NCBI GenBank assembly: GCA_016875095.1
Contig: VGSG01000013.1
Location: 1 to 64,000, forward strand
Reading direction: 5' to 3'
Origin: Deltaproteobacteria bacterium
Lineage (GTDB): Bacteria > Desulfobacterota > Desulfomonilia > Desulfomonilales > Desulfomonilaceae
Length of the DNA stretch: 64,000 nt
The notes beneath the pieces were generated by a model that ran no database searches, was not told where the DNA came from, and was given only the letters and a program-made list of their open reading frames with translations. The position numbers were made by a program, and so were the translations under genes. Shown piece by piece: positions 1 to 64,000 of this stretch (within the stretch, counting starts at the first letter, position 1; each line of letters opens with the position of its first letter).

Positions 1-511
1 TAATCGGCCACAGGCTGATGCTCTGAAAAAAATGCGGAATTCTGCTCACCTTCAGCTCGCGCCCTACGGTCGTTCCGCCTTCGGTGAGTTCGTCGATTCG
101 CTTGTGTGACCTGTGGGTTTCAATCTGCGTGTAGACAAAGAGCCCGATCATAATTCCAACCGAGCCGAACAGGAGCGCGATGCCCGAAAGGCCGAGGTCT
201 TTGGTCCAGTTGAGTATGCGGACCCCCATCTCAACACCCATCATAGTGCCGCCAACCATGGCTAGGCCTAAGACCCAGTCGATGTTGCCTAGTTGCCGGT
301 GCCTGATGGTTGCGACCACCGACTTGCCGCAAATGTGCGTGACATCGATTCCTGAGGCCATATATCCCGGAAAACCGAACACTATGAGCGCAGGCGTCAC
401 CATATAGCCTCCGCCCACTCCGATGAAGCCGCCCACCATACCAACCGTCATGCCGGTCAGCACGAGGAGGAAAATGGGGGCCGAGATTCCTGCAATGACG
501 AATTCAAACAT
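1..511 (-). CDS. TauE/SafE family sulfite/anion exporter (partial, C-terminus beyond window)
   Basis: The reading frame starts at the ATG at 511 behind a good AAGGAG site and runs off the left edge, so only about 170 N-terminal residues are present. The N-terminus has a hydrophobic helix, then a glycine-rich segment (GGFIGVGGGY) typical of the TauE/SafE permease family, and the family-like IDVTHICGKSVVATIRH stretch. Several further hydrophobic segments follow. Such proteins export sulfite, sulfoacetate or related anions across the inner membrane. The gene lies 14 bases downstream of a small membrane protein in the same direction, so the two probably form one operon. The exact substrate cannot be read from the sequence. 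Confidence 0.85.
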   Translation of the reverse strand, partial: MFEFVIAGISAPIFLLVLTGMTVGMVGGFIGVGGGYMVTPALIVFGFPGYMASGIDVTHICGKSVVATIRHRQLGNIDWVLGLAMVGGTMMGVEMGVRILNWTKDLGLSGIALLFGSVGIMIGLFVYTQIETHRSHKRIDELTEGGTTVGRELKVSRIPHFFQSISLWPI

Positions 512-525
512 ATGTCGGTCTCCTT

Positions 526-1086
526 TCAGTGTGCGCCTTCGTAGTGCTTGATCTTTTCGATCTTCATTCCGATCATGTCCGTGAACCCTTCGGCCATAGA
601 GCCTAAGCAGAATCCCAGGGCCAGAATGAACAGCACAGCCTCCACCGCGCCCCATGGGTCGGTCTCGACCCCTTTGTGCGTGAAGGTATCCCGGTACTTG
701 AAGCCCTTGGAATCCTTGATTTGCCACGGCACAGTTACTTTCAGGGTGTTCCCTTCGAGTGTGACCCGTTTTCCTTCGTCAACGGTTTTCTTGTCGATGA
801 TGCCGGTGGCGCCGAAAGGAAGGCGGTCGCCTTTTTTCACGGGCACGGCCTGCAGACCTTCGATTTTCTCAAAGGAGCCGATCTGCAACATCGCCGGTTT
901 GTCTTTGGTCGCGTCCTTGAAAGCCTCCGCGTGAACTGCCCAACCGTTCGATTTTGCCTTGTAGTAATATTGTCTTTGCAGGTTGCCGTTGAAATACTCC
1001 ATCCAGAAATAGATGCAAACGGCTGCGGACAACGCGGTCCAGACAACGAACTTGATAGTGCCTCTTACTCTAAAGCTTCCTGCCAT
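526..1086 (-). CDS. Small membrane protein paired with TauE exporter, unknown function
   Basis: 186 residues. There is a hydrophobic helix near residues 10-28 and a second one near 145-165 (AVLFILALGFCLGSMAEGF), with a soluble domain of about 110 residues between them. An AGGAGGGA site sits just before the ATG. The gene is 14 bases upstream of the TauE-type exporter on the same strand, so it may be an accessory subunit. I do not recognise a characterised domain. The predicted topology has a mainly extracytoplasmic middle domain, but the orientation is inferred from hydropathy only. Confidence 0.75.
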   Translation of the reverse strand: MAGSFRVRGTIKFVVWTALSAAVCIYFWMEYFNGNLQRQYYYKAKSNGWAVHAEAFKDATKDKPAMLQIGSFEKIEGLQAVPVKKGDRLPFGATGIIDKKTVDEGKRVTLEGNTLKVTVPWQIKDSKGFKYRDTFTHKGVETDPWGAVEAVLFILALGFCLGSMAEGFTDMIGMKIEKIKHYEGAH

Positions 1087-1410
1087 GAAAAGTCCCTCCT
1101 CTCATAGGGAATATCGTCTCATGTAGGACGTTCGCCGATATCGAACGCCCGCGGTTTCTCTCCGAACAGTCTGATCTTTCCCGAATCACCTCCTTTCAGT
1201 AGACAGGGATAACCCTCATCCGAGTGGTGGATCGAACCACTGGAGCCTCCGCGCGACTACTTCTATGGATGTCGGCGATTCTTTGTTTCGGTAGCCTGGA
1301 TACCCCACCTACCTGTCTTGGGGGGACAAAGTAGCAACTCCTGTGCCAATATCCTTGCGTGACGCCCCTTCGCGACACAATTGAGGCAATTTTGGGAGGT
1401 TTGCTCAGTT
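1087..1410 (-). promoter_or_regulatory. Long structured leader upstream of the TauE operon (unassigned RNA element)
   Basis: No convincing gene lies in 1087-1860. Read on the minus strand, about 1195-1400 contains several good inverted repeats: AGTGGT/ACCACT (about 1223-1241), GGTAG/CTACC around 1290-1315, and GTGTCGC/GCGTCAC around 1355-1378. It also holds short pieces that resemble conserved parts of GEMM (cyclic-di-GMP) riboswitches, such as GAGCAAACC and GGCTACCGAA. They do not fall into the full GEMM arrangement, so I only call it a structured leader. It lies directly upstream of the first gene of the exporter operon. Confidence 0.3.
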
Positions 1411-1860
1411 TCCGATTACGTTGGAGTTTGAAGCGTCATGCCCCCTCCCGCGCCACGGGTGTCTCCGGAAATGAAGCCACGTGAGGATGGCAGGCGCCGC
1501 TGCCGCCTTCCCCAGCCACGCATACGAAGAGAAGCATTGTCGGACGAGCCGGCCGCTGCGCGGGAACGCGTGACTGACTTTGTGAAAGTGATTGCTTAGG
1601 AAAAGGGACCGAATCATGGGGGACGCGCTCCTCGACGGGAGTCGCTTGAAATCGCCGCCAACACGGCAAAATCGTATGTCAGATTTCTTTACAAAGTGTA
1701 AAGGAAGCGCAACTCAGAGTCGGAATATCTGCGTTGGAACTCCCCATAATCTCTACCGGATTTGCGAGACCCTTCGAGAAGATGCGTCCGATTCCATGAG
1801 AAGGTCTCATTGACGGTCGGCGCAGGTCCATGTGAAGGAGAATGGAATGGTGAGAAGTTC

Positions 1861-4530
1861 TCACGTCTTATGCGTGCTCGCGCCGGACCCGAGCAACTGA
1901 GACCAAGCCCCGTGGTCTAACGCGTAGTTACCCTCTAAGAAAGTCTTTGCCAAGGCTTCAACGCTTCCCTCGCACTGCATGAGCATGTCCATCTGGCGTG
2001 TAAATTGGAGCATTCGTCCCACCATATCAAGTTTCTCTCGGGTAAGCTCGGATTCGTGCTTGTAATACCTCGCGGCCACCCGGTCCTCACGGACTTCCAC
2101 CATGAAGCCCAGGGCGTCGAAGATCGCTGCAATAGCGCGTGCTCGTCTATTACGTCGGATCTCGTCGGCCGCGCCCCCTTTGAACGAAAAAGTAATGTAA
2201 TTCTTACTCGCCGTTTCACAGCAATAGGTGTCCAGGACGCTGTAATGATAGCCGATCCGGGAGCTGAAATTGAGATAATAGTCCGAGACTATGGCATAAC
2301 TTCGATCTCCAAAACGTTCCGCCGTGCCCGGGGGGGTAAACATCTGTTCTCTGACGACGGAGAGAAAGCCGCCCAGATGTATGGGCCTTGGGCCTTGATT
2401 TCGCAAGTCCTCGTGCAGCATTCCATCGAGCAGAGCCCTAAAAGGGACAGACGCGATCTGGTCTACTGTCACCCGTTTCGAGAAACTGGAAGCGCCAGTC
2501 AGCCCGCCCCCCACATCGATGATGCGCAGGTCTAAAGGGATGGGGGCCACCAGTCTGAAGGCGCTGGGTCCTTGGTGATCCGAGACGAGGTCGCTTATGG
2601 CGAACATCTCCTTGTACGAGAGTTCATGGACCAATCGCATGATGTCGTGGAGGGTTTTGCAGTGCTGGGGCGCGAAATTGGCCGCGGCCGGATTGGTAAG
2701 GTTCAAGGGCACGATCCGGTCGGCAACCTTTCTCAAGGCGCGAAACACCGGCGTGTCCTTCATGATCGAATCCCTAGTCCTGCGAAGGTTGAGAAGCTCA
2801 GGCGCAAGCCCTTCGTAGACTCGAGCGGAGTATGCGTCTACAGTGACTTCGACACCCGGTGGAATGGACACGGTGGCCGTCTTGGTATCGAGAATTGTCG
2901 GCACCCCGAACTCCCTGGCCAGGGAAGCCATATGGCTTGTAACGCTCCCTGTGTCGGTCACGATGGCCTGGGCTTTGGTCATCACCATGACAAATTGGGG
3001 CTCGGCATGCCTGGCAACGAGGATGCCGCCCGCTGGAAACGTTTCCAGATCTTCCTCCGATTTCACGTGAACAGCAGGGCCAAATCCTATTCCTGGGAAA
3101 ACAACCGCGCCTCCCTCCACCAGCAGAGAATAACCATCCGCCCGAGGAAACTCCTTCGAAGTCGCGGCCTGCCGGTTTTCGAGATGAAGGGGCCTGGTTT
3201 GAAGAATCATGAGTCTGCCGTGATCGTCCAAGGCCCACTCCGTGTCTTGAGGGTATTCGTAATGCTTCTCCAGTAGGAGTCCGTATTCGGCCAACTTCTG
3301 AATCTGCTCAGGCGACAGACAAGCCGCGTCTTGTTTCTCAAGCTTCACAGGGATTTCCTTAAGCCCTCCTTCCGGTAAGCCGACCAACTGAACCGGCTTG
3401 CGCGAGATCCGCTCGATGACAACGGTTGCTTTGCCATCCTTGGAAACCATGTAATTGTCAGGAGTTACAATTCCGTCCACGGCATATGATCCGAGTCCCC
3501 ATACCGCCTCAATGAGGATCTCGTCGGCCAGTGGATTGGACGGATCCCTGGAATACATGACGCCGCTCGCGATGGAATTCACCATCTCTATGCACGCCAC
3601 ACTCATAGCTATGTCTTCATCCCGCATCCCCTTGGCCAGTCGATACGACACCGCTCTAGGGGTGTAGAGACTCGCCAGCACCTCCTTGTACGTGTCAATG
3701 AGCTTTTCGCGTCGGACGTTGAGAACCGAGGTATACTGCCCGGCATAAGACAACTCGCTGTCCTCGCCGATGGCGCTGCTGCGCAGGGCTGTCCGGATTT
3801 CCCGGCGCGTCTCATCGCTCGTCTCTCGGATGCGCTCCGCCATGCGGTCGAAGGAGGAGAGGATCGTGAGTTCCAAATCGACGGGCGCCGGCGCAGTCCT
3901 AATAAGGTCTTGCATTTCCCGGCTCACATTGGTGATCGCGTGGGGATCATGCAGGTCCAAGTGTCTACGCAGGCGGTTGATTTCGTCCACGAGGTCGTTT
4001 TGCTCCAAGAAATAATGGTAAGCGGCGGTGGTGATGGCAAAACCCTCGGGAATCGGCAGCCCTACCCTGTTGAGCAACTCGCCGAGGTTGGCGTTCTTCC
4101 CGCCGACCCAGTCGGCCATCTCTCTCGTGATACCCGAGTAAGGCAGGACCCATTCGGTAACGGTCAGCTCCTTCCGTTGCCCAAGTTCAGCTTTGATACA
4201 GGAATTGAGATTGTCAATGATAGGAAAGAAGGCCGCGAAGTGGCGTCCGGAAAGATCGTCCAGGCTCTTCACCATTTTCAAGGTGTGAAAAACCGCTCTC
4301 GTTGCTTGCGACCGCACGTAGGACATGCCGAACACCTCCTGCCCGCGCAGCTTTGCCTCCAAATCCGTTATGATATTGAGAAGCTCGGTGTTTGAGGCCA
4401 GCAAGTCCTTAAAGCAAGCGTACTTGAACTTGAATAGAGTTGAAGCCCGTTCCCTGGCGCGGCTTCGATCTTCGAACGCTCTAGCCTTGATTCGCTTTAG
4501 GCGTTGCAGAATAGTGTCGGCAAAGGGCAT
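1861..4530 (-). CDS. PEP/pyruvate-binding (PEP synthase-like) protein with atypical C-terminus
   Basis: 889 residues. After an N-terminal helical region of about 120 residues comes a PPDK/PEP-synthase ATP-grasp domain: GGKNANLGELL at 143-153, RSSAIGEDSELSYAGQYTS near 250-268 and DTEWALDDHGRLMILQTRP near 429-447. The swivelling phosphohistidine domain follows, with the catalytic His533 in GSVTSHMASLARE. The last 300 or so residues do not look like the TIM-barrel PEP/pyruvate-binding domain of PpsA or PPDK. The family makes PEP from pyruvate and ATP through a phospho-His. Without a recognisable third domain this protein may transfer phosphate to something else. It stands alone between long intergenic regions. 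Confidence 0.85.
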   Translation of the reverse strand: MPFADTILQRLKRIKARAFEDRSRARERASTLFKFKYACFKDLLASNTELLNIITDLEAKLRGQEVFGMSYVRSQATRAVFHTLKMVKSLDDLSGRHFAAFFPIIDNLNSCIKAELGQRKELTVTEWVLPYSGITREMADWVGGKNANLGELLNRVGLPIPEGFAITTAAYHYFLEQNDLVDEINRLRRHLDLHDPHAITNVSREMQDLIRTAPAPVDLELTILSSFDRMAERIRETSDETRREIRTALRSSAIGEDSELSYAGQYTSVLNVRREKLIDTYKEVLASLYTPRAVSYRLAKGMRDEDIAMSVACIEMVNSIASGVMYSRDPSNPLADEILIEAVWGLGSYAVDGIVTPDNYMVSKDGKATVVIERISRKPVQLVGLPEGGLKEIPVKLEKQDAACLSPEQIQKLAEYGLLLEKHYEYPQDTEWALDDHGRLMILQTRPLHLENRQAATSKEFPRADGYSLLVEGGAVVFPGIGFGPAVHVKSEEDLETFPAGGILVARHAEPQFVMVMTKAQAIVTDTGSVTSHMASLAREFGVPTILDTKTATVSIPPGVEVTVDAYSARVYEGLAPELLNLRRTRDSIMKDTPVFRALRKVADRIVPLNLTNPAAANFAPQHCKTLHDIMRLVHELSYKEMFAISDLVSDHQGPSAFRLVAPIPLDLRIIDVGGGLTGASSFSKRVTVDQIASVPFRALLDGMLHEDLRNQGPRPIHLGGFLSVVREQMFTPPGTAERFGDRSYAIVSDYYLNFSSRIGYHYSVLDTYCCETASKNYITFSFKGGAADEIRRNRRARAIAAIFDALGFMVEVREDRVAARYYKHESELTREKLDMVGRMLQFTRQMDMLMQCEGSVEALAKTFLEGNYALDHGAWSQLLGSGASTHKT

Positions 4531-5339
4531 TTCGATGTTCCTGAGGTTCGAGGGAGGGTTCCTGTTCCGCCCCTTTGTTCCTCGTTACACAACATACCCG
4601 CATCAAGCAATATCTGTGCCTAGAGCCCAATTCGCGCGATGAGCGCACATTGCGGCAGAGATCCTATGGGCGAGCCGCCTTGACTGTCGGCGATAGCCGG
4701 TGTCCCGTTTCTCTACACCAAGAAACGCCCGGTTCCGAACTCGTATGACACGGCTCATGCTCGCATACCGGCTGACTTTCAGACGGTGAAGATCACGTGG
4801 GACCAAAAGCGGCGCGGACCTGAGTTCCGGCCAATCCGTGTCTGATTCAGAGGACTACTCGTTATTTGACCGCGCTTGTAATACATCCGATTTTACGCGT
4901 TGTAAAAAAATCTGACAGGAGCCTACCGTCGTGCGGCGGAATTAAGACTCATAGCCAAGACTGCTCAGTCATTCGTCATTCCCGCGGACACGGGAATCCA
5001 GGACAGTAGTGAACCGCCCACTTGCCTGCAAGAGATAGGGCCCGGGTCTTGCCATGACGAGGGAAAACGACTAAGCAGTGGTGTGCGGGAATCCGGAGTC
5101 GGCCATTGATCCGATCGTGGAGCATGCAGCGATCGTTTGGTCGTTGCAGAACAAGATTGCCGCGAATTGGAGCGGCAGAGCGCAAAAAGCTCGCCAAAAC
5201 GCCGACAGACGGGAAAGAAGGGCCTTAGCGCCACACCTGACCCGTCTATCGCCGCAACTCCCTCCTTATGGCTTGACATAACAGGAGTATTGAGGAAATT
5301 TAAGGCCCTCTTGGAAACCCCTTGCGGAGACAGGTCCGT
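4531..5339. other. Intergenic region with REP-like palindrome
   Basis: I see no supportable gene in these 800 bases. At 4978-4997 there is an inverted repeat ATTCCCG...CGGGAAT inside a CGTCATTCCCGCG...GGGAATCCA context, which resembles common dispersed REP-like palindromes. The remainder probably carries the divergent promoters of the PEP-synthase-like gene and the radical SAM gene. Confidence 0.5.
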
Positions 5340-6839
5340 ATGCGTGTGCTTTTAATAAATAGTAACCTGAAGGGTGACATCCTCGCAGCGCCCCCCATCG
5401 GCCTCTGCTATGTTGCATCAGCGGCGAGAAAGGCAGGCCATGAGGTTCAAGTGGTCGATCTATGCTTCCAGCGAAGACATGAAAGAAAGCTGAAACAGGC
5501 GATCTCGCGCTTCTCGCCCGAGGTTGTGGGACTGTCTGTCAGAAACATAGACAATGTTAACATGCTCTATCCGGTCTACTATCTGCCTGAAGCTAAGAGC
5601 GTTGTGGAATATATCAGAACTTTGACCTCCGCGCCTATTGTGGTTGGAGGGCCGGCCGCGAGCATCTATCCACAAGGGCTCCTCGAATACTTGGGAGTTG
5701 ACTTCATCGTGGTTTCCGACGGTGAAGACACTTTTGTGGAGCTTCTCAAAGCTATAGAGGCCGGATCCGATCCCGGGAGGGCGCCGGGTGTTTGCTCCAA
5801 AGTCAATGGAATCATTCATTTCAAGCCCCGCTTTATGCCGGAGTTCCCGGATATTCGGCCCAACTTGGCCCAATGGATTGACATGAAGCCGTATCACCGG
5901 ATTGGAAGTAGCTACACTATTCAGACGAAGCGCGGGTGCAGGCATCGGTGCATATACTGCGTTTATCACATGGTCCAAGGAAACAAAATCCGCATGAGAC
6001 CGCCCGAGGAAGTGATCGGCGAATTGGAGGAGGCTCACTTCAAGTTCGGCGTCTCTCACTTTGAATTTGTGGACTCGATATTCAACGATCCACCGGAACA
6101 CGCCACGCAGATACTTGAACTGCTCTGCAACCAACGCTGGCATGCGAATTTCAGCGCCATCGGCATGGATCCTGCCTACCTGGACGATGATGCCCTTGAC
6201 CTTATGTGGCGAGCCGGCTTCCGTTCGTTCATGATGAGCCCTGAGTCCATGTCGGAAGCAGTGCTCCGGAATTATTGTAAAGCGTTCACTATTCCCGATG
6301 TGATTCGCGCGACGGAACGAATAAATAAGACCCGCTTGACCACTTTCTGGTATTTCTTGGTGGGCGGCCCCGGAGAAACCAACCAAACGCTGCAGGATAC
6401 TCTCGATTTTATCGTGAAGTATCTGAAGCACGAACAGCATCCACCGTACCATAATGTCAACGTGTTCCTCGGCGTGAGAATCTATCTACAGACCAGACTC
6501 TGGGAAATCGCAAGAAACGAAGGTCTGGTAAATTCCAATACGAATCCTCTTGAACCGTGCTGGTACGTATCCACGGAGTTGGACCTGGATCTTGCGGTAA
6601 AACAGATGATGCGGACTGCCGCGTCATGTCCCGAACTGTATCTCGGGTTCGACGAACGAATATTGGGCCTGTCCGGTCTCGTAGCATTGATCGGGCGTCT
6701 ATCGGGAATGCCCCGGCCGTACTGGAGACACATTTGGGGCATAAACCGGCTGATGCTCAAGTTCGGCTTGCGCTTCAAACTTGACTCGTCCGACGTCGTT
6801 TCCCTGATCAAGCAGCAACTTGCCTTCCAGTCCCGCTAA
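5340..6839 (+). CDS. B12-binding-domain radical SAM protein
   Basis: 499 residues from the ATG at 5340, chosen because GGAG at 5326-5329 is well placed; an upstream in-frame start at 5322 has no site. Residues 1-150 form a cobalamin-binding-like Rossmann domain (LLINSN at the start, PPIGLCYVASAARKAGHEV, VVGGPAASIYP, VVSDGEDTFVELL). The radical SAM [4Fe-4S] motif is CRHRCIYC with Cys200, Cys204 and Cys207, followed by an elongator-type TIM barrel. Such proteins perform methyl transfers or other radical rearrangements in lipid, cofactor or natural-product synthesis. The gene is monocistronic and convergent with the flavin reductase gene, so the substrate cannot be inferred. Confidence 0.88.
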   Translation: MRVLLINSNLKGDILAAPPIGLCYVASAARKAGHEVQVVDLCFQRRHERKLKQAISRFSPEVVGLSVRNIDNVNMLYPVYYLPEAKSVVEYIRTLTSAPIVVGGPAASIYPQGLLEYLGVDFIVVSDGEDTFVELLKAIEAGSDPGRAPGVCSKVNGIIHFKPRFMPEFPDIRPNLAQWIDMKPYHRIGSSYTIQTKRGCRHRCIYCVYHMVQGNKIRMRPPEEVIGELEEAHFKFGVSHFEFVDSIFNDPPEHATQILELLCNQRWHANFSAIGMDPAYLDDDALDLMWRAGFRSFMMSPESMSEAVLRNYCKAFTIPDVIRATERINKTRLTTFWYFLVGGPGETNQTLQDTLDFIVKYLKHEQHPPYHNVNVFLGVRIYLQTRLWEIARNEGLVNSNTNPLEPCWYVSTELDLDLAVKQMMRTAASCPELYLGFDERILGLSGLVALIGRLSGMPRPYWRHIWGINRLMLKFGLRFKLDSSDVVSLIKQQLAFQSR

Positions 6840-6856
6840 CCGGCCAAATGCCTTGC

Positions 6857-8092
6857 CTATCGGAGTAAGCCGTTGTCGGCGTAACAACGCAACGGTTTGT
6901 CGTTCAGCACGGCTGCGAAGCATTTGTTGCAGGACGTGCAACTCACCCTGTTCATCACGCCCTCTTTCATCCTTTTGACAAGGAGCGGATCCCGCACAAA
7001 CGGCCTGCTCATAGACAGTAAATCCGCATGACCTTGCTGCAAAATCTCTTCAATAATGGATAGGCTGCGCAAGCCCCCCACCATAATCACCGGAATGTTA
7101 CCTACAACGGGTTTGATCCGTTTCGCGGCATCGAGGTGATACGCTTCTTCAAATTTGAATCTTTCCCGCCACCGGTTCAAAATAATTCTCACCCACGGTC
7201 TGAGCCAGATCGGCATACCCTTTGCCAACTCCCGCGTCGGCGCCCCACCGCGACACACATTCATGAACGAATAGAAAAGCGTCCCACTGCTCAATTCCAG
7301 CGCGGTTACGCCAAGCCGAGCCAGCTTCTCCGCATATTGGGCGGCGAGTTTTGTGTTTATTCCTTCGCGGGGAGTATAGTCGTTGGTATTGAGCTTCACG
7401 AGGATAGGAGCGCCTTCCGGCGCGGTTCGTTTCACTGCGGCCAACACTTCTTTCAGGAATCGAAAACGGTTTCCGGCAGTTCCTCCCCAGGCGTCATCCC
7501 TGCGATTAAAAAATGGAGAAAGAAACTGATTGATCAAATAGCCGTGGGCCGCATGCAATTGGATTCCATCTACGCCTGCTTCCATAGCGCGGCGCGCCGC
7601 CTCGCCGAACGATGTTATAACTCCGTGGATCTCTTCTTCGTTCATTTCGTGCGGTTTAAGGATATTAATAGGATCGCGAAACGATCCTGACGGGGCTATG
7701 GGCCTCTGACCGGTGGTCCTTCTCGTGGTTTGCCGTCCTGCATGAGAAAGCTGGAAGACGATCTTTCCCTCCCGTTCATGCACCGCATCGACAATTCGCT
7801 TGAGCCCCGGGATCATTTCATCGCAGTGAATGCCCGTTTGATACGGAGCGGCTTTTCCCGCCCTATCAATGAACATAAATCCCGGTATTATGAGTCCTAT
7901 CTCTCCCTTGGCCAAGACTTGGTACCGCTTCACCAGTCCCTCGGTGACTTCCCCGTAAACGGTGGCCATCGCTTCATGGGTCGCGGAATGCACAAAGCGA
8001 TTGCCGATTTCCAGAAAGCCTATCCTGATCGGCGAGAAAGCTTTCAGGTTATGGTCCGCTGCGGTAAGCATCACACTTCTTGCTTTGTCCAT
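6857..8092 (-). CDS. NADH:flavin oxidoreductase, old yellow enzyme family, Fe-S type
   Basis: 411 residues. It is a single-domain OYE-type TIM barrel: FSPIRIGFLEIGNRFVHSA at the start, the FQLSHAGRQ motif, and DGIQLHAAHGYLINQFLSP with the active-site histidines. Near the C-terminus CTSCNKC gives the cysteines of a [4Fe-4S] cluster, as in 2,4-dienoyl-CoA reductase relatives. The second, NAD(P)-binding half of those larger enzymes (about 650 residues) is absent. It is the last gene of an operon with two ferredoxin genes, so reduced ferredoxin is a likely electron source. The start at 8092 lacks a clear ribosome site; an ATG seven codons in is an alternative. Confidence 0.87.
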   Translation of the reverse strand: MDKARSVMLTAADHNLKAFSPIRIGFLEIGNRFVHSATHEAMATVYGEVTEGLVKRYQVLAKGEIGLIIPGFMFIDRAGKAAPYQTGIHCDEMIPGLKRIVDAVHEREGKIVFQLSHAGRQTTRRTTGQRPIAPSGSFRDPINILKPHEMNEEEIHGVITSFGEAARRAMEAGVDGIQLHAAHGYLINQFLSPFFNRRDDAWGGTAGNRFRFLKEVLAAVKRTAPEGAPILVKLNTNDYTPREGINTKLAAQYAEKLARLGVTALELSSGTLFYSFMNVCRGGAPTRELAKGMPIWLRPWVRIILNRWRERFKFEEAYHLDAAKRIKPVVGNIPVIMVGGLRSLSIIEEILQQGHADLLSMSRPFVRDPLLVKRMKEGVMNRVSCTSCNKCFAAVLNDKPLRCYADNGLLR

Positions 8093-8113
8093 TGATGTGA
8101 TCTGAAAATATTG

Positions 8114-8335
8114 TTACTTTATTCGGATGGCTTGCTTGGGACAGAATGCCATACATTCCTTGCAACCGCTACACTGGGACGCGAAGATTACATCGACAAT
8201 CCACTTATCGGCGGCTCTGCCCGGCCCCCGTCTCCGCCGAGGATGCGTCCCGAAGACGCCCGATGGACATCTCTCAAGACAGATGCGACATTCCATAGGG
8301 TCGCCGCACGCGTCCGAATCAACTCGTATCTTCAT
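8114..8335 (-). CDS. Small 2x[4Fe-4S]-type ferredoxin
   Basis: 73 residues from the ATG at 8335, preceded by a GAGGGCGG site; a longer open frame upstream is non-coding in character. The first cysteine set (CGDPMECRICLERCP) is irregular. The second, CSGCKECMAFCP, is a classical [4Fe-4S] ferredoxin motif. It lies between a larger ferredoxin-domain protein and the OYE-type reductase, all on the minus strand with gaps of 13 and 21 bases, so the three are probably one transcript. It likely carries electrons to the flavin reductase. Confidence 0.8.
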   Translation of the reverse strand: MKIRVDSDACGDPMECRICLERCPSGVFGTHPRRRRGPGRAADKWIVDVIFASQCSGCKECMAFCPKQAIRIK

Positions 8336-8348
8336 AGTATTCCGCCCT

Positions 8349-9155
8349 CTACCATGGCAAATCGGGCGAATCGGCCCGCCTCTCAAGTGTAATCGCGTCC
8401 GCGGGGCACGCAACTCTGCAAACTCCGCAACCATAACACTGTCTTGTGTCGATGACGGCCTTACCCGACGCATAGGAGATTCGGATCGCGCCGAAGTGAC
8501 ATTGCATCCGACACGCACGGCAACCTGTGCATAGATCCCGGTCCACTTGCGCCACGTACTCTGCTCGAAACATCGTGCGCATGAGATTCTGTTTCACCTG
8601 GACCCGATAAGCGACACAGTCATGGTCGCAATTGCACAAGCCTCCAATGTAAGGAGTTTTGAACGTCCAGATCGAGTGTATCAAGCCTTCCCGGTCGAAT
8701 GTCCGCATTAATCGTTTTGCCTCTTCCTTGTCGACCAGTTCGACGTTCGAATAATCAGGGTATTTCCCCAAAATATTCATTTGGTCCACGCCTAACCCGA
8801 AGCAATATCTCGCTTCTCGGGCTCCCGTGGTCAGGGTGCGGCACCTACAAGGCAGGCGAACGATCGAGTCTTGGAAATCAATAATCAGCTCAATGTCTTC
8901 AATGGGTACGATCTGGCCCCAGTGCTCGTTTTTCTGGAATCTCTCCGCCATGCGCCGAATAAAACCATAGGCGACAGGAATGTTCCTGACAGCGTCCAGG
9001 CCCGTTAACAATCTGCTGTACTTGGCCTCGAAATGCGCTCTCGTGTCATCGATGAAACCTACGCGACCTCCCTGCGCGAGGAGTTCACGTGAGTAATTTT
9101 TCATCTCCAGATACCATCTCTTACCTTCGCCGTGCTTGTGGCAGAATTCGCACAT
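8349..9155 (-). CDS. 4Fe-4S ferredoxin-domain protein (cluster with flavin reductase)
   Basis: 268 residues. The N-terminal CEFCHKHG motif and a central cysteine pair (CRCR), with later CFGLG and CNCDHDC, suggest an extra metal- or cluster-binding region of about 180 residues. The C-terminus carries two regular [4Fe-4S] motifs, CTGCRACRMQC and CYGCGVCRVACP. A ribosome site (AAAGGAG) is about 12 bases upstream of the ATG. It is first in the three-gene operon with a small ferredoxin and the OYE-type reductase. Proteins of this architecture are frequent in sulfate-reducing and syntrophic deltaproteobacteria. The partner enzyme is inferred from context only. Confidence 0.85.
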   Translation of the reverse strand: MCEFCHKHGEGKRWYLEMKNYSRELLAQGGRVGFIDDTRAHFEAKYSRLLTGLDAVRNIPVAYGFIRRMAERFQKNEHWGQIVPIEDIELIIDFQDSIVRLPCRCRTLTTGAREARYCFGLGVDQMNILGKYPDYSNVELVDKEEAKRLMRTFDREGLIHSIWTFKTPYIGGLCNCDHDCVAYRVQVKQNLMRTMFRAEYVAQVDRDLCTGCRACRMQCHFGAIRISYASGKAVIDTRQCYGCGVCRVACPADAITLERRADSPDLPW

Positions 9156-9274
9156 TTGGCAATTTCGCTCCTTTCACGGGTGGACGACAAGGAACAACCT
9201 ACCGCGCAGAAGTCTCAAGCACAATACTATTCCATCACCTTATACCCACCATTGGCGCGTCTCCCGAGAATTTC

Positions 9275-9793
9275 CTATTTCGCCAAGAGCCTTTTTACTA
9301 CCGCGGCAGTCAAAAGGTCTCGATTTTTCTGAGTTACTATGACAAGATCCACGTCGGGCCGCCTCTTGATCCCTTCGATGAATGGATCTCCTTTAAGAGC
9401 TATGGATCCGAGCACCGTCTGCGGCCCATCCAAAACCTCAACGAGAGTTCTCCGGAACACCTCTGAAAAGCATTCCATCTTGCCGATCTCATCAATGACA
9501 ATGATTTGATCCGGTTCCTGGGGGATCATGCTCGGCGCCGCGACCCGGTGGAATTCATCCAGATCCACGCCGTATTTTCCCACCCGGCGCCGGCTGTGGA
9601 TGCTCTCGTGGGCGAATATGCCTCTTTTTCCGTCTAGAGTTACGATTTCAAACCCGACGCGCCTGCTCTTCTCCCGTATTTCCCTGGTGAAGAACCCTGT
9701 AGCCGGTCGCGCAAGGCGGCTAATGATCTTCTCGATCAGTGTTGATTTCCCACAGCGAGGCGGACCGGTGAGCAGTATGTTTATACCGGGCAT
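9275..9793 (-). CDS. Nucleoside-triphosphatase, THEP1 family
   Basis: 172 residues, the usual length of this family. The Walker A motif GPPRCGKSTL is at residues 9-18, the family motif ATGFFTREIRE is near 31-41, and the Walker B strand IIVIDEIGKME near 97-107 is followed by a basic C-terminus. THEP1-type enzymes hydrolyse NTPs without strong base preference; their physiological role is unclear. The gene begins 6 bases after the stop codon of the CheR-like methyltransferase, so the two are cotranscribed and probably coupled. Confidence 0.88.
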   Translation of the reverse strand: MPGINILLTGPPRCGKSTLIEKIISRLARPATGFFTREIREKSRRVGFEIVTLDGKRGIFAHESIHSRRRVGKYGVDLDEFHRVAAPSMIPQEPDQIIVIDEIGKMECFSEVFRRTLVEVLDGPQTVLGSIALKGDPFIEGIKRRPDVDLVIVTQKNRDLLTAAVVKRLLAK

Positions 9794-9799
9794 AGGCGT

Positions 9800-10606
9800 T
9801 TACTGGTCTGATTTGCGGAGAATCATCCTGCTGCACGAACGCGGGGTGAGACCACCGACGCGTTCGGGCACGGACTCGCGCGCCCCGATCACCAGGAATC
9901 CTCCGGGCAAGAGGCTTTTCAGGATACGGTTTAATGCGGCTTCCTGTTCCTCGATCCCATGATAAGTCAGCAGGCTGTTCCGAAGAAAGATCATAGTGAA
10001 ATCGGTTTCGGGGGGATCATCCTCCATGAAATCGTGCAAATCCCATTTGATGCGTTTTTTGAGTGGATCGCGAACCATACATGTTTCCGGCTCCGGTCCG
10101 CTTATGAAATAGGCCTCCAAAAGGCTCGGATTGACTTCTTTGAGGCTGCTTCGCCCATAGATTCCTTTCTGGGCCCGATCCAGCGCTTCCCGGTTGATAT
10201 CTGTGGCCCAGATTTGGGCCTCTGGTCCACGTTCCAGCGCAAGCGCAAATCGATCCAAGACCATTGCGATGCTGTACGCTTCTTCTCCTCACGCGCAGCC
10301 CGCGCACCAGATTTTGATGGGATCGGGTCCCGATCGGACCGCCTCGGGGAAAATCTCCCGATCCAAACATTCCCACAGCCGGCGGTCACGCATGAAGCGG
10401 CTGATGGTTACCGTGAGCAGCGCTTCCACTTTTCTCTTGAGATTCTGATTGCTTGCCGCCTTGTCGAGATATGCCCGGACTGTTCTGCATTCAAGCTCGA
10501 GCATATTCCTTGCGAGTCGTTGCTTCACTCCCTTCCTGACTTTGCGGTATCCGCGCCAGGAGAGGCCAAATTGATCAAGAACTTCTCGAAACTCTTCGTC
10601 GGTCAT
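9800..10606 (-). CDS. CheR-like SAM-dependent methyltransferase with in-frame TGA (candidate selenoprotein)
   Basis: The frame runs from the ATG at 10606 to 9800 as one 268-residue protein if the TGA at 10289-10291 is read through. There is no frameshift. Residues 1-105 match a CheR N-terminal region (LLTVTISRFMRDRRLWECL). Motif I then reads IWCAGCA, TGA, GEEAYSIAM, where normal CheR proteins have a small residue before GEE. The rest (ATDINREALDRAQKGIY and FTMIFLRNSLLTYH) is intact, so both sides of the stop are under coding constraint. A 25-nt hairpin begins 20 nt after the TGA. I favour selenocysteine at residue 106; a simple nonsense mutation is the alternative. An upstream TTG start at 10762 is possible but the added residues do not look like the family. 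Confidence 0.65.
10244..10268 (-). promoter_or_regulatory. Candidate bacterial SECIS hairpin downstream of in-frame TGA
   Basis: On the minus strand, CGCAAT at 10268-10263 pairs with ATTTGCG at 10250-10244 (one bulged base), and GGTC pairs with GATC above it, leaving a tiny apical loop in the GGTCTTGG segment. The stem starts 20 nt after the TGA and the loop lies about 27-34 nt after it, within the spacing known for bacterial SECIS elements. The loop region contains GGTCT, as in the E. coli fdhF element. The fold was judged by eye. Confidence 0.45.
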
Positions 10607-10951
10607 GGCGAATACAGCGCTTGTCGTTGATTCGAGAATCAGCCCCCAGAGTACTATGGCCGGGTTACGGGCCAATGGCTCCCCAAAATCGCTCCAGAAA
10701 TGCAGTGAATTCAAAGTGTCGCCGTTGTCGACGCTCACAATGCCTCTTTCCCAAGAGATCAACGTCTCTTGACTTTTGGTACGGAGCCGCCTACGTTTCT
10801 TGGTGATTGTGAGGCTTGGAAGCCCACAAACGCAAGTGAGATTGACAGGACGCTACGGGCCGCGGGATAGATCGGGGCTAGGTTATCCCGCTGCGGAGTA
10901 GCCAGAGAGGAGCGAGCTTCGAGAAAGTGATGCTCGGAGCCCACACACAAA

Positions 10952-12340
10952 GTGAATCCAACACTGGCCAAGCTGACTCCGAACGGACAAGTCTCAGAGA
11001 TTCTTTCCGAGAAGATCTACGACCGCATGTTCTCTGCACATCTCGAACTGGTCCCCCAACTCAATGAGGTTTACGAACTCGAACTCGCTTACTATGAGAG
11101 TCGGATACTAACCGACCAGGAGATTATGCGGAACGGCGCTTACTTTGCAAGAGTCGGGGACACGTTCACTAGACACTTCCTAATCTGCAGTGGGGAACCT
11201 GTCCGTCTGCCCAAGCATTCCTCGTCCAGACTGCGTTCGTTCTTTCAAACCAATCAGTTCAAGACCGGTTATGCGACGCACGGGTTGTTTCCCTACCGCG
11301 GCAAGTTCCATCCACAAATGATCAAAGGTCTCATCAACATAATGGGCCTGAAACCGGATGATACCGTGCTGGACCCCATGATGGGTTCTGGCACTGTGCT
11401 TATCGAAGCTCGCCTGATGGGAATCAAGTCTGTCGGGGTTGATGCCAGTCCGTTTTGCCGCTTTATGGCACGTGTAAAGATCGACGCACTCACCGTACCG
11501 CTCGCTCCCGTCCGTCTGGCGCTTGCAGAGGCCAAGTCGGTCTTTGAGTATTTTGGTTCAAAGGCGGGGCATCCCCGCTCTGAAGCGCTTGACCTTTCAG
11601 GGTGCCAGACTGTGGATTTGTTTGGCGCAACACAGTCAAGTTCGTGGTCTGCTCGAAAAGCCTCCAGCGTGGGACTCCCCCAGGGTTGTGAAGAGGAACG
11701 CATCCACAACTTTTTGCTTCTGGCCTATCTCGACGCGGCCGGGTATTCGCAGAGGAGCACTAGAAGACCGCCCTTCCAACAGTTCCAGGCCATTCTGGAA
11801 CGATATTTGTTCGTAGCTGAAAAGATTCAGCTCGTTCTCGAGGGGGCTGAAATGGAACTGGCCGAAGCGAAACCCTTGGAAGGAGACGCTAGGGCCCTAC
11901 CCCTAGAGGATGGAAGCATAGATGGAATAATCTTTTCCCCCCCGTACAGCTTCGCCATTGATTACTTGGAGAACGATCAGTTTCATCTGGGCTTTCTGGG
12001 GACGGAGCTTAGCAAGCTGAGACAAGATATGATCGGTCTCAGGGGTCGTACGCCCAGGCAAAAGTACGATCTGTACAAGCTAGATATGGAGAAAGTGCTC
12101 GCCGAATGCGCAAGAGTGCTTCGTCCTGCGCGAATATGCACTATCGTTGTCGGAACGAACAACAATCAGCTTAGCAGGATTCTGGGAGTGCATCCGGAGG
12201 AGGTTCAGGGAATTGACGAACTGCTGTGTGAGTTAGGGAGTTCACACGGTCTGAGGCTGGTTCGGCGTCTCTCCCGTCAGATTACAGGGATGGCCAACAC
12301 CATGAGGACTGAATTCATCATAATGCTAGAGCGTGTATGA
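10952..12340 (+). CDS. DNA methyltransferase of BamHI-type restriction-modification system (probable cytosine-N4)
   Basis: 462 residues from a GTG at 10952; there is no clear ribosome site, so the start is uncertain. YATHGLFPYRGKFHPQM (about 108-124) precedes the SAM-binding motif DPMMGSG at 141-147. The catalytic motif SPPY is at 329-332, and SPPY or TSPPY is characteristic of m4C enzymes. A variable region of about 150 residues between the two motifs probably holds target recognition. The gene converges on the controller and endonuclease genes, ending 5 bases from the end of the latter. It should protect the host DNA at the endonuclease's site. Confidence 0.85.
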   Translation: MNPTLAKLTPNGQVSEILSEKIYDRMFSAHLELVPQLNEVYELELAYYESRILTDQEIMRNGAYFARVGDTFTRHFLICSGEPVRLPKHSSSRLRSFFQTNQFKTGYATHGLFPYRGKFHPQMIKGLINIMGLKPDDTVLDPMMGSGTVLIEARLMGIKSVGVDASPFCRFMARVKIDALTVPLAPVRLALAEAKSVFEYFGSKAGHPRSEALDLSGCQTVDLFGATQSSSWSARKASSVGLPQGCEEERIHNFLLLAYLDAAGYSQRSTRRPPFQQFQAILERYLFVAEKIQLVLEGAEMELAEAKPLEGDARALPLEDGSIDGIIFSPPYSFAIDYLENDQFHLGFLGTELSKLRQDMIGLRGRTPRQKYDLYKLDMEKVLAECARVLRPARICTIVVGTNNNQLSRILGVHPEEVQGIDELLCELGSSHGLRLVRRLSRQITGMANTMRTEFIIMLERV

Positions 12341-12345
12341 CGCAT

Positions 12346-12954
12346 TTACGTTAATGCCCTTCCATTCGTACCTTTCGGAATTCTAGGCACGGAATCGCTG
12401 ACCGCGTCGTGTTCGATGGCCATTATTTCAAGCAGTCCTTCATCAACCTGAATCGATCTCCAGAGAGGAAAATATGGCTCTAGTTCAGGGAAGTTTCCAA
12501 TGCGATCCGTCAAGAACTGATACATATCGCGCGTCGGCAAAATAAGGATGCCGCCAACCAGAATCTCCTTGAGTATCCCAAGCGCCATCTTGTTTATTGC
12601 TCGATGACTGGATGAGACATTCCCGGTTTCCCATTCCACCGCAAAGTAACGATCTCCAACCGGATAGCAGGCGTCCATTTTCCCGGGCTTCTGTAGGGTG
12701 GCTATGTCAAAGGGCTGCTCCAAAATCCATCCCAGCGCTTTCAGGCGCTTCATGCAGGAGTTCTTTATGGGTTTAACGCCACTGCCCTGTCCGCGCTTCT
12801 TGCCGGACTGAGGATAGAGTGTGAAAGACCCTGAACCCGGCGGCCACTCTATAGACTGGATTGCTTGCCCTATCTGATTCCTGATGTTACGCCACTCTCG
12901 TGACTCGGAAAAGCTGCCCGCATCTATCAGCCGCTCAACCTTGACGATCTTCAT
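12346..12954 (-). CDS. Type II restriction endonuclease, BamHI family
   Basis: 202 residues from the ATG at 12954 (AGGGG site; longer in-frame starts overlap the controller gene). The match to BamHI is plain by eye: WETGNVSSSHRAINKMALGI corresponds to FETGNISSAHRSMNKLLLGL, LTDRIGNFPELEPYF to LTDRVTNFEELEPYF, and PRIPKGTNG to PLIPKGSDG. The catalytic triad is conserved as Asp94 (GKMD) and Glu107/Glu109 (VEWE), equivalent to BamHI Asp94, Glu111 and Glu113. BamHI cuts GGATCC; this enzyme may share or closely resemble that site. The start lies inside the end of the controller gene, so translation is probably coupled. Confidence 0.92.
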   Translation of the reverse strand: MKIVKVERLIDAGSFSESREWRNIRNQIGQAIQSIEWPPGSGSFTLYPQSGKKRGQGSGVKPIKNSCMKRLKALGWILEQPFDIATLQKPGKMDACYPVGDRYFAVEWETGNVSSSHRAINKMALGILKEILVGGILILPTRDMYQFLTDRIGNFPELEPYFPLWRSIQVDEGLLEIMAIEHDAVSDSVPRIPKGTNGRALT

Positions 12955-13231
12955 CGTGTCCCCTCTTCGAGTCATGATTGTCTTGCAGCGATTCAATCCG
13001 ACGCTCCGCTTGCCGAAGCATTTCTGAAGGGGCTAAACCTAGAGCTACCGCCAACTGCGCGAGAGTCGTTAGGGTTGGGATTTTCCTGCCGCGTTCCAGC
13101 AGGCTCACATAGGTCCTGTGCAGCCCAGCTTCAAAACCGAGCTGCTCTTGGGACAGTCCTCGCTCCCGGCGGATCTCCCTGAGAGCTCCACCAAATGCTT
13201 TTGTGAGTTTGACGGATTCCGGCCTGTTCAT
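12935..13231 (-). CDS. Controller (C) protein, HTH-XRE family, of the restriction-modification system
   Basis: 98 residues from the ATG at 13231; a start further upstream at 13276 is possible, and neither has a strong ribosome site. A helix-turn-helix of the XRE/Cro type spans about residues 12-66 (LREIRRERGLSQEQLG, then LHRTYVSLLERGRKIPTLTTL). This is the signature seen in C.BamHI, C.PvuII and similar controllers, which time endonuclease expression after the methyltransferase. The gene overlaps the endonuclease start by 20 bases. The C-terminal 25 residues are charged and not obviously structured. Confidence 0.87.
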   Translation of the reverse strand: MNRPESVKLTKAFGGALREIRRERGLSQEQLGFEAGLHRTYVSLLERGRKIPTLTTLAQLAVALGLAPSEMLRQAERRIESLQDNHDSKRGHDEDRQG

Positions 13232-13534
13232 AGGTTTCAAAGTGATGGCCCCATCTAATGTCGTTTTGCAGACCAAAGATCAACAGACTATGGTATTCAC
13301 CCCCGGGCTTATTCGAACTTATTCTTTAGGACCCGATAATACTGTGACCTCCCCGTCGTCCCATAGACACTAAGGTCGAACCCCCTCAAGGGTGATGGTT
13401 TCACAATCAACCCTATGCGCTGGGAGTCCCTCGTGTTAACATTGCGCATACTGTGACCGCTTCTCTGCAGCGTCGGGGGAAACATTACTCCATGCTCACC
13501 GTTTTTCATTGTCGTACTCCAAAGGAGGGGATTC
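13232..13534. promoter_or_regulatory. Intergenic region with possible C-box upstream of controller gene
   Basis: This 300-base gap separates divergent transcripts (controller gene leftwards, propeller protein rightwards). On the minus strand, about 13263-13290 holds the repeated half-sites TAGTCTG and TGGTCTG spaced by about one helical turn. These could be operators for the controller protein, but they do not match a known C-box exactly. An AAAGGAGGGG ribosome site for the next gene is at 13520-13529. Confidence 0.3.
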
Positions 13535-14632
13535 ATGCTGAGGAAGACCGCGCTGACCGTCGTTCTGCTCATTGCCCTTGTATGCGTTTACTTCCTTGTC
13601 TGGCCTGTTCCCATCGAGCCGGTCTCCTGGAAACCGCCGTCAAATCCTGGTTACACGGGACCGTTCGCCCGTAATGAGAGGCTGAAGGGACTGGAATTTT
13701 TGCCCATCGGGAAAAACCACGGCCCGGAAGATGTGGCGCTCGACCGGCAGGGCCGCATTTATGCGAGCACAGGCGAAGGGTTCATCGTGCGGCTCAACCC
13801 TGACGGCTCGGGCGCGGAAAACTGGGCTGATACCAAAGGCAGACCCTTGGGACTCGCGATGGATCCAAAGGGAAACCTGATCGTGGCCGACGCATACCGG
13901 GGGCTCTTATCCATAGCTCCTGACGGGTCAATTACCGAATTGGCCACAGTGGCGGATGGTATCCCCATCCGATACGCAGACGATGCGGATGTGGCGGCTG
14001 ACGGCAAGATTTACTTCTCGGACGCGTCCACTAAATTCGCAGCCAAGGATTACGGCACTATGGGCGCCAGTCTTCTGGAAATCATGGAGCACGCCGGGAC
14101 CGGGAGATTACTCGTGTGGGAGCCCGAGACACGAAAGGCGCGCACCCTCCTTAAGGGTTTGACTTTCGCGAACGGTGTCGCAATCAGCCACGATGAGACC
14201 TATGTGCTGGTAACTGAGACCGGGAGCTATCGTATTATCCGTTATTGGATCGCGGGACCGAAAAAGGGGACTTCCGAAACGCTGGGAGACGCGCTGCCCG
14301 CGTTTCCCGACAATATCACCAGGGGCTTGGACGGCCGCTTTTGGGTGGCATTGATCTCTCCACGAAACCCGCTTGTGGACAAGCTCGCAGAGAGTCCGTT
14401 CGTTCGGAAAATGATACAGCGCATGCCGTCTTTCTTGCGGCCGAAGGCTGAATCGTACGGCCATATCATCGCCATTGACGGCAATAGAAAGATCTTGATG
14501 GATCTGCAAGATCCACAGACCAACTATCCTCAGAATACCGCGGTCACGGAAACGAAGGAATTTCTTTACATCGGCAGTCTCAGCGCGACGTCGTTGGCTC
14601 GTCTGCCGAAAGATAAGATCGGCCTCAAATAG
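13535..14632 (+). CDS. SMP-30/strictosidine-synthase-like beta-propeller protein, membrane-anchored
   Basis: 365 residues. The N-terminal hydrophobic helix (residues 6-23) is probably an uncleaved anchor or signal. The rest is a six-bladed propeller of the SMP-30/gluconolactonase/strictosidine synthase type: GPEDVALDRQGRIYAS, GRPLGLAMDPKGNLIVADAYRGLL, DVAADGKIYFSDAS, FANGVAISHDETYVLVTET and PDNITRGLDGRFWVAL are successive blade motifs with calcium-ligand positions. Related proteins hydrolyse lactones or esters in the periplasm or at the membrane. Its substrate is not evident. A strong ribosome site precedes the ATG and it appears to be monocistronic. Confidence 0.85.
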   Translation: MLRKTALTVVLLIALVCVYFLVWPVPIEPVSWKPPSNPGYTGPFARNERLKGLEFLPIGKNHGPEDVALDRQGRIYASTGEGFIVRLNPDGSGAENWADTKGRPLGLAMDPKGNLIVADAYRGLLSIAPDGSITELATVADGIPIRYADDADVAADGKIYFSDASTKFAAKDYGTMGASLLEIMEHAGTGRLLVWEPETRKARTLLKGLTFANGVAISHDETYVLVTETGSYRIIRYWIAGPKKGTSETLGDALPAFPDNITRGLDGRFWVALISPRNPLVDKLAESPFVRKMIQRMPSFLRPKAESYGHIIAIDGNRKILMDLQDPQTNYPQNTAVTETKEFLYIGSLSATSLARLPKDKIGLK

Positions 14633-14650
14633 GGGATAAGGTGGCCAAGC

Positions 14651-14681
14651 GGCGCTCTTGGGCTCCTCCTTCAAGAGCGCC
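14651..14681. terminator. Hairpin between convergent genes (bidirectional terminator candidate)
   Basis: A perfect 10-bp stem GGCGCTCTTG/CAAGAGCGCC with an 11-nt loop lies between the stop codon of the propeller gene and the stop of the small membrane-protein gene on the other strand. No T-run follows on either side, so termination efficiency is uncertain. Confidence 0.5.
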
Positions 14682-14887
14682 TAGACCGTGGGGTGACGCG
14701 TCGTCTTCTCATCCGCTTCTTGCGCGGGCGCCTCACGCTTGCACAGAGGCTTGTCACTGCACGCGTCACATACGTCCGCGCAGTCGGTCGGGTCTGCCTT
14801 GGCTACCAGGAGTTTTTTCCGGTACCGATGAACCAGGAAAGCTCCGGATGCGATTAAGATCGCGACAACGATAATCTCTTGCCACAT
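14681..14887 (-). CDS. Small cysteine-containing membrane protein (FeoB-associated-like)
   Basis: 68 residues. One N-terminal transmembrane helix (residues 4-20) is followed by a short basic stretch, then CADVCDACSDKPLC. This layout resembles FeoB-associated Cys-rich membrane proteins, which are found next to ferrous iron transporters. No feoA or feoB gene is in the window, so the assignment is tentative. The gene has a plausible ATG and its stop codon abuts the 14651-14681 hairpin. Confidence 0.6.
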   Translation of the reverse strand: MWQEIIVVAILIASGAFLVHRYRKKLLVAKADPTDCADVCDACSDKPLCKREAPAQEADEKTTRHPTV

Positions 14888-15154
14888 GAGTGTTCACCCT
14901 TGAGTTAATTCCCGCGGACCCCCTTTGGTCTATTTGATGCCAACTGCGCGCTTGTTCCAAGCGCTCGGTTGTCCATGTATCGGGACTCTGGTATGTGATA
15001 ACAAACTGGTATTCTGTATCAAAAATAGCTGAACCACAACTCACGTTAGACGTACACCCATTCTTGAGACAGAACACGAGCAAATCAAACAAGTCCGTGA
15101 CCGAAAAGCCGTCGCATTGCGACAGACTCAAGCGTCCGGCGCAAGGTGGTTCGA

Positions 15155-15721
15155 ATGCACAGCGTAGGCGTTATCCATGGGCGATTCCAAGTGCTCCACA
15201 ACGATCATCTCAGGTACTTGTTGGAGGGCAAAGCGCGTTGCGACCACCTTGTCGCCGGAATTACCAATCCTGACCCAATCCTATCCCGGGAGGATGAAGC
15301 AGACCCAGCGCGGTCGGCTTTGTTCGCGAATCCTCTTACTTACTTCGAACGATATCAACTGGTTGTGGCCGCCCTCATCGATGAGGGGGTGGTCAGCCAC
15401 GAGTTCTCCGTCGTGCCCTTTCCGATAAATTTTCCGGAACTCTACCGGTACTACGTTCCTATGGAGGCCCCCTTCTTCATTACCATTTGCGATAGGTGGG
15501 GCGAACGGAAACACGAGCTTCTTACCGGACAAGGACTCAAGGTGGAGGTTATGTGGCGAAGAACTCCCGACACCAAAGGTTTGACCGGCTCAGAGATTCG
15601 CCACCGGATGGCGCTTGGAGAACCTTGGCAACACCTGGTGCCCCCGAGTACGGCAAGACTGTTAGTGAAATGGAACATCGTCGATCGACTACAGGAATTG
15701 GCCCTAATTCCACAAGCATGA
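15155..15721 (+). CDS. Nicotinate-nucleotide adenylyltransferase-like cytidylyltransferase-family protein
   Basis: 188 residues from the ATG at 15155, which has AAGGTGG at 15143-15149. The nucleotidyltransferase motif is present as GVIHGRFQVLHNDH near residues 4-17 (an HxGH variant ending in NDH), and the C-terminal signature is LTGSEIRHRM near residues 145-154, the equivalent of ISxTxxR. These residues bind the nucleotide triphosphate. The size fits NMN/NaMN adenylyltransferases of NAD synthesis. It stands alone between an intergenic stretch and an IS relic, so the exact substrate is inferred from family only. Confidence 0.8.
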   Translation: MHSVGVIHGRFQVLHNDHLRYLLEGKARCDHLVAGITNPDPILSREDEADPARSALFANPLTYFERYQLVVAALIDEGVVSHEFSVVPFPINFPELYRYYVPMEAPFFITICDRWGERKHELLTGQGLKVEVMWRRTPDTKGLTGSEIRHRMALGEPWQHLVPPSTARLLVKWNIVDRLQELALIPQA

Positions 15722-16093
15722 TGGTTCCCCGGGGAATTGAACAGATCCAACCCGGCCTGCGCGACGGCCTTGGGCCCGTGGGCGGCCTTGGCCGTAAAGG
15801 CTAGAGGTAGAGGGATGCGTACACGTCACCCTGAATGCCGGCCAAGAGAAGTGAACGAAGTTGGCTGCAGATAGCATCTTCGTACGCCCAATGAGACGAC
15901 TGAAAATAAGCATTCGGTTTTCTTTACAGCAGCGTCGTGAGAATGGCCAAGAAGCGCGAGACCTTTTGCCCGGTTCTTGGCATTGACCACCCACACTATA
16001 TTGGGGGGTGTTGCGGTTTCCAGGATTGCTCTGAGATTGTCGGCCGGCCATCTTGAGGAGGTTGAGACCTCTGCACCCGATGGTATGGAATAG
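15722..16093. other. Non-coding stretch next to IS630 relic
   Basis: Open frames here are short and of low coding quality. Part of the region is probably decayed insertion-sequence DNA belonging to the IS630 remnant that follows. I see nothing else. Confidence 0.4.
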
Positions 16094-16312
16094 GTGACTG
16101 AAAACCGGAAAACCATCGAACTCCATTTCCTCTCCAAATACTCCCCTGAACTCGACGCACAAGAGCGTATCCAGAAGAAAACGGGAAAAAGAACCACTCA
16201 TAATCGCCTTTTCAGGGCCCCTCAAACCTTGAAGGCGGACTTTTTCAGAAGATTCAACCGATTCCAAGGCAATCCAACATCATACGAAAAACTGATTACC
16301 GCTTTTGTTTGA
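16094..16312 (+). pseudogene. IS630-family transposase C-terminal remnant
   Basis: About 72 codons remain. IELHFLSKYSPELDAQERI corresponds to the IS630/Tc1-like block in which the final catalytic Glu of the DDE triad follows SPELNP; here it is the Glu of AQERI. THNRLF and the terminal NRFQGNPTSYEKLI match the end of the family. The upstream two thirds of the transposase, including the two Asp residues, is missing. I infer an old, inactive insertion. Confidence 0.65.
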
Positions 16313-16355
16313 GGTCCATTTTGAACGCGAGGGTGTATAAAATCTGTCCAACCCG

Positions 16356-16425
16356 ACCTGAAGCATCATAGTCCCGCGAAAAAACGCGGAAAAGGTGAGC
16401 GCACGTCAAACACTTCAGGTTTTTT
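16356..16425 (+). terminator. Long hairpin ending in a T-run before the channel gene
   Basis: ACCTGAAG (16356-16363) pairs with CTTCAGGT (16413-16420), followed directly by TTTTTT. Inside is a second small hairpin CCGCG-AAAAAA-CGCGG. It resembles a Rho-independent terminator and could be the terminator of the IS relic or an attenuator in the leader of the ion-channel gene, which starts at 16485. Confidence 0.45.
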
Positions 16426-16484
16426 CGCTATTGTGGTATGGGAGGAGCACAGTTTGGTTCTTATGAGAGAAAGGAAAGGGATCT

Positions 16485-17198
16485 GTGAGCATCAGTCAGC
16501 GAGTCTTTCAGGAAAGAGCCATTTTGGTGTTCGTATTGCTCCTCGGGCTTCTTCTCTTCGACCCTCTGTTACCCAGCGCCATAACCAATCTGTCCTTTGC
16601 AGCAATCGGTGTTGCAGGGGCCTGGCTTCTCAGCGATAGAAAGAGTCTTTCACGAAAAGTCATAGCCGTGTCCTCATCCGCTGCACTGGTTGCTATAGCC
16701 TTGGGCAAGCTCCTTCCTGCGGCTATGGCCGGGCCATTACGCGTGCCAATCGGCCTGTTCCTCTTGTCATTCACCATCATCTTATACGCATGGTGCGGCG
16801 CTTTGATGCTCTCGGTCATGTTAAGGGCCAGGGAAGTCACCCATAAGCTAATCATTTCGGCCGTCAACCTCTACATAATCCTTGGGATGTTTTACGCGCA
16901 TATTTACACAATACTCGACTGGTTCTACCCGGCATCGTTCGCCTTGCAGGTGTCGGACCGAGAGTCGGCATCACATTTTATATATTTTAGTTTTGTCACT
17001 CTCGCTACTCTGGGATATGGGGATATCACGCCAAAGACGGAGTTTGCCCAAAGGCTGGCCATTACTGAAACGATCATGGGACAGTTTTACGGATCGCTTG
17101 TGGTGGCCTACCTCTTGAGTGTGTATATCGGCCGCCGGATGCGGGTCAACGACTCCGGGTTAGGCCCCGAAAGAGGTTCGAATAATTCGGCTTCGTGA
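16485..17198 (+). CDS. Potassium-channel-like membrane protein
   Basis: 237 residues from a GTG at 16485. About six hydrophobic segments are visible: near residues 13-30, 33-50, 58-80, 88-112, 122-146 and 190-214. Between the last two is a re-entrant pore loop, FVTLATLGYGDITP, whose TLGYGD (175-180) is the K+ selectivity filter. No cyclic-nucleotide or RCK regulatory domain follows. Such simple channels set membrane potential. It is 37 bases upstream of the Na+/H+ antiporter gene, so the two may be cotranscribed as a cation homeostasis pair. Confidence 0.85.
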   Translation: MSISQRVFQERAILVFVLLLGLLLFDPLLPSAITNLSFAAIGVAGAWLLSDRKSLSRKVIAVSSSAALVAIALGKLLPAAMAGPLRVPIGLFLLSFTIILYAWCGALMLSVMLRAREVTHKLIISAVNLYIILGMFYAHIYTILDWFYPASFALQVSDRESASHFIYFSFVTLATLGYGDITPKTEFAQRLAITETIMGQFYGSLVVAYLLSVYIGRRMRVNDSGLGPERGSNNSAS

Positions 17199-17235
17199 TG
17201 TGTGATCCGGCGCTATTAAGACATGAGAAAGCCCC

Positions 17236-18441
17236 ATGACTGATTATTCGACGATCATTTGCGCCGCTCTATTGATCTTCTTCTATGGACTGATCTCCCG
17301 CGTGTCCGAAAGGTCTCCGATTACCGCGCCGATGGTCTTTTCCGGAATCGGCATCTTGGTGGGCCCCACGGTTCTCAGTCTGCTAAATGTCCAGATCGGT
17401 GGCGCCGTCGTGAAGCTGATAGCGGAAATCACCCTAGTGATAATCTTGTTCGTAGACGCCTCGACGGTGGACCTACGGACGCTAAAGATGCAGCGAGAAA
17501 TTCCACTCCGGTTGCTCGGCTTAGGACTTCCGTTGACGATGGCGCTGGGTTTTGCTGCAGCGGCCCTGCTGGTCAACAATCAGAACCTGTGGCTTGCGGC
17601 GCTGGTGGCGCTTGTCCTGTCTCCCACCGACGCCGCCCTCGGCCAAGCTGTGGTCACCAGTGATCGCCTCCCGGAGGGAATGCGGCAGGCTATCAATGTG
17701 GAAAGCGGGCTCAATGACGGGATCGCTTTAGCTCCGATTCTGATGTGTATCGCTGCCGTTTCTGGAGAAGGACACTCTGGGAATGGTTCGGGTTCGTGGC
17801 TTTTCTTTGTGGTGAGCCAGCTTACCATAGGCCCGATCGCCGGAATCATGGTCGGCTGGTGTGGAGGAAGGCTGGTGGAAGAGGCATCGAAGAGAAACTG
17901 GATGCAGCCCACCTTCCAGCGCCTGGTAGCCGGGTCGCTCGCGGTGCTTGCTTACACTGCTGCTGAGCAGTTTCACGGAAACGGTTTCATAGCCGCTTAT
18001 TGCGCAGGTCTCTTCCTCGGCGCCCAGACACACGATGTACGTGAACGAATCCAAGAATTTGGCGAGGCGGAAGGCCAGCAAATGTCTCTGTTCGTGTTCC
18101 TGCTCTTCGGGCTTGCCATGGTTCCAGCAATGGCTGCCCACTGGGATCTTTGGGCTTTATGCTATGCTATCTTGAGCCTTACCGTTATCCGCATGATCCC
18201 CGTTGCCTTATGCCTTCGCGGTGCGGGCCTCGACACGCGAGATGTTTGCATGATTGCATGGTTTGGCCCCCGCGGGATCGCGTCCATCCTGTATGCGCTT
18301 ATGGGCATAGGCAAAATCGGGGTCATCGGATACGAACGGGAATTCGCCGTCGTAACCCTGACCGTATTGCTGAGTATCTTCTTGCACGGCATATCGGCCG
18401 TTCCTCTCACGCTCTCTTACGCTCGCTCCCGTGCAAGCTAG
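17236..18441 (+). CDS. Na+/H+ antiporter (CPA1 family)
   Basis: 401 residues and about 12 hydrophobic helices. VLSPTDAALGQAVVTS (about 131-146) and VESGLNDGIALAPIL (about 155-169) are the two half-helices that carry the ion-binding Asp residues in the CPA1 family (TDP and ND equivalents). GNGFIAAYCAGLFLG is a later conserved helix. It exchanges Na+ or K+ for protons across the inner membrane. No C-terminal cytoplasmic domain is present, so it is a minimal version. It is probably co-transcribed with the upstream channel and converges closely (8 bases) on the RND pump gene. Confidence 0.88.
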   Translation: MTDYSTIICAALLIFFYGLISRVSERSPITAPMVFSGIGILVGPTVLSLLNVQIGGAVVKLIAEITLVIILFVDASTVDLRTLKMQREIPLRLLGLGLPLTMALGFAAAALLVNNQNLWLAALVALVLSPTDAALGQAVVTSDRLPEGMRQAINVESGLNDGIALAPILMCIAAVSGEGHSGNGSGSWLFFVVSQLTIGPIAGIMVGWCGGRLVEEASKRNWMQPTFQRLVAGSLAVLAYTAAEQFHGNGFIAAYCAGLFLGAQTHDVRERIQEFGEAEGQQMSLFVFLLFGLAMVPAMAAHWDLWALCYAILSLTVIRMIPVALCLRGAGLDTRDVCMIAWFGPRGIASILYALMGIGKIGVIGYEREFAVVTLTVLLSIFLHGISAVPLTLSYARSRAS

Positions 18442-18449
18442 TCACATGG

Positions 18450-21400
18450 CTAAAGAGAGGTGGCTTCATGTTGTTCACGGTCTTTCTTACTGCGTTTCTG
18501 CATGAGAACGTATAGGACGGGTGTGAAGAACACCCCCAAGACAGTTACACCTATCATCCCGGCAAAGACCGCGGTTCCTACCGACTGGCGACTAACGGCT
18601 CCAGCCCCCGATGCTGTCACGAGCGGAAGGACTCCAAAGATGAACGCAAACGAGGTCATGAGAATGGGCCGAAAACGTAACCTTGAAGCCTCGATGGTAG
18701 CCTCCAGGACCTCCTTGCCCCTGGCTCGGGCTTCCCGCGCGAATTCGACTATCAGAATTGCGTTTTTGGCTGCCAGCCCTACCAGCAGCACCAGACCGAC
18801 TTGCGTATAGACGTTATTGTCCATGCCGCCTATCAGCAGCCCGGCCGACGCTCCCAGGACCGCGAGTGGGACGATCAATATGACTGAAATAGGATCGGCC
18901 CAACTCTCGTACAACGCTGCAAGGATAAGGACTACGGCGAGGATGGCGGCGATAAATGTTATAGTTGCCTGGCCGGTTGCCTTCTTTTCCTGGTAAGCCA
19001 TGTTTGTCCAGTCGAAGGCCATTCCGGGTGGGAGAACCGTGGCCGCCAATTGTTCCATAATATCCAGGGCCTGTCCTGAACTGTAGCCCGGTGCGTTCTC
19101 TCCTAGAACCTTGGCAGTGGGGAACAAGTTGTACCTGTCGACACGCATGGGGCCGACCTCGTAGCGCGCGTTCACAATGGTGCCCAAAGGAATCATTTTC
19201 CCTTCGTCGTTTCTAACAAAGAGTTGCGAAATGTCCTGTGGATTGCGCCGGAACTCGCTGTCCGCCTGTGCTCTAAGCTGCCAGGTCCTCCCGAATTTGT
19301 TGAAATCGTTGATGTAGGCTGAGGCGAGGTAGGTTTGCAGCGTGTCGAATACACGCTGAAGCGGGATCTTCAGAGTCAGAGCCTTCGTACGATCAATATC
19401 CAAATAGACATTTGGGTAAGTCGCCCGAAAGGTTGCCATTACCGATCGCAATTCCGGCTGACTTTTCGCCGCATCTCCTAACTCCCAGGCCGATTGTTCC
19501 AGCGCCTGGAAACCGAGGTCTCCTTTGTCGAGAAGCTGCATTTCAAACCCGCCGCCCGTGCCCAGGCCGATGACAGGCGGTAATGTGTACGTGAAGACTG
19601 TTCCTTCGTATATCGATTGGAACTTCGCCGAAAGTTCCTTCATGATCACGTCTCTGCTACGGCCTTTAGCGAGTCGCTCTTTCCACGGTTTCAAGGGCAC
19701 AAAGATTGTAGCTAGGTTCGATCGCGCTGCGTCGATCATCGAATAGCCGGCCAACGCGCCCCAACTGCTTACCCCGTCGGTCTCTCCTATGATCCCACCT
19801 GCTTTCTGCATGGTCTCATAAGTGCGATTGAGCGTCGCTCCGCCGGGCATCTGGACGTCGACCAGAATGAGTCCGTCATCCTCCAAGGGAAGGAATCCCG
19901 TGGGAACGCTCTTATACGTGATACCGGTGAGAACCACGAGCCCTACAAACAGAATCATCATCAGAGCAATACGTCTTACGCCCAAGGAAACCATCCGAGT
20001 GTACCAATTCGTGGTCCACTCAAAGGAACGGTTGAACCATTCAAAAAAACGGTTCCCTGGTCCATGGCCGGGCCGGAGAATAAGGGCGCAAAGAGCCGGA
20101 CTCAATGTCAGCGCATTTATCGCGCTGAAAAACATTGTAATGGCTATTGTCAGAGAGAACTGGCGGAAGAGCTGGCCAATGATGCCCCCGAGGAAGGCCG
20201 GCGGCACGAAGACGGCCATGAGCACCAAAGTAATGCCTATGATGGCGCCGCTGACCTCCTCCATGGATTTGATAGACGCTTCTTTCGGGCTCAAACCGAA
20301 GTCAGCCATGTTCCTCTCGACGTTTTCCACCACCACGATAGCGTCGTCGACGACCAGGCCTATTGCAAGGACGAGTCCGAAGAGCGTCACCATGTTTATG
20401 GAGAATCCCAGAAGCGACATAACCGCAAATGTTCCTATGAGAGACACTGGGATGGTGATAATAGGAATTAGAGTCGCGCGCCAACTTTGCAAGAATATGA
20501 AAACGACCAACACGACCAGCACGAACGCCTCGAACAGCGTTTTGACTACTTCGTGAATGGACGCGTTTACGAAATCCGCTATCTTATAAATGACCTTGTA
20601 TTGAAGTCCCTGAGGAAAACCCTTTTTGAGTTCATCGAGGGTCTTGAGCACCTGGTCGGTGACCTCGATTGCGTTCGAACCGGGAGATTGGTAGACTATC
20701 AGCGTGGCAGCCGGCTGGCCATTGAAGACGGACAAGAAATCGTACGCCTTACCGCCCATATTAACCTTTGCCACGTCCCTGACGCGAATTGTCCGGGTCC
20801 CTTCGCCGGTCTTGATAATGATGTCCTCAAATTGCTTGATTTCCGTAAGCCGACCAAGTGTGTTGACGTTGAGCTGATAGACCTGATCATTTGGGACCGG
20901 AGGTTGGCCCAACTGCCCGCCTGCCACCTGGATGTTTTGTTCGCGCAGTGCCTTCACCACATCATCGACGGTGAGGTTCCTGGCGCGCAGCTTATCCGCG
21001 TCAAGCCATATCCGCATGGAATAGTCTTTGCTCGGATATAGAACTATGTCCCCAACTCCTCGTATCCGGCTTAGGACATCTTTGACGTTGATTGTTACGT
21101 AATTGGTCACGTAGAGATCGTCGTACCTTTTATCCGGCGAGTACACCGAAATGACTGCAATAAGAGCGCTGGATACCTTCTTAGTCGTCACTCCCTGTCG
21201 CTGGACGTCTTCGGGCAACTGCGCGAGGGCAGCGGAGACGCGGTTTTGAGTGAGCACCGTGTTCATGTCGATATCGGTCCCAAGCTCGAAGGTGACACTC
21301 AGAGTATACGAGCCGTCAGCAGCGCTTTGGCTCGACATGTAGAGCATGTTTTCCACGCCATTGACCTGCTGCTCAATGGGCGCCGCAACCGTTTCCGCGA

Positions 21401-21572
21401 TCACGCGAGGATCTGCGCCGGGATAGGAAGCCTTGACTTGCACGACTGGCGGAACAATTTCGGGGTACTGGGCGATCGGCAGACCAAAAATGGCAATTCC
21501 CCCGGCAAAGACGATAAGGATCGAGATGACCGAAGCGAAAATGGGCCTTTCAATGAAGAAGCGACTCAGCAT
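18450..21572 (-). CDS. RND multidrug efflux transporter, HAE1 family inner-membrane subunit
   Basis: 1040 residues, the usual length of AcrB/MexB. The start MLSRFFIERPIFASVISIL with the first transmembrane helix is canonical. The duplicated layout is present: two large periplasmic loops and twelve helices. VVDDAIVVVENVER near residue 405-418 carries the two proton-relay Asp residues of helix 4, and GLAAKNAILIVEFA near 937-950 carries the helix-10 Lys. It pumps hydrophobic drugs or bile-like compounds into a TolC-type channel. The adaptor gene lies 12 bases upstream. No outer-membrane factor gene is nearby. Confidence 0.95.
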   Translation of the reverse strand: MLSRFFIERPIFASVISILIVFAGGIAIFGLPIAQYPEIVPPVVQVKASYPGADPRVIAETVAAPIEQQVNGVENMLYMSSQSAADGSYTLSVTFELGTDIDMNTVLTQNRVSAALAQLPEDVQRQGVTTKKVSSALIAVISVYSPDKRYDDLYVTNYVTINVKDVLSRIRGVGDIVLYPSKDYSMRIWLDADKLRARNLTVDDVVKALREQNIQVAGGQLGQPPVPNDQVYQLNVNTLGRLTEIKQFEDIIIKTGEGTRTIRVRDVAKVNMGGKAYDFLSVFNGQPAATLIVYQSPGSNAIEVTDQVLKTLDELKKGFPQGLQYKVIYKIADFVNASIHEVVKTLFEAFVLVVLVVFIFLQSWRATLIPIITIPVSLIGTFAVMSLLGFSINMVTLFGLVLAIGLVVDDAIVVVENVERNMADFGLSPKEASIKSMEEVSGAIIGITLVLMAVFVPPAFLGGIIGQLFRQFSLTIAITMFFSAINALTLSPALCALILRPGHGPGNRFFEWFNRSFEWTTNWYTRMVSLGVRRIALMMILFVGLVVLTGITYKSVPTGFLPLEDDGLILVDVQMPGGATLNRTYETMQKAGGIIGETDGVSSWGALAGYSMIDAARSNLATIFVPLKPWKERLAKGRSRDVIMKELSAKFQSIYEGTVFTYTLPPVIGLGTGGGFEMQLLDKGDLGFQALEQSAWELGDAAKSQPELRSVMATFRATYPNVYLDIDRTKALTLKIPLQRVFDTLQTYLASAYINDFNKFGRTWQLRAQADSEFRRNPQDISQLFVRNDEGKMIPLGTIVNARYEVGPMRVDRYNLFPTAKVLGENAPGYSSGQALDIMEQLAATVLPPGMAFDWTNMAYQEKKATGQATITFIAAILAVVLILAALYESWADPISVILIVPLAVLGASAGLLIGGMDNNVYTQVGLVLLVGLAAKNAILIVEFAREARARGKEVLEATIEASRLRFRPILMTSFAFIFGVLPLVTASGAGAVSRQSVGTAVFAGMIGVTVLGVFFTPVLYVLMQKRSKKDREQHEATSL

Positions 21573-21584
21573 TTTGCACCTCGA

Positions 21585-22766
21585 CTACCGTGGAGAGGGT
21601 GGGGCGGCCTTTTCGGTAGCCGGGGATGTCAATGGAATGGGAGATTCCTTTGGGGTTACTTTGGCGCCGGGCCTGGCCCGTTGGATCGCATTGGTCACTA
21701 CCCATTCATCCTTCGCCAGTCCGTCTTCTATCACCCTGAGGGCCCCCTCGAGTGGGCCGGTCTTAACAAGTCTCTGTTCAACTACGTGGTCTTTGCTCAC
21801 TACCATAACGTACCTTCCTGCCTGGCCAATACCAACCGACAGCTCTGGAACCAGCAGAGCCTCCTTCTTCTGGATTGGGACCCTCACACGACCGAAGAGC
21901 CCTGGAAACAGCAATCCTTTTTCGTTCGAAAAGATGGCTCTAACTTTGAGTGTTCCGGTGCTTGGGTCAACACGGGGTTCGGAAAAATCAATCTTTCCTT
22001 CATGGGGATAGCCGGTCTCATCGGCCAACTGGAGATAAGCAGGAGGCCTTTCCCTGTCCGAAGGTTGTTGGGTACGGATATTCGGCCACATCCTCATCAG
22101 CATCAGCAGGTCACGCTCACTGACGTCAAAATAAACGTATACCGAACTATCATTTACAATTTCGGTGAGCAGAGTCTTTTCTCGCGCTCCTACCAGGTTT
22201 CCCACGTCCACATAGTTTCGGCTGACATGCCCGCTAATCGGAGCAGTGACCTGCGTGTATGCGAGATCGAGTTTTGCCTTTTCCAGATCGGCCTTCGTAA
22301 TTCCTAGTTGCGCCTGGCCCACTGCTTCCTCCGCGCTATGCACTTCATATTGGAGCCGGCTTATGGACGCGGTGGCAAGAAGTTGCTCAGCACGCTTGAG
22401 ATTTGCCTGTTTTAGCTGCAAGTCCGCTTGCTTTCCTTTCAAAGCAGCTTCACTCTGGTCAACCTGGGCCTGGAAAGGTCTCGGATCTATGACGAAGAGC
22501 AGATCCCCTTTCTTGACTTTAGAATCCGGCACAAAGCGGACGCTCTCCAACCACCCCTCGACTCTTGCGCGAATCTCCACAAATTCGAGCGCCGCCGTAG
22601 TACCTGTGAATTCAAGGTAGTGCGTCACCTCCCTATTCAAGGGATGGCTCACAATCACTTCTGCTGATGGAGGCACAGCCAGCCGGGCCTTATCGCCGCA
22701 GCCGAGGATGTTCATGGAAGCCAAGGCGACGAAGATAGCGACTTTTGACAATTTCATGGAGGTCAT
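21585..22766 (-). CDS. RND efflux periplasmic adaptor subunit (membrane fusion protein)
   Basis: 393 residues. An N-terminal lipoprotein signal ends at LGCGDK, so the mature protein is probably anchored to the inner membrane. The barrel-sandwich hybrid begins with VEIRARVEGWLESVRFVPDSKVKKGDLLFVIDPRPF. A helical hairpin (LKQANLKRAEQLL and following) and the return strand VTAPISGHVSRNYVDVGNLV complete the MFP fold. It bridges the RND pump, encoded 12 bases downstream, to an outer-membrane channel. Ribosome site AGGAG is 9 bases before the ATG. Confidence 0.93.
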   Translation of the reverse strand: MTSMKLSKVAIFVALASMNILGCGDKARLAVPPSAEVIVSHPLNREVTHYLEFTGTTAALEFVEIRARVEGWLESVRFVPDSKVKKGDLLFVIDPRPFQAQVDQSEAALKGKQADLQLKQANLKRAEQLLATASISRLQYEVHSAEEAVGQAQLGITKADLEKAKLDLAYTQVTAPISGHVSRNYVDVGNLVGAREKTLLTEIVNDSSVYVYFDVSERDLLMLMRMWPNIRTQQPSDRERPPAYLQLADETGYPHEGKIDFSEPRVDPSTGTLKVRAIFSNEKGLLFPGLFGRVRVPIQKKEALLVPELSVGIGQAGRYVMVVSKDHVVEQRLVKTGPLEGALRVIEDGLAKDEWVVTNAIQRARPGAKVTPKESPIPLTSPATEKAAPPSPR

Positions 22767-23129
22767 AAACCGGACTCCTGATTTCTGCTAGTGTAGATAA
22801 TTAGTATGGTATTGCTCCCGACCTGGAGTCAACGAAAAACTCACTTATTCTAGATCAAAATACATGATACCCGAAGCAAAGACCTCTGAACGGTGACTCA
22901 GATAAGCTCCCGAATTCTCTGTGGACAGCCGTTGCGCCCTAGAGTATAGTACAGGCGCAAGCTGGAGTCCCCGGCCGCCGGCGCAAAACCGGTCAATGTG
23001 ACAAAAGTCTGGCACACGAGAGACGCGTCCAAAACGCGGTGGGGACGGTAGACGGAAGTGCGGGAGAGGGGCCCATGCCGGATCTTGAGTGTGATTATCA
23101 CTTTCGAAATCTGCGATAGGAGGGACGGC
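22767..23129. other. Intergenic region between divergent genes
   Basis: This stretch presumably carries the promoters of the RND operon (leftwards) and the lipoprotein gene (rightwards). I see no gene or convincing operator in it. A clear ribosome site AGGAGGG (23118-23124) serves the GTG at 23130. Confidence 0.5.
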
Positions 23130-23990
23130 GTGAATATCGGTGATTCATTCCGGACAATGAAACGGATCATGACGGTGCTTGGTCGTAACATTTCCGAAAA
23201 AACCTATAGAAGCTTCACAGGTTTTGCTCGGGAATTGCTCTCATTTTATGCCCTCTTTTGCTGGGCCCTGATTCTGATAGCTTTGGCGCTCATGATTTCA
23301 GGATGCGGCAGGTACAAAGAGGAACTGGAGAGCGCCAACCAACAAATAGAAAAGCTGAACTCCGAGGTCAAGAGGCTGACTGAGGAGGTTGCCCGTTTGA
23401 ACGAGGAAAAGAAACGTCTGAACGATGACTCAAAAGCTCTATCAGACAAGACTACGCGGATGCAGCGAGAACTGGACGACCTGAACAAGGCTAAGGCAGC
23501 TCTTTCTGCCGAAAACAAAGAAATTAAGAAGAAAAATAGTGTGGCCGATGAGGAAATCGCTACTCTGAACCGCGAAAAAGCTCAACTAGCCAAAGAGGTC
23601 GAGGAACTCAAGAAACGGCTTGCTGAGATGGCCTCACCCCCGAGATTACCTGACGCCACACCGATCCAAGGGGGTCCACAGAGTGCCGGACCTCCCGACG
23701 AAATCAGTCCGTGTGATGCGGTAGTAGCGTTTATGAAGGCAAGCGAGGCAATCGTTAGACAGCAAAAAGGACCAGAACGCACACGATCGCTTGAACAGGC
23801 ACATGAGCAGTACGCGCCGAAAATGAAAGGAGCGCCTGAAAAGGCCATAAGGGCTGCGCAAGAGTGGGTGAAAGAGGGTACTAGGTTTTGGGACCAACCC
23901 CATGACGATTCAACTTTCCGCCTTCTTCACCTGAGGAACACTGTCTTGGAATTCTGTGGGAAGTCACCGAGCGGGGCTGGTTTTAGGTAG
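23130..23990 (+). CDS. Coiled-coil lipoprotein, unknown function
   Basis: 286 residues from a GTG at 23130, chosen for the perfect AGGAGGG site five bases upstream. A hydrophobic helix ends in a lipobox (LALMISGC, near residue 59), which is late for a signal peptide, so the true N-terminus may be shorter. Residues about 65-165 are an almost continuous heptad coiled coil (EELESANQQIEKLNSEV and LNEEKKRLNDDSKAL are examples). The C-terminal 100 residues are globular and unrecognised. It is probably an envelope protein facing the periplasm. Confidence 0.7.
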   Translation: MNIGDSFRTMKRIMTVLGRNISEKTYRSFTGFARELLSFYALFCWALILIALALMISGCGRYKEELESANQQIEKLNSEVKRLTEEVARLNEEKKRLNDDSKALSDKTTRMQRELDDLNKAKAALSAENKEIKKKNSVADEEIATLNREKAQLAKEVEELKKRLAEMASPPRLPDATPIQGGPQSAGPPDEISPCDAVVAFMKASEAIVRQQKGPERTRSLEQAHEQYAPKMKGAPEKAIRAAQEWVKEGTRFWDQPHDDSTFRLLHLRNTVLEFCGKSPSGAGFR

Positions 23991-24163
23991 ATCCGCCTGA
24001 TCTTACGCTGAGCTGTCGGGATCGAAGATTGCCGGGCTGAAAGGAGATTGAGGAACTCTTCGCATCTCCGGGAATTCCTTCCATCGATAGCGTGAGCTTC
24101 TTTCCAGGCTTCAAGTCGATGGGCTCAGATGTTGCCAATCCGCGGCCTGCGGTGGAAGTTCTT

Positions 24164-26254
24164 TCAGGGCCTCATCGGTCTACTCTCCATTACCGCCACG
24201 CTTCGTCGGCCTACCAAGTATTTCCTTTCAGGTATCGGGACCTGATTCTTCGGTTCCACAATATCCGACGGGGAGGGCTGGGTCGTGTCTAAAGCCCGGA
24301 ACCACGTTTCCCGCTCCAAATAGGGAAGCTCAATCATTATCTCGTCCGCAGACATGTTCATGATAACGTGAACGTTCTCCTCTCCAGGCGCCGCGCCTGC
24401 TAAAGTAAAACCCAAGACCTGCGCTTCTCGTTCTTCCCACCGCGGGTTATAGAGCTTTGCTCCGTGCCAGGTCACATCGGCAATACTTTTGTTCTCGGCT
24501 TTGTTCCCGGTAAGAAATCGTCCCTGCATCAGGCACGGATGACGTTTTCGAAACACAATCATTCCGCTCACAAAGAGCAACATATCTCGGTTCGTTTCTG
24601 TAAGTGTCCAATCAAACCAGCCGAGTTCGTTGTCCTGGCAATAGGCGTTATTGTTACCCATTTGAGTTCTCAAAACTTCATCTCCCGCAAGCAGGAGAGG
24701 CGCTCCCTGGCTGAGTAACAGAATTGCAATGAAGTTCTTTGCCTGACGTTTTCGGAGTTCGAGGATTTGCCGATCGTCCGTCTCACCTTCAAGACCACAA
24801 TTCCAGCTTAGATTATCGTCTGTCCCGTCTCTGTTATCCTCAGCGTTGGCTTCATTGTGTTTTTGGCCGTAAGCAACCAGATCGTGTAAAGTGAAACCGT
24901 CGTGACACGTGATGAAATTGATACTGTTTCCCGGCAATCGCCCGTCGTCCTCGTACAGATCGCTGCTGCCGCTAATCCGCGTGGCGACTTCGCCAATCAA
25001 GCCTCGATCGCCGCGTACGAAGCGCCTTATCACATCTCGGTATCGGCCATTCCACTCGGCCCATCGAAATCCCGGAAAATCCCCCACTTGATACAGACCG
25101 GCCGCGTCCCAAGCTTCGGCGATTACTTTGGCCCTATCCAGGGCGGACGAGAATTCGATGCTCCAGAGGAGAGGCGCATTGTAGAGGGGATTGCCGTCCT
25201 CTCCGCGAGCCAATACACTTGCGAGATCGAATCTGAAGCCGTCAACATGCATTTCCCGGACCCAAAACTCCAGACACTCTAATATGAACGCCGTAACTAT
25301 CGGATGATTGCAGTTGACCGTGTTTCCGCATCCCGTGTAGTCTCGATAAACACTCCGATCCAATGGATCGAGGTGATAAAAGGTCTCGTTGCCGAATCCT
25401 TTGAAATTGATAACCGGCCCGGATCCTCCCGCTTCGGCGGTGTGATTGAATACCACGTCGAGAATGACCCCGATGCCCGCGCGGTGCAAAGATTTCACCA
25501 TGTCGCGGAACTCATTCAGATGCGTCCCCTCTTCCGGAGAAACGCAGTATCCGGGATGGGGACAGAAGAAGCTGTGCGTGCTATATCCCCAGAAATTTTT
25601 CAGCCCGTGTTCGGCCGCGCGGTCCGGCACGTCTTGCTCATCAAAAGCCATTAGGGGGAGCAGTTCCACATGAGTAATCCCGAGAGCCTTCAGATACGGG
25701 ATCTTTTCGATGATACCGGCAAAAGTTCCCGGGTGAGCCACACGCGCAGAAGAATGTTTGGTGAACCCGCCTACATGCATTTCGTAAATGATCATGTTTT
25801 CATTGGCATGATCGATTGGTCGATCATTTTCCCAGTCGTATCTCGCGTCGATGACCATGGCGCGCATAGCCGGCCACGCCACAAGGTCAGTCCGAGAAGC
25901 TGCGCGGCGATCCCATAATGTATTGGTGACTGCCCGCGCCCAAGGATCGAGGAGTTCTCTACGCTTGTCAAACCGGAAGCCTGAACCGCGCGTGTCGCCT
26001 GGACCGTCAACCTTCCAGGTGTAATGAACACCCTTGGGCAGTCCGACAACGTAGACGTGCCAGAAAAAGAATGTCCGGTTCACGGACGGATCCAACTTAA
26101 TGACTTGTAGAGGTATCGGACTGTCCGCCTTTTCGTAGAGCAGCAACTCAACAGAAGACGCGTGTCTACTGAAAACGGAGAAGTTCGTTCCTTGCGCCCG
26201 CCAGATGGCGCCCAAAGGGTAGCGCGTTCCGGTCTGGGTCTCGAAATAAGTCAT
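24164..26254 (-). CDS. glgX: Glycogen debranching enzyme
   Basis: 696 residues from the ATG at 26254 (AAAGGATGG site); an upstream ATG at 26281 overlaps the end of glgP and is less likely. N-terminal CBM48-like domain (GAIWRAQGTNFSVFSRHA, residues 10-30) is followed by a GH13 barrel: VILDVVFNHTAE, GFRFDLASVL with the nucleophile Asp, VIAEAWDA with the acid Glu, and FITCHDGFTLHDLV. The enzyme removes alpha-1,6 branches from phosphorylase limit dextrin in the cytosol. It is the last gene of the glycogen-glycolysis cluster and follows glgP with an overlap or a 13-base gap, depending on the start. Confidence 0.94.
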   Translation of the reverse strand: MTYFETQTGTRYPLGAIWRAQGTNFSVFSRHASSVELLLYEKADSPIPLQVIKLDPSVNRTFFFWHVYVVGLPKGVHYTWKVDGPGDTRGSGFRFDKRRELLDPWARAVTNTLWDRRAASRTDLVAWPAMRAMVIDARYDWENDRPIDHANENMIIYEMHVGGFTKHSSARVAHPGTFAGIIEKIPYLKALGITHVELLPLMAFDEQDVPDRAAEHGLKNFWGYSTHSFFCPHPGYCVSPEEGTHLNEFRDMVKSLHRAGIGVILDVVFNHTAEAGGSGPVINFKGFGNETFYHLDPLDRSVYRDYTGCGNTVNCNHPIVTAFILECLEFWVREMHVDGFRFDLASVLARGEDGNPLYNAPLLWSIEFSSALDRAKVIAEAWDAAGLYQVGDFPGFRWAEWNGRYRDVIRRFVRGDRGLIGEVATRISGSSDLYEDDGRLPGNSINFITCHDGFTLHDLVAYGQKHNEANAEDNRDGTDDNLSWNCGLEGETDDRQILELRKRQAKNFIAILLLSQGAPLLLAGDEVLRTQMGNNNAYCQDNELGWFDWTLTETNRDMLLFVSGMIVFRKRHPCLMQGRFLTGNKAENKSIADVTWHGAKLYNPRWEEREAQVLGFTLAGAAPGEENVHVIMNMSADEIMIELPYLERETWFRALDTTQPSPSDIVEPKNQVPIPERKYLVGRRSVAVMESRPMRP

Positions 26255-26267
26255 AGGCCATCCTTTA

Positions 26268-28781
26268 TCATACCTCTTCATCCCCGTCTTCGAGACTGAT
26301 CGGCACGGGGCTTACCTTCCAGATTTCATCGCAATACTGTCGAATCGCGCGATCGGATGAGAACTTTCCCATTCGAGCCGCATTGAGGATCGACATTCGT
26401 GTCCAGGTATTTCGATCACGGTAGGTCCGGCCGACACGGTCCTGACAGTCAGCGTACGATTGATAATCGGCAAACAGCAGGTACTCGTCATGATACAGCA
26501 GCGAATCAACGAGAGGTTTGAACAACTCCGACTCACCGGAAGAAAAATGCCCGGAACCGATAAGGTCGATGACGGTTCTCAATTGATCGTTACTTTCGTA
26601 GATGTCACGAGGCCGATAACCGGCGGATTTCAGGTTGTAGACTTCCTCGGCGGTGAGACCGAAGAGGAAGAAATTCTCGGGTCCCACTTCTTCTCTGATC
26701 TCCACATTAGCGCCATCCAAGGCGCCAATCGTAAGCGCCCCATTCATGGAGAACTTCATGTTCCCGGTTCCTGAAGCCTCCTTGCCCGCTGTAGAAATCT
26801 GTTCCGAGAGATCCGCCGCGGGGTAGATCAACCGGGAATTCTTTACGTTGAAGTCGGGAAAGAAGACCACCTTGATACGATCCCGCACGTCCGGATCGTG
26901 GTTCACCACGTTCGCCACCGCGTTGACCAGCCTGATGATCAACTTTGCCATGAAGTAGCCGGGGGCGGCTTTCCCGCCGAAAATGAAGGTTCGGGGCGAG
27001 ATGTCAATATTCGGATCCTGTTTCATGCGGCTGTACAGTGTGAGAACGTGCATCACATTGAGATGTTGTCGCTTATATTCGTGAAAACGTTTCACCTGGA
27101 TATCGAAAAGCGAGTCCGGGTCGATGACAATTCCGGTGCGATCACGAATCGCTTCAGACAGATCAATCTTGTTTAGCCTCTTGATGCGATTCCATTCGCT
27201 CTTGAAGTCTTCGTCCTCCGCAAGGTCCTCAAGTTTCCGGAGTTGGTCCAGGTCCGTGATCCAGCCATCTCCGACCTTACGAGTGATCAAGTCGGCCAGC
27301 CTGGGGTTGCTCAAAACTATGAATCGCCGAGGGGTGACCCCGTTGGTTTTGTTGCTGAACTTCTCCGGAAAGAATTCGTAAAAGTCGCGGAGCACATGAC
27401 GTTTGAGAAGATCGGTGTGCAGCTCCGCCACCCCGTTTATCGCGAAACTGCCGACACACGCGAGGTTTGCCATGCGGACGTGCTTTTCGTCGGTTTCGTC
27501 GATCAAAGACATTCGAGCCGCGCGATCGTCATCCCCCACGTATCGCGCTCGAACTTTTTCCAGAAAGCGATGATTGATCTCGAAAACAATTTCCAAATGT
27601 CTGGGAAGAAGCGAGCGGAACAATGGTAAGGGCCATTTCTCCAAGGCTTCGGGCAGCAGCGTGTGATTTGTATAACCGAAGGTTTTCTGTGTAACCTCCC
27701 ATGCTTCGTCCCATCCGAGGCCATGCTCATCGAGGAGGAGGCGCATCAGCTCCGGCACGGCCAGCGCCGGATGGGTGTCATTTAATTGGACCGAAAAGAC
27801 TTGGTGAAATCTTGTGGGAGGCAAATTCCCCATAGAGCACATGCGCAGCATGTCCTGCAATGAGCATGATACAAAAAAATACTGCTGTTCCAGGCGGAGT
27901 TGCTTTCCTTGCGTGGGTTCGTCATTTGGGTAAAGCACTTTCGTGAGGTTTTCCGAGAAGACTTTCTCCTCAACAGCGCCATAGTAGTCCCCTACGTTGA
28001 ATGCCTGAAAGTCGAAAGATTCCGCCGCCTCGGCCTTCCAGAGCCGCAACGTGTTACAGGTGTTTACCTTGTAACCCAGCACAGGAGTGTCGTACGCCAC
28101 TCCTTTCACGACTCGATTCGAAACCCAGCGAACTTGACGACGCCCATCGTCGCCCTGCACATGCTCCGTATGGCCTCCGAGCTTTACCTCGTAGGCTATT
28201 TCCGGTCTGTGACTTTCCCAGGGATTCCCCAGACAGAGCCACTTATCAGTGGTTTCGATCTGCTTGCCGTCTTGAATGCTCTGCGAGAAGATCCCGAATT
28301 CGTAGCGTATCCCGTATCCTATGGAGGGGATCTGGAGAGTGGCAAGAGAATCCAAGAAGCATGCGGCGAGTCGGCCAAGACCGCCGTTCCCTAACCCGGG
28401 TTCGGGTTCGTGCTCCAAGAGAGCGTTCCAGTCCCCCCCGGATGCTTCGACAGCTTCTCGCACCTCTTCATAGATCCCCAGGTTGATCAGATTGTTCGCA
28501 AGCTGCGGCCCCAGAAGGAATTCGGCGGAAAGATAGCTGACCGCGCGAAGATCCCCTTTCATGTATGTCTCCGCGCTCCGAACCCAGCGATGAAGCAACC
28601 GGTCTTTCACCGTATAAGCAAGAGCCATGTACTGGTCATTCAGTGTGGCTATCTTTGGGATTCGTCCCTGAGAGTATCTCAGGTGGTCCCCAAAACCACG
28701 CTTGAGCGCAGCAAGACTCAAGCCCCGACGACTTCCCCACAAATCTTGTGTTTGTTCTCCGGCGCCGCCTTGTCTACCCAT
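26268..28781 (-). CDS. glgP: Glycogen/starch phosphorylase
   Basis: 837 residues from the ATG at 28781, behind GAGGGGA. It is a GT35 enzyme: GNGGLGRLAACFLDSLATL near 130-148 is typical, and EASGTGNMKFSMNGAL near 664-679 contains the Lys that carries pyridoxal phosphate. It splits alpha-1,4 glucan with phosphate to glucose-1-phosphate. It lies 66 bases downstream of the aldehyde:ferredoxin oxidoreductase gene and directly before glgX, in the same direction as pfk and fba, so the cluster couples glycogen mobilisation to upper glycolysis. Confidence 0.95.
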   Translation of the reverse strand: MGRQGGAGEQTQDLWGSRRGLSLAALKRGFGDHLRYSQGRIPKIATLNDQYMALAYTVKDRLLHRWVRSAETYMKGDLRAVSYLSAEFLLGPQLANNLINLGIYEEVREAVEASGGDWNALLEHEPEPGLGNGGLGRLAACFLDSLATLQIPSIGYGIRYEFGIFSQSIQDGKQIETTDKWLCLGNPWESHRPEIAYEVKLGGHTEHVQGDDGRRQVRWVSNRVVKGVAYDTPVLGYKVNTCNTLRLWKAEAAESFDFQAFNVGDYYGAVEEKVFSENLTKVLYPNDEPTQGKQLRLEQQYFFVSCSLQDMLRMCSMGNLPPTRFHQVFSVQLNDTHPALAVPELMRLLLDEHGLGWDEAWEVTQKTFGYTNHTLLPEALEKWPLPLFRSLLPRHLEIVFEINHRFLEKVRARYVGDDDRAARMSLIDETDEKHVRMANLACVGSFAINGVAELHTDLLKRHVLRDFYEFFPEKFSNKTNGVTPRRFIVLSNPRLADLITRKVGDGWITDLDQLRKLEDLAEDEDFKSEWNRIKRLNKIDLSEAIRDRTGIVIDPDSLFDIQVKRFHEYKRQHLNVMHVLTLYSRMKQDPNIDISPRTFIFGGKAAPGYFMAKLIIRLVNAVANVVNHDPDVRDRIKVVFFPDFNVKNSRLIYPAADLSEQISTAGKEASGTGNMKFSMNGALTIGALDGANVEIREEVGPENFFLFGLTAEEVYNLKSAGYRPRDIYESNDQLRTVIDLIGSGHFSSGESELFKPLVDSLLYHDEYLLFADYQSYADCQDRVGRTYRDRNTWTRMSILNAARMGKFSSDRAIRQYCDEIWKVSPVPISLEDGDEEV

Positions 28782-28850
28782 CACAATCCCCTCAACTCCA
28801 ATGCAATGTAAACCTATTCGTGTTTTGCGACGAGTCTCTCTCCCGCCTCG

Positions 28851-30617
28851 TCAAGGACTCTGAACGCCTTGCCCTGCGTCCGCCAATTTGCGGACCGCGT
28901 TCTGATACTCAAGCGCGACTGCATCCATGAATACCATATCGACCGGTCCTTTCCACGTGGTGACTTCTCCGAATCTCTTTGGAATCGAGATATGTCCGGG
29001 GTTGTACCCTGTCTGATACTTTAGTTGCCAACGTCTCGCCTGGACGTCTCTTGACCGAACCACGACCGAGTCGGCAAGCTGAGGCCTCCCTATAGAGCTA
29101 AGACACTCCTGGAGACGTTCCTCGGAATAGACGTTCCGAGCAAAGAGGCACGATACCATGCAGGTGAGTTGCACCCGGCGCCGCTCCTCTTCGATCAGGA
29201 ACGCCACAGCATCCTCGGATTTCTTGGAATCCGCCTTTTGATCGTAACTATACCCTGCGCTGTCAAGGTGTGAGTGCCGAAAACCGTACGCGTGGGAGGC
29301 AAAGAACACCTCACCGGTGGCATATCCCGCCATCTCCTGTCCGAGCACGCACGCAAAGTCACTTCCGCCGTAGCGGGCCGCGGCCGCCAAAGCGCCTTGA
29401 CCCAACAAGTGATAAAAATCGTTTGTGCGCAATCCCAGATGCCTCACAGCCTCGCGATACTTTTCAACATCTCCGAAGGACAGGGGAACCACGGTTTCCT
29501 TGTCAGTGAGGATGCCGCGCTCAAACGCCTCCGTTGCCCATGCAAGCGCGACGCCCGCGCTCATCACGTCCAGCCCCTGGCGTTCCATTTCCTCCAGAAG
29601 TGTGAGCACACCGCCGGCTTTCGTGACGCCAAGCATGGAACCTGCGGCGAAAACCGGTTCATGATCGTAGGACACCTGCCGGTACTGGAACTCATTCTGT
29701 TCCGCAAACTGCTCTCGTAGCAGTCCCACGTGGATGCATCCGACCGGGCATCCCGAACACGCTGTCTTGCGAAGGAGCAACTCCTCGGCAAATCGTTGGC
29801 CGGTGATCCCGCGAACATTTTCATCATGCGTGGCCTGGAGATTTCGCCACGGAACGGCATGGAGTTCATTAAGAGGAAGCATATTCTCAAGAGTCCCCAG
29901 ATCGTGGTATTTCTTCATCGCCGGTGTTTGGGTAACTTCCTGATACACTGTTTTGTACAGATCGCGGTAGGCTTTCCCTTCGGGAAGTGGTGAACTTCCG
30001 TCACCGAGCACAATAATTCCCTTGAGTCGCTTGGCTCCCATCGCTGCTCCGCCGCCAAGCCGACCAAAGTGTCGGTATGTGTCCACATTGACGCTTGCGA
30101 ATGTAACCCCTCGCTCTCCGGCCGGTCCGATGCGAAGAATGCTCCTGTGGCCGGAATCTCGGCCGCAAAACCGCCTGAGATGTTTTCCCGCGCTCAGGAC
30201 ATCAAGACCCCACAAGTAATGGACGTCACGGATTCCTATGCTCCGGCTGCCCACAATGAGGCACGAAGGTGTTTGAGCTACGCCCTTGATCACAAGCGCG
30301 TCATAGCCCGCGAAACGCAAAGCCAATCCCAGCCGCCCGCCTGCGTGACTTTCCGCATATTGCCCGTTGTATGGGGACTTGAACCCCAAGACTACCTTAC
30401 TCATGAGGGGAAAGTAGGCGGTGAGTGGGCCGATGGCAAAGATCAACGGCTGATCCGGATGATCTGCAGGCGCGTCCATGATGCCATGCGAAGCGAAAAG
30501 GCCCGCGGCTAGGCCGCTTCCACCCAGCAATTCCGCTGGACTGCCGAAGAGGACGGGTTCGCTCTTGCCTTCGGTCAGGTTTACCACCAGGACCCGAAAC
30601 GCTTCTTCATTGATCAT
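28851..30617 (-). CDS. Aldehyde:ferredoxin oxidoreductase (tungstopterin family)
   Basis: 588 residues from the ATG at 30617 (GGAGAAGAAG directly before it); it overlaps the ferredoxin gene by 11 bases. AOR features: N-terminal RVLVVNLTEGK, GGRLGLALRFAGYDALVIKG near residue 91-110, the cluster-binding cysteines CSGCPVGC near residue 290-297 and a later Cys in VSCLFARNVY. The family uses a bis-pterin tungsten or molybdenum cofactor to oxidise aldehydes to acids and reduce ferredoxin. The genes on either side are for phosphofructokinase, aldolase and glycogen phosphorylase, which makes a sugar-derived aldehyde such as glyceraldehyde-3-phosphate a possible substrate. That is inference; classical AOR on fermentation aldehydes is the alternative. 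Confidence 0.9.
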   Translation of the reverse strand: MINEEAFRVLVVNLTEGKSEPVLFGSPAELLGGSGLAAGLFASHGIMDAPADHPDQPLIFAIGPLTAYFPLMSKVVLGFKSPYNGQYAESHAGGRLGLALRFAGYDALVIKGVAQTPSCLIVGSRSIGIRDVHYLWGLDVLSAGKHLRRFCGRDSGHRSILRIGPAGERGVTFASVNVDTYRHFGRLGGGAAMGAKRLKGIIVLGDGSSPLPEGKAYRDLYKTVYQEVTQTPAMKKYHDLGTLENMLPLNELHAVPWRNLQATHDENVRGITGQRFAEELLLRKTACSGCPVGCIHVGLLREQFAEQNEFQYRQVSYDHEPVFAAGSMLGVTKAGGVLTLLEEMERQGLDVMSAGVALAWATEAFERGILTDKETVVPLSFGDVEKYREAVRHLGLRTNDFYHLLGQGALAAAARYGGSDFACVLGQEMAGYATGEVFFASHAYGFRHSHLDSAGYSYDQKADSKKSEDAVAFLIEEERRRVQLTCMVSCLFARNVYSEERLQECLSSIGRPQLADSVVVRSRDVQARRWQLKYQTGYNPGHISIPKRFGEVTTWKGPVDMVFMDAVALEYQNAVRKLADAGQGVQSP

Positions 30618-31032
30618 CTTCTTCTCCGACGGCAGATTCAAACATCTCCAGGCAATCGTGAGGGCAAAAAGCCGCGCATCGCCCGCAATGGATGCACACT
30701 ATCGGCAGCCCCGTTTCCGAATCCATGTACACGGCATTTACCGGACAAGCCTGAGAGCACTCGCCGCAGCGAATGCATGAATTCCGTTTCACCTTTACCC
30801 CGCCTCCCTTTCGCTGACGAAACGCGTCAGTGGGACAAGCTTCCGCGCAGGGGGCAGGGTCGCAGCCGAGACAAACCTGTGCCTCGAATCCGGTGCTCAA
30901 ACCGCCGGCAGAGCGGATTCGAATCCCGCTGCGATGCCAAGACAGGCTCCGGTGCAGCAGTCTTGCGCACGCGAGAGAGCAGGAATAGCACCCAATGCAG
31001 CGTTCCATTCTGCCGGCGCGAAGTATTTTCAT
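30607..31032 (-). CDS. Polyferredoxin, electron-transfer subunit next to AOR
   Basis: 141 residues. Four cysteine sets are visible: CIGCYSCSLAC (residues 12-22), CLGCDPAPCAEACP (about 54-67), CIRCGECSQACP (about 87-98) and CIHCGRCAAFCP (about 112-123). This four-cluster layout is typical of the AorB/HycB-like subunit that takes electrons from an oxidoreductase. It overlaps pfk by 4 bases and AOR by 11, so the three genes are translationally coupled. It most likely accepts electrons from the AOR. Confidence 0.88.
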   Translation of the reverse strand: MKILRAGRMERCIGCYSCSLACARLLHRSLSWHRSGIRIRSAGGLSTGFEAQVCLGCDPAPCAEACPTDAFRQRKGGGVKVKRNSCIRCGECSQACPVNAVYMDSETGLPIVCIHCGRCAAFCPHDCLEMFESAVGEEDDQ

Positions 31033-32378
31033 GAGGACCTCCCGTATGCTGAGGAAGGAAGCTCCATGTCGGTTTTGAGCATGTCTTTTGCCATCGGATG
31101 CGGCTGACCTGTGCAGGAAAGCACGTTACTCCAAAGCCTTCCATCGGGGTCTATCTTCCTCCGAGCAGCAACGGCCAACGCAATGGGTACGTGCGTGAAC
31201 TGACGGCGCCAGCCGCCGACAACCATATTGGTTCTCCCCGCCATTGCCGCATGAACCGCGTTGTGTCCCAGCATCAAGCAAAAAGCGGAGTCGTAAGGAC
31301 TCGCAGGCATGCTCCTAATCGTATAGCTCGGATCAATGTATTTCAGGTTGAGTTCCGTGCCGGTTTTCTTGAAGTATTGAACAATCTGGTCTTTCAGATA
31401 CAGTCCCACGTCACTGAATCGAACGTTTCCCGACGCGTCCATCTCTCCTGTTCCTTGAATAAGATCTTGCCCCGCGCCTTCGGCTACGACGACCACAGCA
31501 TGGCCGCGATGTTTCAACCTGTCTTCGAGCGCTCGAAGGAATGCTTCCACCGTGAACCTAACCTCGGGAACCAGGCAGAAGTTGACATGGTTTGTGGCAA
31601 CTGATGCGTAGGCCGCAATAAAACCCGACTCTCTCCCCATCAGTTTTACAAGCCCGACCCCGTTTCTCGCCCCGAGGGCTTCCGCATGAGCAGCATAGAT
31701 GGAGCCTCTCGCTTCGCTCACAGCCGTGACAAAACCGAACGACATATCCACGGAAGATATGTCATTGTCGATGGTTTTGGGCACGCCTATGACAGCGATC
31801 TTTAAATCGCGTCGGCCGATTTCTTGTGCAATGGCTCTGGCTCCTCGGAGTGTTCCGTCTCCGCCTACAGTGAACAGGACGCCCACTTTCATGCGTTCAA
31901 GTGTGTCGGCCATCTCCTCAACATCCTGCGGTCCGCGAGAAGATCCCAGAATGGTACCACCTTGTTCCTGAATGTCGGCAACCAGGTCGGGGGTGAGTTC
32001 AATAGGTTTGTGTCCGAATTTCTCTGTGAGTCCTTCGTAGCCGTATGGGAATCCGAAGACGGTCGGAACTCCGTAATGGTGAAACAGCCCGAGCGTTATG
32101 GATCGTATCACGTCGTTAAGGCCTGGGCACAAGCCCCCGCAGGTCACGATTCCGCATTTCAGTTTCGTGGGATCAAAGAAGATTTGCCTCCTAGGACCTG
32201 CCATCTCGAAAGCGGGGGGCCCTTGCCCGGAACCGAGGAAGCCCTGAATTTCTCCGAGAGTCCCATGATAGAGGACACGTTCCTCATCACTCACGAATTG
32301 GGCGGCTGCCATGGGAGAGGGAATCCTGCATTCCCCCAGCCTTTGAATCTCGAAGTCCGAACTCTTCAATTCCTCCAT
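31029..32378 (-). CDS. 6-phosphofructokinase (ATP-dependent, long/plant-trypanosome-like type)
   Basis: 449 residues from the ATG at 32378 (AAAGAGG site); the longer open frame upstream overlaps aldolase and is unlikely. The catalytic loops are clear: GGLCPGLNDVIRSI, GGDGTLRGA and PKTIDNDI. Gly in GGDG means ATP use, since the pyrophosphate enzymes have Asp there; Lys in PKTIDND is shared with PPi enzymes but also with ATP-dependent plant and trypanosome PFKs. It phosphorylates fructose-6-phosphate and sits between fba and the ferredoxin-AOR pair, with 61 bases to fba. Confidence 0.9.
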   Translation of the reverse strand: MEELKSSDFEIQRLGECRIPSPMAAAQFVSDEERVLYHGTLGEIQGFLGSGQGPPAFEMAGPRRQIFFDPTKLKCGIVTCGGLCPGLNDVIRSITLGLFHHYGVPTVFGFPYGYEGLTEKFGHKPIELTPDLVADIQEQGGTILGSSRGPQDVEEMADTLERMKVGVLFTVGGDGTLRGARAIAQEIGRRDLKIAVIGVPKTIDNDISSVDMSFGFVTAVSEARGSIYAAHAEALGARNGVGLVKLMGRESGFIAAYASVATNHVNFCLVPEVRFTVEAFLRALEDRLKHRGHAVVVVAEGAGQDLIQGTGEMDASGNVRFSDVGLYLKDQIVQYFKKTGTELNLKYIDPSYTIRSMPASPYDSAFCLMLGHNAVHAAMAGRTNMVVGGWRRQFTHVPIALAVAARRKIDPDGRLWSNVLSCTGQPHPMAKDMLKTDMELPSSAYGRSS

Positions 32379-32439
32379 GACACGAAACCTCTTTGAACTG
32401 ATGAGAACTTTACTTCGGGGAACATACCCGATTGGGTCC

Positions 32440-33420
32440 TCATGCGTGACCTGCGCTTCCCAGGACATGCTCGTTTTTGTACTTGACCATTCTGATCAGC
32501 TCATCACGCGCCGGCCCTAGGTACTTGCGCGGATCGAACTCCCCGGGTTTTTCTGCAAAAACCTTGCGGATTGTGGCGGTCATGGCAAGCCTTCCATCGC
32601 TGTCGATATTGATCTTGCAGACCGCGGATGCTGCAGCCTGCCTCAACTGCTCCTCCGGAATGCCCACCGCTTCATCCATCTTGCCTCCGAACCTGTTGAT
32701 CATTGCAACATACTCGGGCATTACCGATGAGGCCCCGTGCAGCACTATGGGAAAACCGGGAACTAGGCGCTCAATTTGCTCCAAAATGTCAAAACGGAGA
32801 GACGGTGGCTCCTCGCCAGGTTGGAGCTTAAACTTGTAAGCCCCGTGGGAAGTGCCGATAGAGATGGCTAGACTGTCAACAGAGGTTCGTCCCACGAATT
32901 CCTCCACCTCTGAGGGCTTCGTGTAGTGTGACACCTCGGAGGACACAGTGTCCTCGACTCCTGATAAGACGCCGAGTTCTCCTTCAACGGTTACGTCCTG
33001 TTCAGCTGCATAATCCACCACTTGTTTCGTGAGCCTAATATTCTCTTCAAGTGAATAATGAGATCCATCTATCATCACGGATGAAAACCCGGAATCTATG
33101 CATGACCGGCACAGTTCAAAAGAGTCTCCGTGGTCTAGGTGAAGCGCCACCGGCACAGAGCCACTGAGATCCTCCATCATCTCCACTGCTCCTTTCACCA
33201 TCAACCTCAGAAGTGTTGAATTCATGTATTTTATGGCGCTGCCTGAGCACTGGAGAATCACAGGAGATCTTGATTCGGAGCAGCCCATAATGATCGCCTG
33301 AAGCTGCTCCATGTTGTTGAAGTTGTACGCCGGGATGGCATACCGATCTTTCATGGCCTTCGTGAACATGCCCTTGGTGTTCACAAGCCCCAACTCGGTG
33401 TACCTGGCGATAGCACTCAC
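32440..33420 (-). CDS. fba: Fructose-bisphosphate aldolase, class II
   Basis: 326 residues from a GTG with GAGGGGGAGAAG before it. It is a zinc-dependent TIM barrel: YAIPAYNFNNMEQLQA at the N-terminus, the metal-binding ALHLDHGDSFELC near 92-104, the metal-ligand Glu in VEGELGVLSG, the phosphate-binding GTSHGAYKF and the metal-ligand IVLHGASSV. It cleaves fructose-1,6-bisphosphate to dihydroxyacetone phosphate and glyceraldehyde-3-phosphate. It is the first gene of the six-gene carbohydrate cluster reading leftwards to glgX. Confidence 0.93.
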   Translation of the reverse strand: MSAIARYTELGLVNTKGMFTKAMKDRYAIPAYNFNNMEQLQAIIMGCSESRSPVILQCSGSAIKYMNSTLLRLMVKGAVEMMEDLSGSVPVALHLDHGDSFELCRSCIDSGFSSVMIDGSHYSLEENIRLTKQVVDYAAEQDVTVEGELGVLSGVEDTVSSEVSHYTKPSEVEEFVGRTSVDSLAISIGTSHGAYKFKLQPGEEPPSLRFDILEQIERLVPGFPIVLHGASSVMPEYVAMINRFGGKMDEAVGIPEEQLRQAAASAVCKINIDSDGRLAMTATIRKVFAEKPGEFDPRKYLGPARDELIRMVKYKNEHVLGSAGHA

Positions 33421-33472
33421 CTTCTCCCCCTCTTGGCTGCTGGAGTGTTCAGATCAAGGTCCACATCTAAGC

Positions 33473-34912
33473 CTATTTTCGGTCTTCTTTTGCGGTTTCG
33501 GTTTCTTTCGGCTCATTAAGTCGAACCATGAGCCATTGCTGGGTCTTATCTTTGCCAAAATGCACAAGCGCTTCAGTTTGATCTTGTGTCAGATTGAAAA
33601 GTCCCGTCTCCATGATAATTTCCGTGTTCTTACCGTCGGAAAAAGTCCATGCAGCCCTTTGGGTCTTTTTGTCGACCATGCCTCTCACAGGCCGACCAAT
33701 GTCTGTCGCGACGTTATAATATGTCCCGGCTATAACGCCGTTTTTGTCCACCGCAAGCTGCAGGAGCGCATTTGAATCAGTGGCCTTCTCCCTCGACACA
33801 GCGAAAACCCCTAACGGCAGCCACTCCGCTTCTGCTGTCTGAGCCGCCGGCGGAGCGCTGGTAGTGAGGTCACTCGCCTGTTGATAATATTCCTCCGCGC
33901 TCGCTACAGGTTTTCCGTTCGAGTATACCTGCTCATCCTCGTAATAGATACCCTCACCGTAATCATAGTAAGCTGGTGATCCCCATGAACTTCCTGCCAC
34001 CCAACCGGCCAAGGAAGCCCAAGCCGCGTGCCTCCACCAGTGATTACGTGCGTATTGATATTTCCCGAAGTTTTGCCAGTAAGCTTGGGCCATTCCGGGG
34101 TGATCTTTCCACCAGTCAGGCGTAAAAAGGTTGTCGTACCTGCCCTGAATGTTGTCGCGAATTTGCCCTGAATTTGGCCGTGAAGGCAACTGACTCGGAC
34201 GATCCGCTATACCGGGTCTGTCTCCTATACCCGGTCTATCTCCTATGCCCGGTCTATCTCCCACACCAGGACGCCCGCCTGCGCCTGGTCTTTCTGCAGG
34301 GAGCGTACTTGCAAGGGCACGATCTCCTAGCCCGGGCCTGTCAGCCCCCCCAGGTCTGTCGCCTGAACTAGGCCTTTCGCCGCCCAGCAATTGCTGTGCC
34401 CCGGCATATCCCAGCGCTCCCGCGGCAGCACCCGCGCCAATTTTACTCAGATCCCACAAACCTTTTCCCCCTTGTTGGGGAAGATTCAAGAACTGCTGAA
34501 GTTGACTCTGGCTCGGTTTCCACTGCCCAGCCCCGGGTGGCTTTGTCTGAAGGCTTGAACCGGCAGCCGAAGAAGGCTTTTGGCCAGAAGGACTGGGGCG
34601 TTGAGACGCCACCTTACTGGGAGTCGAAGGACGCTGAGGCTGAGAGGCAACCTTGGTGGATTGCGCTGGTCTTGATTGAGATACTGATGACCGCGAGGGG
34701 GAATGGGAACTCATGGACGGACTGCGATGAGCAGCACCACCGCCATGGTACGAAGCGCCTCCTCCCCTGTAGCCGCCTCCACCACCTCCAAAACCGCCGC
34801 CTCGTCCGCCGCCGCCTCGTCCGCCGCCGCCTCGTGAGAAACCGTCTTCGGCAACCAGAATCAGACAAAATATGAATCCTATAGGTAGAGCCAAAAGAGC
34901 TAGTCTTTTCAT
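33473..34912 (-). CDS. Secreted Gly/Arg/Pro-rich repeat protein, unknown function
   Basis: 479 residues. A signal peptide (residues 1-26) precedes an almost pure Gly/Arg stretch (about 27-52), a Ser/Pro/Gln-rich linker, and short tandem repeats of the type RPGIGD (around 205-245), ending in a 230-residue C-terminal half that looks folded (QAYWQNFGKYQYARNHWWRHAAW and a beta-rich end). Such proteins are presumably envelope or extracellular. The repeats are encoded by near-identical DNA, so their number may vary between strains. I do not recognise a catalytic domain. A good GGAGG site precedes the ATG. Confidence 0.8.
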   Translation of the reverse strand: MKRLALLALPIGFIFCLILVAEDGFSRGGGGRGGGGRGGGFGGGGGGYRGGGASYHGGGAAHRSPSMSSHSPSRSSVSQSRPAQSTKVASQPQRPSTPSKVASQRPSPSGQKPSSAAGSSLQTKPPGAGQWKPSQSQLQQFLNLPQQGGKGLWDLSKIGAGAAAGALGYAGAQQLLGGERPSSGDRPGGADRPGLGDRALASTLPAERPGAGGRPGVGDRPGIGDRPGIGDRPGIADRPSQLPSRPNSGQIRDNIQGRYDNLFTPDWWKDHPGMAQAYWQNFGKYQYARNHWWRHAAWASLAGWVAGSSWGSPAYYDYGEGIYYEDEQVYSNGKPVASAEEYYQQASDLTTSAPPAAQTAEAEWLPLGVFAVSREKATDSNALLQLAVDKNGVIAGTYYNVATDIGRPVRGMVDKKTQRAAWTFSDGKNTEIIMETGLFNLTQDQTEALVHFGKDKTQQWLMVRLNEPKETETAKEDRK

Positions 34913-34923
34913 TAGCTCCTCCC

Positions 34924-35847
34924 TTATTTCCTAGGCTTTGCTTGTGCTTTTTCAGCGTTCTTTCGCACTACCCGAACCTCATCGATGTCCGAAAGAAGCT
35001 CTCCACCAACTTCTCGGCCAACGGACTGCCAGGTGAATGAGTTTGGATCCACATATGTATAGATATTCAGCGATGAAGCTTTTTGACCAGTCCCGAGGAC
35101 GCTCCTCAATTTTACCGTCCACGTATTGCCCGCCCTGGACCATTCACCTTCCCCAAAGCCTGCTCTGGTATCGAATATCCACGAACGAATCCTTTTTGCC
35201 ACAGGGTCCCAACCAATGACTTGTGTACCCTCGAGATCGACGCGATCCCCAACAATGACTCGAAAGGCGCCGTTAATGAACGAGTAATCCTTGGCCCACC
35301 GAAAGGTTGTTTCAACACTGCCACTCTCGTCCTGGTCCACCCAATCTCCAATGAGCCATTCGAGTTCACCAAGTCTAGCGATTGTGCCCAGAGGGACAGC
35401 GGATTCCTCTTCTTCTACCTTAAGGAGCTTCCATGAGCCGCCTTCTTTCACGTGCGTGGCCGTGAAAAGAACTTCGTCGCTCTCTTCTCCCGGCCGCTGG
35501 AACACGGCAAAACCCTTAGCTATTGCTCGACCAGCCGATTGAAGTTGAACGTCGAAAATCGCCACCTTCACCTGGATGCCCTTGTTCTCGGCAAAAAACT
35601 GGTCCAAGGCAGCCCTTATTTTGTCCGGACCTTTAGCGTATTCCCCGGTGATGGTCAGGTACGAGCCTTGCCGGCTCCAGTGAGTAGCCGCAGCCGAGGC
35701 ATCCCCACGATTATAAGCCTCTACATAGGTTTCAATGGCTTTGCGAATTGCGATTTCATCCTGATTGAGCCCGGTTTTCTCGGCGCTCACCCAGGAAACC
35801 ATTAGAATTGAGCTGATGATCAAACCCAGTGCAACTCTCGCCACCAC
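34924..35847 (-). CDS. Secreted SnoaL-like (SgcJ/DUF4440 family) protein
   Basis: 307 residues from a GTG at 35847 that follows AGGAGG by six bases; upstream in-frame starts lack a site. The signal peptide ends near SWVSA. Residues about 30-150 match the SnoaL/SgcJ cone-shaped fold: IRKAIETYVEAYNRGDASAAATHW and TGEYAKGPDKIRAALDQFF. The second half (about 165-290) is beta-rich with WLIGDW and resembles domains found attached to DUF4440 proteins. Enzymatic or binding function is unknown. It lies 11 bases upstream of the repeat protein gene, probably in one operon. Confidence 0.78.
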   Translation of the reverse strand: MVARVALGLIISSILMVSWVSAEKTGLNQDEIAIRKAIETYVEAYNRGDASAAATHWSRQGSYLTITGEYAKGPDKIRAALDQFFAENKGIQVKVAIFDVQLQSAGRAIAKGFAVFQRPGEESDEVLFTATHVKEGGSWKLLKVEEEESAVPLGTIARLGELEWLIGDWVDQDESGSVETTFRWAKDYSFINGAFRVIVGDRVDLEGTQVIGWDPVAKRIRSWIFDTRAGFGEGEWSRAGNTWTVKLRSVLGTGQKASSLNIYTYVDPNSFTWQSVGREVGGELLSDIDEVRVVRKNAEKAQAKPRK

Positions 35848-36181
35848 GGCGCTCCTCCTTGTTTGGCAGTCCAATTTCCTTTACCATAACCTCCTATGAG
35901 AGAACATGCAACGCGCATGGGACCTTTCGAATGTGGTCGGACAACTTTGCCGCGCCGATTGCCGGTCTCAGAACCTGGTCTTACATATCAGCTCGAAGCA
36001 ATTGAGCGGAGAGGTTAACCGGCTTCCCTTACCCATATCATGCGCCTGGGCTGCACGCATTTGAAAGATGGGGCGTTTGCGGCGAGCCCGGCGACACGGC
36101 GTTTGGTAGGTCAAACAAAAAGGATACCCCCCGGCAACGAAGCCAACGGCTGCCGGATTTTGCGACCTGTTCTACAATAGC
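35848..36181. other. Intergenic region
   Basis: I see no gene and no clear regulatory structure beyond the ribosome sites of the flanking genes. Confidence 0.4.
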
Positions 36182-36925
36182 TCATTCTCCGAGCCGACGC
36201 CGAAGGTCTTCGGCCATTTGCTTACGCTCGGTTATGTCCCTCGCAATTCCCGTAGTCCCTATTACCTCTCCATTGTCATCATAAATGGGAGATTTTATGG
36301 TTTCGATCCACACATCCCGCCCCTCCGTGTGAACCAGTGTCTCTTCAATGCTTTTCCTTTTGCGGGTTTTCATAACCTGTTCGTCGTCGTCTCTGTACCT
36401 TTTGGCCAGTTCTTGAGGCCAGAAATCGAAATCGGTTTTGCCGCAGAGTTCCTCTTTTGAGATGCCGCAAGCCTTTGCAAAGGGGTCGTTTACGGCCAGG
36501 AACGTTCCTTCACTATCTTTCAGCCACGCCATATCAGGAATATTGTCTAGAATGGCGTTTCGTCTTATCAACGTCTTGTACAGCTTTCTTTCAGCGAGTT
36601 TCCTCTCGCTGATTTCGTATTTCAAATCGTCGTTCGCCGCTTTTAATTCCGAAGTCCGCTGTCGAACCTTCTGCTCCAACTCATTATTGAGAACCCTCAG
36701 GCCCTCCTCCGCTCGGGTGCGCTTGAGGACCAGGAACCCGACAATCAAACCTGCCGCCGCGCCCAACAACGAATTCGTAAGAAAGCCCTGCCAGTGCAGA
36801 GCGTCAAACCCATAGACTTTTGTGCTGAGTATTTCCAGCACGTTAAATCCCAAGACGCCGATAACCGCGCCCTGCGCCAGAACCATAGAGGCTTGCGTGC
36901 GTTTTAGAACCGTTTCGGTTTCCAT
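36182..36925 (-). CDS. Membrane-anchored PAS-domain protein without kinase domain
   Basis: 247 residues from the ATG at 36925 (GAGGG site); the upstream extension is unlikely. Two hydrophobic helices (about residues 15-36 and 47-68) are followed by a coiled coil (LNNELEQKVRQRTSEL) and one PAS domain with PAC end (NIPDMAWLKDSEGTFLAVND, then IGTTGIARDITERKQ). The protein stops right after the position where a histidine kinase or GGDEF domain usually starts, and no output domain follows in any frame. It is either a truncated sensor or a stand-alone ligand-binding partner. Confidence 0.78.
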   Translation of the reverse strand: METETVLKRTQASMVLAQGAVIGVLGFNVLEILSTKVYGFDALHWQGFLTNSLLGAAAGLIVGFLVLKRTRAEEGLRVLNNELEQKVRQRTSELKAANDDLKYEISERKLAERKLYKTLIRRNAILDNIPDMAWLKDSEGTFLAVNDPFAKACGISKEELCGKTDFDFWPQELAKRYRDDDEQVMKTRKRKSIEETLVHTEGRDVWIETIKSPIYDDNGEVIGTTGIARDITERKQMAEDLRRRLGE

Positions 36926-37194
36926 GTGTTTTCCCTCACCATCACGCTGATCGATGCGCTCCGAAATCATCAGGTCGCCGGCGTAATTCCACGTGGCCCG
37001 AGAAGGCTGACCGGCTCGCCATAGTCCGTTAGGGTTCAAGCCGACATAGTGCGGTGGTTTTTTCGTTTCACGCGCGTTGGACCGCGCGCGGCCGAGGATC
37101 GTACCCGGCGCCATCGAAGAAGCAAGCCCATCCTTTAGCGCAAGGCGCCCCCATCGTCGTGATATGCCCGAAAAAGACCTCCAGTGTCCCGTTT

Positions 37195-37270
37195 CCGAGC
37201 GTACCTCACCCCAAGTGACCCGGTCAAGCAGTACTTTGCGTATGGCCGCTCACCCGAACACCGCGCGGTG
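37195..37270 (+). repeat. Dispersed repeat R1, copy 1
   Basis: TTTCCGAGCGTAC is followed by CCCCAAGTGAC, GTCAAGCAGTACTT and GTATGGCCG. The same order, with a few substitutions, occurs at about 41125-41192. Both copies are intergenic and on the same strand. Confidence 0.6.
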
Positions 37271-37629
37271 GCGTTCAGCCAAGGGAGATGCGAAAATAAA
37301 ACATCCCTCTCCGGTAAGGGTCAATACTGAATTCTGTCTCCCGGCTCGCTTCTGAGCGCATTCACGGTCTCTCACCTCTTTGTAGATTTGGAAACACTAG
37401 ACGTTTCCCTTCCGCTCCCACATATTTCTTGAAAATCTTATACCTTCTCAAGCGTTATACGAAGCTGCATTCAAAGAGACAATATGGCATGGGCGGCGGG
37501 TTGGGGGTCTGGTGAACGGAGATCCGACGGCTCTGTGTCATTCGTAGTGAACCGGACCCCCAGCCTCAGCCGCTCACAAGTCACTCGTTGGAAAGCGAAT
37601 TCCTATGAAATCTGTCGGCATGAGGGGCT

Positions 37630-37762
37630 CCTGGCCGGGTTTACGTATCGGGAGCTTTGGAGGGGAGATGAGTCTCCTCTCCAAATTGTTGCGCAACGAT
37701 GCGCTTTTGCCGCCGACCTCCGAGGCGAAGCCCCGGAGCGCCGACCGAAGCCGGAGCCTTTC
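37630..37762 (+). repeat. Dispersed repeat R2, copy 1
   Basis: GGGTTTACGTAT is followed by AAATTGTTGCGCAACGATG, CTCCGAGGCGAAGCC and CGGAGCGC. About 130 bases align with 45112-45240 at high identity. The palindrome GTTGCGCAAC lies in the middle. Confidence 0.65.
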
Positions 37763-38009
37763 ATGATTCATAGCTCTTTAGCTATTGGAGTTGGTATAAC
37801 ATCACTACAGCCGCCTCCTGAGACCGCGTTGCGCCAAAAACCCAGCGCTTTCAACACCCATCCATAACCGATTGGCGTAAACTTGGCGCAGAGACTATCT
37901 CCGCCGTGCGCCCTCACGAGCACCCCTTTCACCGGCCGGCTCATCGGGGGCCAGGACGCATGTTCGGATGGATCCACGGTTATCTCCCACCGAATGCCTT
38001 CGACTTTGT

Positions 38010-38819
38010 TTAAGACGTTGGATCGTGGCTGTCGGCGATCTTTGCGAACATTCTCATAAGTCCGACGCAGAGTATGAAGATGGATTCAATATTCAGATTT
38101 TCTTCGGCCGTGGTATCCACAAGAACTTTGAGGGAGGATTCAAGCCCATCTTCCGGCTTCCAATAACATATGAGAATTGGAAGTCTGGGCAAGAGCTGCA
38201 GAGCGATCGAAATGTCGGCTCCAATAGGAGAGGGCTCAGGCCGTCCATTGAATATCTGGATCATGATCTCAAAGAGATCGGTGTGGCTATCGGCGATTCG
38301 TTTGAGAGGGATCTCGAATTGGTCTTCGAAGAGCGGCCCCCACGATACTCCGTCTCTGAGTTCTCTGAAAGGCGCCCATTTTCCTGACAGGGCCCGTCCT
38401 GCGCAGGATATTATATAGTTGAGCAACGGAACGGTTACCCAGGCGTGCACGTGGCAGGCTGAAGCAACGCTCCCGTCCGGAGAAACTTGAAAGCCCCTGC
38501 CGAGTAAGTTGATCACTAACCGGTCTCCGGAAACGGATGCTCCCAGTCTCTCTGCTGACGATGGAAAATCGATTGTGGCAACTTCTCGTTTCAACGGTTC
38601 CAGCGATTCTTGATATCCTTGTTCCATTGTCATCCAATTAGGAGAATGCGCTTCATATTGCTCAAGCAGAGTCCTGTCCAGGTAGGGACAGTCTCGCAGA
38701 CTGCTGTCACCCTTGAATGCCGAAACCGCAAAGGCCAAACAAGTCGGAACAAGACATTTTCTGCAATTGGTCCCCGGCAGCAATTTGAAGATTTCCATAG
38801 CATTCTTGAACGCAGGCAT
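38010..38819 (-). CDS. DUF3786 domain protein with N-terminal Fe-S motif
   Basis: 269 residues from the ATG at 38819 (GGAGG just before it). The N-terminus has a four-cysteine [4Fe-4S]-like pattern, NCRKCLVPTCLAFAVSAF then DCPYL, as found in corrinoid/ACS-gamma type clusters and in DUF3786 proteins. The DUF3786 core follows (GDRLVINLLGRGFQVSPDG, LLNYIISC and PILICYWKPEDG). The family is found in anaerobes and its function is unknown; it may be involved in corrinoid or C1 metabolism. It appears monocistronic, transcribed away from repeat-rich DNA. Confidence 0.82.
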   Translation of the reverse strand: MPAFKNAMEIFKLLPGTNCRKCLVPTCLAFAVSAFKGDSSLRDCPYLDRTLLEQYEAHSPNWMTMEQGYQESLEPLKREVATIDFPSSAERLGASVSGDRLVINLLGRGFQVSPDGSVASACHVHAWVTVPLLNYIISCAGRALSGKWAPFRELRDGVSWGPLFEDQFEIPLKRIADSHTDLFEIMIQIFNGRPEPSPIGADISIALQLLPRLPILICYWKPEDGLESSLKVLVDTTAEENLNIESIFILCVGLMRMFAKIADSHDPTS

Positions 38820-38910
38820 ATGCAAGCCTCCTTTGTCCTCCATAGTATGCTCGCTACCCGCGGAAATGGCAAGAATAGGGCTTGAAATGAGGAATGCGCC
38901 AACCCCTCCG

Positions 38911-39360
38911 CTATGGCGCCTTCGCCTCCAACTCGAGTATCCTCTGTTTGAGCCATTTGGCGTGACGCATTTCGTCGAAGAGCTGCTCTTCGAGCATCTC
39001 CAGGGTCACCATGTCGTGCAGAATATCGGCCACAGGCTCGGCATAGGCTTTGATGGCCAGTTGTTCCTGCGTCAGTTCGAGCCTGAGCATGGCGAGGGCG
39101 CCATCAAGCTTGCTCCGTTCACCCATTTCCCGGCCTTTTCTCGACGCTTCCCCGTCGGACCCGACAGGCGCTCCGCCAAGTTGTTTGATTCTTTCAGCTA
39201 AATTGACCGCATGGCTTACTTCCGCGGGAATTATTGCCTTCACGCCTTCGGCGATCTCCGGCTCGGCAATGGCATCTGCATGAATGGTATAATATTCCAC
39301 CGCCATGAGTTCTGCTTCCAGGAGCCGATTGAGCAGATCTATGATGTTCTCGGAGTTCAT
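38911..39360 (-). CDS. Ferritin-like (bacterioferritin-type) protein
   Basis: 149 residues, close to the usual length. It is a four-helix bundle with typical di-iron ligands: LLEAELMAVEYYTIHA (Glu), EVSHAVNLAERI (Glu and His), LTQEQLAIKAY and LEEQLFDEMRHAKWL (ExxxxxExxH). The DPS/bacterioferritin subgroup of the ferritin superfamily oxidises and stores iron and lowers peroxide. AAGGAGG precedes the ATG. It follows the universal stress protein gene at 12 bases, so the two form an operon with a likely stress role. Confidence 0.86.
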   Translation of the reverse strand: MNSENIIDLLNRLLEAELMAVEYYTIHADAIAEPEIAEGVKAIIPAEVSHAVNLAERIKQLGGAPVGSDGEASRKGREMGERSKLDGALAMLRLELTQEQLAIKAYAEPVADILHDMVTLEMLEEQLFDEMRHAKWLKQRILELEAKAP

Positions 39361-39372
39361 TGGCTCTCCTCC

Positions 39373-39825
39373 TTATGACTTGCGCGCCGAGACGAAAAGC
39401 ACAGGCAGCGTAGTTCGCCGTCGCACCTTTTCTTCGATGTTGCCGAAAAAGAACCTGCCGATAGGCGACCGCTCGCGATTGGCAAACACGATAAGATCGC
39501 AACCTTTTTCTTCCGCGTATTTCACAATCGCGTCAGCCTCGGGTTGTTCCACCACAAGGAATTCCGCGCTTACCGGGATTCCTTCGTCGGCCAAAGCCTT
39601 CTCAACCTGAGGCAGGTACGACTCAGCCTTGCGTTTGGCCTTCCAGCCTAACGACCCGTCTTCCATCTGTATGTTTCTCTCGAACGGGTCGTCGGCCGGC
39701 GCGAGTCGAAACAACATGATCGCGTTTACGGCTGCTCCAAACTCTTTGGCCAACCTCTTCACATGGTCCAAGACCACTTCGTCGTTCTCGGACCCATCCA
39801 AAGGCGCCAATATCTTCTTATACAT
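39373..39825 (-). CDS. Universal stress protein UspA family
   Basis: 150 residues from the ATG at 39825; the longer frame adds residues without similarity. It has the UspA fold: YKKILAPLDGSENDEVVLDHV at the start, and CDLIVFANRERSPIGRFFFGNIEEKVRRRTTLPVLFV at the end. The ATP-binding signature (GxxGxxxxxxGS) is changed to NRERSPIGRFFFGNI, so nucleotide binding may be altered. It is cotranscribed with the ferritin-like gene. Confidence 0.88.
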   Translation of the reverse strand: MYKKILAPLDGSENDEVVLDHVKRLAKEFGAAVNAIMLFRLAPADDPFERNIQMEDGSLGWKAKRKAESYLPQVEKALADEGIPVSAEFLVVEQPEADAIVKYAEEKGCDLIVFANRERSPIGRFFFGNIEEKVRRRTTLPVLFVSARKS

Positions 39826-39983
39826 GGCCTTATCTCCCTCCGGTCTGGTTGACGCCAAGCGACCCGGGTGGCCGAGGCTCTTCGCGACTTACTGTCCGAT
39901 CGGCTGGCGCACCGGGATTCTCCGAAATTTTCTCGCCTCCCTAGAGTGGCGCGGCTGCGCCGGCTCGTGCCTTTGGAGCAGCC

Positions 39984-41060
39984 CTAACAAATCTCCGCGT
40001 ATTCCTGAGGCCATTCTTTCAGTTCTCGGCCCTCATAGAGAATGCGGGAAAGAAGGAGGACCATGAGCCCAAAAGTGATGTAAGACAAATTGCTTGCTCC
40101 AAAGCCAATACTGCCCGCTTTAATGTCCGGCGGAGCATTAAGCGAAAAAGCTACAGTAGTCAGAGAATCATAGAAAGGACGAAGAATCTGTCCAATGATG
40201 ATGGCATATCCGATCGCACGCGCGCAACGAGCCGCGGCTGAGCTGAAAGCCTCGCCGCGCGAAACAAGGCTGAGTAGCTTAGACAAGAACGCCAGCGCAA
40301 TCATTATGACGATTAGAGGGAAGAGTCTTGCCACGAAACCGACGACCTTGGTTAATTCGGACATCGGCAGCTTGTCCGCAACCGTGGGCCATGGGCCTGT
40401 GAAGTCGTTAACGTGCAAGGCGCGCCAATATTCCACATGTCCCCAATACAGAACCTCGGCGACGGGTGACAGAACAAGCGCAACCAGACAAGCGAGTCGA
40501 AGAATTCCGCTCACTCGTCCAATTCTGCCCGTGTTTATCCCCTGCTGCATATTCGCCAATCTGCGCCCATCGGCCATGATCCAAATGAGAAGGAATACCA
40601 ACACCGCATAGCAAATTGCCACTGCGGTTTCGATCCCGAACGCTATCGCTTGAGCGCTTGCATCGATAAGGCTCTCTGTCTGCAACGGCACTTTCAGAAG
40701 GCGGCCAATCTGACCGAAGGCCAACCACACCACGAGAAAATATCCTATACGCCTTAGCGCGGAAACGTCCTCCCGCGTGAACACTTGTCCTTGTGAATAA
40801 AGGCCGAACAGGCGTGTCAATAGATATAGGCCGATCATAGCGAGAACAGTAGCAGCCGGGTCCAAGGCGACGTTGAACGCCTTTTGCAGCAACTGCTCGG
40901 AACCGAGCAATCGTACCCCAATCTTGAGGTGATCGCTCCTTATGCTGAAATCTGAAGAGCCGGCTAATACTGGACAGGTCGCGTGCCAGAGAGGGACAAG
41001 AATCAGCCCCACTATGCACATACCGCGCAGAATCTTACTGAGTCGCTTGATTCGTTTCAT
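39984..41060 (-). CDS. Membrane protein with tandem DUF2975-like halves
   Basis: 358 residues from the ATG at 41060 (GGAGAAGG site). About eight hydrophobic helices are visible. Two segments repeat each other: LLTRLFGLYSQGQVFTRED near 77-95 and FLSKLLSLVSRGEAFSSAA near 262-280, each followed by an IGY helix and a GQI(L/G)R motif. This looks like an internal duplication of a DUF2975-type unit, which is normally about 150-170 residues with four helices. DUF2975 proteins often pair with a small XRE regulator, but none is next to it. Function is unknown. Confidence 0.75.
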   Translation of the reverse strand: MKRIKRLSKILRGMCIVGLILVPLWHATCPVLAGSSDFSIRSDHLKIGVRLLGSEQLLQKAFNVALDPAATVLAMIGLYLLTRLFGLYSQGQVFTREDVSALRRIGYFLVVWLAFGQIGRLLKVPLQTESLIDASAQAIAFGIETAVAICYAVLVFLLIWIMADGRRLANMQQGINTGRIGRVSGILRLACLVALVLSPVAEVLYWGHVEYWRALHVNDFTGPWPTVADKLPMSELTKVVGFVARLFPLIVIMIALAFLSKLLSLVSRGEAFSSAAARCARAIGYAIIIGQILRPFYDSLTTVAFSLNAPPDIKAGSIGFGASNLSYITFGLMVLLLSRILYEGRELKEWPQEYAEIC

Positions 41061-41124
41061 TTCCAAACGACCTTCTCCAGGCAAAACCGTCGTCGCATCG
41101 CGGAAAAGAGTTCCCTTCGTCCTA

Positions 41125-41192
41125 TTTCCGAGCGTACTTACCCCAAGCGACTCAGTCAAGGAGTACTTCGGGTATCGCCGTTCATCCAAAAC
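41125..41192 (+). repeat. Dispersed repeat R1, copy 2
   Basis: TTTCCGAGCGTACTTACCCC, then GACTCAGTCAAGGAGTACTT and GGTATCGCCG, parallel to copy 1 at about 37195. Confidence 0.6.
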
Positions 41193-41215
41193 TATGGAAG
41201 ACTGCGTTCAGATCT

Positions 41216-41357
41216 GCGCTTTTGGATAAGGCTGGAATCCCCCTCGCCCTGCCCTCTCCCGCCAGGGGAGAGAGTTTCCAGAACCCCCTCCCTCGATGGG
41301 AGGGGGAAGGGTGACCTTTGGCGGAAATCTCAATGCCGTTCACCATAATAGGCACAA
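41216..41357 (+). repeat. Dispersed repeat R3, copy 1
   Basis: CTTTTGGATAAGGCTGGAAT, a G/C-rich middle with CCTCTCCCGCC and GATGGGAGGGGGAAGG, then GGTGACCTTT and GCCGTTCACCATA. Copy 2 at about 42667-42806 aligns through the whole 140 bases. The two copies flank the GNAT gene as direct repeats. Confidence 0.7.
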
Positions 41358-41682
41358 AAGCGGCGCATGCTCTTTTTGGGAAGGGCGCGGGGCAGGGGGT
41401 CGGTCAGAATTGATCTGCGTCCATTTCGGAGCAAATCCCTGCTCGACGAGAATTTATTTAGTTTTGCCCAACGAGCCTGAGTGATAGAATCGTTCCAAGC
41501 GATATGTTGGAGGCGCAACTTGGAAGATCCGCAAGATTCCGCATTCGACCGCGGTGAACTCGTCCGGGCCCGGCAAGAACACCGCGGTCACGCCTCGGTC
41601 TTGGTTCGTAATAAGCGACCGAAGCCTGATATTCGAGAGGAGCACGTTCTGCAAAGAGTAATTTACTAAGAGGAGCTTTGCC

Positions 41683-42534
41683 ATGAATGCGGACGCTTTC
41701 TCTATACGGAGAATGATGAGAAGCGAAATTGATATCGCCATAGATTGGGCTGAAGCAGAGGGTTGGAATCCCGGGATTCATGATGCGGATTGTTTCTACG
41801 CTGCAGATCCCAACGGCTTTCTGATTGGATTGCTGGATAATGAACCCGTAGCAATGGTTTCGGCGGTTACATACGGTGAATCGTACGGATTCATGGGCTT
41901 CTATATCGTAAAGCCGGAAGTCCGCAACAGAAATTATGGGGTGCGGTTGTGGGACGAGGGGCTACGATATTTACAGGACCGCTGCATAGGGCTTGATAGT
42001 GTCAGGCCGGATCTTGTCTCTCGCAAGAAGCCCGAGTTCAAACCTTGTTACTCGAATCATCGATTTAGGTGGCTCAAGAGTGAACAATGGAGCGTGGCTC
42101 CCGAAGTCATTGAGCTTTCCGACGCGCCATTCTCAAGTGTTATGGCATATGATGGTGAGGTATTCGGGTTTTCGAGAGAGACATTTCTAAAATGCTGGAT
42201 GAGCCGACCAGGCGCACGAGCTTTGGGCTTTATTAAGAACGACAAGCTTTCAGGATATGGGGTCATAAGGGAATGCCGGGAAGGGTTCAAAATCGGCCCT
42301 CTGTTTGCAGACAACGCAGAATTTGCGAGGGCATTATTCGAAGCTCTCACAAGAGACGTGAAAATGGGCCGGCACATATATCTGGACACGCCCGAAAGGA
42401 ATCCTGAGGCAGTAATAATCGCCAAGAGCTATGGCATGACGGAAGTGTTTCGGACGACGAGAATGTATAACAGACGAGAACCGGCCTTTCCCCTGGACAA
42501 ATGGTTTGGCGTGACAACCTTTGAACTTGGGTGA
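41683..42534 (+). CDS. GNAT N-acetyltransferase with C-terminal second domain
   Basis: 283 residues. Residues about 5-140 form a GNAT domain (MGFYIVKPEVRNRNYGVRLWDEGLRYL holds the acetyl-CoA pyrophosphate-binding R/QxxGxG/A loop, here RNRNYGVRL). Residues about 160-283 form a second domain of the kind that follows GNAT in YitH-like proteins (GARALGFIKNDKLSGYGVIR and GPLFADNAEFARALFEAL). The substrate is unknown. An AGGAGC site precedes the ATG. The gene is enclosed by direct copies of repeat R3, which could mark acquisition as a unit. Confidence 0.82.
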   Translation: MNADAFSIRRMMRSEIDIAIDWAEAEGWNPGIHDADCFYAADPNGFLIGLLDNEPVAMVSAVTYGESYGFMGFYIVKPEVRNRNYGVRLWDEGLRYLQDRCIGLDSVRPDLVSRKKPEFKPCYSNHRFRWLKSEQWSVAPEVIELSDAPFSSVMAYDGEVFGFSRETFLKCWMSRPGARALGFIKNDKLSGYGVIRECREGFKIGPLFADNAEFARALFEALTRDVKMGRHIYLDTPERNPEAVIIAKSYGMTEVFRTTRMYNRREPAFPLDKWFGVTTFELG

Positions 42535-42964
42535 TTGAAGCAGGCCGATAGGCCCTTATCCACCTTCTCGCCGAATGTGATCTCGGGGCGGAAAAAAGGC
42601 TTTGAGGAAGAATCATCGCCGGTGCTCTATCCTTAAACTACCTATAGAAGGCTGGATTGAGAGCTACGCCTTTGGATAAGGCTGGAATCGTCCTCTCTCT
42701 TCCCTCTCCCGCCCGGTGAGAGGGTTTTATCACCCCTCCCTTGATGGGAGGGGGAAGGAGGAGGGTGACCTTTCGCGCAAATCTCAAGGCCGTTCACTAT
42801 AGCTGGATACGTTTGGCTCTCCACGGGATCGAATCCCGCAGGATGGAGGATTTCGACGGACGCCGACCAGACAAAACCATCCATTGGCCTGATTTATATC
42901 AGGCGTGGCCGGTCAGGCCCAACGGGATTAATAGAGCCAGAGCCAAAAATTGATCTAATGCCGT
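42535..42964. other. Intergenic region with repeat R3
   Basis: No supportable gene; R3 copy 2 covers about 42667-42806. The rest shows nothing recognisable. Confidence 0.45.
42667..42806 (+). repeat. Dispersed repeat R3, copy 2
   Basis: CTTTGGATAAGGCTGGAATC, CCTCTCCCGCCC, TGATGGGAGGGGGAAGG, GGGTGACCTTT and GCCGTTCACTATA, aligned with copy 1 at 41216. Confidence 0.7.
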
Positions 42965-43336
42965 CTACTTTTTCTTCGCAGGCTTCGACTTTGGCTTAGG
43001 CTTCGGTTTCGGGGCAGCCTTTGGCTTTGACGAAGGCTTTGGCTTTGACGTAGCCTTTGCTCTTGGCGCTGCCTTTGATTTCGGGGCGCTCTTTGGTTTC
43101 GACGTAGCCTTTGGCTTTGACGCAGCCTTCGGCTTTGACGTGGCCTTTGCTCTTGGCGCTGCCTTTGATTTCGGGGCGCTCTTTGGTTTCGACGTAGCCT
43201 TCGGCTTCGACGTGGCCTTCGGCTTCGACGTGGCCTTCGGCTTCGACGTGGCCTTTGGTTTTGATGCAGCCTTTGGTTTTGACGTAGCCTTTGGTTTTGA
43301 TGCAGCCTTTGGTTTCGGCTTGGTTGCCACGGTCAA
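42965..43336 (-). CDS. Basic histone-H1-like Lys/Pro/Ala repeat protein
   Basis: 123 residues composed almost only of Lys, Pro, Ala, Ser and Thr, in repeats of KPKA(A/T)S and in longer units (SAPKSKAAPRAKATSKPK occurs twice). It resembles the C-terminal tails of H1-like proteins (HC1/AlgP type), which bind DNA. The DNA is itself a tandem array of 15-base units, so the copy number may be unstable. The start ATG at 43336 has GAGGAGGG upstream. Other frames over the same DNA are also open, because of the repeat. Confidence 0.75.
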   Translation of the reverse strand: MTVATKPKPKAASKPKATSKPKAASKPKATSKPKATSKPKATSKPKATSKPKSAPKSKAAPRAKATSKPKAASKPKATSKPKSAPKSKAAPRAKATSKPKPSSKPKAAPKPKPKPKSKPAKKK

Positions 43337-43623
43337 TTCCCTCCTCTGGTTTCTTAAGACGGGGCGGAATATATCTCCCCAATTCCCAATGTCAAGAAAT
43401 TCTTGCCATCATTCCGTGACATGCAAAAAAAAACGCGAGCGGCGCAGGTGTGCGAGCACGAGCGGCCTTTGAATTTCTCAGAGGAGGGGATGAGCGGTGA
43501 TTGTTGTGGCTTATTCTGCGGCTGCAGGCACACTGCAGCGGCGGCAAAAGGAGGAGCAACGGCTCGAACCTGACACGAGAGTCGGGTTGAATGGCGGTAA
43601 CCGAGCGGGATGATGTATCTTTG
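43337..43623. other. Intergenic region
   Basis: I see no gene; it separates the basic repeat protein from the tRNA-like relic. Confidence 0.4.
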
Positions 43624-43692
43624 TTGGCTTCCCGAGTAGTCCCGCGCTCGCGGGATTAAGCCCGCCTTTGGCGGGACTCTGCCGATTGAACA
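43624..43692 (-). pseudogene. tRNA-Asn-like relic with hairpin in place of the middle
   Basis: TTGGCTTCCCGAGTAG at the left and CTCTGCCGATTGA at the right match the two ends of the tRNA-Asn 100 bases away at identical spacing (66 nt from one block to the end of the other). The 37-nt interior is replaced by two GC-rich palindromes (CCCGC...GCGGG). It cannot fold as a tRNA. Confidence 0.5.
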
Positions 43693-43723
43693 TCTGTACG
43701 GAATGGGCCTGGCCGGAAATACT

Positions 43724-43799
43724 TGGCTCCCCGAGTAGGACTCGAACCTACAACCTAGTGGTTAACAGCCACCCGCTCTGCCGATTGAGCTATCGGGGA
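43724..43799 (-). tRNA. tRNA-Asn (GTT)
   Basis: 76 nt including an encoded CCA. The acceptor stem TCCCCGA pairs with TCGGGGA, the anticodon loop reads CTGTTAA with anticodon GTT, and the T-arm is GTAGGTTCGAGTCCTAC. All four arms fold by eye. Confidence 0.95.
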
Positions 43800-43822
43800 C
43801 CATCCTGAATCTATTAACCCAC

Positions 43823-44380
43823 TTACTGCGGGCCTGTCAATACCGGTTCCCCTTTGGCGACCCACGCCCGAATCGCAGGTAGCTCGTGAGTTTCCCAGTT
43901 AGGCGAGAGCCTTAATTTCAGGAAATGGCCGAAGAGCGCATCCACCAGGCCGATTCCTTCTTCGACCAAGGAGATCTTTTCCAGGAATGAGGCTTCCCAT
44001 TCGTCTTCGGGTTCGGCCTCATCAACCGGCAGCGCGGGCGGTGTTCTAAGAGATCCGAAAGACAGCCACGTCCCCTTCAAAGTCAGGGTGAACTCGTTCA
44101 CCGAGCCTCGTAAAGAGACCCGTGTCTCTTCGATCTTCTTTCCTTCCCGGAGCGCGGCCAGGCCCTCTCTCAGCTCAGAATGCTCGCCTTTGATCGTCAC
44201 CGATTGCGGTGTGTCCGCTTCAGACAGATCCAGGGTCAATCTGTTGAGGAAAATCACCTCCACCACGGAATCGCCGCGGAGTTCCACCCTCCCGCCACTC
44301 TGCTCGGATTTGAACCAGAGCCAGGTCAGGAACTCCCTGCCCAAGAAAGCTTTTTGTTTGAGTATTTCCAAGAAATCCAT
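43823..44380 (-). CDS. Conserved protein downstream of RdgC, unknown function
   Basis: 185 residues, 17 bases downstream of the rdgC-like gene and on the same strand. It has an N-terminal helical region (MDFLEILKQKAFLGREFLTWLWF) and an alpha/beta core with FTLTLKGTWLSFGSL. Its partner is a short RdgC family protein; the pair recurs in deltaproteobacteria as far as I recall, and the second member may be a subunit that completes the ring-shaped RdgC. The gene has AGAAGGG before the ATG. tRNA-Asn lies immediately downstream. Confidence 0.7.
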   Translation of the reverse strand: MDFLEILKQKAFLGREFLTWLWFKSEQSGGRVELRGDSVVEVIFLNRLTLDLSEADTPQSVTIKGEHSELREGLAALREGKKIEETRVSLRGSVNEFTLTLKGTWLSFGSLRTPPALPVDEAEPEDEWEASFLEKISLVEEGIGLVDALFGHFLKLRLSPNWETHELPAIRAWVAKGEPVLTGPQ

Positions 44381-44397
44381 TGTTCACCCTTCTTTTG

Positions 44398-45009
44398 TCA
44401 CGGGACGAACGAACATGGCTTAAGCTCTTCCAGTCGGTTTCTGTCCGCATCGGATTCGAGCAGCTCCTGGGCTCGGATGTATGGGATCAGGGGGATCAGC
44501 GTCAGGCCGAAGCTCTTCTTGAAATGGTCTTCGAACCGCTCCCGGGCCCGCGCGCTGTGCTGACCGAAGCAAACCACGCCTTCCGCAGTGTTCCAGACCA
44601 TGTCGTAAATTTGAATGGATGGGAAGGCTTGATGGCGAAGACTCTCCTTGAGGCGGTCCTTGAGTTCCCGTGATTGGCCGGACGATAGCCGCCGCTTGCC
44701 GGTCTCCTGGAGCAGTCTGGCGCTTTCCTTCTTGAAATGTATCTCTAAAATCCGAGGAGGGATACGGACCGAGTCGATCCGCAACGAAAGCGCCACATGG
44801 TTACCCCGGACGTACCTGGCCTGCTCAAACGAGTGGTCCGTGAAATCTTCCACGGAAGTCCAACCCGAGGCGATTATGTCTCCCGCGGACTCGATCTCAC
44901 GGAATGCGCCTTTGCGCACGCCTTCGGCAATCGCGTCCCAGAATGAGCCCTCAAGCTCCCCTTTGACGCGGTACCTGAATATGGACACTGAACGAGCTGC
45001 GAATCCCAT
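44398..45009 (-). CDS. RdgC-like recombination-associated protein (short form)
   Basis: 203 residues, against about 300 for proteobacterial RdgC. N-terminal ARSVSIFRYRVKGELEGSFWDAI and VALSLRIDSVRIPP resemble the RdgC family start, and the C-terminal part has HFKKSFGLTLIPLIPY. RdgC binds double-stranded DNA as a dimeric ring and restrains RecA. The 185-residue protein encoded immediately downstream may supply the missing portion. Assignment rests on motif recall. Confidence 0.65.
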   Translation of the reverse strand: MGFAARSVSIFRYRVKGELEGSFWDAIAEGVRKGAFREIESAGDIIASGWTSVEDFTDHSFEQARYVRGNHVALSLRIDSVRIPPRILEIHFKKESARLLQETGKRRLSSGQSRELKDRLKESLRHQAFPSIQIYDMVWNTAEGVVCFGQHSARARERFEDHFKKSFGLTLIPLIPYIRAQELLESDADRNRLEELKPCSFVP

Positions 45010-45111
45010 TCTAAGTCTCTCCGCTCAGAAGAATGACCGGAGAGCATAGTGGAAAATCACGGTTCGGGCAAGAGCAGCGTTCTAGAGAAGTCGTCGACAT
45101 TAAGTGTCCTG

Positions 45112-45240
45112 GCTCGGGTTTACGTATGGGGAGCAACTGAGTCGCCTCTCAAAATTGTTGCGCAACGATGCGCTCTTGAAGCCTCTCTCCGAGGCGAAGC
45201 CACGGAGCGCTCGCCGAAGCCGAGCGCTTTCACGGTTCGT
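45112..45240 (+). repeat. Dispersed repeat R2, copy 2
   Basis: GGGTTTACGTATGGGGAGC, AAATTGTTGCGCAACGATG, CTCTCCGAGGCGAAGCC and GGAGCGC, matching copy 1 at about 37630 in the same orientation. It lies in the intergenic region between the RdgC-like gene and cbiM. Confidence 0.65.
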
Positions 45241-45262
45241 CGTAGCTTATATGCCACGGCAG

Positions 45263-45877
45263 TTAATGACGGGATGAGCCTATCTGAAGCATTTCAGGAC
45301 GTACACGCCGGACAAATTCCACGATAAAGACCGTGAGCAGACCCTCCACGACCATTACAGGGAGATGGGCGACCAGGATTACTCCTGCCGCCGCGCCGAA
45401 GCCTTCCCCCGTTGCCAGGAGGGAAACAGCAGTCAGCGCGCCCGACAGCAGGACCGATCCCGCGCCGCAGACAAATTCCGCGACCGTTCGTATGGCCGGG
45501 CGGGAACTCCGCACCGAGCGGCCAAGCCCAAGAGCCAGCGTCACAGCGGGAAATGCCATATTAAAGGTATTGACGCCAAGCGTAGTGATACCCCCGAACT
45601 GAAACAAGAGCGCTTGAAAAACCAGCCCGACAAGGATGGCAGGAAACGCCATCCATCCAAGCAAAATACCGCAAAGACCATTGAGTGTCAGGTGCGCGGC
45701 CCCGGGCCCTATGGGCACGTGGATGAGCGAGGCCGTGAAAAAGACCGCGGAGAATATGGCCACCTGCGGCAGCCTTTCGTTATCAACCCGCTTGAGCCCT
45801 ATAGCGACTCCCGCAACAGTCAAAATCGCTCCGCTCACCAGAACCGGAGCCGATAGCACGCCTTCAGAAATATGCAT
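45263..45877 (-). CDS. cbiM: CbiM-type energy-coupling-factor metal transporter subunit
   Basis: 204 residues from the ATG at 45877; the true family starts with MHISEGVL, whose His2 is a metal ligand. Several helices follow, with HVPIGPGAAHLTLNGLCGILLGWMAF carrying the further conserved metal-binding His. CbiM is the substrate-binding membrane subunit of Co2+ (or Ni2+) ECF transporters. No cbiN, cbiQ or cbiO follows here. The DUF4198 protein encoded upstream resembles the periplasmic partner of NikM/CbiM variants, so nickel or cobalt uptake is likely, with the energising subunits elsewhere. Confidence 0.85.
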   Translation of the reverse strand: MHISEGVLSAPVLVSGAILTVAGVAIGLKRVDNERLPQVAIFSAVFFTASLIHVPIGPGAAHLTLNGLCGILLGWMAFPAILVGLVFQALLFQFGGITTLGVNTFNMAFPAVTLALGLGRSVRSSRPAIRTVAEFVCGAGSVLLSGALTAVSLLATGEGFGAAAGVILVAHLPVMVVEGLLTVFIVEFVRRVRPEMLQIGSSRH

Positions 45878-46091
45878 GTCATCGCCTCTGTCTATTCTCG
45901 CAGTGGGAAGGCTGACCTGAACGTGAAGTCGGTGGCAGATAGTCCAAGCGAAATTCTTGCAATCTTTCAAACGCTGGAAACGTTTGCAAAGCCTGGGGGT
46001 TTTTGGGAGGAGGGGTCCGGGGAGGCCCTTTTTTTCAAAAAGAACCTTCTCCGGCTACTTCTGCAAAAGCTCCTCGGCCTTGCAAGGGCTT

Positions 46092-46877
46092 CTATTGCCA
46101 AGGGTAAGCGTGGACCCACAAGACTGCGCCCAGTTCAACCTTCTTGTCTGCCCCGTCTTTCTTGATGGTCTCCGAGCCTTCCATCAACGCAGCGAACCCC
46201 CACCAGCCCGACTTGGGCATGGCAAATGAGAAGACGCCATTTTGATCGGCTTTGACCAGTTGCGCAACATGCGCGTCGGTGGGCGCTTTGGTCCTGCCCT
46301 TGCCCCAAAATTCCACCTCCACTTCGGCATTAGGCGCCGGTTTGCCGTGTTTGAAGACCTGGCCGGTAAAGATATTTCCCGCATACAGGCTGTACGGCCG
46401 GGTCATGGGCACGATTTCGCACGGAAGGCCCGCAAGTTGCGCCACAGGCTGGTCCCACCCTGATTCGGCCCCCAGAGCGTCCACGATCACCTTGGTGACG
46501 TGAATGATGAACTTTTCTTCCGCAGGTTCCCAGTATGGTTGGGGGACCACGAAAAAAATGTAGTCAGCGGGCGCGGCGATCTTGAAAGACGCTTTCCATG
46601 TGGATTTTCCGTCCACTTTCGCTTCCGCGAGTGTCCCCAAGAGATCGGTGACCTTCCCGTCCGCGACCACGCCGAACCGGGCAGGCCGGTCCATTTGCAT
46701 AATCCGTCCCTCAAACGGGTGCGCAAAAAGGATCTGGAGAGCAACCTCCTTTGGGTCGTCTTTGCCTATCACGTCTTTGGACGGGATGATCATGCCGAAA
46801 TGGGCCGACGCGAGGCCGGCCGCGAAGAGACCCAACAAAAAGAGAGAGCCGGTGAGACCAGGTTTTTTCATTTTCAT
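46092..46877 (-). CDS. DUF4198 periplasmic protein, putative metal-transport partner
   Basis: 261 residues from the ATG at 46877 (GGAGGCGC directly before). A signal peptide ends near GLASA and the mature protein starts HFGMII, so the N-terminal His may bind metal. The DUF4198/CbiK-like beta-sandwich follows (MTRPYSLYAGNIFTGQVFKHGKPAPNAEVEVEFW and AVLWVHAYPW). The family is linked to Co/Ni transporter CbiM in many anaerobes. It is followed 214 bases on by cbiM on the same strand. Confidence 0.8.
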   Translation of the reverse strand: MKMKKPGLTGSLFLLGLFAAGLASAHFGMIIPSKDVIGKDDPKEVALQILFAHPFEGRIMQMDRPARFGVVADGKVTDLLGTLAEAKVDGKSTWKASFKIAAPADYIFFVVPQPYWEPAEEKFIIHVTKVIVDALGAESGWDQPVAQLAGLPCEIVPMTRPYSLYAGNIFTGQVFKHGKPAPNAEVEVEFWGKGRTKAPTDAHVAQLVKADQNGVFSFAMPKSGWWGFAALMEGSETIKKDGADKKVELGAVLWVHAYPWQ

Positions 46878-46918
46878 GCGCCTCCGAAAGGACGATAGTG
46901 GCACGCTACTACATATCG

Positions 46919-46930
46919 TGCTACGTAGCA
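46919..46930. promoter_or_regulatory. Perfect 12-bp palindrome upstream of the DUF4198-cbiM pair
   Basis: TGCTACGTAGCA, with a second partial half-site GCTACTACAT just downstream on the gene side, lies about 42-53 bases before the start codon. It could be a metal-regulator operator, but no known consensus is matched. Confidence 0.3.
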
Positions 46931-47143
46931 AGCGCGTTCTTCGCGCCGAGTCGACACCCCGGGCCCGCTTTGCGCCAAGCCGTGACGCGCAGGCTTCCAA
47001 GAGTTCGCCTTTCGACCTGGCCCAAAATGTCAACCGGTGATAAAATGCGTAGCAAAGTCGCAGTCCGTATGGGGATGAACAGCCGATGCGGACAGAGGAA
47101 TCGATTTATGGGCGCGCACTCGTGTGCGGCAGTCATAAAACGG

Positions 47144-47356
47144 ATGCTCACGATGCTTGCGCTCTTTCTATTCCTTGCCTGCGGCGCCTGCGCGCCGCTC
47201 AGAGAGACGTTTTTGTCCGACTTGGGACTTAGTGACTTATCCGGGCCGGCGCCAAGCGGCCGCCGAGTGCCATTGCCCCCTACGGTAGAAGATTTCGGTC
47301 ACACCCCCGATGAAAGTCCCCCTCCTCGAAGTATCCCGAACCCGGTGAATGAGTGA
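47144..47356 (+). CDS. Small putative lipoprotein
   Basis: 70 residues from the ATG at 47144; an upstream in-frame start near 47045 is possible. A hydrophobic stretch (MLALFLFLACGACAP) ends in a lipobox-like cysteine, then a short Pro-rich polar peptide follows. There is no recognisable domain. It lies 110 bases upstream of the PTS genes in the same direction. It may be a non-gene, so confidence is low. Confidence 0.35.
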   Translation: MLTMLALFLFLACGACAPLRETFLSDLGLSDLSGPAPSGRRVPLPPTVEDFGHTPDESPPPRSIPNPVNE

Positions 47357-47468
47357 CGGGTGAATGCTTGTTCATGAGGACGAACACGCCAGGCGCTATC
47401 CTGTCGGGCGATTCATTTTGTGACGAGCCTCCATTGACAGGCCGGACCTGTTTGTTTAAGGTTTGTTC

Positions 47469-48260
47469 ATGCGGCAAGACAATCCGGAACCGGGGCTGAT
47501 GAAGGGTGTTGGGCGCCGCGTTTTCGTCCGGTCCTTCTTCTTGGAAACCCTTTGGAACTACGACAAAATGCAGGACGTCGGATTTGCGTTTTGCATGTAT
47601 CCGGCTCTGGCGAGGCTTTATCAGGATCCGGAGCAGCGTCGTGCGGCGCTTCGGAAGCCACGAGAGCTGATCAACACACATCCCGCGATGGCGCCGCTCT
47701 TGACGGGAATGGTCACCCGGTTGGAAAGGGATGCCGACCCTGTCGCGGTTCAGCCCGGCCGCAAGCGGATCATGGCGACATTGGCCGCGTGGGGCGACAG
47801 GGTTTTCTGGGGAACAGTGAAGCCGCTCGCGGCTGTGTGGGGAACCCTCTTGAGCCTTTGGTTCTTCGGCTCGGTTGCCGGAGCGGTTACCGCGCTGATG
47901 ATTTACAATGTGCCTCAAATGATTGCCCGTGGATTCGGTTTCGCCGAGGGGTGGAGCCGCGGCCTCGACGTATTGACCGATCTTCGGTCCACCGGCTTGA
48001 CCAAAGCAGTGGGATTCATGCGAGGCATGCTCTCGCTCGGCCTGGGAATGGTTGCAGGGGCCGCGGTTTTGAGCGCTCTGGCCGCGGGCAAGACCGCGGC
48101 CCACGCGCCGTGGCCGGGAGTGGCCGTGGGCGTTCTCGTCGTTCTTGTAGTGGCCGCCTACTGGTTGTTGCATCGGCGGGCGCCTTTGTCGTGGGTCATC
48201 TATTCCATTTCAATTTGTGGTATCGGAATCATTCTGATTATTGGGTGGATGATCCGATGA
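47469..48260 (+). CDS. PTS mannose/fructose/sorbose family EIID component
   Basis: 263 residues from the ATG at 47469. N-terminal VFVRSFFLETLWNYDKMQDVGFAFCMYPAL, then GTLLSLWFFGSVAGAVTALMIYNVPQMIARGFGF, match the EIID (PTS mannose family) signatures, and the last 100 residues are hydrophobic with several helices. EIID works with EIIC as the membrane translocator. No EIIC, EIIA or EIIB gene is in the window. It overlaps HPr by 4 bases (ATGA), so it is coupled to the general PTS proteins. Confidence 0.88.
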   Translation: MRQDNPEPGLMKGVGRRVFVRSFFLETLWNYDKMQDVGFAFCMYPALARLYQDPEQRRAALRKPRELINTHPAMAPLLTGMVTRLERDADPVAVQPGRKRIMATLAAWGDRVFWGTVKPLAAVWGTLLSLWFFGSVAGAVTALMIYNVPQMIARGFGFAEGWSRGLDVLTDLRSTGLTKAVGFMRGMLSLGLGMVAGAAVLSALAAGKTAAHAPWPGVAVGVLVVLVVAAYWLLHRRAPLSWVIYSISICGIGIILIIGWMIR

Positions 48261-48541
48261 GCATGGCGGACGAAGTGATCACGAAGATCCTCAAGGTCTC
48301 AAACGGATTGGGGATTCATGCGCGCGTCGCTACCCGCATTGTGCAAAAGATGCAGGAGTACTCATGCGCTGTGACGCTGACCAAGGACGACGTAGAGGTG
48401 GATGCCAGGAGTGTGCTAGGGTTGCTCCTGCTCGCCGCTGCTCCAGGCTCGGAGGTTTTGGTGAAGGCCAAGGGTCCGGACGGTGGGTCCGCGATCCAGG
48501 AAATTGCGCGACTTATTCAGAGCGATGAACCTCAAGGATAG
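48257..48541 (+). CDS. ptsH: Phosphocarrier protein HPr
   Basis: 94 residues. GLGIHARVATRIV carries the phospho-acceptor His21 in the HARxA motif, and VDARSVLGLLLLAA contains the Ser of the HPr regulatory site. It receives phosphate from enzyme I and hands it to EII domains. The ATG overlaps the EIID stop codon, and the 3' end overlaps ptsI by 17 bases. Confidence 0.93.
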   Translation: MSMADEVITKILKVSNGLGIHARVATRIVQKMQEYSCAVTLTKDDVEVDARSVLGLLLLAAAPGSEVLVKAKGPDGGSAIQEIARLIQSDEPQG

Positions 48542-50378
48542 AGAAGATCAGACTAGACTGGGTGCGGCCGCGGCAAGTGAAGCTACCGTGATGCTAAGGG
48601 GCATCGGTGTTTCCAGTGGCGTGGCAATCGGCCAAGCGATAGTGCTGGAGCGCGTCGCCACGGAGATACACCCGCGGAGAATACTCCGGACCGATGAAGT
48701 GGAACCGGAGATCGCTCGCTTCGAAAGCGCAGTAAAACGTGCGGCCGACCAGCTCGATCAGATCCGGAAATCAATTCACCCCGAACACCCGCTGAATGGT
48801 CATCGATACATTCTTGACACGCACTTGCTTCTCCTTGAAGACCGGATGTTGCTCAACGGAACGAAGAACGCCATACGGACCGAATGCCAGAACGCGGAGT
48901 GGGCGCTTAGCGAAAACATTGACCGCATCATCGCGGCCTTCGACACCATAGAAGACGAATACCTGAGAGAAAGAGCTCGTGACGTCCATTTTGTCGGTGA
49001 AAGAGTCCTCAGGATCCTCATGGGACGCTCGGAGGACAAGAGAATCGACCAGTTGCCGCCGCACGCCATCATTGTGGCCCACGATCTCTCCCCCGCAGAG
49101 ACTGCGCAACTCGAGCGAGAGCAGGTGCTGGGATTCGCGATCGACATGGGAGGTAAGACTTCCCATACCGCGATCATGGCGCGATCGCTCAAGATGCCCG
49201 CGGTAACGGGTCTGGAGCGAATCAGCCGCGAAGCGCAGACCGGTGACACGATCATCATCGACGGCGGCACTGGTGTGGTTATCGTTAATCCCGACCCGGA
49301 CACTATTTTTCGGTATAAGGAGCGCCGTGAGATATATCGCAAGTATCAGCAGTCTCTCATGGCTTTCGGCAAGCTTCCGGCCGTCACTCGTGACGGCGAC
49401 CGCTCCGTGCGAATCATGGCCAATGTGGAATTGCTGGACGAAATCGAAATCGCCATGGAGCATGGTTGCGAAGGCATCGGCCTCTTCAGGACCGAGTACT
49501 TGTTCCTTGGCCGATCGGACCTTCCTTCGGAAGAAGAACAGTACGAAGCGTATCGAAGAGTATTGCTCCGCAGTCGGCCGAACGTTGTAACCATCCGCAC
49601 GTTGGATTTGGGCGCGGACAAGATTCCGACGAGCCTGAAGTTCGAGAAAGAGACCAATCCGGCAATGGGTTTGCGAGCTATCCGACTCTGCCTGAGCAAC
49701 AGAGATGTGTTCAAGGTCCAGCTTCGAGCAATACTGAGGGCCGCGGCAGTAGGTGAGTGCCGGCTCCTGTTACCCATGATCTCGTGTCTGAGGGAGCTCA
49801 TTGCTGCCAAAGAGATCGTCCAGGAGGTCAAACAGGACTTGCAGAAGGAAGGCCTGGAATATGATCCCAACATCAGGCTGGGAGTCCTGGTGGAGGTCCC
49901 GTCGGCAGTGGCGATCGCAGACCTGATCGCTCGTGAGGTCGATTTTGTGAGCATCGGCACAAATGACCTGATTCAGTACGCTCTGGCGATCGACCGCGTG
50001 AACGAGCACGTGAGTTACCTTTATGACACGCTCCACCCGGCGGTCCTGCGGCTCATACGACAGGTCATTACCGCGGTTCAGGTCCGCGGGATAGGCGTAG
50101 CCATGTGCGGCGAGATGGCCGGTGACCCGGTGAACATACCTATCCTCCTGGGATTGGATTTGGACGAGCTGTCCATGAATGCTCTCTCCATCCCGATGAT
50201 AAAGAAGCTAATCCGATCCATAGGCATGGATGAATGTCGTGACCTGACCGCGCGGGCTTTTGATATGTCCGACGCGCAGGACATCCACTTTATGCTTGAA
50301 GAATGGATCCGAGAGCGCTTCCCGCACGATTATTTTGTGGATCAGCCTCAACAGGGCAATGAGCGACACGAACATTAA
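48525..50378 (+). CDS. ptsI: PEP-protein phosphotransferase (PTS enzyme I)
   Basis: 617 residues from the ATG at 48525, a little longer than the usual 570-580. N-terminal RGIGVSSGVAIGQAIVL, the phospho-His214 in DMGGKTSHTAIMARS, the PEP-binding LFRTEYLF and the C-terminal MCGEMAGDP are all present. It takes phosphate from PEP to HPr. The extension at the N-terminus (about 25 residues) is not conserved. Together with HPr and EIID it forms an operon that continues directly into smpB (20-base overlap). Confidence 0.95.
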   Translation: MNLKDREDQTRLGAAAASEATVMLRGIGVSSGVAIGQAIVLERVATEIHPRRILRTDEVEPEIARFESAVKRAADQLDQIRKSIHPEHPLNGHRYILDTHLLLLEDRMLLNGTKNAIRTECQNAEWALSENIDRIIAAFDTIEDEYLRERARDVHFVGERVLRILMGRSEDKRIDQLPPHAIIVAHDLSPAETAQLEREQVLGFAIDMGGKTSHTAIMARSLKMPAVTGLERISREAQTGDTIIIDGGTGVVIVNPDPDTIFRYKERREIYRKYQQSLMAFGKLPAVTRDGDRSVRIMANVELLDEIEIAMEHGCEGIGLFRTEYLFLGRSDLPSEEEQYEAYRRVLLRSRPNVVTIRTLDLGADKIPTSLKFEKETNPAMGLRAIRLCLSNRDVFKVQLRAILRAAAVGECRLLLPMISCLRELIAAKEIVQEVKQDLQKEGLEYDPNIRLGVLVEVPSAVAIADLIAREVDFVSIGTNDLIQYALAIDRVNEHVSYLYDTLHPAVLRLIRQVITAVQVRGIGVAMCGEMAGDPVNIPILLGLDLDELSMNALSIPMIKKLIRSIGMDECRDLTARAFDMSDAQDIHFMLEEWIRERFPHDYFVDQPQQGNERHEH

Positions 50379-50823
50379 GGTTATCTGTAAGAACCGCAAG
50401 GCCCGCTTCAATTTTGAAATTGAAGATACCGTGGAGGCCGGAATTGCGCTCGTGGGCTCCGAGGTGAAATCTCTCCGCCAGGGCAAGGCAAATCTCTCCG
50501 ATTCCTACGCCAAGATCCGAGGGGATGAGCTCTTCCTCGTAGACGCGCATATCTCGGCGTACGACCAGGCCGCCGGCCGAAATCACGATCCGTTGCGTGA
50601 ACGCAAGCTCCTCCTGCACAAGCGAGAGATCAGAAAACTCGTGGGCAAAGTTGCTGAACGCGGGTTTTCGCTCGTACCATTGAAGCTTTATTTCAAAAAT
50701 GCTAAAGTAAAAATAGAGTTGGCGCTGGCGAAGGGCAAGAGAGCCTTTGACAAACGGGAAGCTATCAAGAAAAAGGATCAGCGCCGAGAATTGGAACGGC
50801 TGATCAAGTATCGGCAACGGTGA
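50359..50823 (+). CDS. smpB: SsrA-binding protein SmpB
   Basis: 154 residues from the ATG at 50359. The OB-fold is recognised by FEIEDTVEAGIALVGSEVKSLRQGKANL and the conserved HDPLRERKLLLHKREI; the C-terminal basic tail ends RRELERLIKYRQR. It delivers tmRNA to stalled ribosomes. Its gene overlaps ptsI by 20 bases and lies 74 bases upstream of ssrA, so the protein and its RNA partner are adjacent. Confidence 0.96.
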   Translation: MSDTNIKVICKNRKARFNFEIEDTVEAGIALVGSEVKSLRQGKANLSDSYAKIRGDELFLVDAHISAYDQAAGRNHDPLRERKLLLHKREIRKLVGKVAERGFSLVPLKLYFKNAKVKIELALAKGKRAFDKREAIKKKDQRRELERLIKYRQR

Positions 50824-50897
50824 CCCGTATCAAGGCGCGAAACTCCGAGCCGGGTCAAGTGTCATAAACACGAGGCCTCATTAGAGACTTGCCGAAA

Positions 50898-51249
50898 GGG
50901 GGCGAACTGGTTTCGACGGGGATAGTTGAGGTCAAGGTTGCATGTCGAGTTCCGGTGGCTCGTAAAACAGCCGGAAATCAAAATACTCGCCAACGATTAC
51001 GAGTACGCTCTGGCCGCGTAAGGCCAGCGTCTCTCCGGCTTGCTCCTGCGGGGCTGGATGAGGCGACGGATAGCAGGATAGCCGATTCTTCGCGCCTGTT
51101 GGAGATGAGGCGAACCATATAGCGGGCTGGTCCACGGAAGGTCCCGTCCGGGTGGGCCTCCAAGGACGAGAACCAAAACCCGAAATAAACATGTAGACAC
51201 CTTGGCTGAAGATTCTCGGACGCGGGTTCGATTCCCGCCGCCTCCACCA
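50898..51249 (+). ncRNA. ssrA: tmRNA (transfer-messenger RNA)
   Basis: The 5' end GGGGGCGAACTGGTTTCGAC and the 3' end GGTTCGATTCCCGCCGCCTCCACCA form the tRNA-like part, with acceptor GGGGGCG paired to CGCCTCC. The resume codon GCC at 50989 opens a reading frame of ten residues, ANDYEYALAA, ending in TAA at 51019-51021. Four pseudoknot regions follow by position but were not folded. The 3' 30 bases are repeated at 60410, marking an integration site. The gene lies next to smpB. Confidence 0.95.
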
Positions 51250-51254
51250 GTTAA
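51220..51254 (+). other. attL-type direct repeat at the tmRNA 3' end
   Basis: ACGCGGGTTCGATTCCCGCC, continuing through CGCCTCCACCAGTTAA, is identical over 35 bases to 60410-60444; the sequences diverge on both sides. Integrases often use the T-arm and acceptor end of tmRNA genes as attachment sites. Confidence 0.85.
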
Positions 51255-51486
51255 CCTAGCGAAATTATTCAGAACATACCCCCCGGAAAAGTGTCTGCAA
51301 GGCACTTAACCCTCCGGTTATACTACCACTTCATCTGCCGAAAATCCTAGAGCAGTCTGGGAGCAGCTTATCGGCTCGTCCCCACTATGTCTCGCCTGAC
51401 ATACCCGTTATAGAATATTGGAAATCTGACCGGCTCTTTCCAACAAACTCTCTCTCGTTACCAAGGAATCATAGGGGTGGCTCGTG

Positions 51487-51738
51487 ATGAGGAATTCCTT
51501 CAACTTACCATCGGCCGATCAAGTTACGGAGGCTTTGCGACTCATCCCGGCATTCTTGGGGGGCGAGCGGCCGCCGGATGAACTTTCCTCTCTCGGGCTC
51601 CAGGAGGCTGAACGGATCAAAAAGCGCCTGGGGGAACTAGATGAACTCCTGGGTTCAGCCACATCGTTCATTCAAGGCGTGCTTGCCGGCTGGATCGCCG
51701 CGCAAATGGAACGCGACCGGGAATCATTCAACGCTTAA
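51487..51738 (+). CDS. Small island protein, unknown
   Basis: 83 residues starting at the ATG after an AGGGGTGG site (a GTG directly before it is equally possible). It is amphipathic and helical, with a short hydrophobic segment near the end (SFIQGVLAGWIAA). I do not recognise it. The next gene begins 43 bases downstream, so the two may be cotranscribed. Confidence 0.6.
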   Translation: MRNSFNLPSADQVTEALRLIPAFLGGERPPDELSSLGLQEAERIKKRLGELDELLGSATSFIQGVLAGWIAAQMERDRESFNA

Positions 51739-51781
51739 CCACGGACCCTACCGGGTCCTATTTCACCAAAGGAGGGTTGTT

Positions 51782-52228
51782 ATGAGCAAGAAATCGAGTT
51801 TGAAGGCGGTTGAGAAACGTGGGGGGGCTACGGGCTTGTTCACCGAAAGCGGCCTTCCCCCGCAACCCCTGGACCTCTCCAAATTTACCGCGCTGGACTG
51901 CGCCAGGGCAATCGTCAGGCTGGACAGCGAGCAGGCGCGGAATTCCGAGTGCTGGGGAAGCCTTAATAGCTGCGAGGCTTGGTATGTCCTGCGTGATCTT
52001 GCGGACCGGCTATGGGGTAACGGGGAAAACAGCATGGAAGTCGAATCCATGACAGGCGCCTTGCTTCGCGGCGTCATCATTGGAGCGGAAATGTGCTTGC
52101 AGCGGGTTGACCCTGCGTGGGCGGATGAGCGTGATCATTGGGGAGCGTCCCAGGGAGAAATGAAACGATCAGTCGATGATCTCTTGCCGCGGAAATATGG
52201 GGAACCGCCACCGGAGTTGCCAAACTGA
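51782..52228 (+). CDS. Island protein, unknown function
   Basis: 148 residues from an ATG with AAAGGAGGG upstream. It is soluble and moderately acidic, with a helical core (FTALDCARAIVRLDSE and EAWYVLRDLADRLW) and a Pro-rich end. No known domain is seen. It is in the same direction as the 83-residue protein and just inside the left repeat of the island. Confidence 0.65.
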   Translation: MSKKSSLKAVEKRGGATGLFTESGLPPQPLDLSKFTALDCARAIVRLDSEQARNSECWGSLNSCEAWYVLRDLADRLWGNGENSMEVESMTGALLRGVIIGAEMCLQRVDPAWADERDHWGASQGEMKRSVDDLLPRKYGEPPPELPN

Positions 52229-52410
52229 GGGGGGTTCAAACTGATCGCCCCTTTACCTCACCTGTAATGGGGTCGTCGAACTGACGACTCCTTTGACCTT
52301 CCCGTAATACGGAGCCAGTGTCGTCCTTGCGACCGCACGGGCTTTTCACTTGGGAGGACCCCTTCTTTTTCAGAAACGAACCCCGGAGAGCCACGCTGAG
52401 CGATAAACGG

Positions 52411-52448
52411 ACCCGGCTGTGGGGGAAACATTCCCCTTTGAGCCGGGT
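52411..52448. terminator. Strong hairpin after the island gene at 52453
   Basis: ACCCGGCT (52411-52418) pairs with AGCCGGGT (52441-52448), and GGGGAA with TTCCCC inside, giving a long two-part stem just past the stop codon of the minus-strand gene. No T-run follows on the minus strand, so it may be a terminator or a processing site. Confidence 0.5.
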
Positions 52449-52452
52449 TGGC

Positions 52453-52689
52453 TCAGTCCAATTCTTTTGTGTCTTCCTTTGCGGAGGAAAACACAAGTGT
52501 GACCTGACTGTCCGTGACGTCAAGGCGGTCTTCAATTTCATCGTCGGATATGAGACCTCGCCGCCAAAGTTCCCCAAATACCCTTTCGAGCTGCTCTTCG
52601 GTGAGATGATACTTCCCCATCATAGCCTGGTCACCCATCCCCAGCCTAAAGTCTTGGGCAAAATCAGCAGCCTTAATGGTCTTACGCAC
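52453..52689 (-). CDS. Small deltaproteobacterial repeat-domain protein, paralog 1
   Basis: 78 residues. The core FAQDFRLGMGDQAMMGKYHLTEEQLERVFGELWRRGLI is a short helical module that I have seen in several deltaproteobacterial regulators. It resembles residues 18-55 of the neighbouring 117-residue protein (52787-53137), sharing about 45% identity by eye. This suggests a tandem duplication. Function is unknown; DNA binding is a guess based on the helix arrangement. Confidence 0.65.
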   Translation of the reverse strand: MRKTIKAADFAQDFRLGMGDQAMMGKYHLTEEQLERVFGELWRRGLISDDEIEDRLDVTDSQVTLVFSSAKEDTKELD

Positions 52690-52786
52690 GGCCTAAATCC
52701 ATCTTTCGCCTAGAGTCGGGATGACGACTCATCGCTCAGGATAAAGAAGTCCTTATTTGCAGCCGATTAGCATCAGGAAAGCGCCT

Positions 52787-53137
52787 TCACCGTCGGACCA
52801 CATTGTCCGTAAGGTCGATGACCTCCGTATACTCTACCTCAGCCTGCGGGTCTGCTTCGCTGTAGGATTCCAGGCGCCTAACCGGACGATCTTGAAAAGA
52901 TCGGGGCCGAGTCTCCATAAAAGCTTTCGTTATCATGGTGTCCGACAGCCTCGTGCGTTCGTATAACTCCAGCTCGTGGAGAAGGCCCGCATCGACGAGC
53001 CTTTCGAGAACCCTCTCCATCTGGCGAGGGGAAAGTTTGTACTTAGCCATCAGAGCCTCGTCCGCCATGCCGGTGCGCAGGTCCTTGAGAAAGGGCCATG
53101 CCTTAAGCTTTTTCTTGGGTCTTTCAATGCCGGTCAT
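52787..53137 (-). CDS. Small deltaproteobacterial repeat-domain protein, paralog 2
   Basis: 116 residues from the ATG at 53137. FLKDLRTGMADEALMAKYKLSPRQMERVLERLVDAGLL matches the module of the 78-residue neighbour, followed by a second, acidic region (ETRPRSFQDRPVRRL and PQAEVEYTEVIDL). The upstream in-frame extension lacks similarity. Its role is unknown; the conserved GM(G/A)D(Q/E)A motif points to a common ancestor with its neighbour. Confidence 0.65.
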   Translation of the reverse strand: MTGIERPKKKLKAWPFLKDLRTGMADEALMAKYKLSPRQMERVLERLVDAGLLHELELYERTRLSDTMITKAFMETRPRSFQDRPVRRLESYSEADPQAEVEYTEVIDLTDNVVRR

Positions 53138-53519
53138 TCTTGGAACGCCTCTCCGTACCGCATACCGCAATTCCACCAGCGGTGGGACGGTCGGCCGGAA
53201 GATCATACATCACCATATCAGATGGTTGACCGGAAGAACATACTTTTCTTTGTTTACCCGCCGAATAATCCAGGTCCCCATGTCTCGAACGCCTCCCAGC
53301 GCCGACCTCACGAAACCGAACCAGGGGGGAGGGGCATCCTGCGGAGCAGAGGAGCGATCTACCGCGCGTCTTGATCCGCGCACATGACCACCAATCCGGT
53401 GGAACTCATCATCGAATTGATGTTGAAGGGCAACTCAGGCAACCTACTACGAGCCAAGCGCAACCACACCCTTTAGTGGCACGCACACGCATCGTGGCCC
53501 ATGTCCACTCGTTTGTGGA
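53138..53519. other. Intergenic region with a repeat shared with 58828-58892
   Basis: No gene is supportable. About 53206-53272 (CACCATATCA, then ACCGGAAGAACA and CGCC-AAT-ATCC) aligns with about 58828-58892 in the same orientation, a diverged copy of roughly 65 bases. Confidence 0.45.
53206..53272 (+). repeat. Island repeat R4, copy 1
   Basis: CACCATATCA is followed by CCGGAAGAACA, TTTGTT, CCGCC and AATAATCCAGG. Roughly two thirds of positions match copy 2 at 58828-58892. Confidence 0.5.
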
Positions 53520-56500
53520 TCACAAGTGTCCCTTATCCAACACTTTCCTGATAGCCGCGAGAATGTCCTTTGCGTCGTACGGCTTACTGATAACTCCCCT
53601 TGCCCCTCCTGTCTCTCTCTCTATGAGTACACCGTTTGATGAGTACCCGGTCGCTACGAGGACTCTTACGTCCGGATCGATCTCCAACAGAAGTTCAAGG
53701 CAACGCTTCCCGCCCATACCGGGCATGATAAGGTCAAGGATTATTAAAGAGATCTCCTCGCGCCGACTATTATAGACCTCAAGAGCCTCTTCTCCGCTGC
53801 GTGCGGTGAGGACTTTGTACCCACCCACCTCGATCATTTGCCGTGCTACCTCTCGAACACTGTCGTCATCGTCCACAAGGAGAATCGTCTCGGTGCCAAA
53901 AGCGGGCATTTCTCTTGTCCACGTCAAGTCAGAGATGAGATCGCTCGCTGACACGGGGAAGTAGATCTTGAACGATGTCCCTATGCCTGCTTCACTGTAG
54001 CACCTGATGTACCCCCCGTGCTGGCTCACAATGCCGTGGACCATAGACAGTCCCAGTCCGGTACCTTCACCGTTGGCCTTTGTCGTGAAAAAAGGTTCGA
54101 ATATTCGGCCGAGAATCTCTGGTTCCATGCCCACACCGGTGTCCGACACGGTCAAGAGAACGTATTTTCCCCGCTTAGCCTTCAGGTGGGTCCGGAGGTA
54201 TTCGTCACTCAGCGATACGTTGCTCGTTTCAATGATGAGCTGTCCTCCGTCCGGCATGGCATGCTGGGCATTGGTGGCAAGATTAAGTAACACTTGTTCC
54301 AACTGGGCAGGGTCGGCATCGATGACCTGTACGGCTTCTGCCAACATAAGTCTTATCTCGATCATCCTCGGGAGTGTTCTCCGGAGGAGGGGCTCAGCTT
54401 TGAGTATCTCTTGATTGAGGTCCAGAGGGCGAACTTTCGGCCCCACCTTCCTGCTGAAGGTGAGTATTCTTGCGACTAGATCCGCACCGTCTCGCGCAGC
54501 ATGCTGAATGACTTCGAGCTTCTTGCGGTCGAGCTCTTCCCAGCCCTTTTTCATGAGAAGCAGATCTGAATATCCCAAAATGGCCTGCAGAAGATTGTTG
54601 AAGTCATGGGCAACGCCCCCAGCCAAGGTGCCGATGGCTTCCATTTTTTGCGCGTGCAGCAACTGTTGCTGGAGCATGACTTCTTCCGTGATGTCTCGCT
54701 TCACCGCGACGTAGTTAACGATTTGGCCGCTCTCGTCTCTAACGGACGAAATGGTGGCAGTTTCCTGGTAAAGCGTACCGTCCTTTCTCCTGTTGATAAG
54801 CCGGCCGCGCCATACTTCGCCAGCAAGGAGAGCACTCCACATCTCTTCGTAGAAGCCTCTACCATGCTTACCGCTTTTCAGAATTCGAGGATTCTCTCCC
54901 AACACCTCTTGTTCCGAATATCCTGTTATGTCCTCAAACATCGGGTTAACGTAGACTATTGCGCCCTCGCGGTCTGTCACCATGATTGCTTCTTGCGCAC
55001 TTTCTACTGCGGCGACGAGTCTTTTCAGGTGTTGTTCCACCCTCTTTCTTTCCGTGATGTCCATTGCGGTGAAGACCATCCCCTGAGAGAGATCCCCCGT
55101 AAGAATAGATGATGAGCTTAAGAGCACATCGAATACAGTGCCGTCCTTCCGCCTAAAGCGTGTCTCAACTGACCCTGTACCGTGTTTGATGACGTCTGGA
55201 TGCTTTTCCCTCCCAACACGCAGGAACTCCTCTTCACTTTCGTAAACCATTCTTGCGCTCTTTCCGAACAGTTCCTCACTTGAGTATCCCAGCATGCTAC
55301 AAAGAAGCTGATTGGTCCAACCTAAGGTACGGTCCGCGCTGACCTGGCCAATGCCGATAGGAGCGGCCTGAAGCAGGGTTCCTAAAGTTGCTTCGCTTTC
55401 TTGCAACCGCGTTTGTGCGCGCTTGAGATCCTCGATGTCCCTGGAAATAGCGAGGAGATGTGGTTCCCCTTCGACCGTCATCAAACCGGCAGAGATCTCG
55501 ATTGTCCTTAATTCGCCGTCTTTCCGACGGGCCACTGTCTCAAAATTCCTAATACGCCCCTCCCGCATAATGGTGGCAGCAAAGGCGTCTCTATCCGATG
55601 GATCACCCCAGGTAGGTATATCGAGAGACGATCTACCGACTATCTCGTCTCGAGTATAGCCGGTCAGGACCGTATAGCCGCTGTTGATTTCAACAAAGGT
55701 ACCGTCGCTCAGTTTGCTGACACTCAAAGCATCGGGAATGGTTTGCCACGCCAATCTGAGGCGCTCCTCGCTGGTTCTCAAAAGCTCTTCAACGTGTTTG
55801 GTTTTCGTGAGATCCCTCGCAATGGCTTGAAAGCCAGTAACCTCTTCTCCCTCCATCAGCAATTGAACGTTCTGGCCGATCCACAACGTGCGTCCATCCT
55901 TGGTGAGAAGAGGAAATTCGTGATAGGTGTTTGGGATTCTCTTCACCAATTGATTCTCGTAGAACCGCTGCGAGTTCCCTCTGTGCTCGGGAGCAATCAG
56001 GTCAAGATAATGCCTGCCGATGAATTCCTGCTCCGAGTAACCGAAGACCTTCAAAGCCACCGGGTTTGCAAAAGTGAAAAAACCTTTACGGTCGGTCCGG
56101 TAAACAAAGTCAATGGCTCCGTCTATCAGATGTCGATACCGGTTCTCTCTTTCACGCAGCGCCTCTTCAGTCCTCTTGCGGTCAGAAATATCTCGCACGA
56201 CTGCTAGCACTCGTCTCTCGCCTGCTATGACCGCGACCTTGAGATTGACCTCAACCCAAAACAATCTTCCAGCCTTGTCTTTGGCCATCCACTCAAAAAG
56301 CTGCGGACCCTGTTCCACGGCTCTCTTGATCCATTGTTGAGCTTCTTCCTGAGTGTACGGCGGTTTGCCCAAACTTAGATCGTCTACTGTGAGGCAGGTA
56401 GCTTCTCGTTCGGTGTAACCGTACATATCGCACATCTTGGGATTCACATCCAGTATAGTTCCTGTCTGGAAGTCATGAACGAAGATGGCATCATTCACCG

Positions 56501-57539
56501 AACTAAATATCGAGTGGTAGTTGACCTCCGACATTCGAAGAGCATCTTCGGCCTGCTTACGCCGGTACAGATCCCTCTGAGCCAACCTGTAGAGAAGAAC
56601 CATCATCCCTACAACAAAGACAAAAAGGATTGAAGCGGCGTAACCGGTCCACCCGACCAAGGGATCGACGATCTTTCGAAACATCGCTGTACGGCCTTGT
56701 AAGTATACAACTCGCCACTCAAGAACGTCTTGGAGTTCCAGTTCTCGCATTAAGTAACGTTCTCCACTCCCATCTGCTGCTTCATCAGAGGAGCGTCGTT
56801 CTAATCCGGTCCATTTCCACGGGCCTTTGCCGAATTGCCGTGTTTCGTTGATTCGCGACAATTCTTCGGGGGAGACAGACCACAGGAGGTTCAAGATCCA
56901 GTCTTTACGGCTGCACGCAAATATGACCCCACTACTGTGTACCAGTAGTCCAATGCCCCCATTCAATGTCGAGATCTCTTTATCAAGATCTTCGACTGAC
57001 CGTTTGATGACTGCTACGCCGACGGGTTTGACACCACCCGCGAGGTAAACCGGGTGGCTGGAGTAAATGCCTCTGAGTTCGGATGTGACTCCTAAAGCCA
57101 GATAGGTGCTCGCCGCACCGTTAATGGCCTCCACGAAATAGGGACGAAACGAGTAGTTGTGCCCGACAAAACTGTCCGGCTGATTACGGTTGCTTGAGGC
57201 AATGGCTTTTCCAGTGGCGTCCAACACATAGCTAACACTGAGGCCACGTCCTTCTGCGAAATGGTCCAATATCCGGTTGACTATCGAGACTGTATCTGGA
57301 TTCGTGCGCAGCAGAGCTTCTTGAAGCTCTTCGAAAAGCCCCAGAGTCCGCGTTTCCGTGCTTTGAGCGGAGATCACGCGAACAACGGCGTCCTTAAGTA
57401 AGTTGGTCTTGGCCTCCAGTTCTCCTTCAGCCTCTTTGACAGCGGATTCCTTCGCCGAGTGGTAATAGAGAAATCCCCCAATCCCAGTGGAAACCAAGGA
57501 ACACAACGCTAGTGTGAAAACGATGGCGCGGACGTTCAT
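53520..57539 (-). CDS. Multi-PAS hybrid sensor histidine kinase with receiver domain
   Basis: 1339 residues from the ATG at 57539 (GGAGG site); a start five codons upstream is also open. Order: transmembrane helix (about 5-22), an extracytoplasmic sensor region of about 250 residues (Cache-like), second helix (about 285-305), five PAS domains each with a PAC-like end, then HisKA with the phospho-acceptor His in LAGGVAHDFNNLLQ, HATPase with NATNAQHAM, DTGVGMEP and GTGLGLSMVHG, and a C-terminal receiver whose phospho-Asp is in LIILDLIMPGMGG. It senses an unknown signal and lies alone inside the ssrA island, so its response regulator is not adjacent. Confidence 0.92.
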   Translation of the reverse strand: MNVRAIVFTLALCSLVSTGIGGFLYYHSAKESAVKEAEGELEAKTNLLKDAVVRVISAQSTETRTLGLFEELQEALLRTNPDTVSIVNRILDHFAEGRGLSVSYVLDATGKAIASSNRNQPDSFVGHNYSFRPYFVEAINGAASTYLALGVTSELRGIYSSHPVYLAGGVKPVGVAVIKRSVEDLDKEISTLNGGIGLLVHSSGVIFACSRKDWILNLLWSVSPEELSRINETRQFGKGPWKWTGLERRSSDEAADGSGERYLMRELELQDVLEWRVVYLQGRTAMFRKIVDPLVGWTGYAASILFVFVVGMMVLLYRLAQRDLYRRKQAEDALRMSEVNYHSIFSSVNDAIFVHDFQTGTILDVNPKMCDMYGYTEREATCLTVDDLSLGKPPYTQEEAQQWIKRAVEQGPQLFEWMAKDKAGRLFWVEVNLKVAVIAGERRVLAVVRDISDRKRTEEALRERENRYRHLIDGAIDFVYRTDRKGFFTFANPVALKVFGYSEQEFIGRHYLDLIAPEHRGNSQRFYENQLVKRIPNTYHEFPLLTKDGRTLWIGQNVQLLMEGEEVTGFQAIARDLTKTKHVEELLRTSEERLRLAWQTIPDALSVSKLSDGTFVEINSGYTVLTGYTRDEIVGRSSLDIPTWGDPSDRDAFAATIMREGRIRNFETVARRKDGELRTIEISAGLMTVEGEPHLLAISRDIEDLKRAQTRLQESEATLGTLLQAAPIGIGQVSADRTLGWTNQLLCSMLGYSSEELFGKSARMVYESEEEFLRVGREKHPDVIKHGTGSVETRFRRKDGTVFDVLLSSSSILTGDLSQGMVFTAMDITERKRVEQHLKRLVAAVESAQEAIMVTDREGAIVYVNPMFEDITGYSEQEVLGENPRILKSGKHGRGFYEEMWSALLAGEVWRGRLINRRKDGTLYQETATISSVRDESGQIVNYVAVKRDITEEVMLQQQLLHAQKMEAIGTLAGGVAHDFNNLLQAILGYSDLLLMKKGWEELDRKKLEVIQHAARDGADLVARILTFSRKVGPKVRPLDLNQEILKAEPLLRRTLPRMIEIRLMLAEAVQVIDADPAQLEQVLLNLATNAQHAMPDGGQLIIETSNVSLSDEYLRTHLKAKRGKYVLLTVSDTGVGMEPEILGRIFEPFFTTKANGEGTGLGLSMVHGIVSQHGGYIRCYSEAGIGTSFKIYFPVSASDLISDLTWTREMPAFGTETILLVDDDDSVREVARQMIEVGGYKVLTARSGEEALEVYNSRREEISLIILDLIMPGMGGKRCLELLLEIDPDVRVLVATGYSSNGVLIERETGGARGVISKPYDAKDILAAIRKVLDKGHL

Positions 57540-58223
57540 GTTAACCTCCGGCAAGCAGCGCGAACGACTTCCGAGTCATTATCTCCGAAGGGGGGGTTGC
57601 CGGTTGACGTTCCGTAAACGCTTGTTCGTCCAAACTTCAAAATCAAGCTCCTAAATGTATGACTCCGTTCTGGACCCCTGGGTTCACGAGACGCGGGCTC
57701 TTCGGCATCTTTGACATGAACCACATGGCCTGCCTCCGAATTACGTGCCACATATTAGATAAAGTCTCGCACAATAGGATGAACAAAAAAAGTAATACGC
57801 ATTGGTTGCGGAAAGTAGATCGGACTCTGCGTGCTCAGAATCCGACCGCCATACGACAGATGTCATTCCGGGTCCGGCCATGATTCAAGTGGAGAGTGAT
57901 CCAGTCCACAACCCCTTCGAAGGTTTTCCGGGTGGCTTTGGTAATGAGTTCTCCCACCGTGGAGGAACTCTTCCGAGGCTTTGGGTCGATTCCGAGCAAT
58001 CCTGAACCGGGATTATGCCGCGCCCTTGCGATTTTGGGAGTTTTAGGACCCTTGGGGGGCTGAGAGGTCGCCCCGCTGACCCCGAAAAGGTCTCCGTGGC
58101 GAGTCCCGCGCGACCTGACCGAGGCAAAACCGTCGTCATGTTGACAAGAAAGGCCCTTTTTGCCTGTTTCTAAGCGTACCTCACGCTCTGTCAATGCGTC
58201 AAACATTTTTTCCAGCGCGCTCT
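57540..58223. other. Non-coding region next to IS1380 relic
   Basis: Open frames are short and without recognisable similarity. Part of this probably belongs to the left end of the broken IS1380 element. I see nothing else. Confidence 0.4.
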
Positions 58224-58804
58224 TCAGCCGAACACAGCTTGATAGTGCCGGACCAAAGGAAACGCCGACGCCACATGCACTTGCCACTTCCGACCGTGAT
58301 ACGCGACTTTCGCTCCCACCTTGATCAAACGCTTGATGAGCCATTCCATCGACCGTTTGACCGCTTCGCCCACGAGGTAGAACTGCCTGAGCATGTGGAG
58401 CAGGTTGCAGGCCAACACTCCCATGAGCAAGCGGGCCTGGTTGGCTGAAAAGCGACGGCAACTCGTCTTGTCCCAGCGCGGCGTGTTCTTTCCCTCTTTG
58501 ATCCGGTTCTCAACTTCGCCGCTCGCAGAAAGTCGGCATCGTTGCAGTCCTCATACCCCGCTGCTATCTGATACACCCGCTGCCGGACCATCTGAAGCTG
58601 AGTGTGGCTGCTGTGAACCCAAGACCTGGTATCCTCCAGCTCACTCTCGATTGGACTCAAGATCCCGAAACGCTCGTCTATGGACCTCAGCAACAGGAAA
58701 GCTGTGTCCGATGTAATCTTGGCCCTCTGAAAATCCATCACGATGGCACGGTCAAATTGTGGGCGAATTGTCTCACTTTCCTTTTCACCACTCCTGACCA
58801 TCAC
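58224..58804 (-). pseudogene. IS1380-family transposase, internally deleted
   Basis: The N-terminal part reads RPQFDRAIVMDFQRAKITSD with a DTAFLLLRSIDERFG and continues to NDADFLR, near 58528. The C-terminal part, in a different frame, reads LMGVLACNLLHMLRQFYLVGE through KVGAKVAYHGRKWQV to the stop. Both match IS1380 transposases, which are about 430 residues long. About 250 residues containing the DDE core between the two parts are missing. It is inactive. Confidence 0.75.
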
Positions 58805-58827
58805 ATTACCCTCGATAACGGTCTATT

Positions 58828-58892
58828 TCCTTCACCATATCAAGCATTTGCCCGGAAGAACAGGGATTTGGTTGTATTGCCGCCCAATGATC
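58828..58892 (+). repeat. Island repeat R4, copy 2
   Basis: Diverged copy of 53206-53272, in the same orientation, near the upstream end of the IS1380 relic. Confidence 0.5.
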
Positions 58893-59614
58893 CAGGGTAT
58901 TGGCCGATGCACCACCTTCACTCTCAGAGCGCGTCACATTTTCGCACATGTCGCTCTTGGGGAGACTCACGGGCCGCGATGAGTTCTGGGGCGCCTGGGG
59001 AATTCCGCGTCAATTTGACGCGCAATGTCTCCCCTTCAAATTCCGCGGCATTTCGCTGGATCAAATATCGGAGACTGCTTGCGTCCGAGCGAATCCTCAA
59101 TGGTTTCGGGGAGAGAGACGTTGGCGGTTTCGCCTACGTCTCCAAGCCAGTCACCTATCGTTCTTCGTGGCACCCCCAGGCACGACCCGATTCGCTCCTG
59201 GGTCCTACATCAATTTGATGTATGCCGATCAGCGAGAACGCAATTCCGAGAGCATGGCGGCTCGGATGATGCCGTGGTAGTTGATAACCCTGCAATCTCG
59301 TTCGCCTTTTATGGTGATCAATTTGACCACCATAACTTTGCCCATGAATTCATCACGAGTCCCCACCGTGAGGACCCCTTGTTTTCCATTCTGGAGCCTT
59401 TGTGGAAGGCGAGGTCAATTTGACCTTACTGCTTTTATTGATGATTTCCGGCCTGCACGAACAATGTGGCAGAACAGCCTGAACTTGCCAGGCGAGCGCG
59501 CTGGGGGGCGTAGCGCTACTTTTTTTCTTGACCTTCCCACGGCGCATGTGTACGGTAAAAAATGTGGAGCGCTATATGCCCGCTCTGGCACTCCCCAACC
59601 GCTTCTCTCGGCCT
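58893..59614. other. Decayed DNA with an HTH-domain relic
   Basis: On the minus strand, about 59050-59200 reads RIGSCLGVPRRTIGDWLG and then GETANVSLPETIEDSLGRK, a helix-turn-helix like those of ParB-type or phage regulatory proteins. Stops flank it on both sides. The rest of this stretch shows no gene. Confidence 0.4.
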
Positions 59615-59626
59615 ATGGATTCAAGG

Positions 59627-60079
59627 ATGACTAATTCCCCGTCGAGAAGTCACCGAGGCGAACGCTCAAGTAGGGGCGAGATTGTAACTATTACGGTTGC
59701 CCTGGGAGATTACGAAAGACTCAAGGCTTTGAGCGGCCCTCATCCACATGATATCACTCCAGCATTGAAGCATTACGTGAATTTGTGGCAGACGGTGGAC
59801 TGGCGACCAAGAGACTCGAGCTTCGGATGGAACAGGGGGCCTATGGCGCATTTTCTGGCTGCCATACCCAAGGCTCTTGCCGACTCAATCCGCAATTTGC
59901 CGGGCCGCTTTGATGGTCACACAATTGAAGCCGTCCGCTTGTTTTTCTGCGAAGAATGTGACTCCGCTGACGAGTTTTCCCAACAGTTTGATTTGGCGCA
60001 GAGAGGGGAGGGTACCCTTCTTGGCAATTTCGGCGCGCTTCGGTCGTTTGGCTCGCGCATGATTGGCTACCTGCCTTGA
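59627..60079 (+). CDS. Island hypothetical protein
   Basis: About 150 residues from one of two in-frame starts (59615 or 59627). EIVTITVALGDYERLKAL is followed by an alpha-rich region (KHYVNLWQTV, and IEAVRLFFCEECDSADEFSQQF). No domain is recognised. It lies between the HTH relic and the integrase stub and could itself be a truncated gene. Confidence 0.45.
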   Translation: MTNSPSRSHRGERSSRGEIVTITVALGDYERLKALSGPHPHDITPALKHYVNLWQTVDWRPRDSSFGWNRGPMAHFLAAIPKALADSIRNLPGRFDGHTIEAVRLFFCEECDSADEFSQQFDLAQRGEGTLLGNFGALRSFGSRMIGYLP

Positions 60080-60222
60080 CAGGAGCGGAGGGTTTCGCGT
60101 GCAGCTCCCTTCCCCCTCCGCTTTTCTTCTCCAGTTCCCCATAATCCCCATGCGGGAGTCCAGTCGCCTCAAGGGTTTTTCTTAACTTTTGTCCTGGATT
60201 ATTCGGCGTAGCACGATTTTGA

Positions 60223-60375
60223 GCGCGCTTCTGTTGGTCAACCGGTCACTCGAACATCAAGCAAACGGAGCGCTATTCCCACCTAAAAACGAATTCGCTC
60301 TGTCAGGTGCAGCGGAAAGCCCGCGTCCAGAGCCTATTTTCTGCAAAGTGTCTGCAATCGAAAAATGATGACTGA
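60223..60375 (+). pseudogene. Tyrosine recombinase (integrase) C-terminal stub
   Basis: The frame reads TGHSNIKQTERYSHLKTN with the catalytic Tyr of the (L)GHSxIxxTxxYxH motif, and ends 34 bases before the right attachment repeat. A stop precedes it and the Arg-containing upstream parts are absent. Integrases of this kind usually lie next to the attachment site, which supports the island boundary. Confidence 0.7.
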
Positions 60376-60409
60376 AAAGCCTATTAATATCAAGCTGTTG
60401 GAAAATAAA

Positions 60410-60444
60410 ACGCGGGTTCGATTCCCGCCGCCTCCACCAGTTAA
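60410..60444 (+). other. attR-type direct repeat
   Basis: 35-base copy of the tmRNA 3' end (identical to 51220-51254), at the right end of the island and just after the integrase stub. Confidence 0.85.
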
Positions 60445-60639
60445 GATCCGAATAATCTTATGTTTTATGAAGTGATGCGGTGCGCGAACGGTTTGCGGAT
60501 GAGCGCACACCCCCGAGCCTGTGGCGCCGCCTCGCCTTCTTGATAATTGCTCCAGCCCGCGAACGGAGTCTCTGCAGGTCCGTTTTCCGGTGACCGAACG
60601 AATCAAAGAATTTCTCAAGTGGCCTGTTCGCCACCGCGC

Positions 60640-61269
60640 TCAATCTTGACAACCTTCTTTGACCGCTAGGATTACTTCCCGGAGCAGGGCATTAAGTTCC
60701 TCTGACTCATAGCGAAACTGAGCTATGATCGGTCGCAGTTGAGAAGAGAGCCTCGCGTACCCCCACGTGGCGCGTCGTTTCGTTTCCGGAGCGCCATTAC
60801 GAGCGAAATAGAGAGGAAGATTGTTTTCGAAGAAAGACAGGGCGTCGGCGTTCTTCAAAATATTCGACCTTTCATCCCCTCCTGTTTTATGGAGACGCAC
60901 CAGGCGGCATACTTCGAATCTCACTTGCTCCTGCACGCCGCATTTCTCAAGAATTGATCGGAGGATCTCGGCGCTGTTGGCAGCGTGGGCTGCTTTGAAT
61001 TCCTCAAAGCTCCGAAAATTCTTCTTCAGCGCTCTCCGAGTCGCCATTGCTCGTTCTATGTCATGCCCGAGCGCGGCGAGCCTAAGGGCCTCGTCAGCCT
61101 CCGGCATCAGCTTGAGAACCCATGCCAACGTGCTTTCGGCGTGAGTAGGATCTTCGGGCGTCGTCGATCCGGAGATCGCGGAGCGGATACGCTGTTCCGC
61201 ACATTGGATGGTCTTCAGGAATCTTGAGTTCGCCGAACCACAGGAGGATGTATCCATTTGAGGTTTCAT
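60640..61269 (-). CDS. DUF4202 domain protein (HD-like)
   Basis: 209 residues from the ATG at 61269 (AGGGAG site); a longer frame exists but its extra residues overlap ino1. The conserved DUF4202 helices carry a HD-like metal site, HAESTLAWVLKLMP and ALGHDIERAMATRR, then LVRLHKTGGDE. The family is often encoded next to carbohydrate or phosphoinositide genes; a phosphohydrolase is plausible. The start codon overlaps the ino1 stop by 4 bases, so the two are coupled. Confidence 0.82.
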   Translation of the reverse strand: MKPQMDTSSCGSANSRFLKTIQCAEQRIRSAISGSTTPEDPTHAESTLAWVLKLMPEADEALRLAALGHDIERAMATRRALKKNFRSFEEFKAAHAANSAEILRSILEKCGVQEQVRFEVCRLVRLHKTGGDERSNILKNADALSFFENNLPLYFARNGAPETKRRATWGYARLSSQLRPIIAQFRYESEELNALLREVILAVKEGCQD

Positions 61270-62396
61270 GGGCTCCCTGGCGACTCCGACTCCGCTGGGT
61301 CTTCCGTCCCGCGAATAAAGATCTCGGTGAGGTGACAAGCTTTATGTTCGGGGTGCTGGAAGGGTGGGCGTTTCATGAAGTACGCGGAGGGACCTTCCAA
61401 CGGTCCGCTTTGACCCCTGTCCAACGCCAGCTTGCAACAACGAATGGCATCGATAGCAACTCCCGCGGAATTGGGGGAATCCTCTACGGACAGCCGAAGT
61501 TCCAAATCTATTGAGACATCCCCAAATATTCTTCCTTCCATGCGGAGAAAACATATCTTCGTATCCTTGAGCCATGGAACGTAGTCACTCGGCCCAATGT
61601 GGACATCACGCGGATCCAGAGTCTGTCCGGTCGCGGACTGCATGGCCTCGGTCTTGGAAGTCTTCTTTGAGGCAAGGCGGTTCCGGTCGAGCATGTTCAG
61701 AAAATCGGTGTTGCCGCCGACGTTCAATTGGTAGGTCCTGTCCAGTTTCACACCTCTCTGCTTGAAGAGGTCTGCAAGAACTCTGTGTACTATGGTTGCC
61801 CCCATTTGAGATTTGATGTCATCGCCGATAATGGGCAATCCCCTCTCCCGAAAACGACGCGCCCATGACGGATCACTGGCCAGGAAAACCGGTATATTGT
61901 TTACAACCGCCACTTGAGCATCGAGGGCGCATTCCGCATAGAACCGGGCAGCCTTCTCAGATCCGACGGGCAGGTAGATGAGCAGAATCTCGGCGCCCGA
62001 TTTCTTCAAGACCTGCACGATGTCCTGTCTTGTCGGCTCAGGATGGGGGGCCAAGACGAACGAACAATCCGGCTCGCACGTCTCCATACTCGCGGGAAAA
62101 CCATCCAGCGCTCGCCCCATGAGCACTTGGACCCCGGTTTCGGGGACACGCTCTTGAAAACGCTTCGCGCAATTGGGTGGTGAAAAGATCGCTCGGGAAA
62201 GGTCCTGCCCGACTTTTCTGTCGTCTATATCAAAGGCGGCCGTGACTTCTATGTCAAAAGGTTTGTACCCACCAATATCCCAATGCATGAGCCCTGTAGA
62301 ATTCTCGCTGGTCCTCGTCTTGTAGTAATACAGACCCTGAACGAGGGCGCTGACGCAATTCCCGACTCCTGCTACGGCGATTCTGATAGATCCCAT
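61266..62396 (-). CDS. ino1: myo-Inositol-1-phosphate synthase
   Basis: 376 residues, the archaeal/bacterial length. VAGVGNCVSALVQGLYYY is the NAD-binding loop, GDDIKSQMGATIVHRVL and LNVGGNTDFLNMLDRNRLASKKTSKTEA contain the conserved residues of the active site, and HIGPSDYVPWLKDTKICF completes it. It converts glucose-6-phosphate to inositol-1-phosphate with NAD. It is followed by DUF4202 (4-base overlap) and diverges from a CDP-alcohol phosphatidyltransferase 295 bases away, which suggests synthesis of an inositol phospholipid. Confidence 0.92.
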   Translation of the reverse strand: MGSIRIAVAGVGNCVSALVQGLYYYKTRTSENSTGLMHWDIGGYKPFDIEVTAAFDIDDRKVGQDLSRAIFSPPNCAKRFQERVPETGVQVLMGRALDGFPASMETCEPDCSFVLAPHPEPTRQDIVQVLKKSGAEILLIYLPVGSEKAARFYAECALDAQVAVVNNIPVFLASDPSWARRFRERGLPIIGDDIKSQMGATIVHRVLADLFKQRGVKLDRTYQLNVGGNTDFLNMLDRNRLASKKTSKTEAMQSATGQTLDPRDVHIGPSDYVPWLKDTKICFLRMEGRIFGDVSIDLELRLSVEDSPNSAGVAIDAIRCCKLALDRGQSGPLEGPSAYFMKRPPFQHPEHKACHLTEIFIRGTEDPAESESPGSP

Positions 62397-62691
62397 GTGC
62401 TGCGATCCGATCCCTTCTCTTCGTCCGTCCGGTTGTCAAGACCCGAAATCACGGGATCTGAAAGTCCTCCAACCTTTTTTGGCAGCTTAACACGTTTGGG
62501 TCCGACCTGAGAAGGGGAGACCCAATGAAGAAACCGCAGAATCTCCCTGAAACTCGTAAGCGGTTCTCTTATCCAATGGGGATCCTGACCGCGAACCGAA
62601 CCTTGACGACTTGGCCTTTCGAGAGCTATTTGTCATCCGAGGGTTTTCACGTCTGAAGGAGGATTTTTCGTCACCAGCGAAAGGTTAAGCT

Positions 62692-63357
62692 ATGGCATCG
62701 CGGGAATTGTCATCGGAAGGTTGGCAAACCAAGAGTTCAGATCGATTCGTGCTCAAGTGGATCAAATGCAATCTCTCTGCCCGAATAACACCCGGACTAT
62801 TGGCTTTCTCGTGGATGCGTCCTTGGATAATTACCGTTGGGAGCATGGCCCTGGGTATTGCCGCGGGCTGCTCATTTGCGGCAGGATGGGGAGTTTTGGC
62901 AGGACTTCTGGCCGGCGTTTCTCAAATCCTCGATGGAGTTGACGGTCAGTACGCGAGGCTCACGGGCGCTGAAAGTTCGGCAGGGGCCTTTCTCGATTCG
63001 GCCCTGGACCGTTACAGTGACGGGTTCTTGGTTCTTGGGCTGATCGTCTTCAACGTCCACAACGAATTTCCCGGGTCGTTGCTCTTTATTTTGGGCGCAT
63101 TGGCTTTCACAGGGAGCGGACTCGTAAGCTATACGAGCGCCCGCGCAGAGAGTCTTGGCATAGACCTTGGCAATCCGACCCTGGCGAGCAAAGGAACAAG
63201 GACCACCGTGATTGCCATAGCCGGCATCTTAAGCTGCTTCCTCACGTATATGCCCATGGTCGCGCTCTGCTATCTGGTTTTGCACACCAATCTGGTGGTG
63301 GTGTGGAGAATTCGGATGGCTACCCGTTCGGTAGCGCCGAAGAGATCGCTCCCGTAA
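62692..63357 (+). CDS. CDP-alcohol phosphatidyltransferase (possible inositol-phosphate lipid synthase)
   Basis: 221 residues with about five transmembrane helices. The signature DG-AR-G-D-D is fully present as DGVDGQYARLTGAESSAG followed by FLDSALDRYSD (about 83-112), so the metal-binding Asp residues are intact. These enzymes join CDP-diacylglycerol (or CDP-archaeol) with an alcohol. The divergent neighbour is inositol-1-phosphate synthase, which points to phosphatidylinositol-phosphate synthesis rather than phosphatidylglycerophosphate or serine. That choice is inferred from context. Confidence 0.86.
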   Translation: MASRELSSEGWQTKSSDRFVLKWIKCNLSARITPGLLAFSWMRPWIITVGSMALGIAAGCSFAAGWGVLAGLLAGVSQILDGVDGQYARLTGAESSAGAFLDSALDRYSDGFLVLGLIVFNVHNEFPGSLLFILGALAFTGSGLVSYTSARAESLGIDLGNPTLASKGTRTTVIAIAGILSCFLTYMPMVALCYLVLHTNLVVVWRIRMATRSVAPKRSLP

Positions 63358-63564
63358 AAGGGCCTGAGCCAAACTATCATCATTTGCGCGGCAGGGCGTC
63401 GGTGGTCGATTGTATCGTCAAGATACCCTCCCGGAGGACCGTCCGTGAAGATCACTCAAAATTACCTTTGACCACGGTGAAGAAACGCACATTCTGGTGG
63501 CCGGAGAGTGTGACAAAAATCCGACAAATCGCGGTTCTTCGAGGAGGACAACGTGCGGAAAACG
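63358..63564. other. Short intergenic stretch before the tRNA-Ala fragment
   Basis: No gene; short open frames only. Confidence 0.4.
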
Positions 63565-63609
63565 TGGTGGAGATGACGGGATTTGAACCCGTGACCCCCG
63601 CGTTGCGAA
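63565..63609 (-). other. 3' half of tRNA-Ala (CGC), probable attachment site remnant
   Basis: Minus-strand TTCGCAACGCGG, T-arm ACGGGTTCAAATCCCGT and the acceptor end CATCTCCACCA are a tRNA-Ala from the anticodon loop (CGC) to the CCA. The sequence upstream of the loop does not pair with CGCGG, so the 5' half is absent. A break at the anticodon loop is typical of integrase crossover sites. Confidence 0.7.
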
Positions 63610-63840
63610 AGCCTTTATAGGCGCAACAATAACAAGACCCTATTCAAAAACCCCAACAATTTCAATCCCAATTGATTCCGATCGTTCCCGATCCATCTCG
63701 TTCGATTCCGAAACGCGTAAGCAAAATGTAAGCAAGATTTCCAGCACCGGGAAGGCGGTGCGGCCCCGTGTGTAAACGGTCAAGCAAAAGGGGACCAGGT
63801 CGGCCAAGTAAAGGGAACCACCTGGTTGAACGAGAGAGGG

Positions 63841-63960
63841 TCATTGTTTCTTCTTTCTGGACACGCTCTGTTTGAACCGGTAGCCTTCTCCATTCTCGGA
63901 TGTGAGCCTGATGTGTCAGGCGGGCCAGGAGAGTTCCGTTGACAACCCATAGAAACCCTC
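63841..63960 (-). pseudogene. IS21 istB (ATPase) C-terminal relic
   Basis: In two frames, joined by one frameshift, the minus strand reads VNGTLLARLTH and then HIRLTSENGEGYRFKQSVSRKKKQ followed by a stop. This resembles the end of IstB helper ATPases. The bulk of the gene is outside the window or absent. It is probably remains of an element inserted next to the tRNA-Ala attachment site. Confidence 0.45.
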
Positions 63961-64000
63961 AAAGGCCCTTAATATAATGATCATCCTGATTTGCCCTGCT

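What the first reader, a model, noticed from the sequence alone, without database searches (positions are those of the whole stretch)
9800..10606. Candidate selenocysteine in a CheR-like methyltransferase (in-frame TGA at motif I with a downstream hairpin)
Seen: an otherwise intact methyltransferase is interrupted only by TGA at 10289-10291, inside motif I (CAGCA-TGA-GEEAYS), with no frameshift and clear family similarity on both sides. A 25-nt stem-loop starts 20 nt downstream. Known: deltaproteobacteria are rich in selenoproteins, and Sec usually replaces Cys. From memory, some CheR-like proteins have Cys before GEE; I have not checked this. If right, this is an unusual selenoenzyme, since the Sec lies in the SAM-binding loop and not in a redox motif.
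Basis: partly seen in the sequence, partly recalled or inferred. Interest (0 to 1): 0.85.

Follow-up and report, generated by a model that had tools for sequence, protein, structure and literature searches.

The report
CheR-like gene with lone internal TGA
A methyltransferase gene is cut in two by a single TGA codon; the organism does make selenoproteins and the nearest relatives carry cysteine at that spot, but no convincing insertion signal and no other TGA-bearing relative was found, so this is more likely an ordinary premature stop than a new selenoenzyme.

Summary
A CheR-family methyltransferase gene (10606..9800, minus strand) is intact except for one in-frame TGA (10291..10289) at residue 106, between "GCA" and "GEE" of motif I.

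The genome decodes selenocysteine (Sec): it has selB, tRNA-Sec(UCA), and selD, fdhA and hdrA genes with in-frame TGA at the known Sec sites. The nearest orthologs (47-49% identical) carry Cys at residue 106.

Three results point the other way.
- Residue 106 is not a Cys site in general: of 31 orthologs, 13 have Cys, 12 Arg, 3 Gly, 2 Ser and 1 Leu.
- A motif scan of 84,980 species genomes found no second TGA-bearing homolog.
- The downstream hairpin is no stronger than chance. The genome's five confirmed Sec codons tested are followed by a G-loop hairpin on a 7-9 bp helix (top 1-2% of coding positions); here that helix is 3 bp (84% of positions do as well), and the SECIS-like fold lies 4 kcal/mol above the minimum.

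I favour a recent premature stop or a strain/consensus error. Sec (about 20%) is not excluded: flanking conserved residues are kept, and this is the only CheR-family gene detected in a genome with two CheB genes.

The parts
9800..10606 (-). CheR-like methyltransferase gene, 268 codons with one internal TGA
   Evidence: PF01739 E=2.6e-40; orthologs at 40-49% identity
10289..10291 (-). In-frame TGA, codon 106
   Evidence: Sequence
10271..10306 (-). SAM-binding motif I, CAGCA-[TGA]-GEEAYS; Cys104 invariant in the 31 orthologs, residue 106 variable (C/R/G/S/L)
10244..10268 (-).
9275..9793 (-). NTPase_1 (THEP1-type) gene, starts 6 nt after the methyltransferase stop codon; the pair is adjacent in four other genomes
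   Evidence: PF03266 E=1.3e-44

Best explanation
The TGA is a genuine stop: an otherwise well-preserved CheR-like protein methyltransferase gene carries a premature stop, most likely from a recent nonsense substitution. Translation ends after 105 residues, giving the N-terminal helical part without the SAM-binding domain. The downstream NTPase gene stays open. Shown: one TGA, otherwise intact frame, no lengthened branch, weak downstream RNA structure, no TGA-bearing relative found. Inferred: that ribosomes terminate there, and that the event is recent.
For: The downstream RNA is not SECIS-like beyond chance: z about 0 to -1. It meets the published constraints, but so do 49% of 1,720 coding positions, and 30% score as well. 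The closing helix is 3 bp, against 7-9 bp in the five authentic Sec codons of the same genome, and the SECIS-like fold is 4.1 kcal/mol above the minimum against 0-1.4. No second TGA-bearing homolog: 21 motif hits in 84,980 species genomes, all chance. Residue 106 is variable (C13 R12 G3 S2 L1) with at least 13 changes on the 40-row tree. One substitution turns the TGT of the nearest ortholog into TGA.
Against: The TGA falls on a site that is Cys in the three nearest orthologs; of single changes creating a TGA in this gene only 7-13% would fall on such a site. The genome decodes Sec. All other conserved residues are kept. It is the only CheR-family gene detected in a genome with two CheB genes.
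Confidence: 0.65

Rival explanations
1. The TGA encodes selenocysteine, inserted by SelB and tRNA-Sec through a weak or atypical SECIS just downstream, giving a Cys104-Ala-Sec106 (CxU) pair in the SAM-binding loop. The enzyme would be a CheR-like methyltransferase whose activity could be redox-switched or metal-sensitive through that pair (the last step is speculation).
For: Sec machinery and Sec genes present. Cys in the nearest orthologs and in 13 of 31. Intact frame. A loop UGGUC 25 nt after the TGA satisfies the published bSECIS constraints (constraints in PMC13188914). Many selenoproteins are rare against their Cys forms (PMC1088965).
Against: Structure at background level and unlike the genome's own elements. 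No TGA homolog found. Cys proportion 42%, below the 50% used as a filter in PMC1088965. Arg and Gly at the site are poor stand-ins for Sec.
Confidence: 0.2
2. The TGA is not in the living genome, or only in part of the population: a consensus error or strain variant in a draft assembly.
For: Genome in 202 contigs with an estimated contamination of 2.61%; a single substitution separates TGA from the Cys codon TGT of the nearest ortholog.
Against: No other clearly split gene in the 64 kb; point errors in an assembled consensus are rare (general knowledge). Reads are not available here.
Confidence: 0.15

Closest known systems
CheR protein-glutamate methyltransferases (PF01739; solved structures 5ftw, 5xlx, 1af7)
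   Same: SAM-binding domain with motif I GC[x]xGEExY, conserved over the whole domain
   Different: Low equivalog score (87 against cut-off 435); Cys/Arg/Gly in place of Thr/Ser before GEE; no chemotaxis genes next to it; paired with NTPase_1 and radical SAM genes in relatives
Selenoprotein methyltransferases (ArsM, MduS; PMC13188914)
   Same: SAM-dependent methyltransferases in which an in-frame TGA is read as Sec
   Different: CheR is not named in the review's text or list; here no SECIS above background and no second TGA-bearing homolog
The genome's own Sec genes (selD, two fdhA, two hdrA)
   Same: In-frame TGA at a site that is Cys or Sec in homologs
   Different: They have G-loop hairpins with 7-9 bp closing helices about 18-27 nt downstream; this gene has 3 bp

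Membership tests
Bacterial selenoprotein gene | Genome encodes Sec decoding (selB, tRNA-Sec, selD) | tested here: met
   selA not searched
Bacterial selenoprotein gene | In-frame TGA with conserved coding sequence on both sides | tested here: met
Bacterial selenoprotein gene | Cys (or Sec) at the TGA position in homologs | tested here: inconclusive
   Nearest three Cys; overall 13 of 31 Cys, 12 Arg
Bacterial selenoprotein gene | SECIS element downstream, distinguishable from background | tested here: not met
   Meets the loose model, but so do 49% of coding positions; helix 3 bp against 7-9 bp in the genome's own Sec genes
Bacterial selenoprotein gene | TGA conserved in at least one other species | tested here: not met
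   No CheR-context hit in 84,980 species genomes for the motif used. This is supportive, not strictly defining
Bacterial selenoprotein gene | Selenium in the full-length protein | not testable with these tools
   Needs an experiment
CheR methyltransferase | CheR SAM-binding domain above the Pfam gathering score | tested here: met
   138.4 bits against 27
CheR methyltransferase | Score above the NCBIfam equivalog cut-off for CheR | tested here: not met
   87 bits against 435
CheR methyltransferase | Methylates chemoreceptor glutamates | not testable with these tools
   Needs an assay

The most novel reading that the evidence does not exclude
A new selenoprotein family: a CheR-like protein methyltransferase with a Cys-x-Sec pair in the SAM-binding loop, possibly a redox- or metal-controlled version of the genome's only CheR-family enzyme, decoded through an unusually weak SECIS.
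Probability: 0.2. Interest if true: 0.7.

Novelty: already known. Interest (0 to 1): 0.3.

Why it matters
If Sec were shown here it would put selenium in the SAM-binding loop of a signalling-type methyltransferase and extend bacterial SECIS to structures barely above background. As it stands, the case shows how weak the evidence 'TGA aligned to Cys plus a hairpin' is: in this window about half of coding positions satisfy the standard SECIS constraints, while the genome's own selenoprotein genes give a sharper local yardstick.

Tried and rejected
Frameshift or older decay: rejected, the frame is intact and conserved residues are kept on both sides. A paralog rescuing the function: none found, one search gives one CheR-family match. 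TGA reassigned genome-wide: rejected, TGA ends 18 of 36 long window ORFs. More TGA-bearing homologs: the genome contigs protein scan confirmed no relatives; motif scans of genome contigs and viral contigs gave only chance hits; plasmid tblastn gave only distant CheR, 30-33% identical in the rows shown. An earlier SECIS measure put the SECIS-like fold 6.3 kcal/mol above the minimum, but that figure depended on the stretch folded; replace it with the published model and a helix measure free of that choice. The conclusion stays, less sharply. No structure was predicted: a single-sequence model would not decide the question. Two literature searches for CheR together with selenocysteine or selenoprotein gave nothing relevant in the titles and abstracts listed.

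Full report
OBSERVATION. The minus strand from 10606 to 9800 reads as 268 residues with a single internal stop, TGA at 10291..10289, residue 106. The read-through product is a CheR-family methyltransferase (PF01739, E=2.6e-40; nearest solved structure 5ftw, E=6.7e-28). The TGA lies between GCA and GEE of SAM-binding motif I. No other gene in the window is clearly split by one stop: the other same-frame junctions are antisense to longer ORFs or are gene ends.

SELENOCYSTEINE MACHINERY. The genome (4.7 Mb, 202 contigs, estimated 100% complete) has selB (391.7 bits), a tRNA-Sec with anticodon tca, and selD with its own in-frame TGA. TGA also sits at the known Sec position of two formate dehydrogenase alpha genes (ARL-U-HS and ARI-U-HS) and of at least two hdrA genes (NDCSMU and NDCTIU). 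The organism therefore very probably decodes Sec. selA was not searched.

HOMOLOGS. Searches of about 480 genomes, up to the level of the phylum, gave 31 orthologs of 40-49% identity, none listed with a stop inside. They and the window gene form a supported group (99/97). The three nearest by identity (47-49%) have Cys at residue 106, one in the window's own family and two in another family; the other same-family ortholog has Ser. Over the group the site is Cys 13, Arg 12, Gly 3, Ser 2, Leu 1, whereas Cys104 and Gly107 are invariant. The state changes at least 13 times on the 40-row tree. A Cys-to-Sec exchange is possible, but the site is under no general demand for Cys. A motif scan for GC[ACGSW*]-TGA-GEEx[FY] over 84,980 species genomes gave 21 hits, none in a CheR context; the viral collection gave two, also chance.

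SECIS. The hairpin is not more stable than shuffles. I compared it with 1,720 coding positions of the window and with five authentic Sec codons of this genome. By the published constraints (PMC13188914) the gene passes, with loop UGGUC 25 nt after the TGA at -9.5 kcal/mol; but 49% of coding positions pass and 30% score as well, and one authentic hdrA scores only at the 23% level, so this test has little power. The length of the uninterrupted helix closing a G-loop separates better: 7-9 bp in all five authentic genes (0.8-2.2% of the null), 3 bp here (84% of the null). In the 57-nt context the SECIS-like fold is 4.1 kcal/mol above the minimum, against 0-1.4 for the authentic genes. The helix measure was also chosen after seeing the data, so it is a comparison, not a formal test.

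IS IT AN OLD PSEUDOGENE? No. Conserved positions are kept equally before (27/28) and after (29/31) the TGA, and the end branch (1.02) is within the range of intact orthologs. So the stop is recent, or erroneous, or read through. With no relative closer than 49%, the event cannot be dated.

CHANCE OF HITTING A CYS SITE. Of all single-base changes that would create a TGA in this gene, 7-13% fall on a site with Cys in one of the three nearest orthologs. This favours Sec about tenfold, but it is offset by a low prior for single-species selenoproteins, the weak hairpin and the variable site. My estimate (judgement, not a computed posterior): premature stop 0.65, Sec 0.2, sequence error or strain variant 0.15.

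SURROUNDINGS AND FUNCTION. The NTPase_1 gene starts 6 nt after the methyltransferase stop codon. The same pair is adjacent in four other genomes (G175, G074, G410, G409), and a gene of a radical SAM cluster lies beside the methyltransferase or the pair in G175, G309, G410 and G409 (the domain was confirmed by Pfam in the G175 and G309 copies). This suggests a function outside classical chemotaxis, as does the low equivalog score (87 against 435). Yet it is the only CheR-family gene detected in the genome, while the genome holds two CheB genes in a cluster whose other products look CheA-, CheW- and CheY-like from the sequence starts only, with no CheR-like motif in the 19 kb read. Whether this CheR-like protein serves that cluster is unknown.

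LITERATURE. The 2026 review lists 119 prokaryotic selenoprotein families and does not name CheR (PMC13188914). Sec-containing methyltransferases are known (ArsM, MduS), so even the Sec reading would be a new member of a known kind and not a new category. New selenoproteins without TGA-bearing homologs have been predicted before (PMC12013277).

Noticed in passing
10952-13276: A likely complete type II restriction-modification system beside the gene: N6/N4 DNA methylase (10952-12340 +), BamHI-family endonuclease (12996-12346 -, PF02923 E=1.2e-62) and a small helix-turn-helix protein that may be its controller (13276-12935 -, by eye).
   Followed up: partly
9155-8114: Two overlapping ferredoxin-type genes follow the methyltransferase/NTPase pair on the same strand; the longer has weak similarity to the HdrA ferredoxin region.
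   Followed up: no
L117, L122 (genome contigs C21, C44): HdrA-like genes in large clusters carry TGA in the CxxU motif (NDCSMU, NDCTIU), so this genome appears to use Sec in heterodisulfide reductase modules.
   Followed up: partly
L131 4137-15367 (genome contig C10): Chemosensory-like cluster with two CheB genes but no CheR in the cluster or, elsewhere except the TGA-interrupted gene.
   Followed up: partly
L036, L043, L094, L098, L110: In related genomes the CheR-like gene recurs next to an NTPase_1 gene and/or a radical SAM gene, an apparently undescribed neighbourhood.
   Followed up: partly
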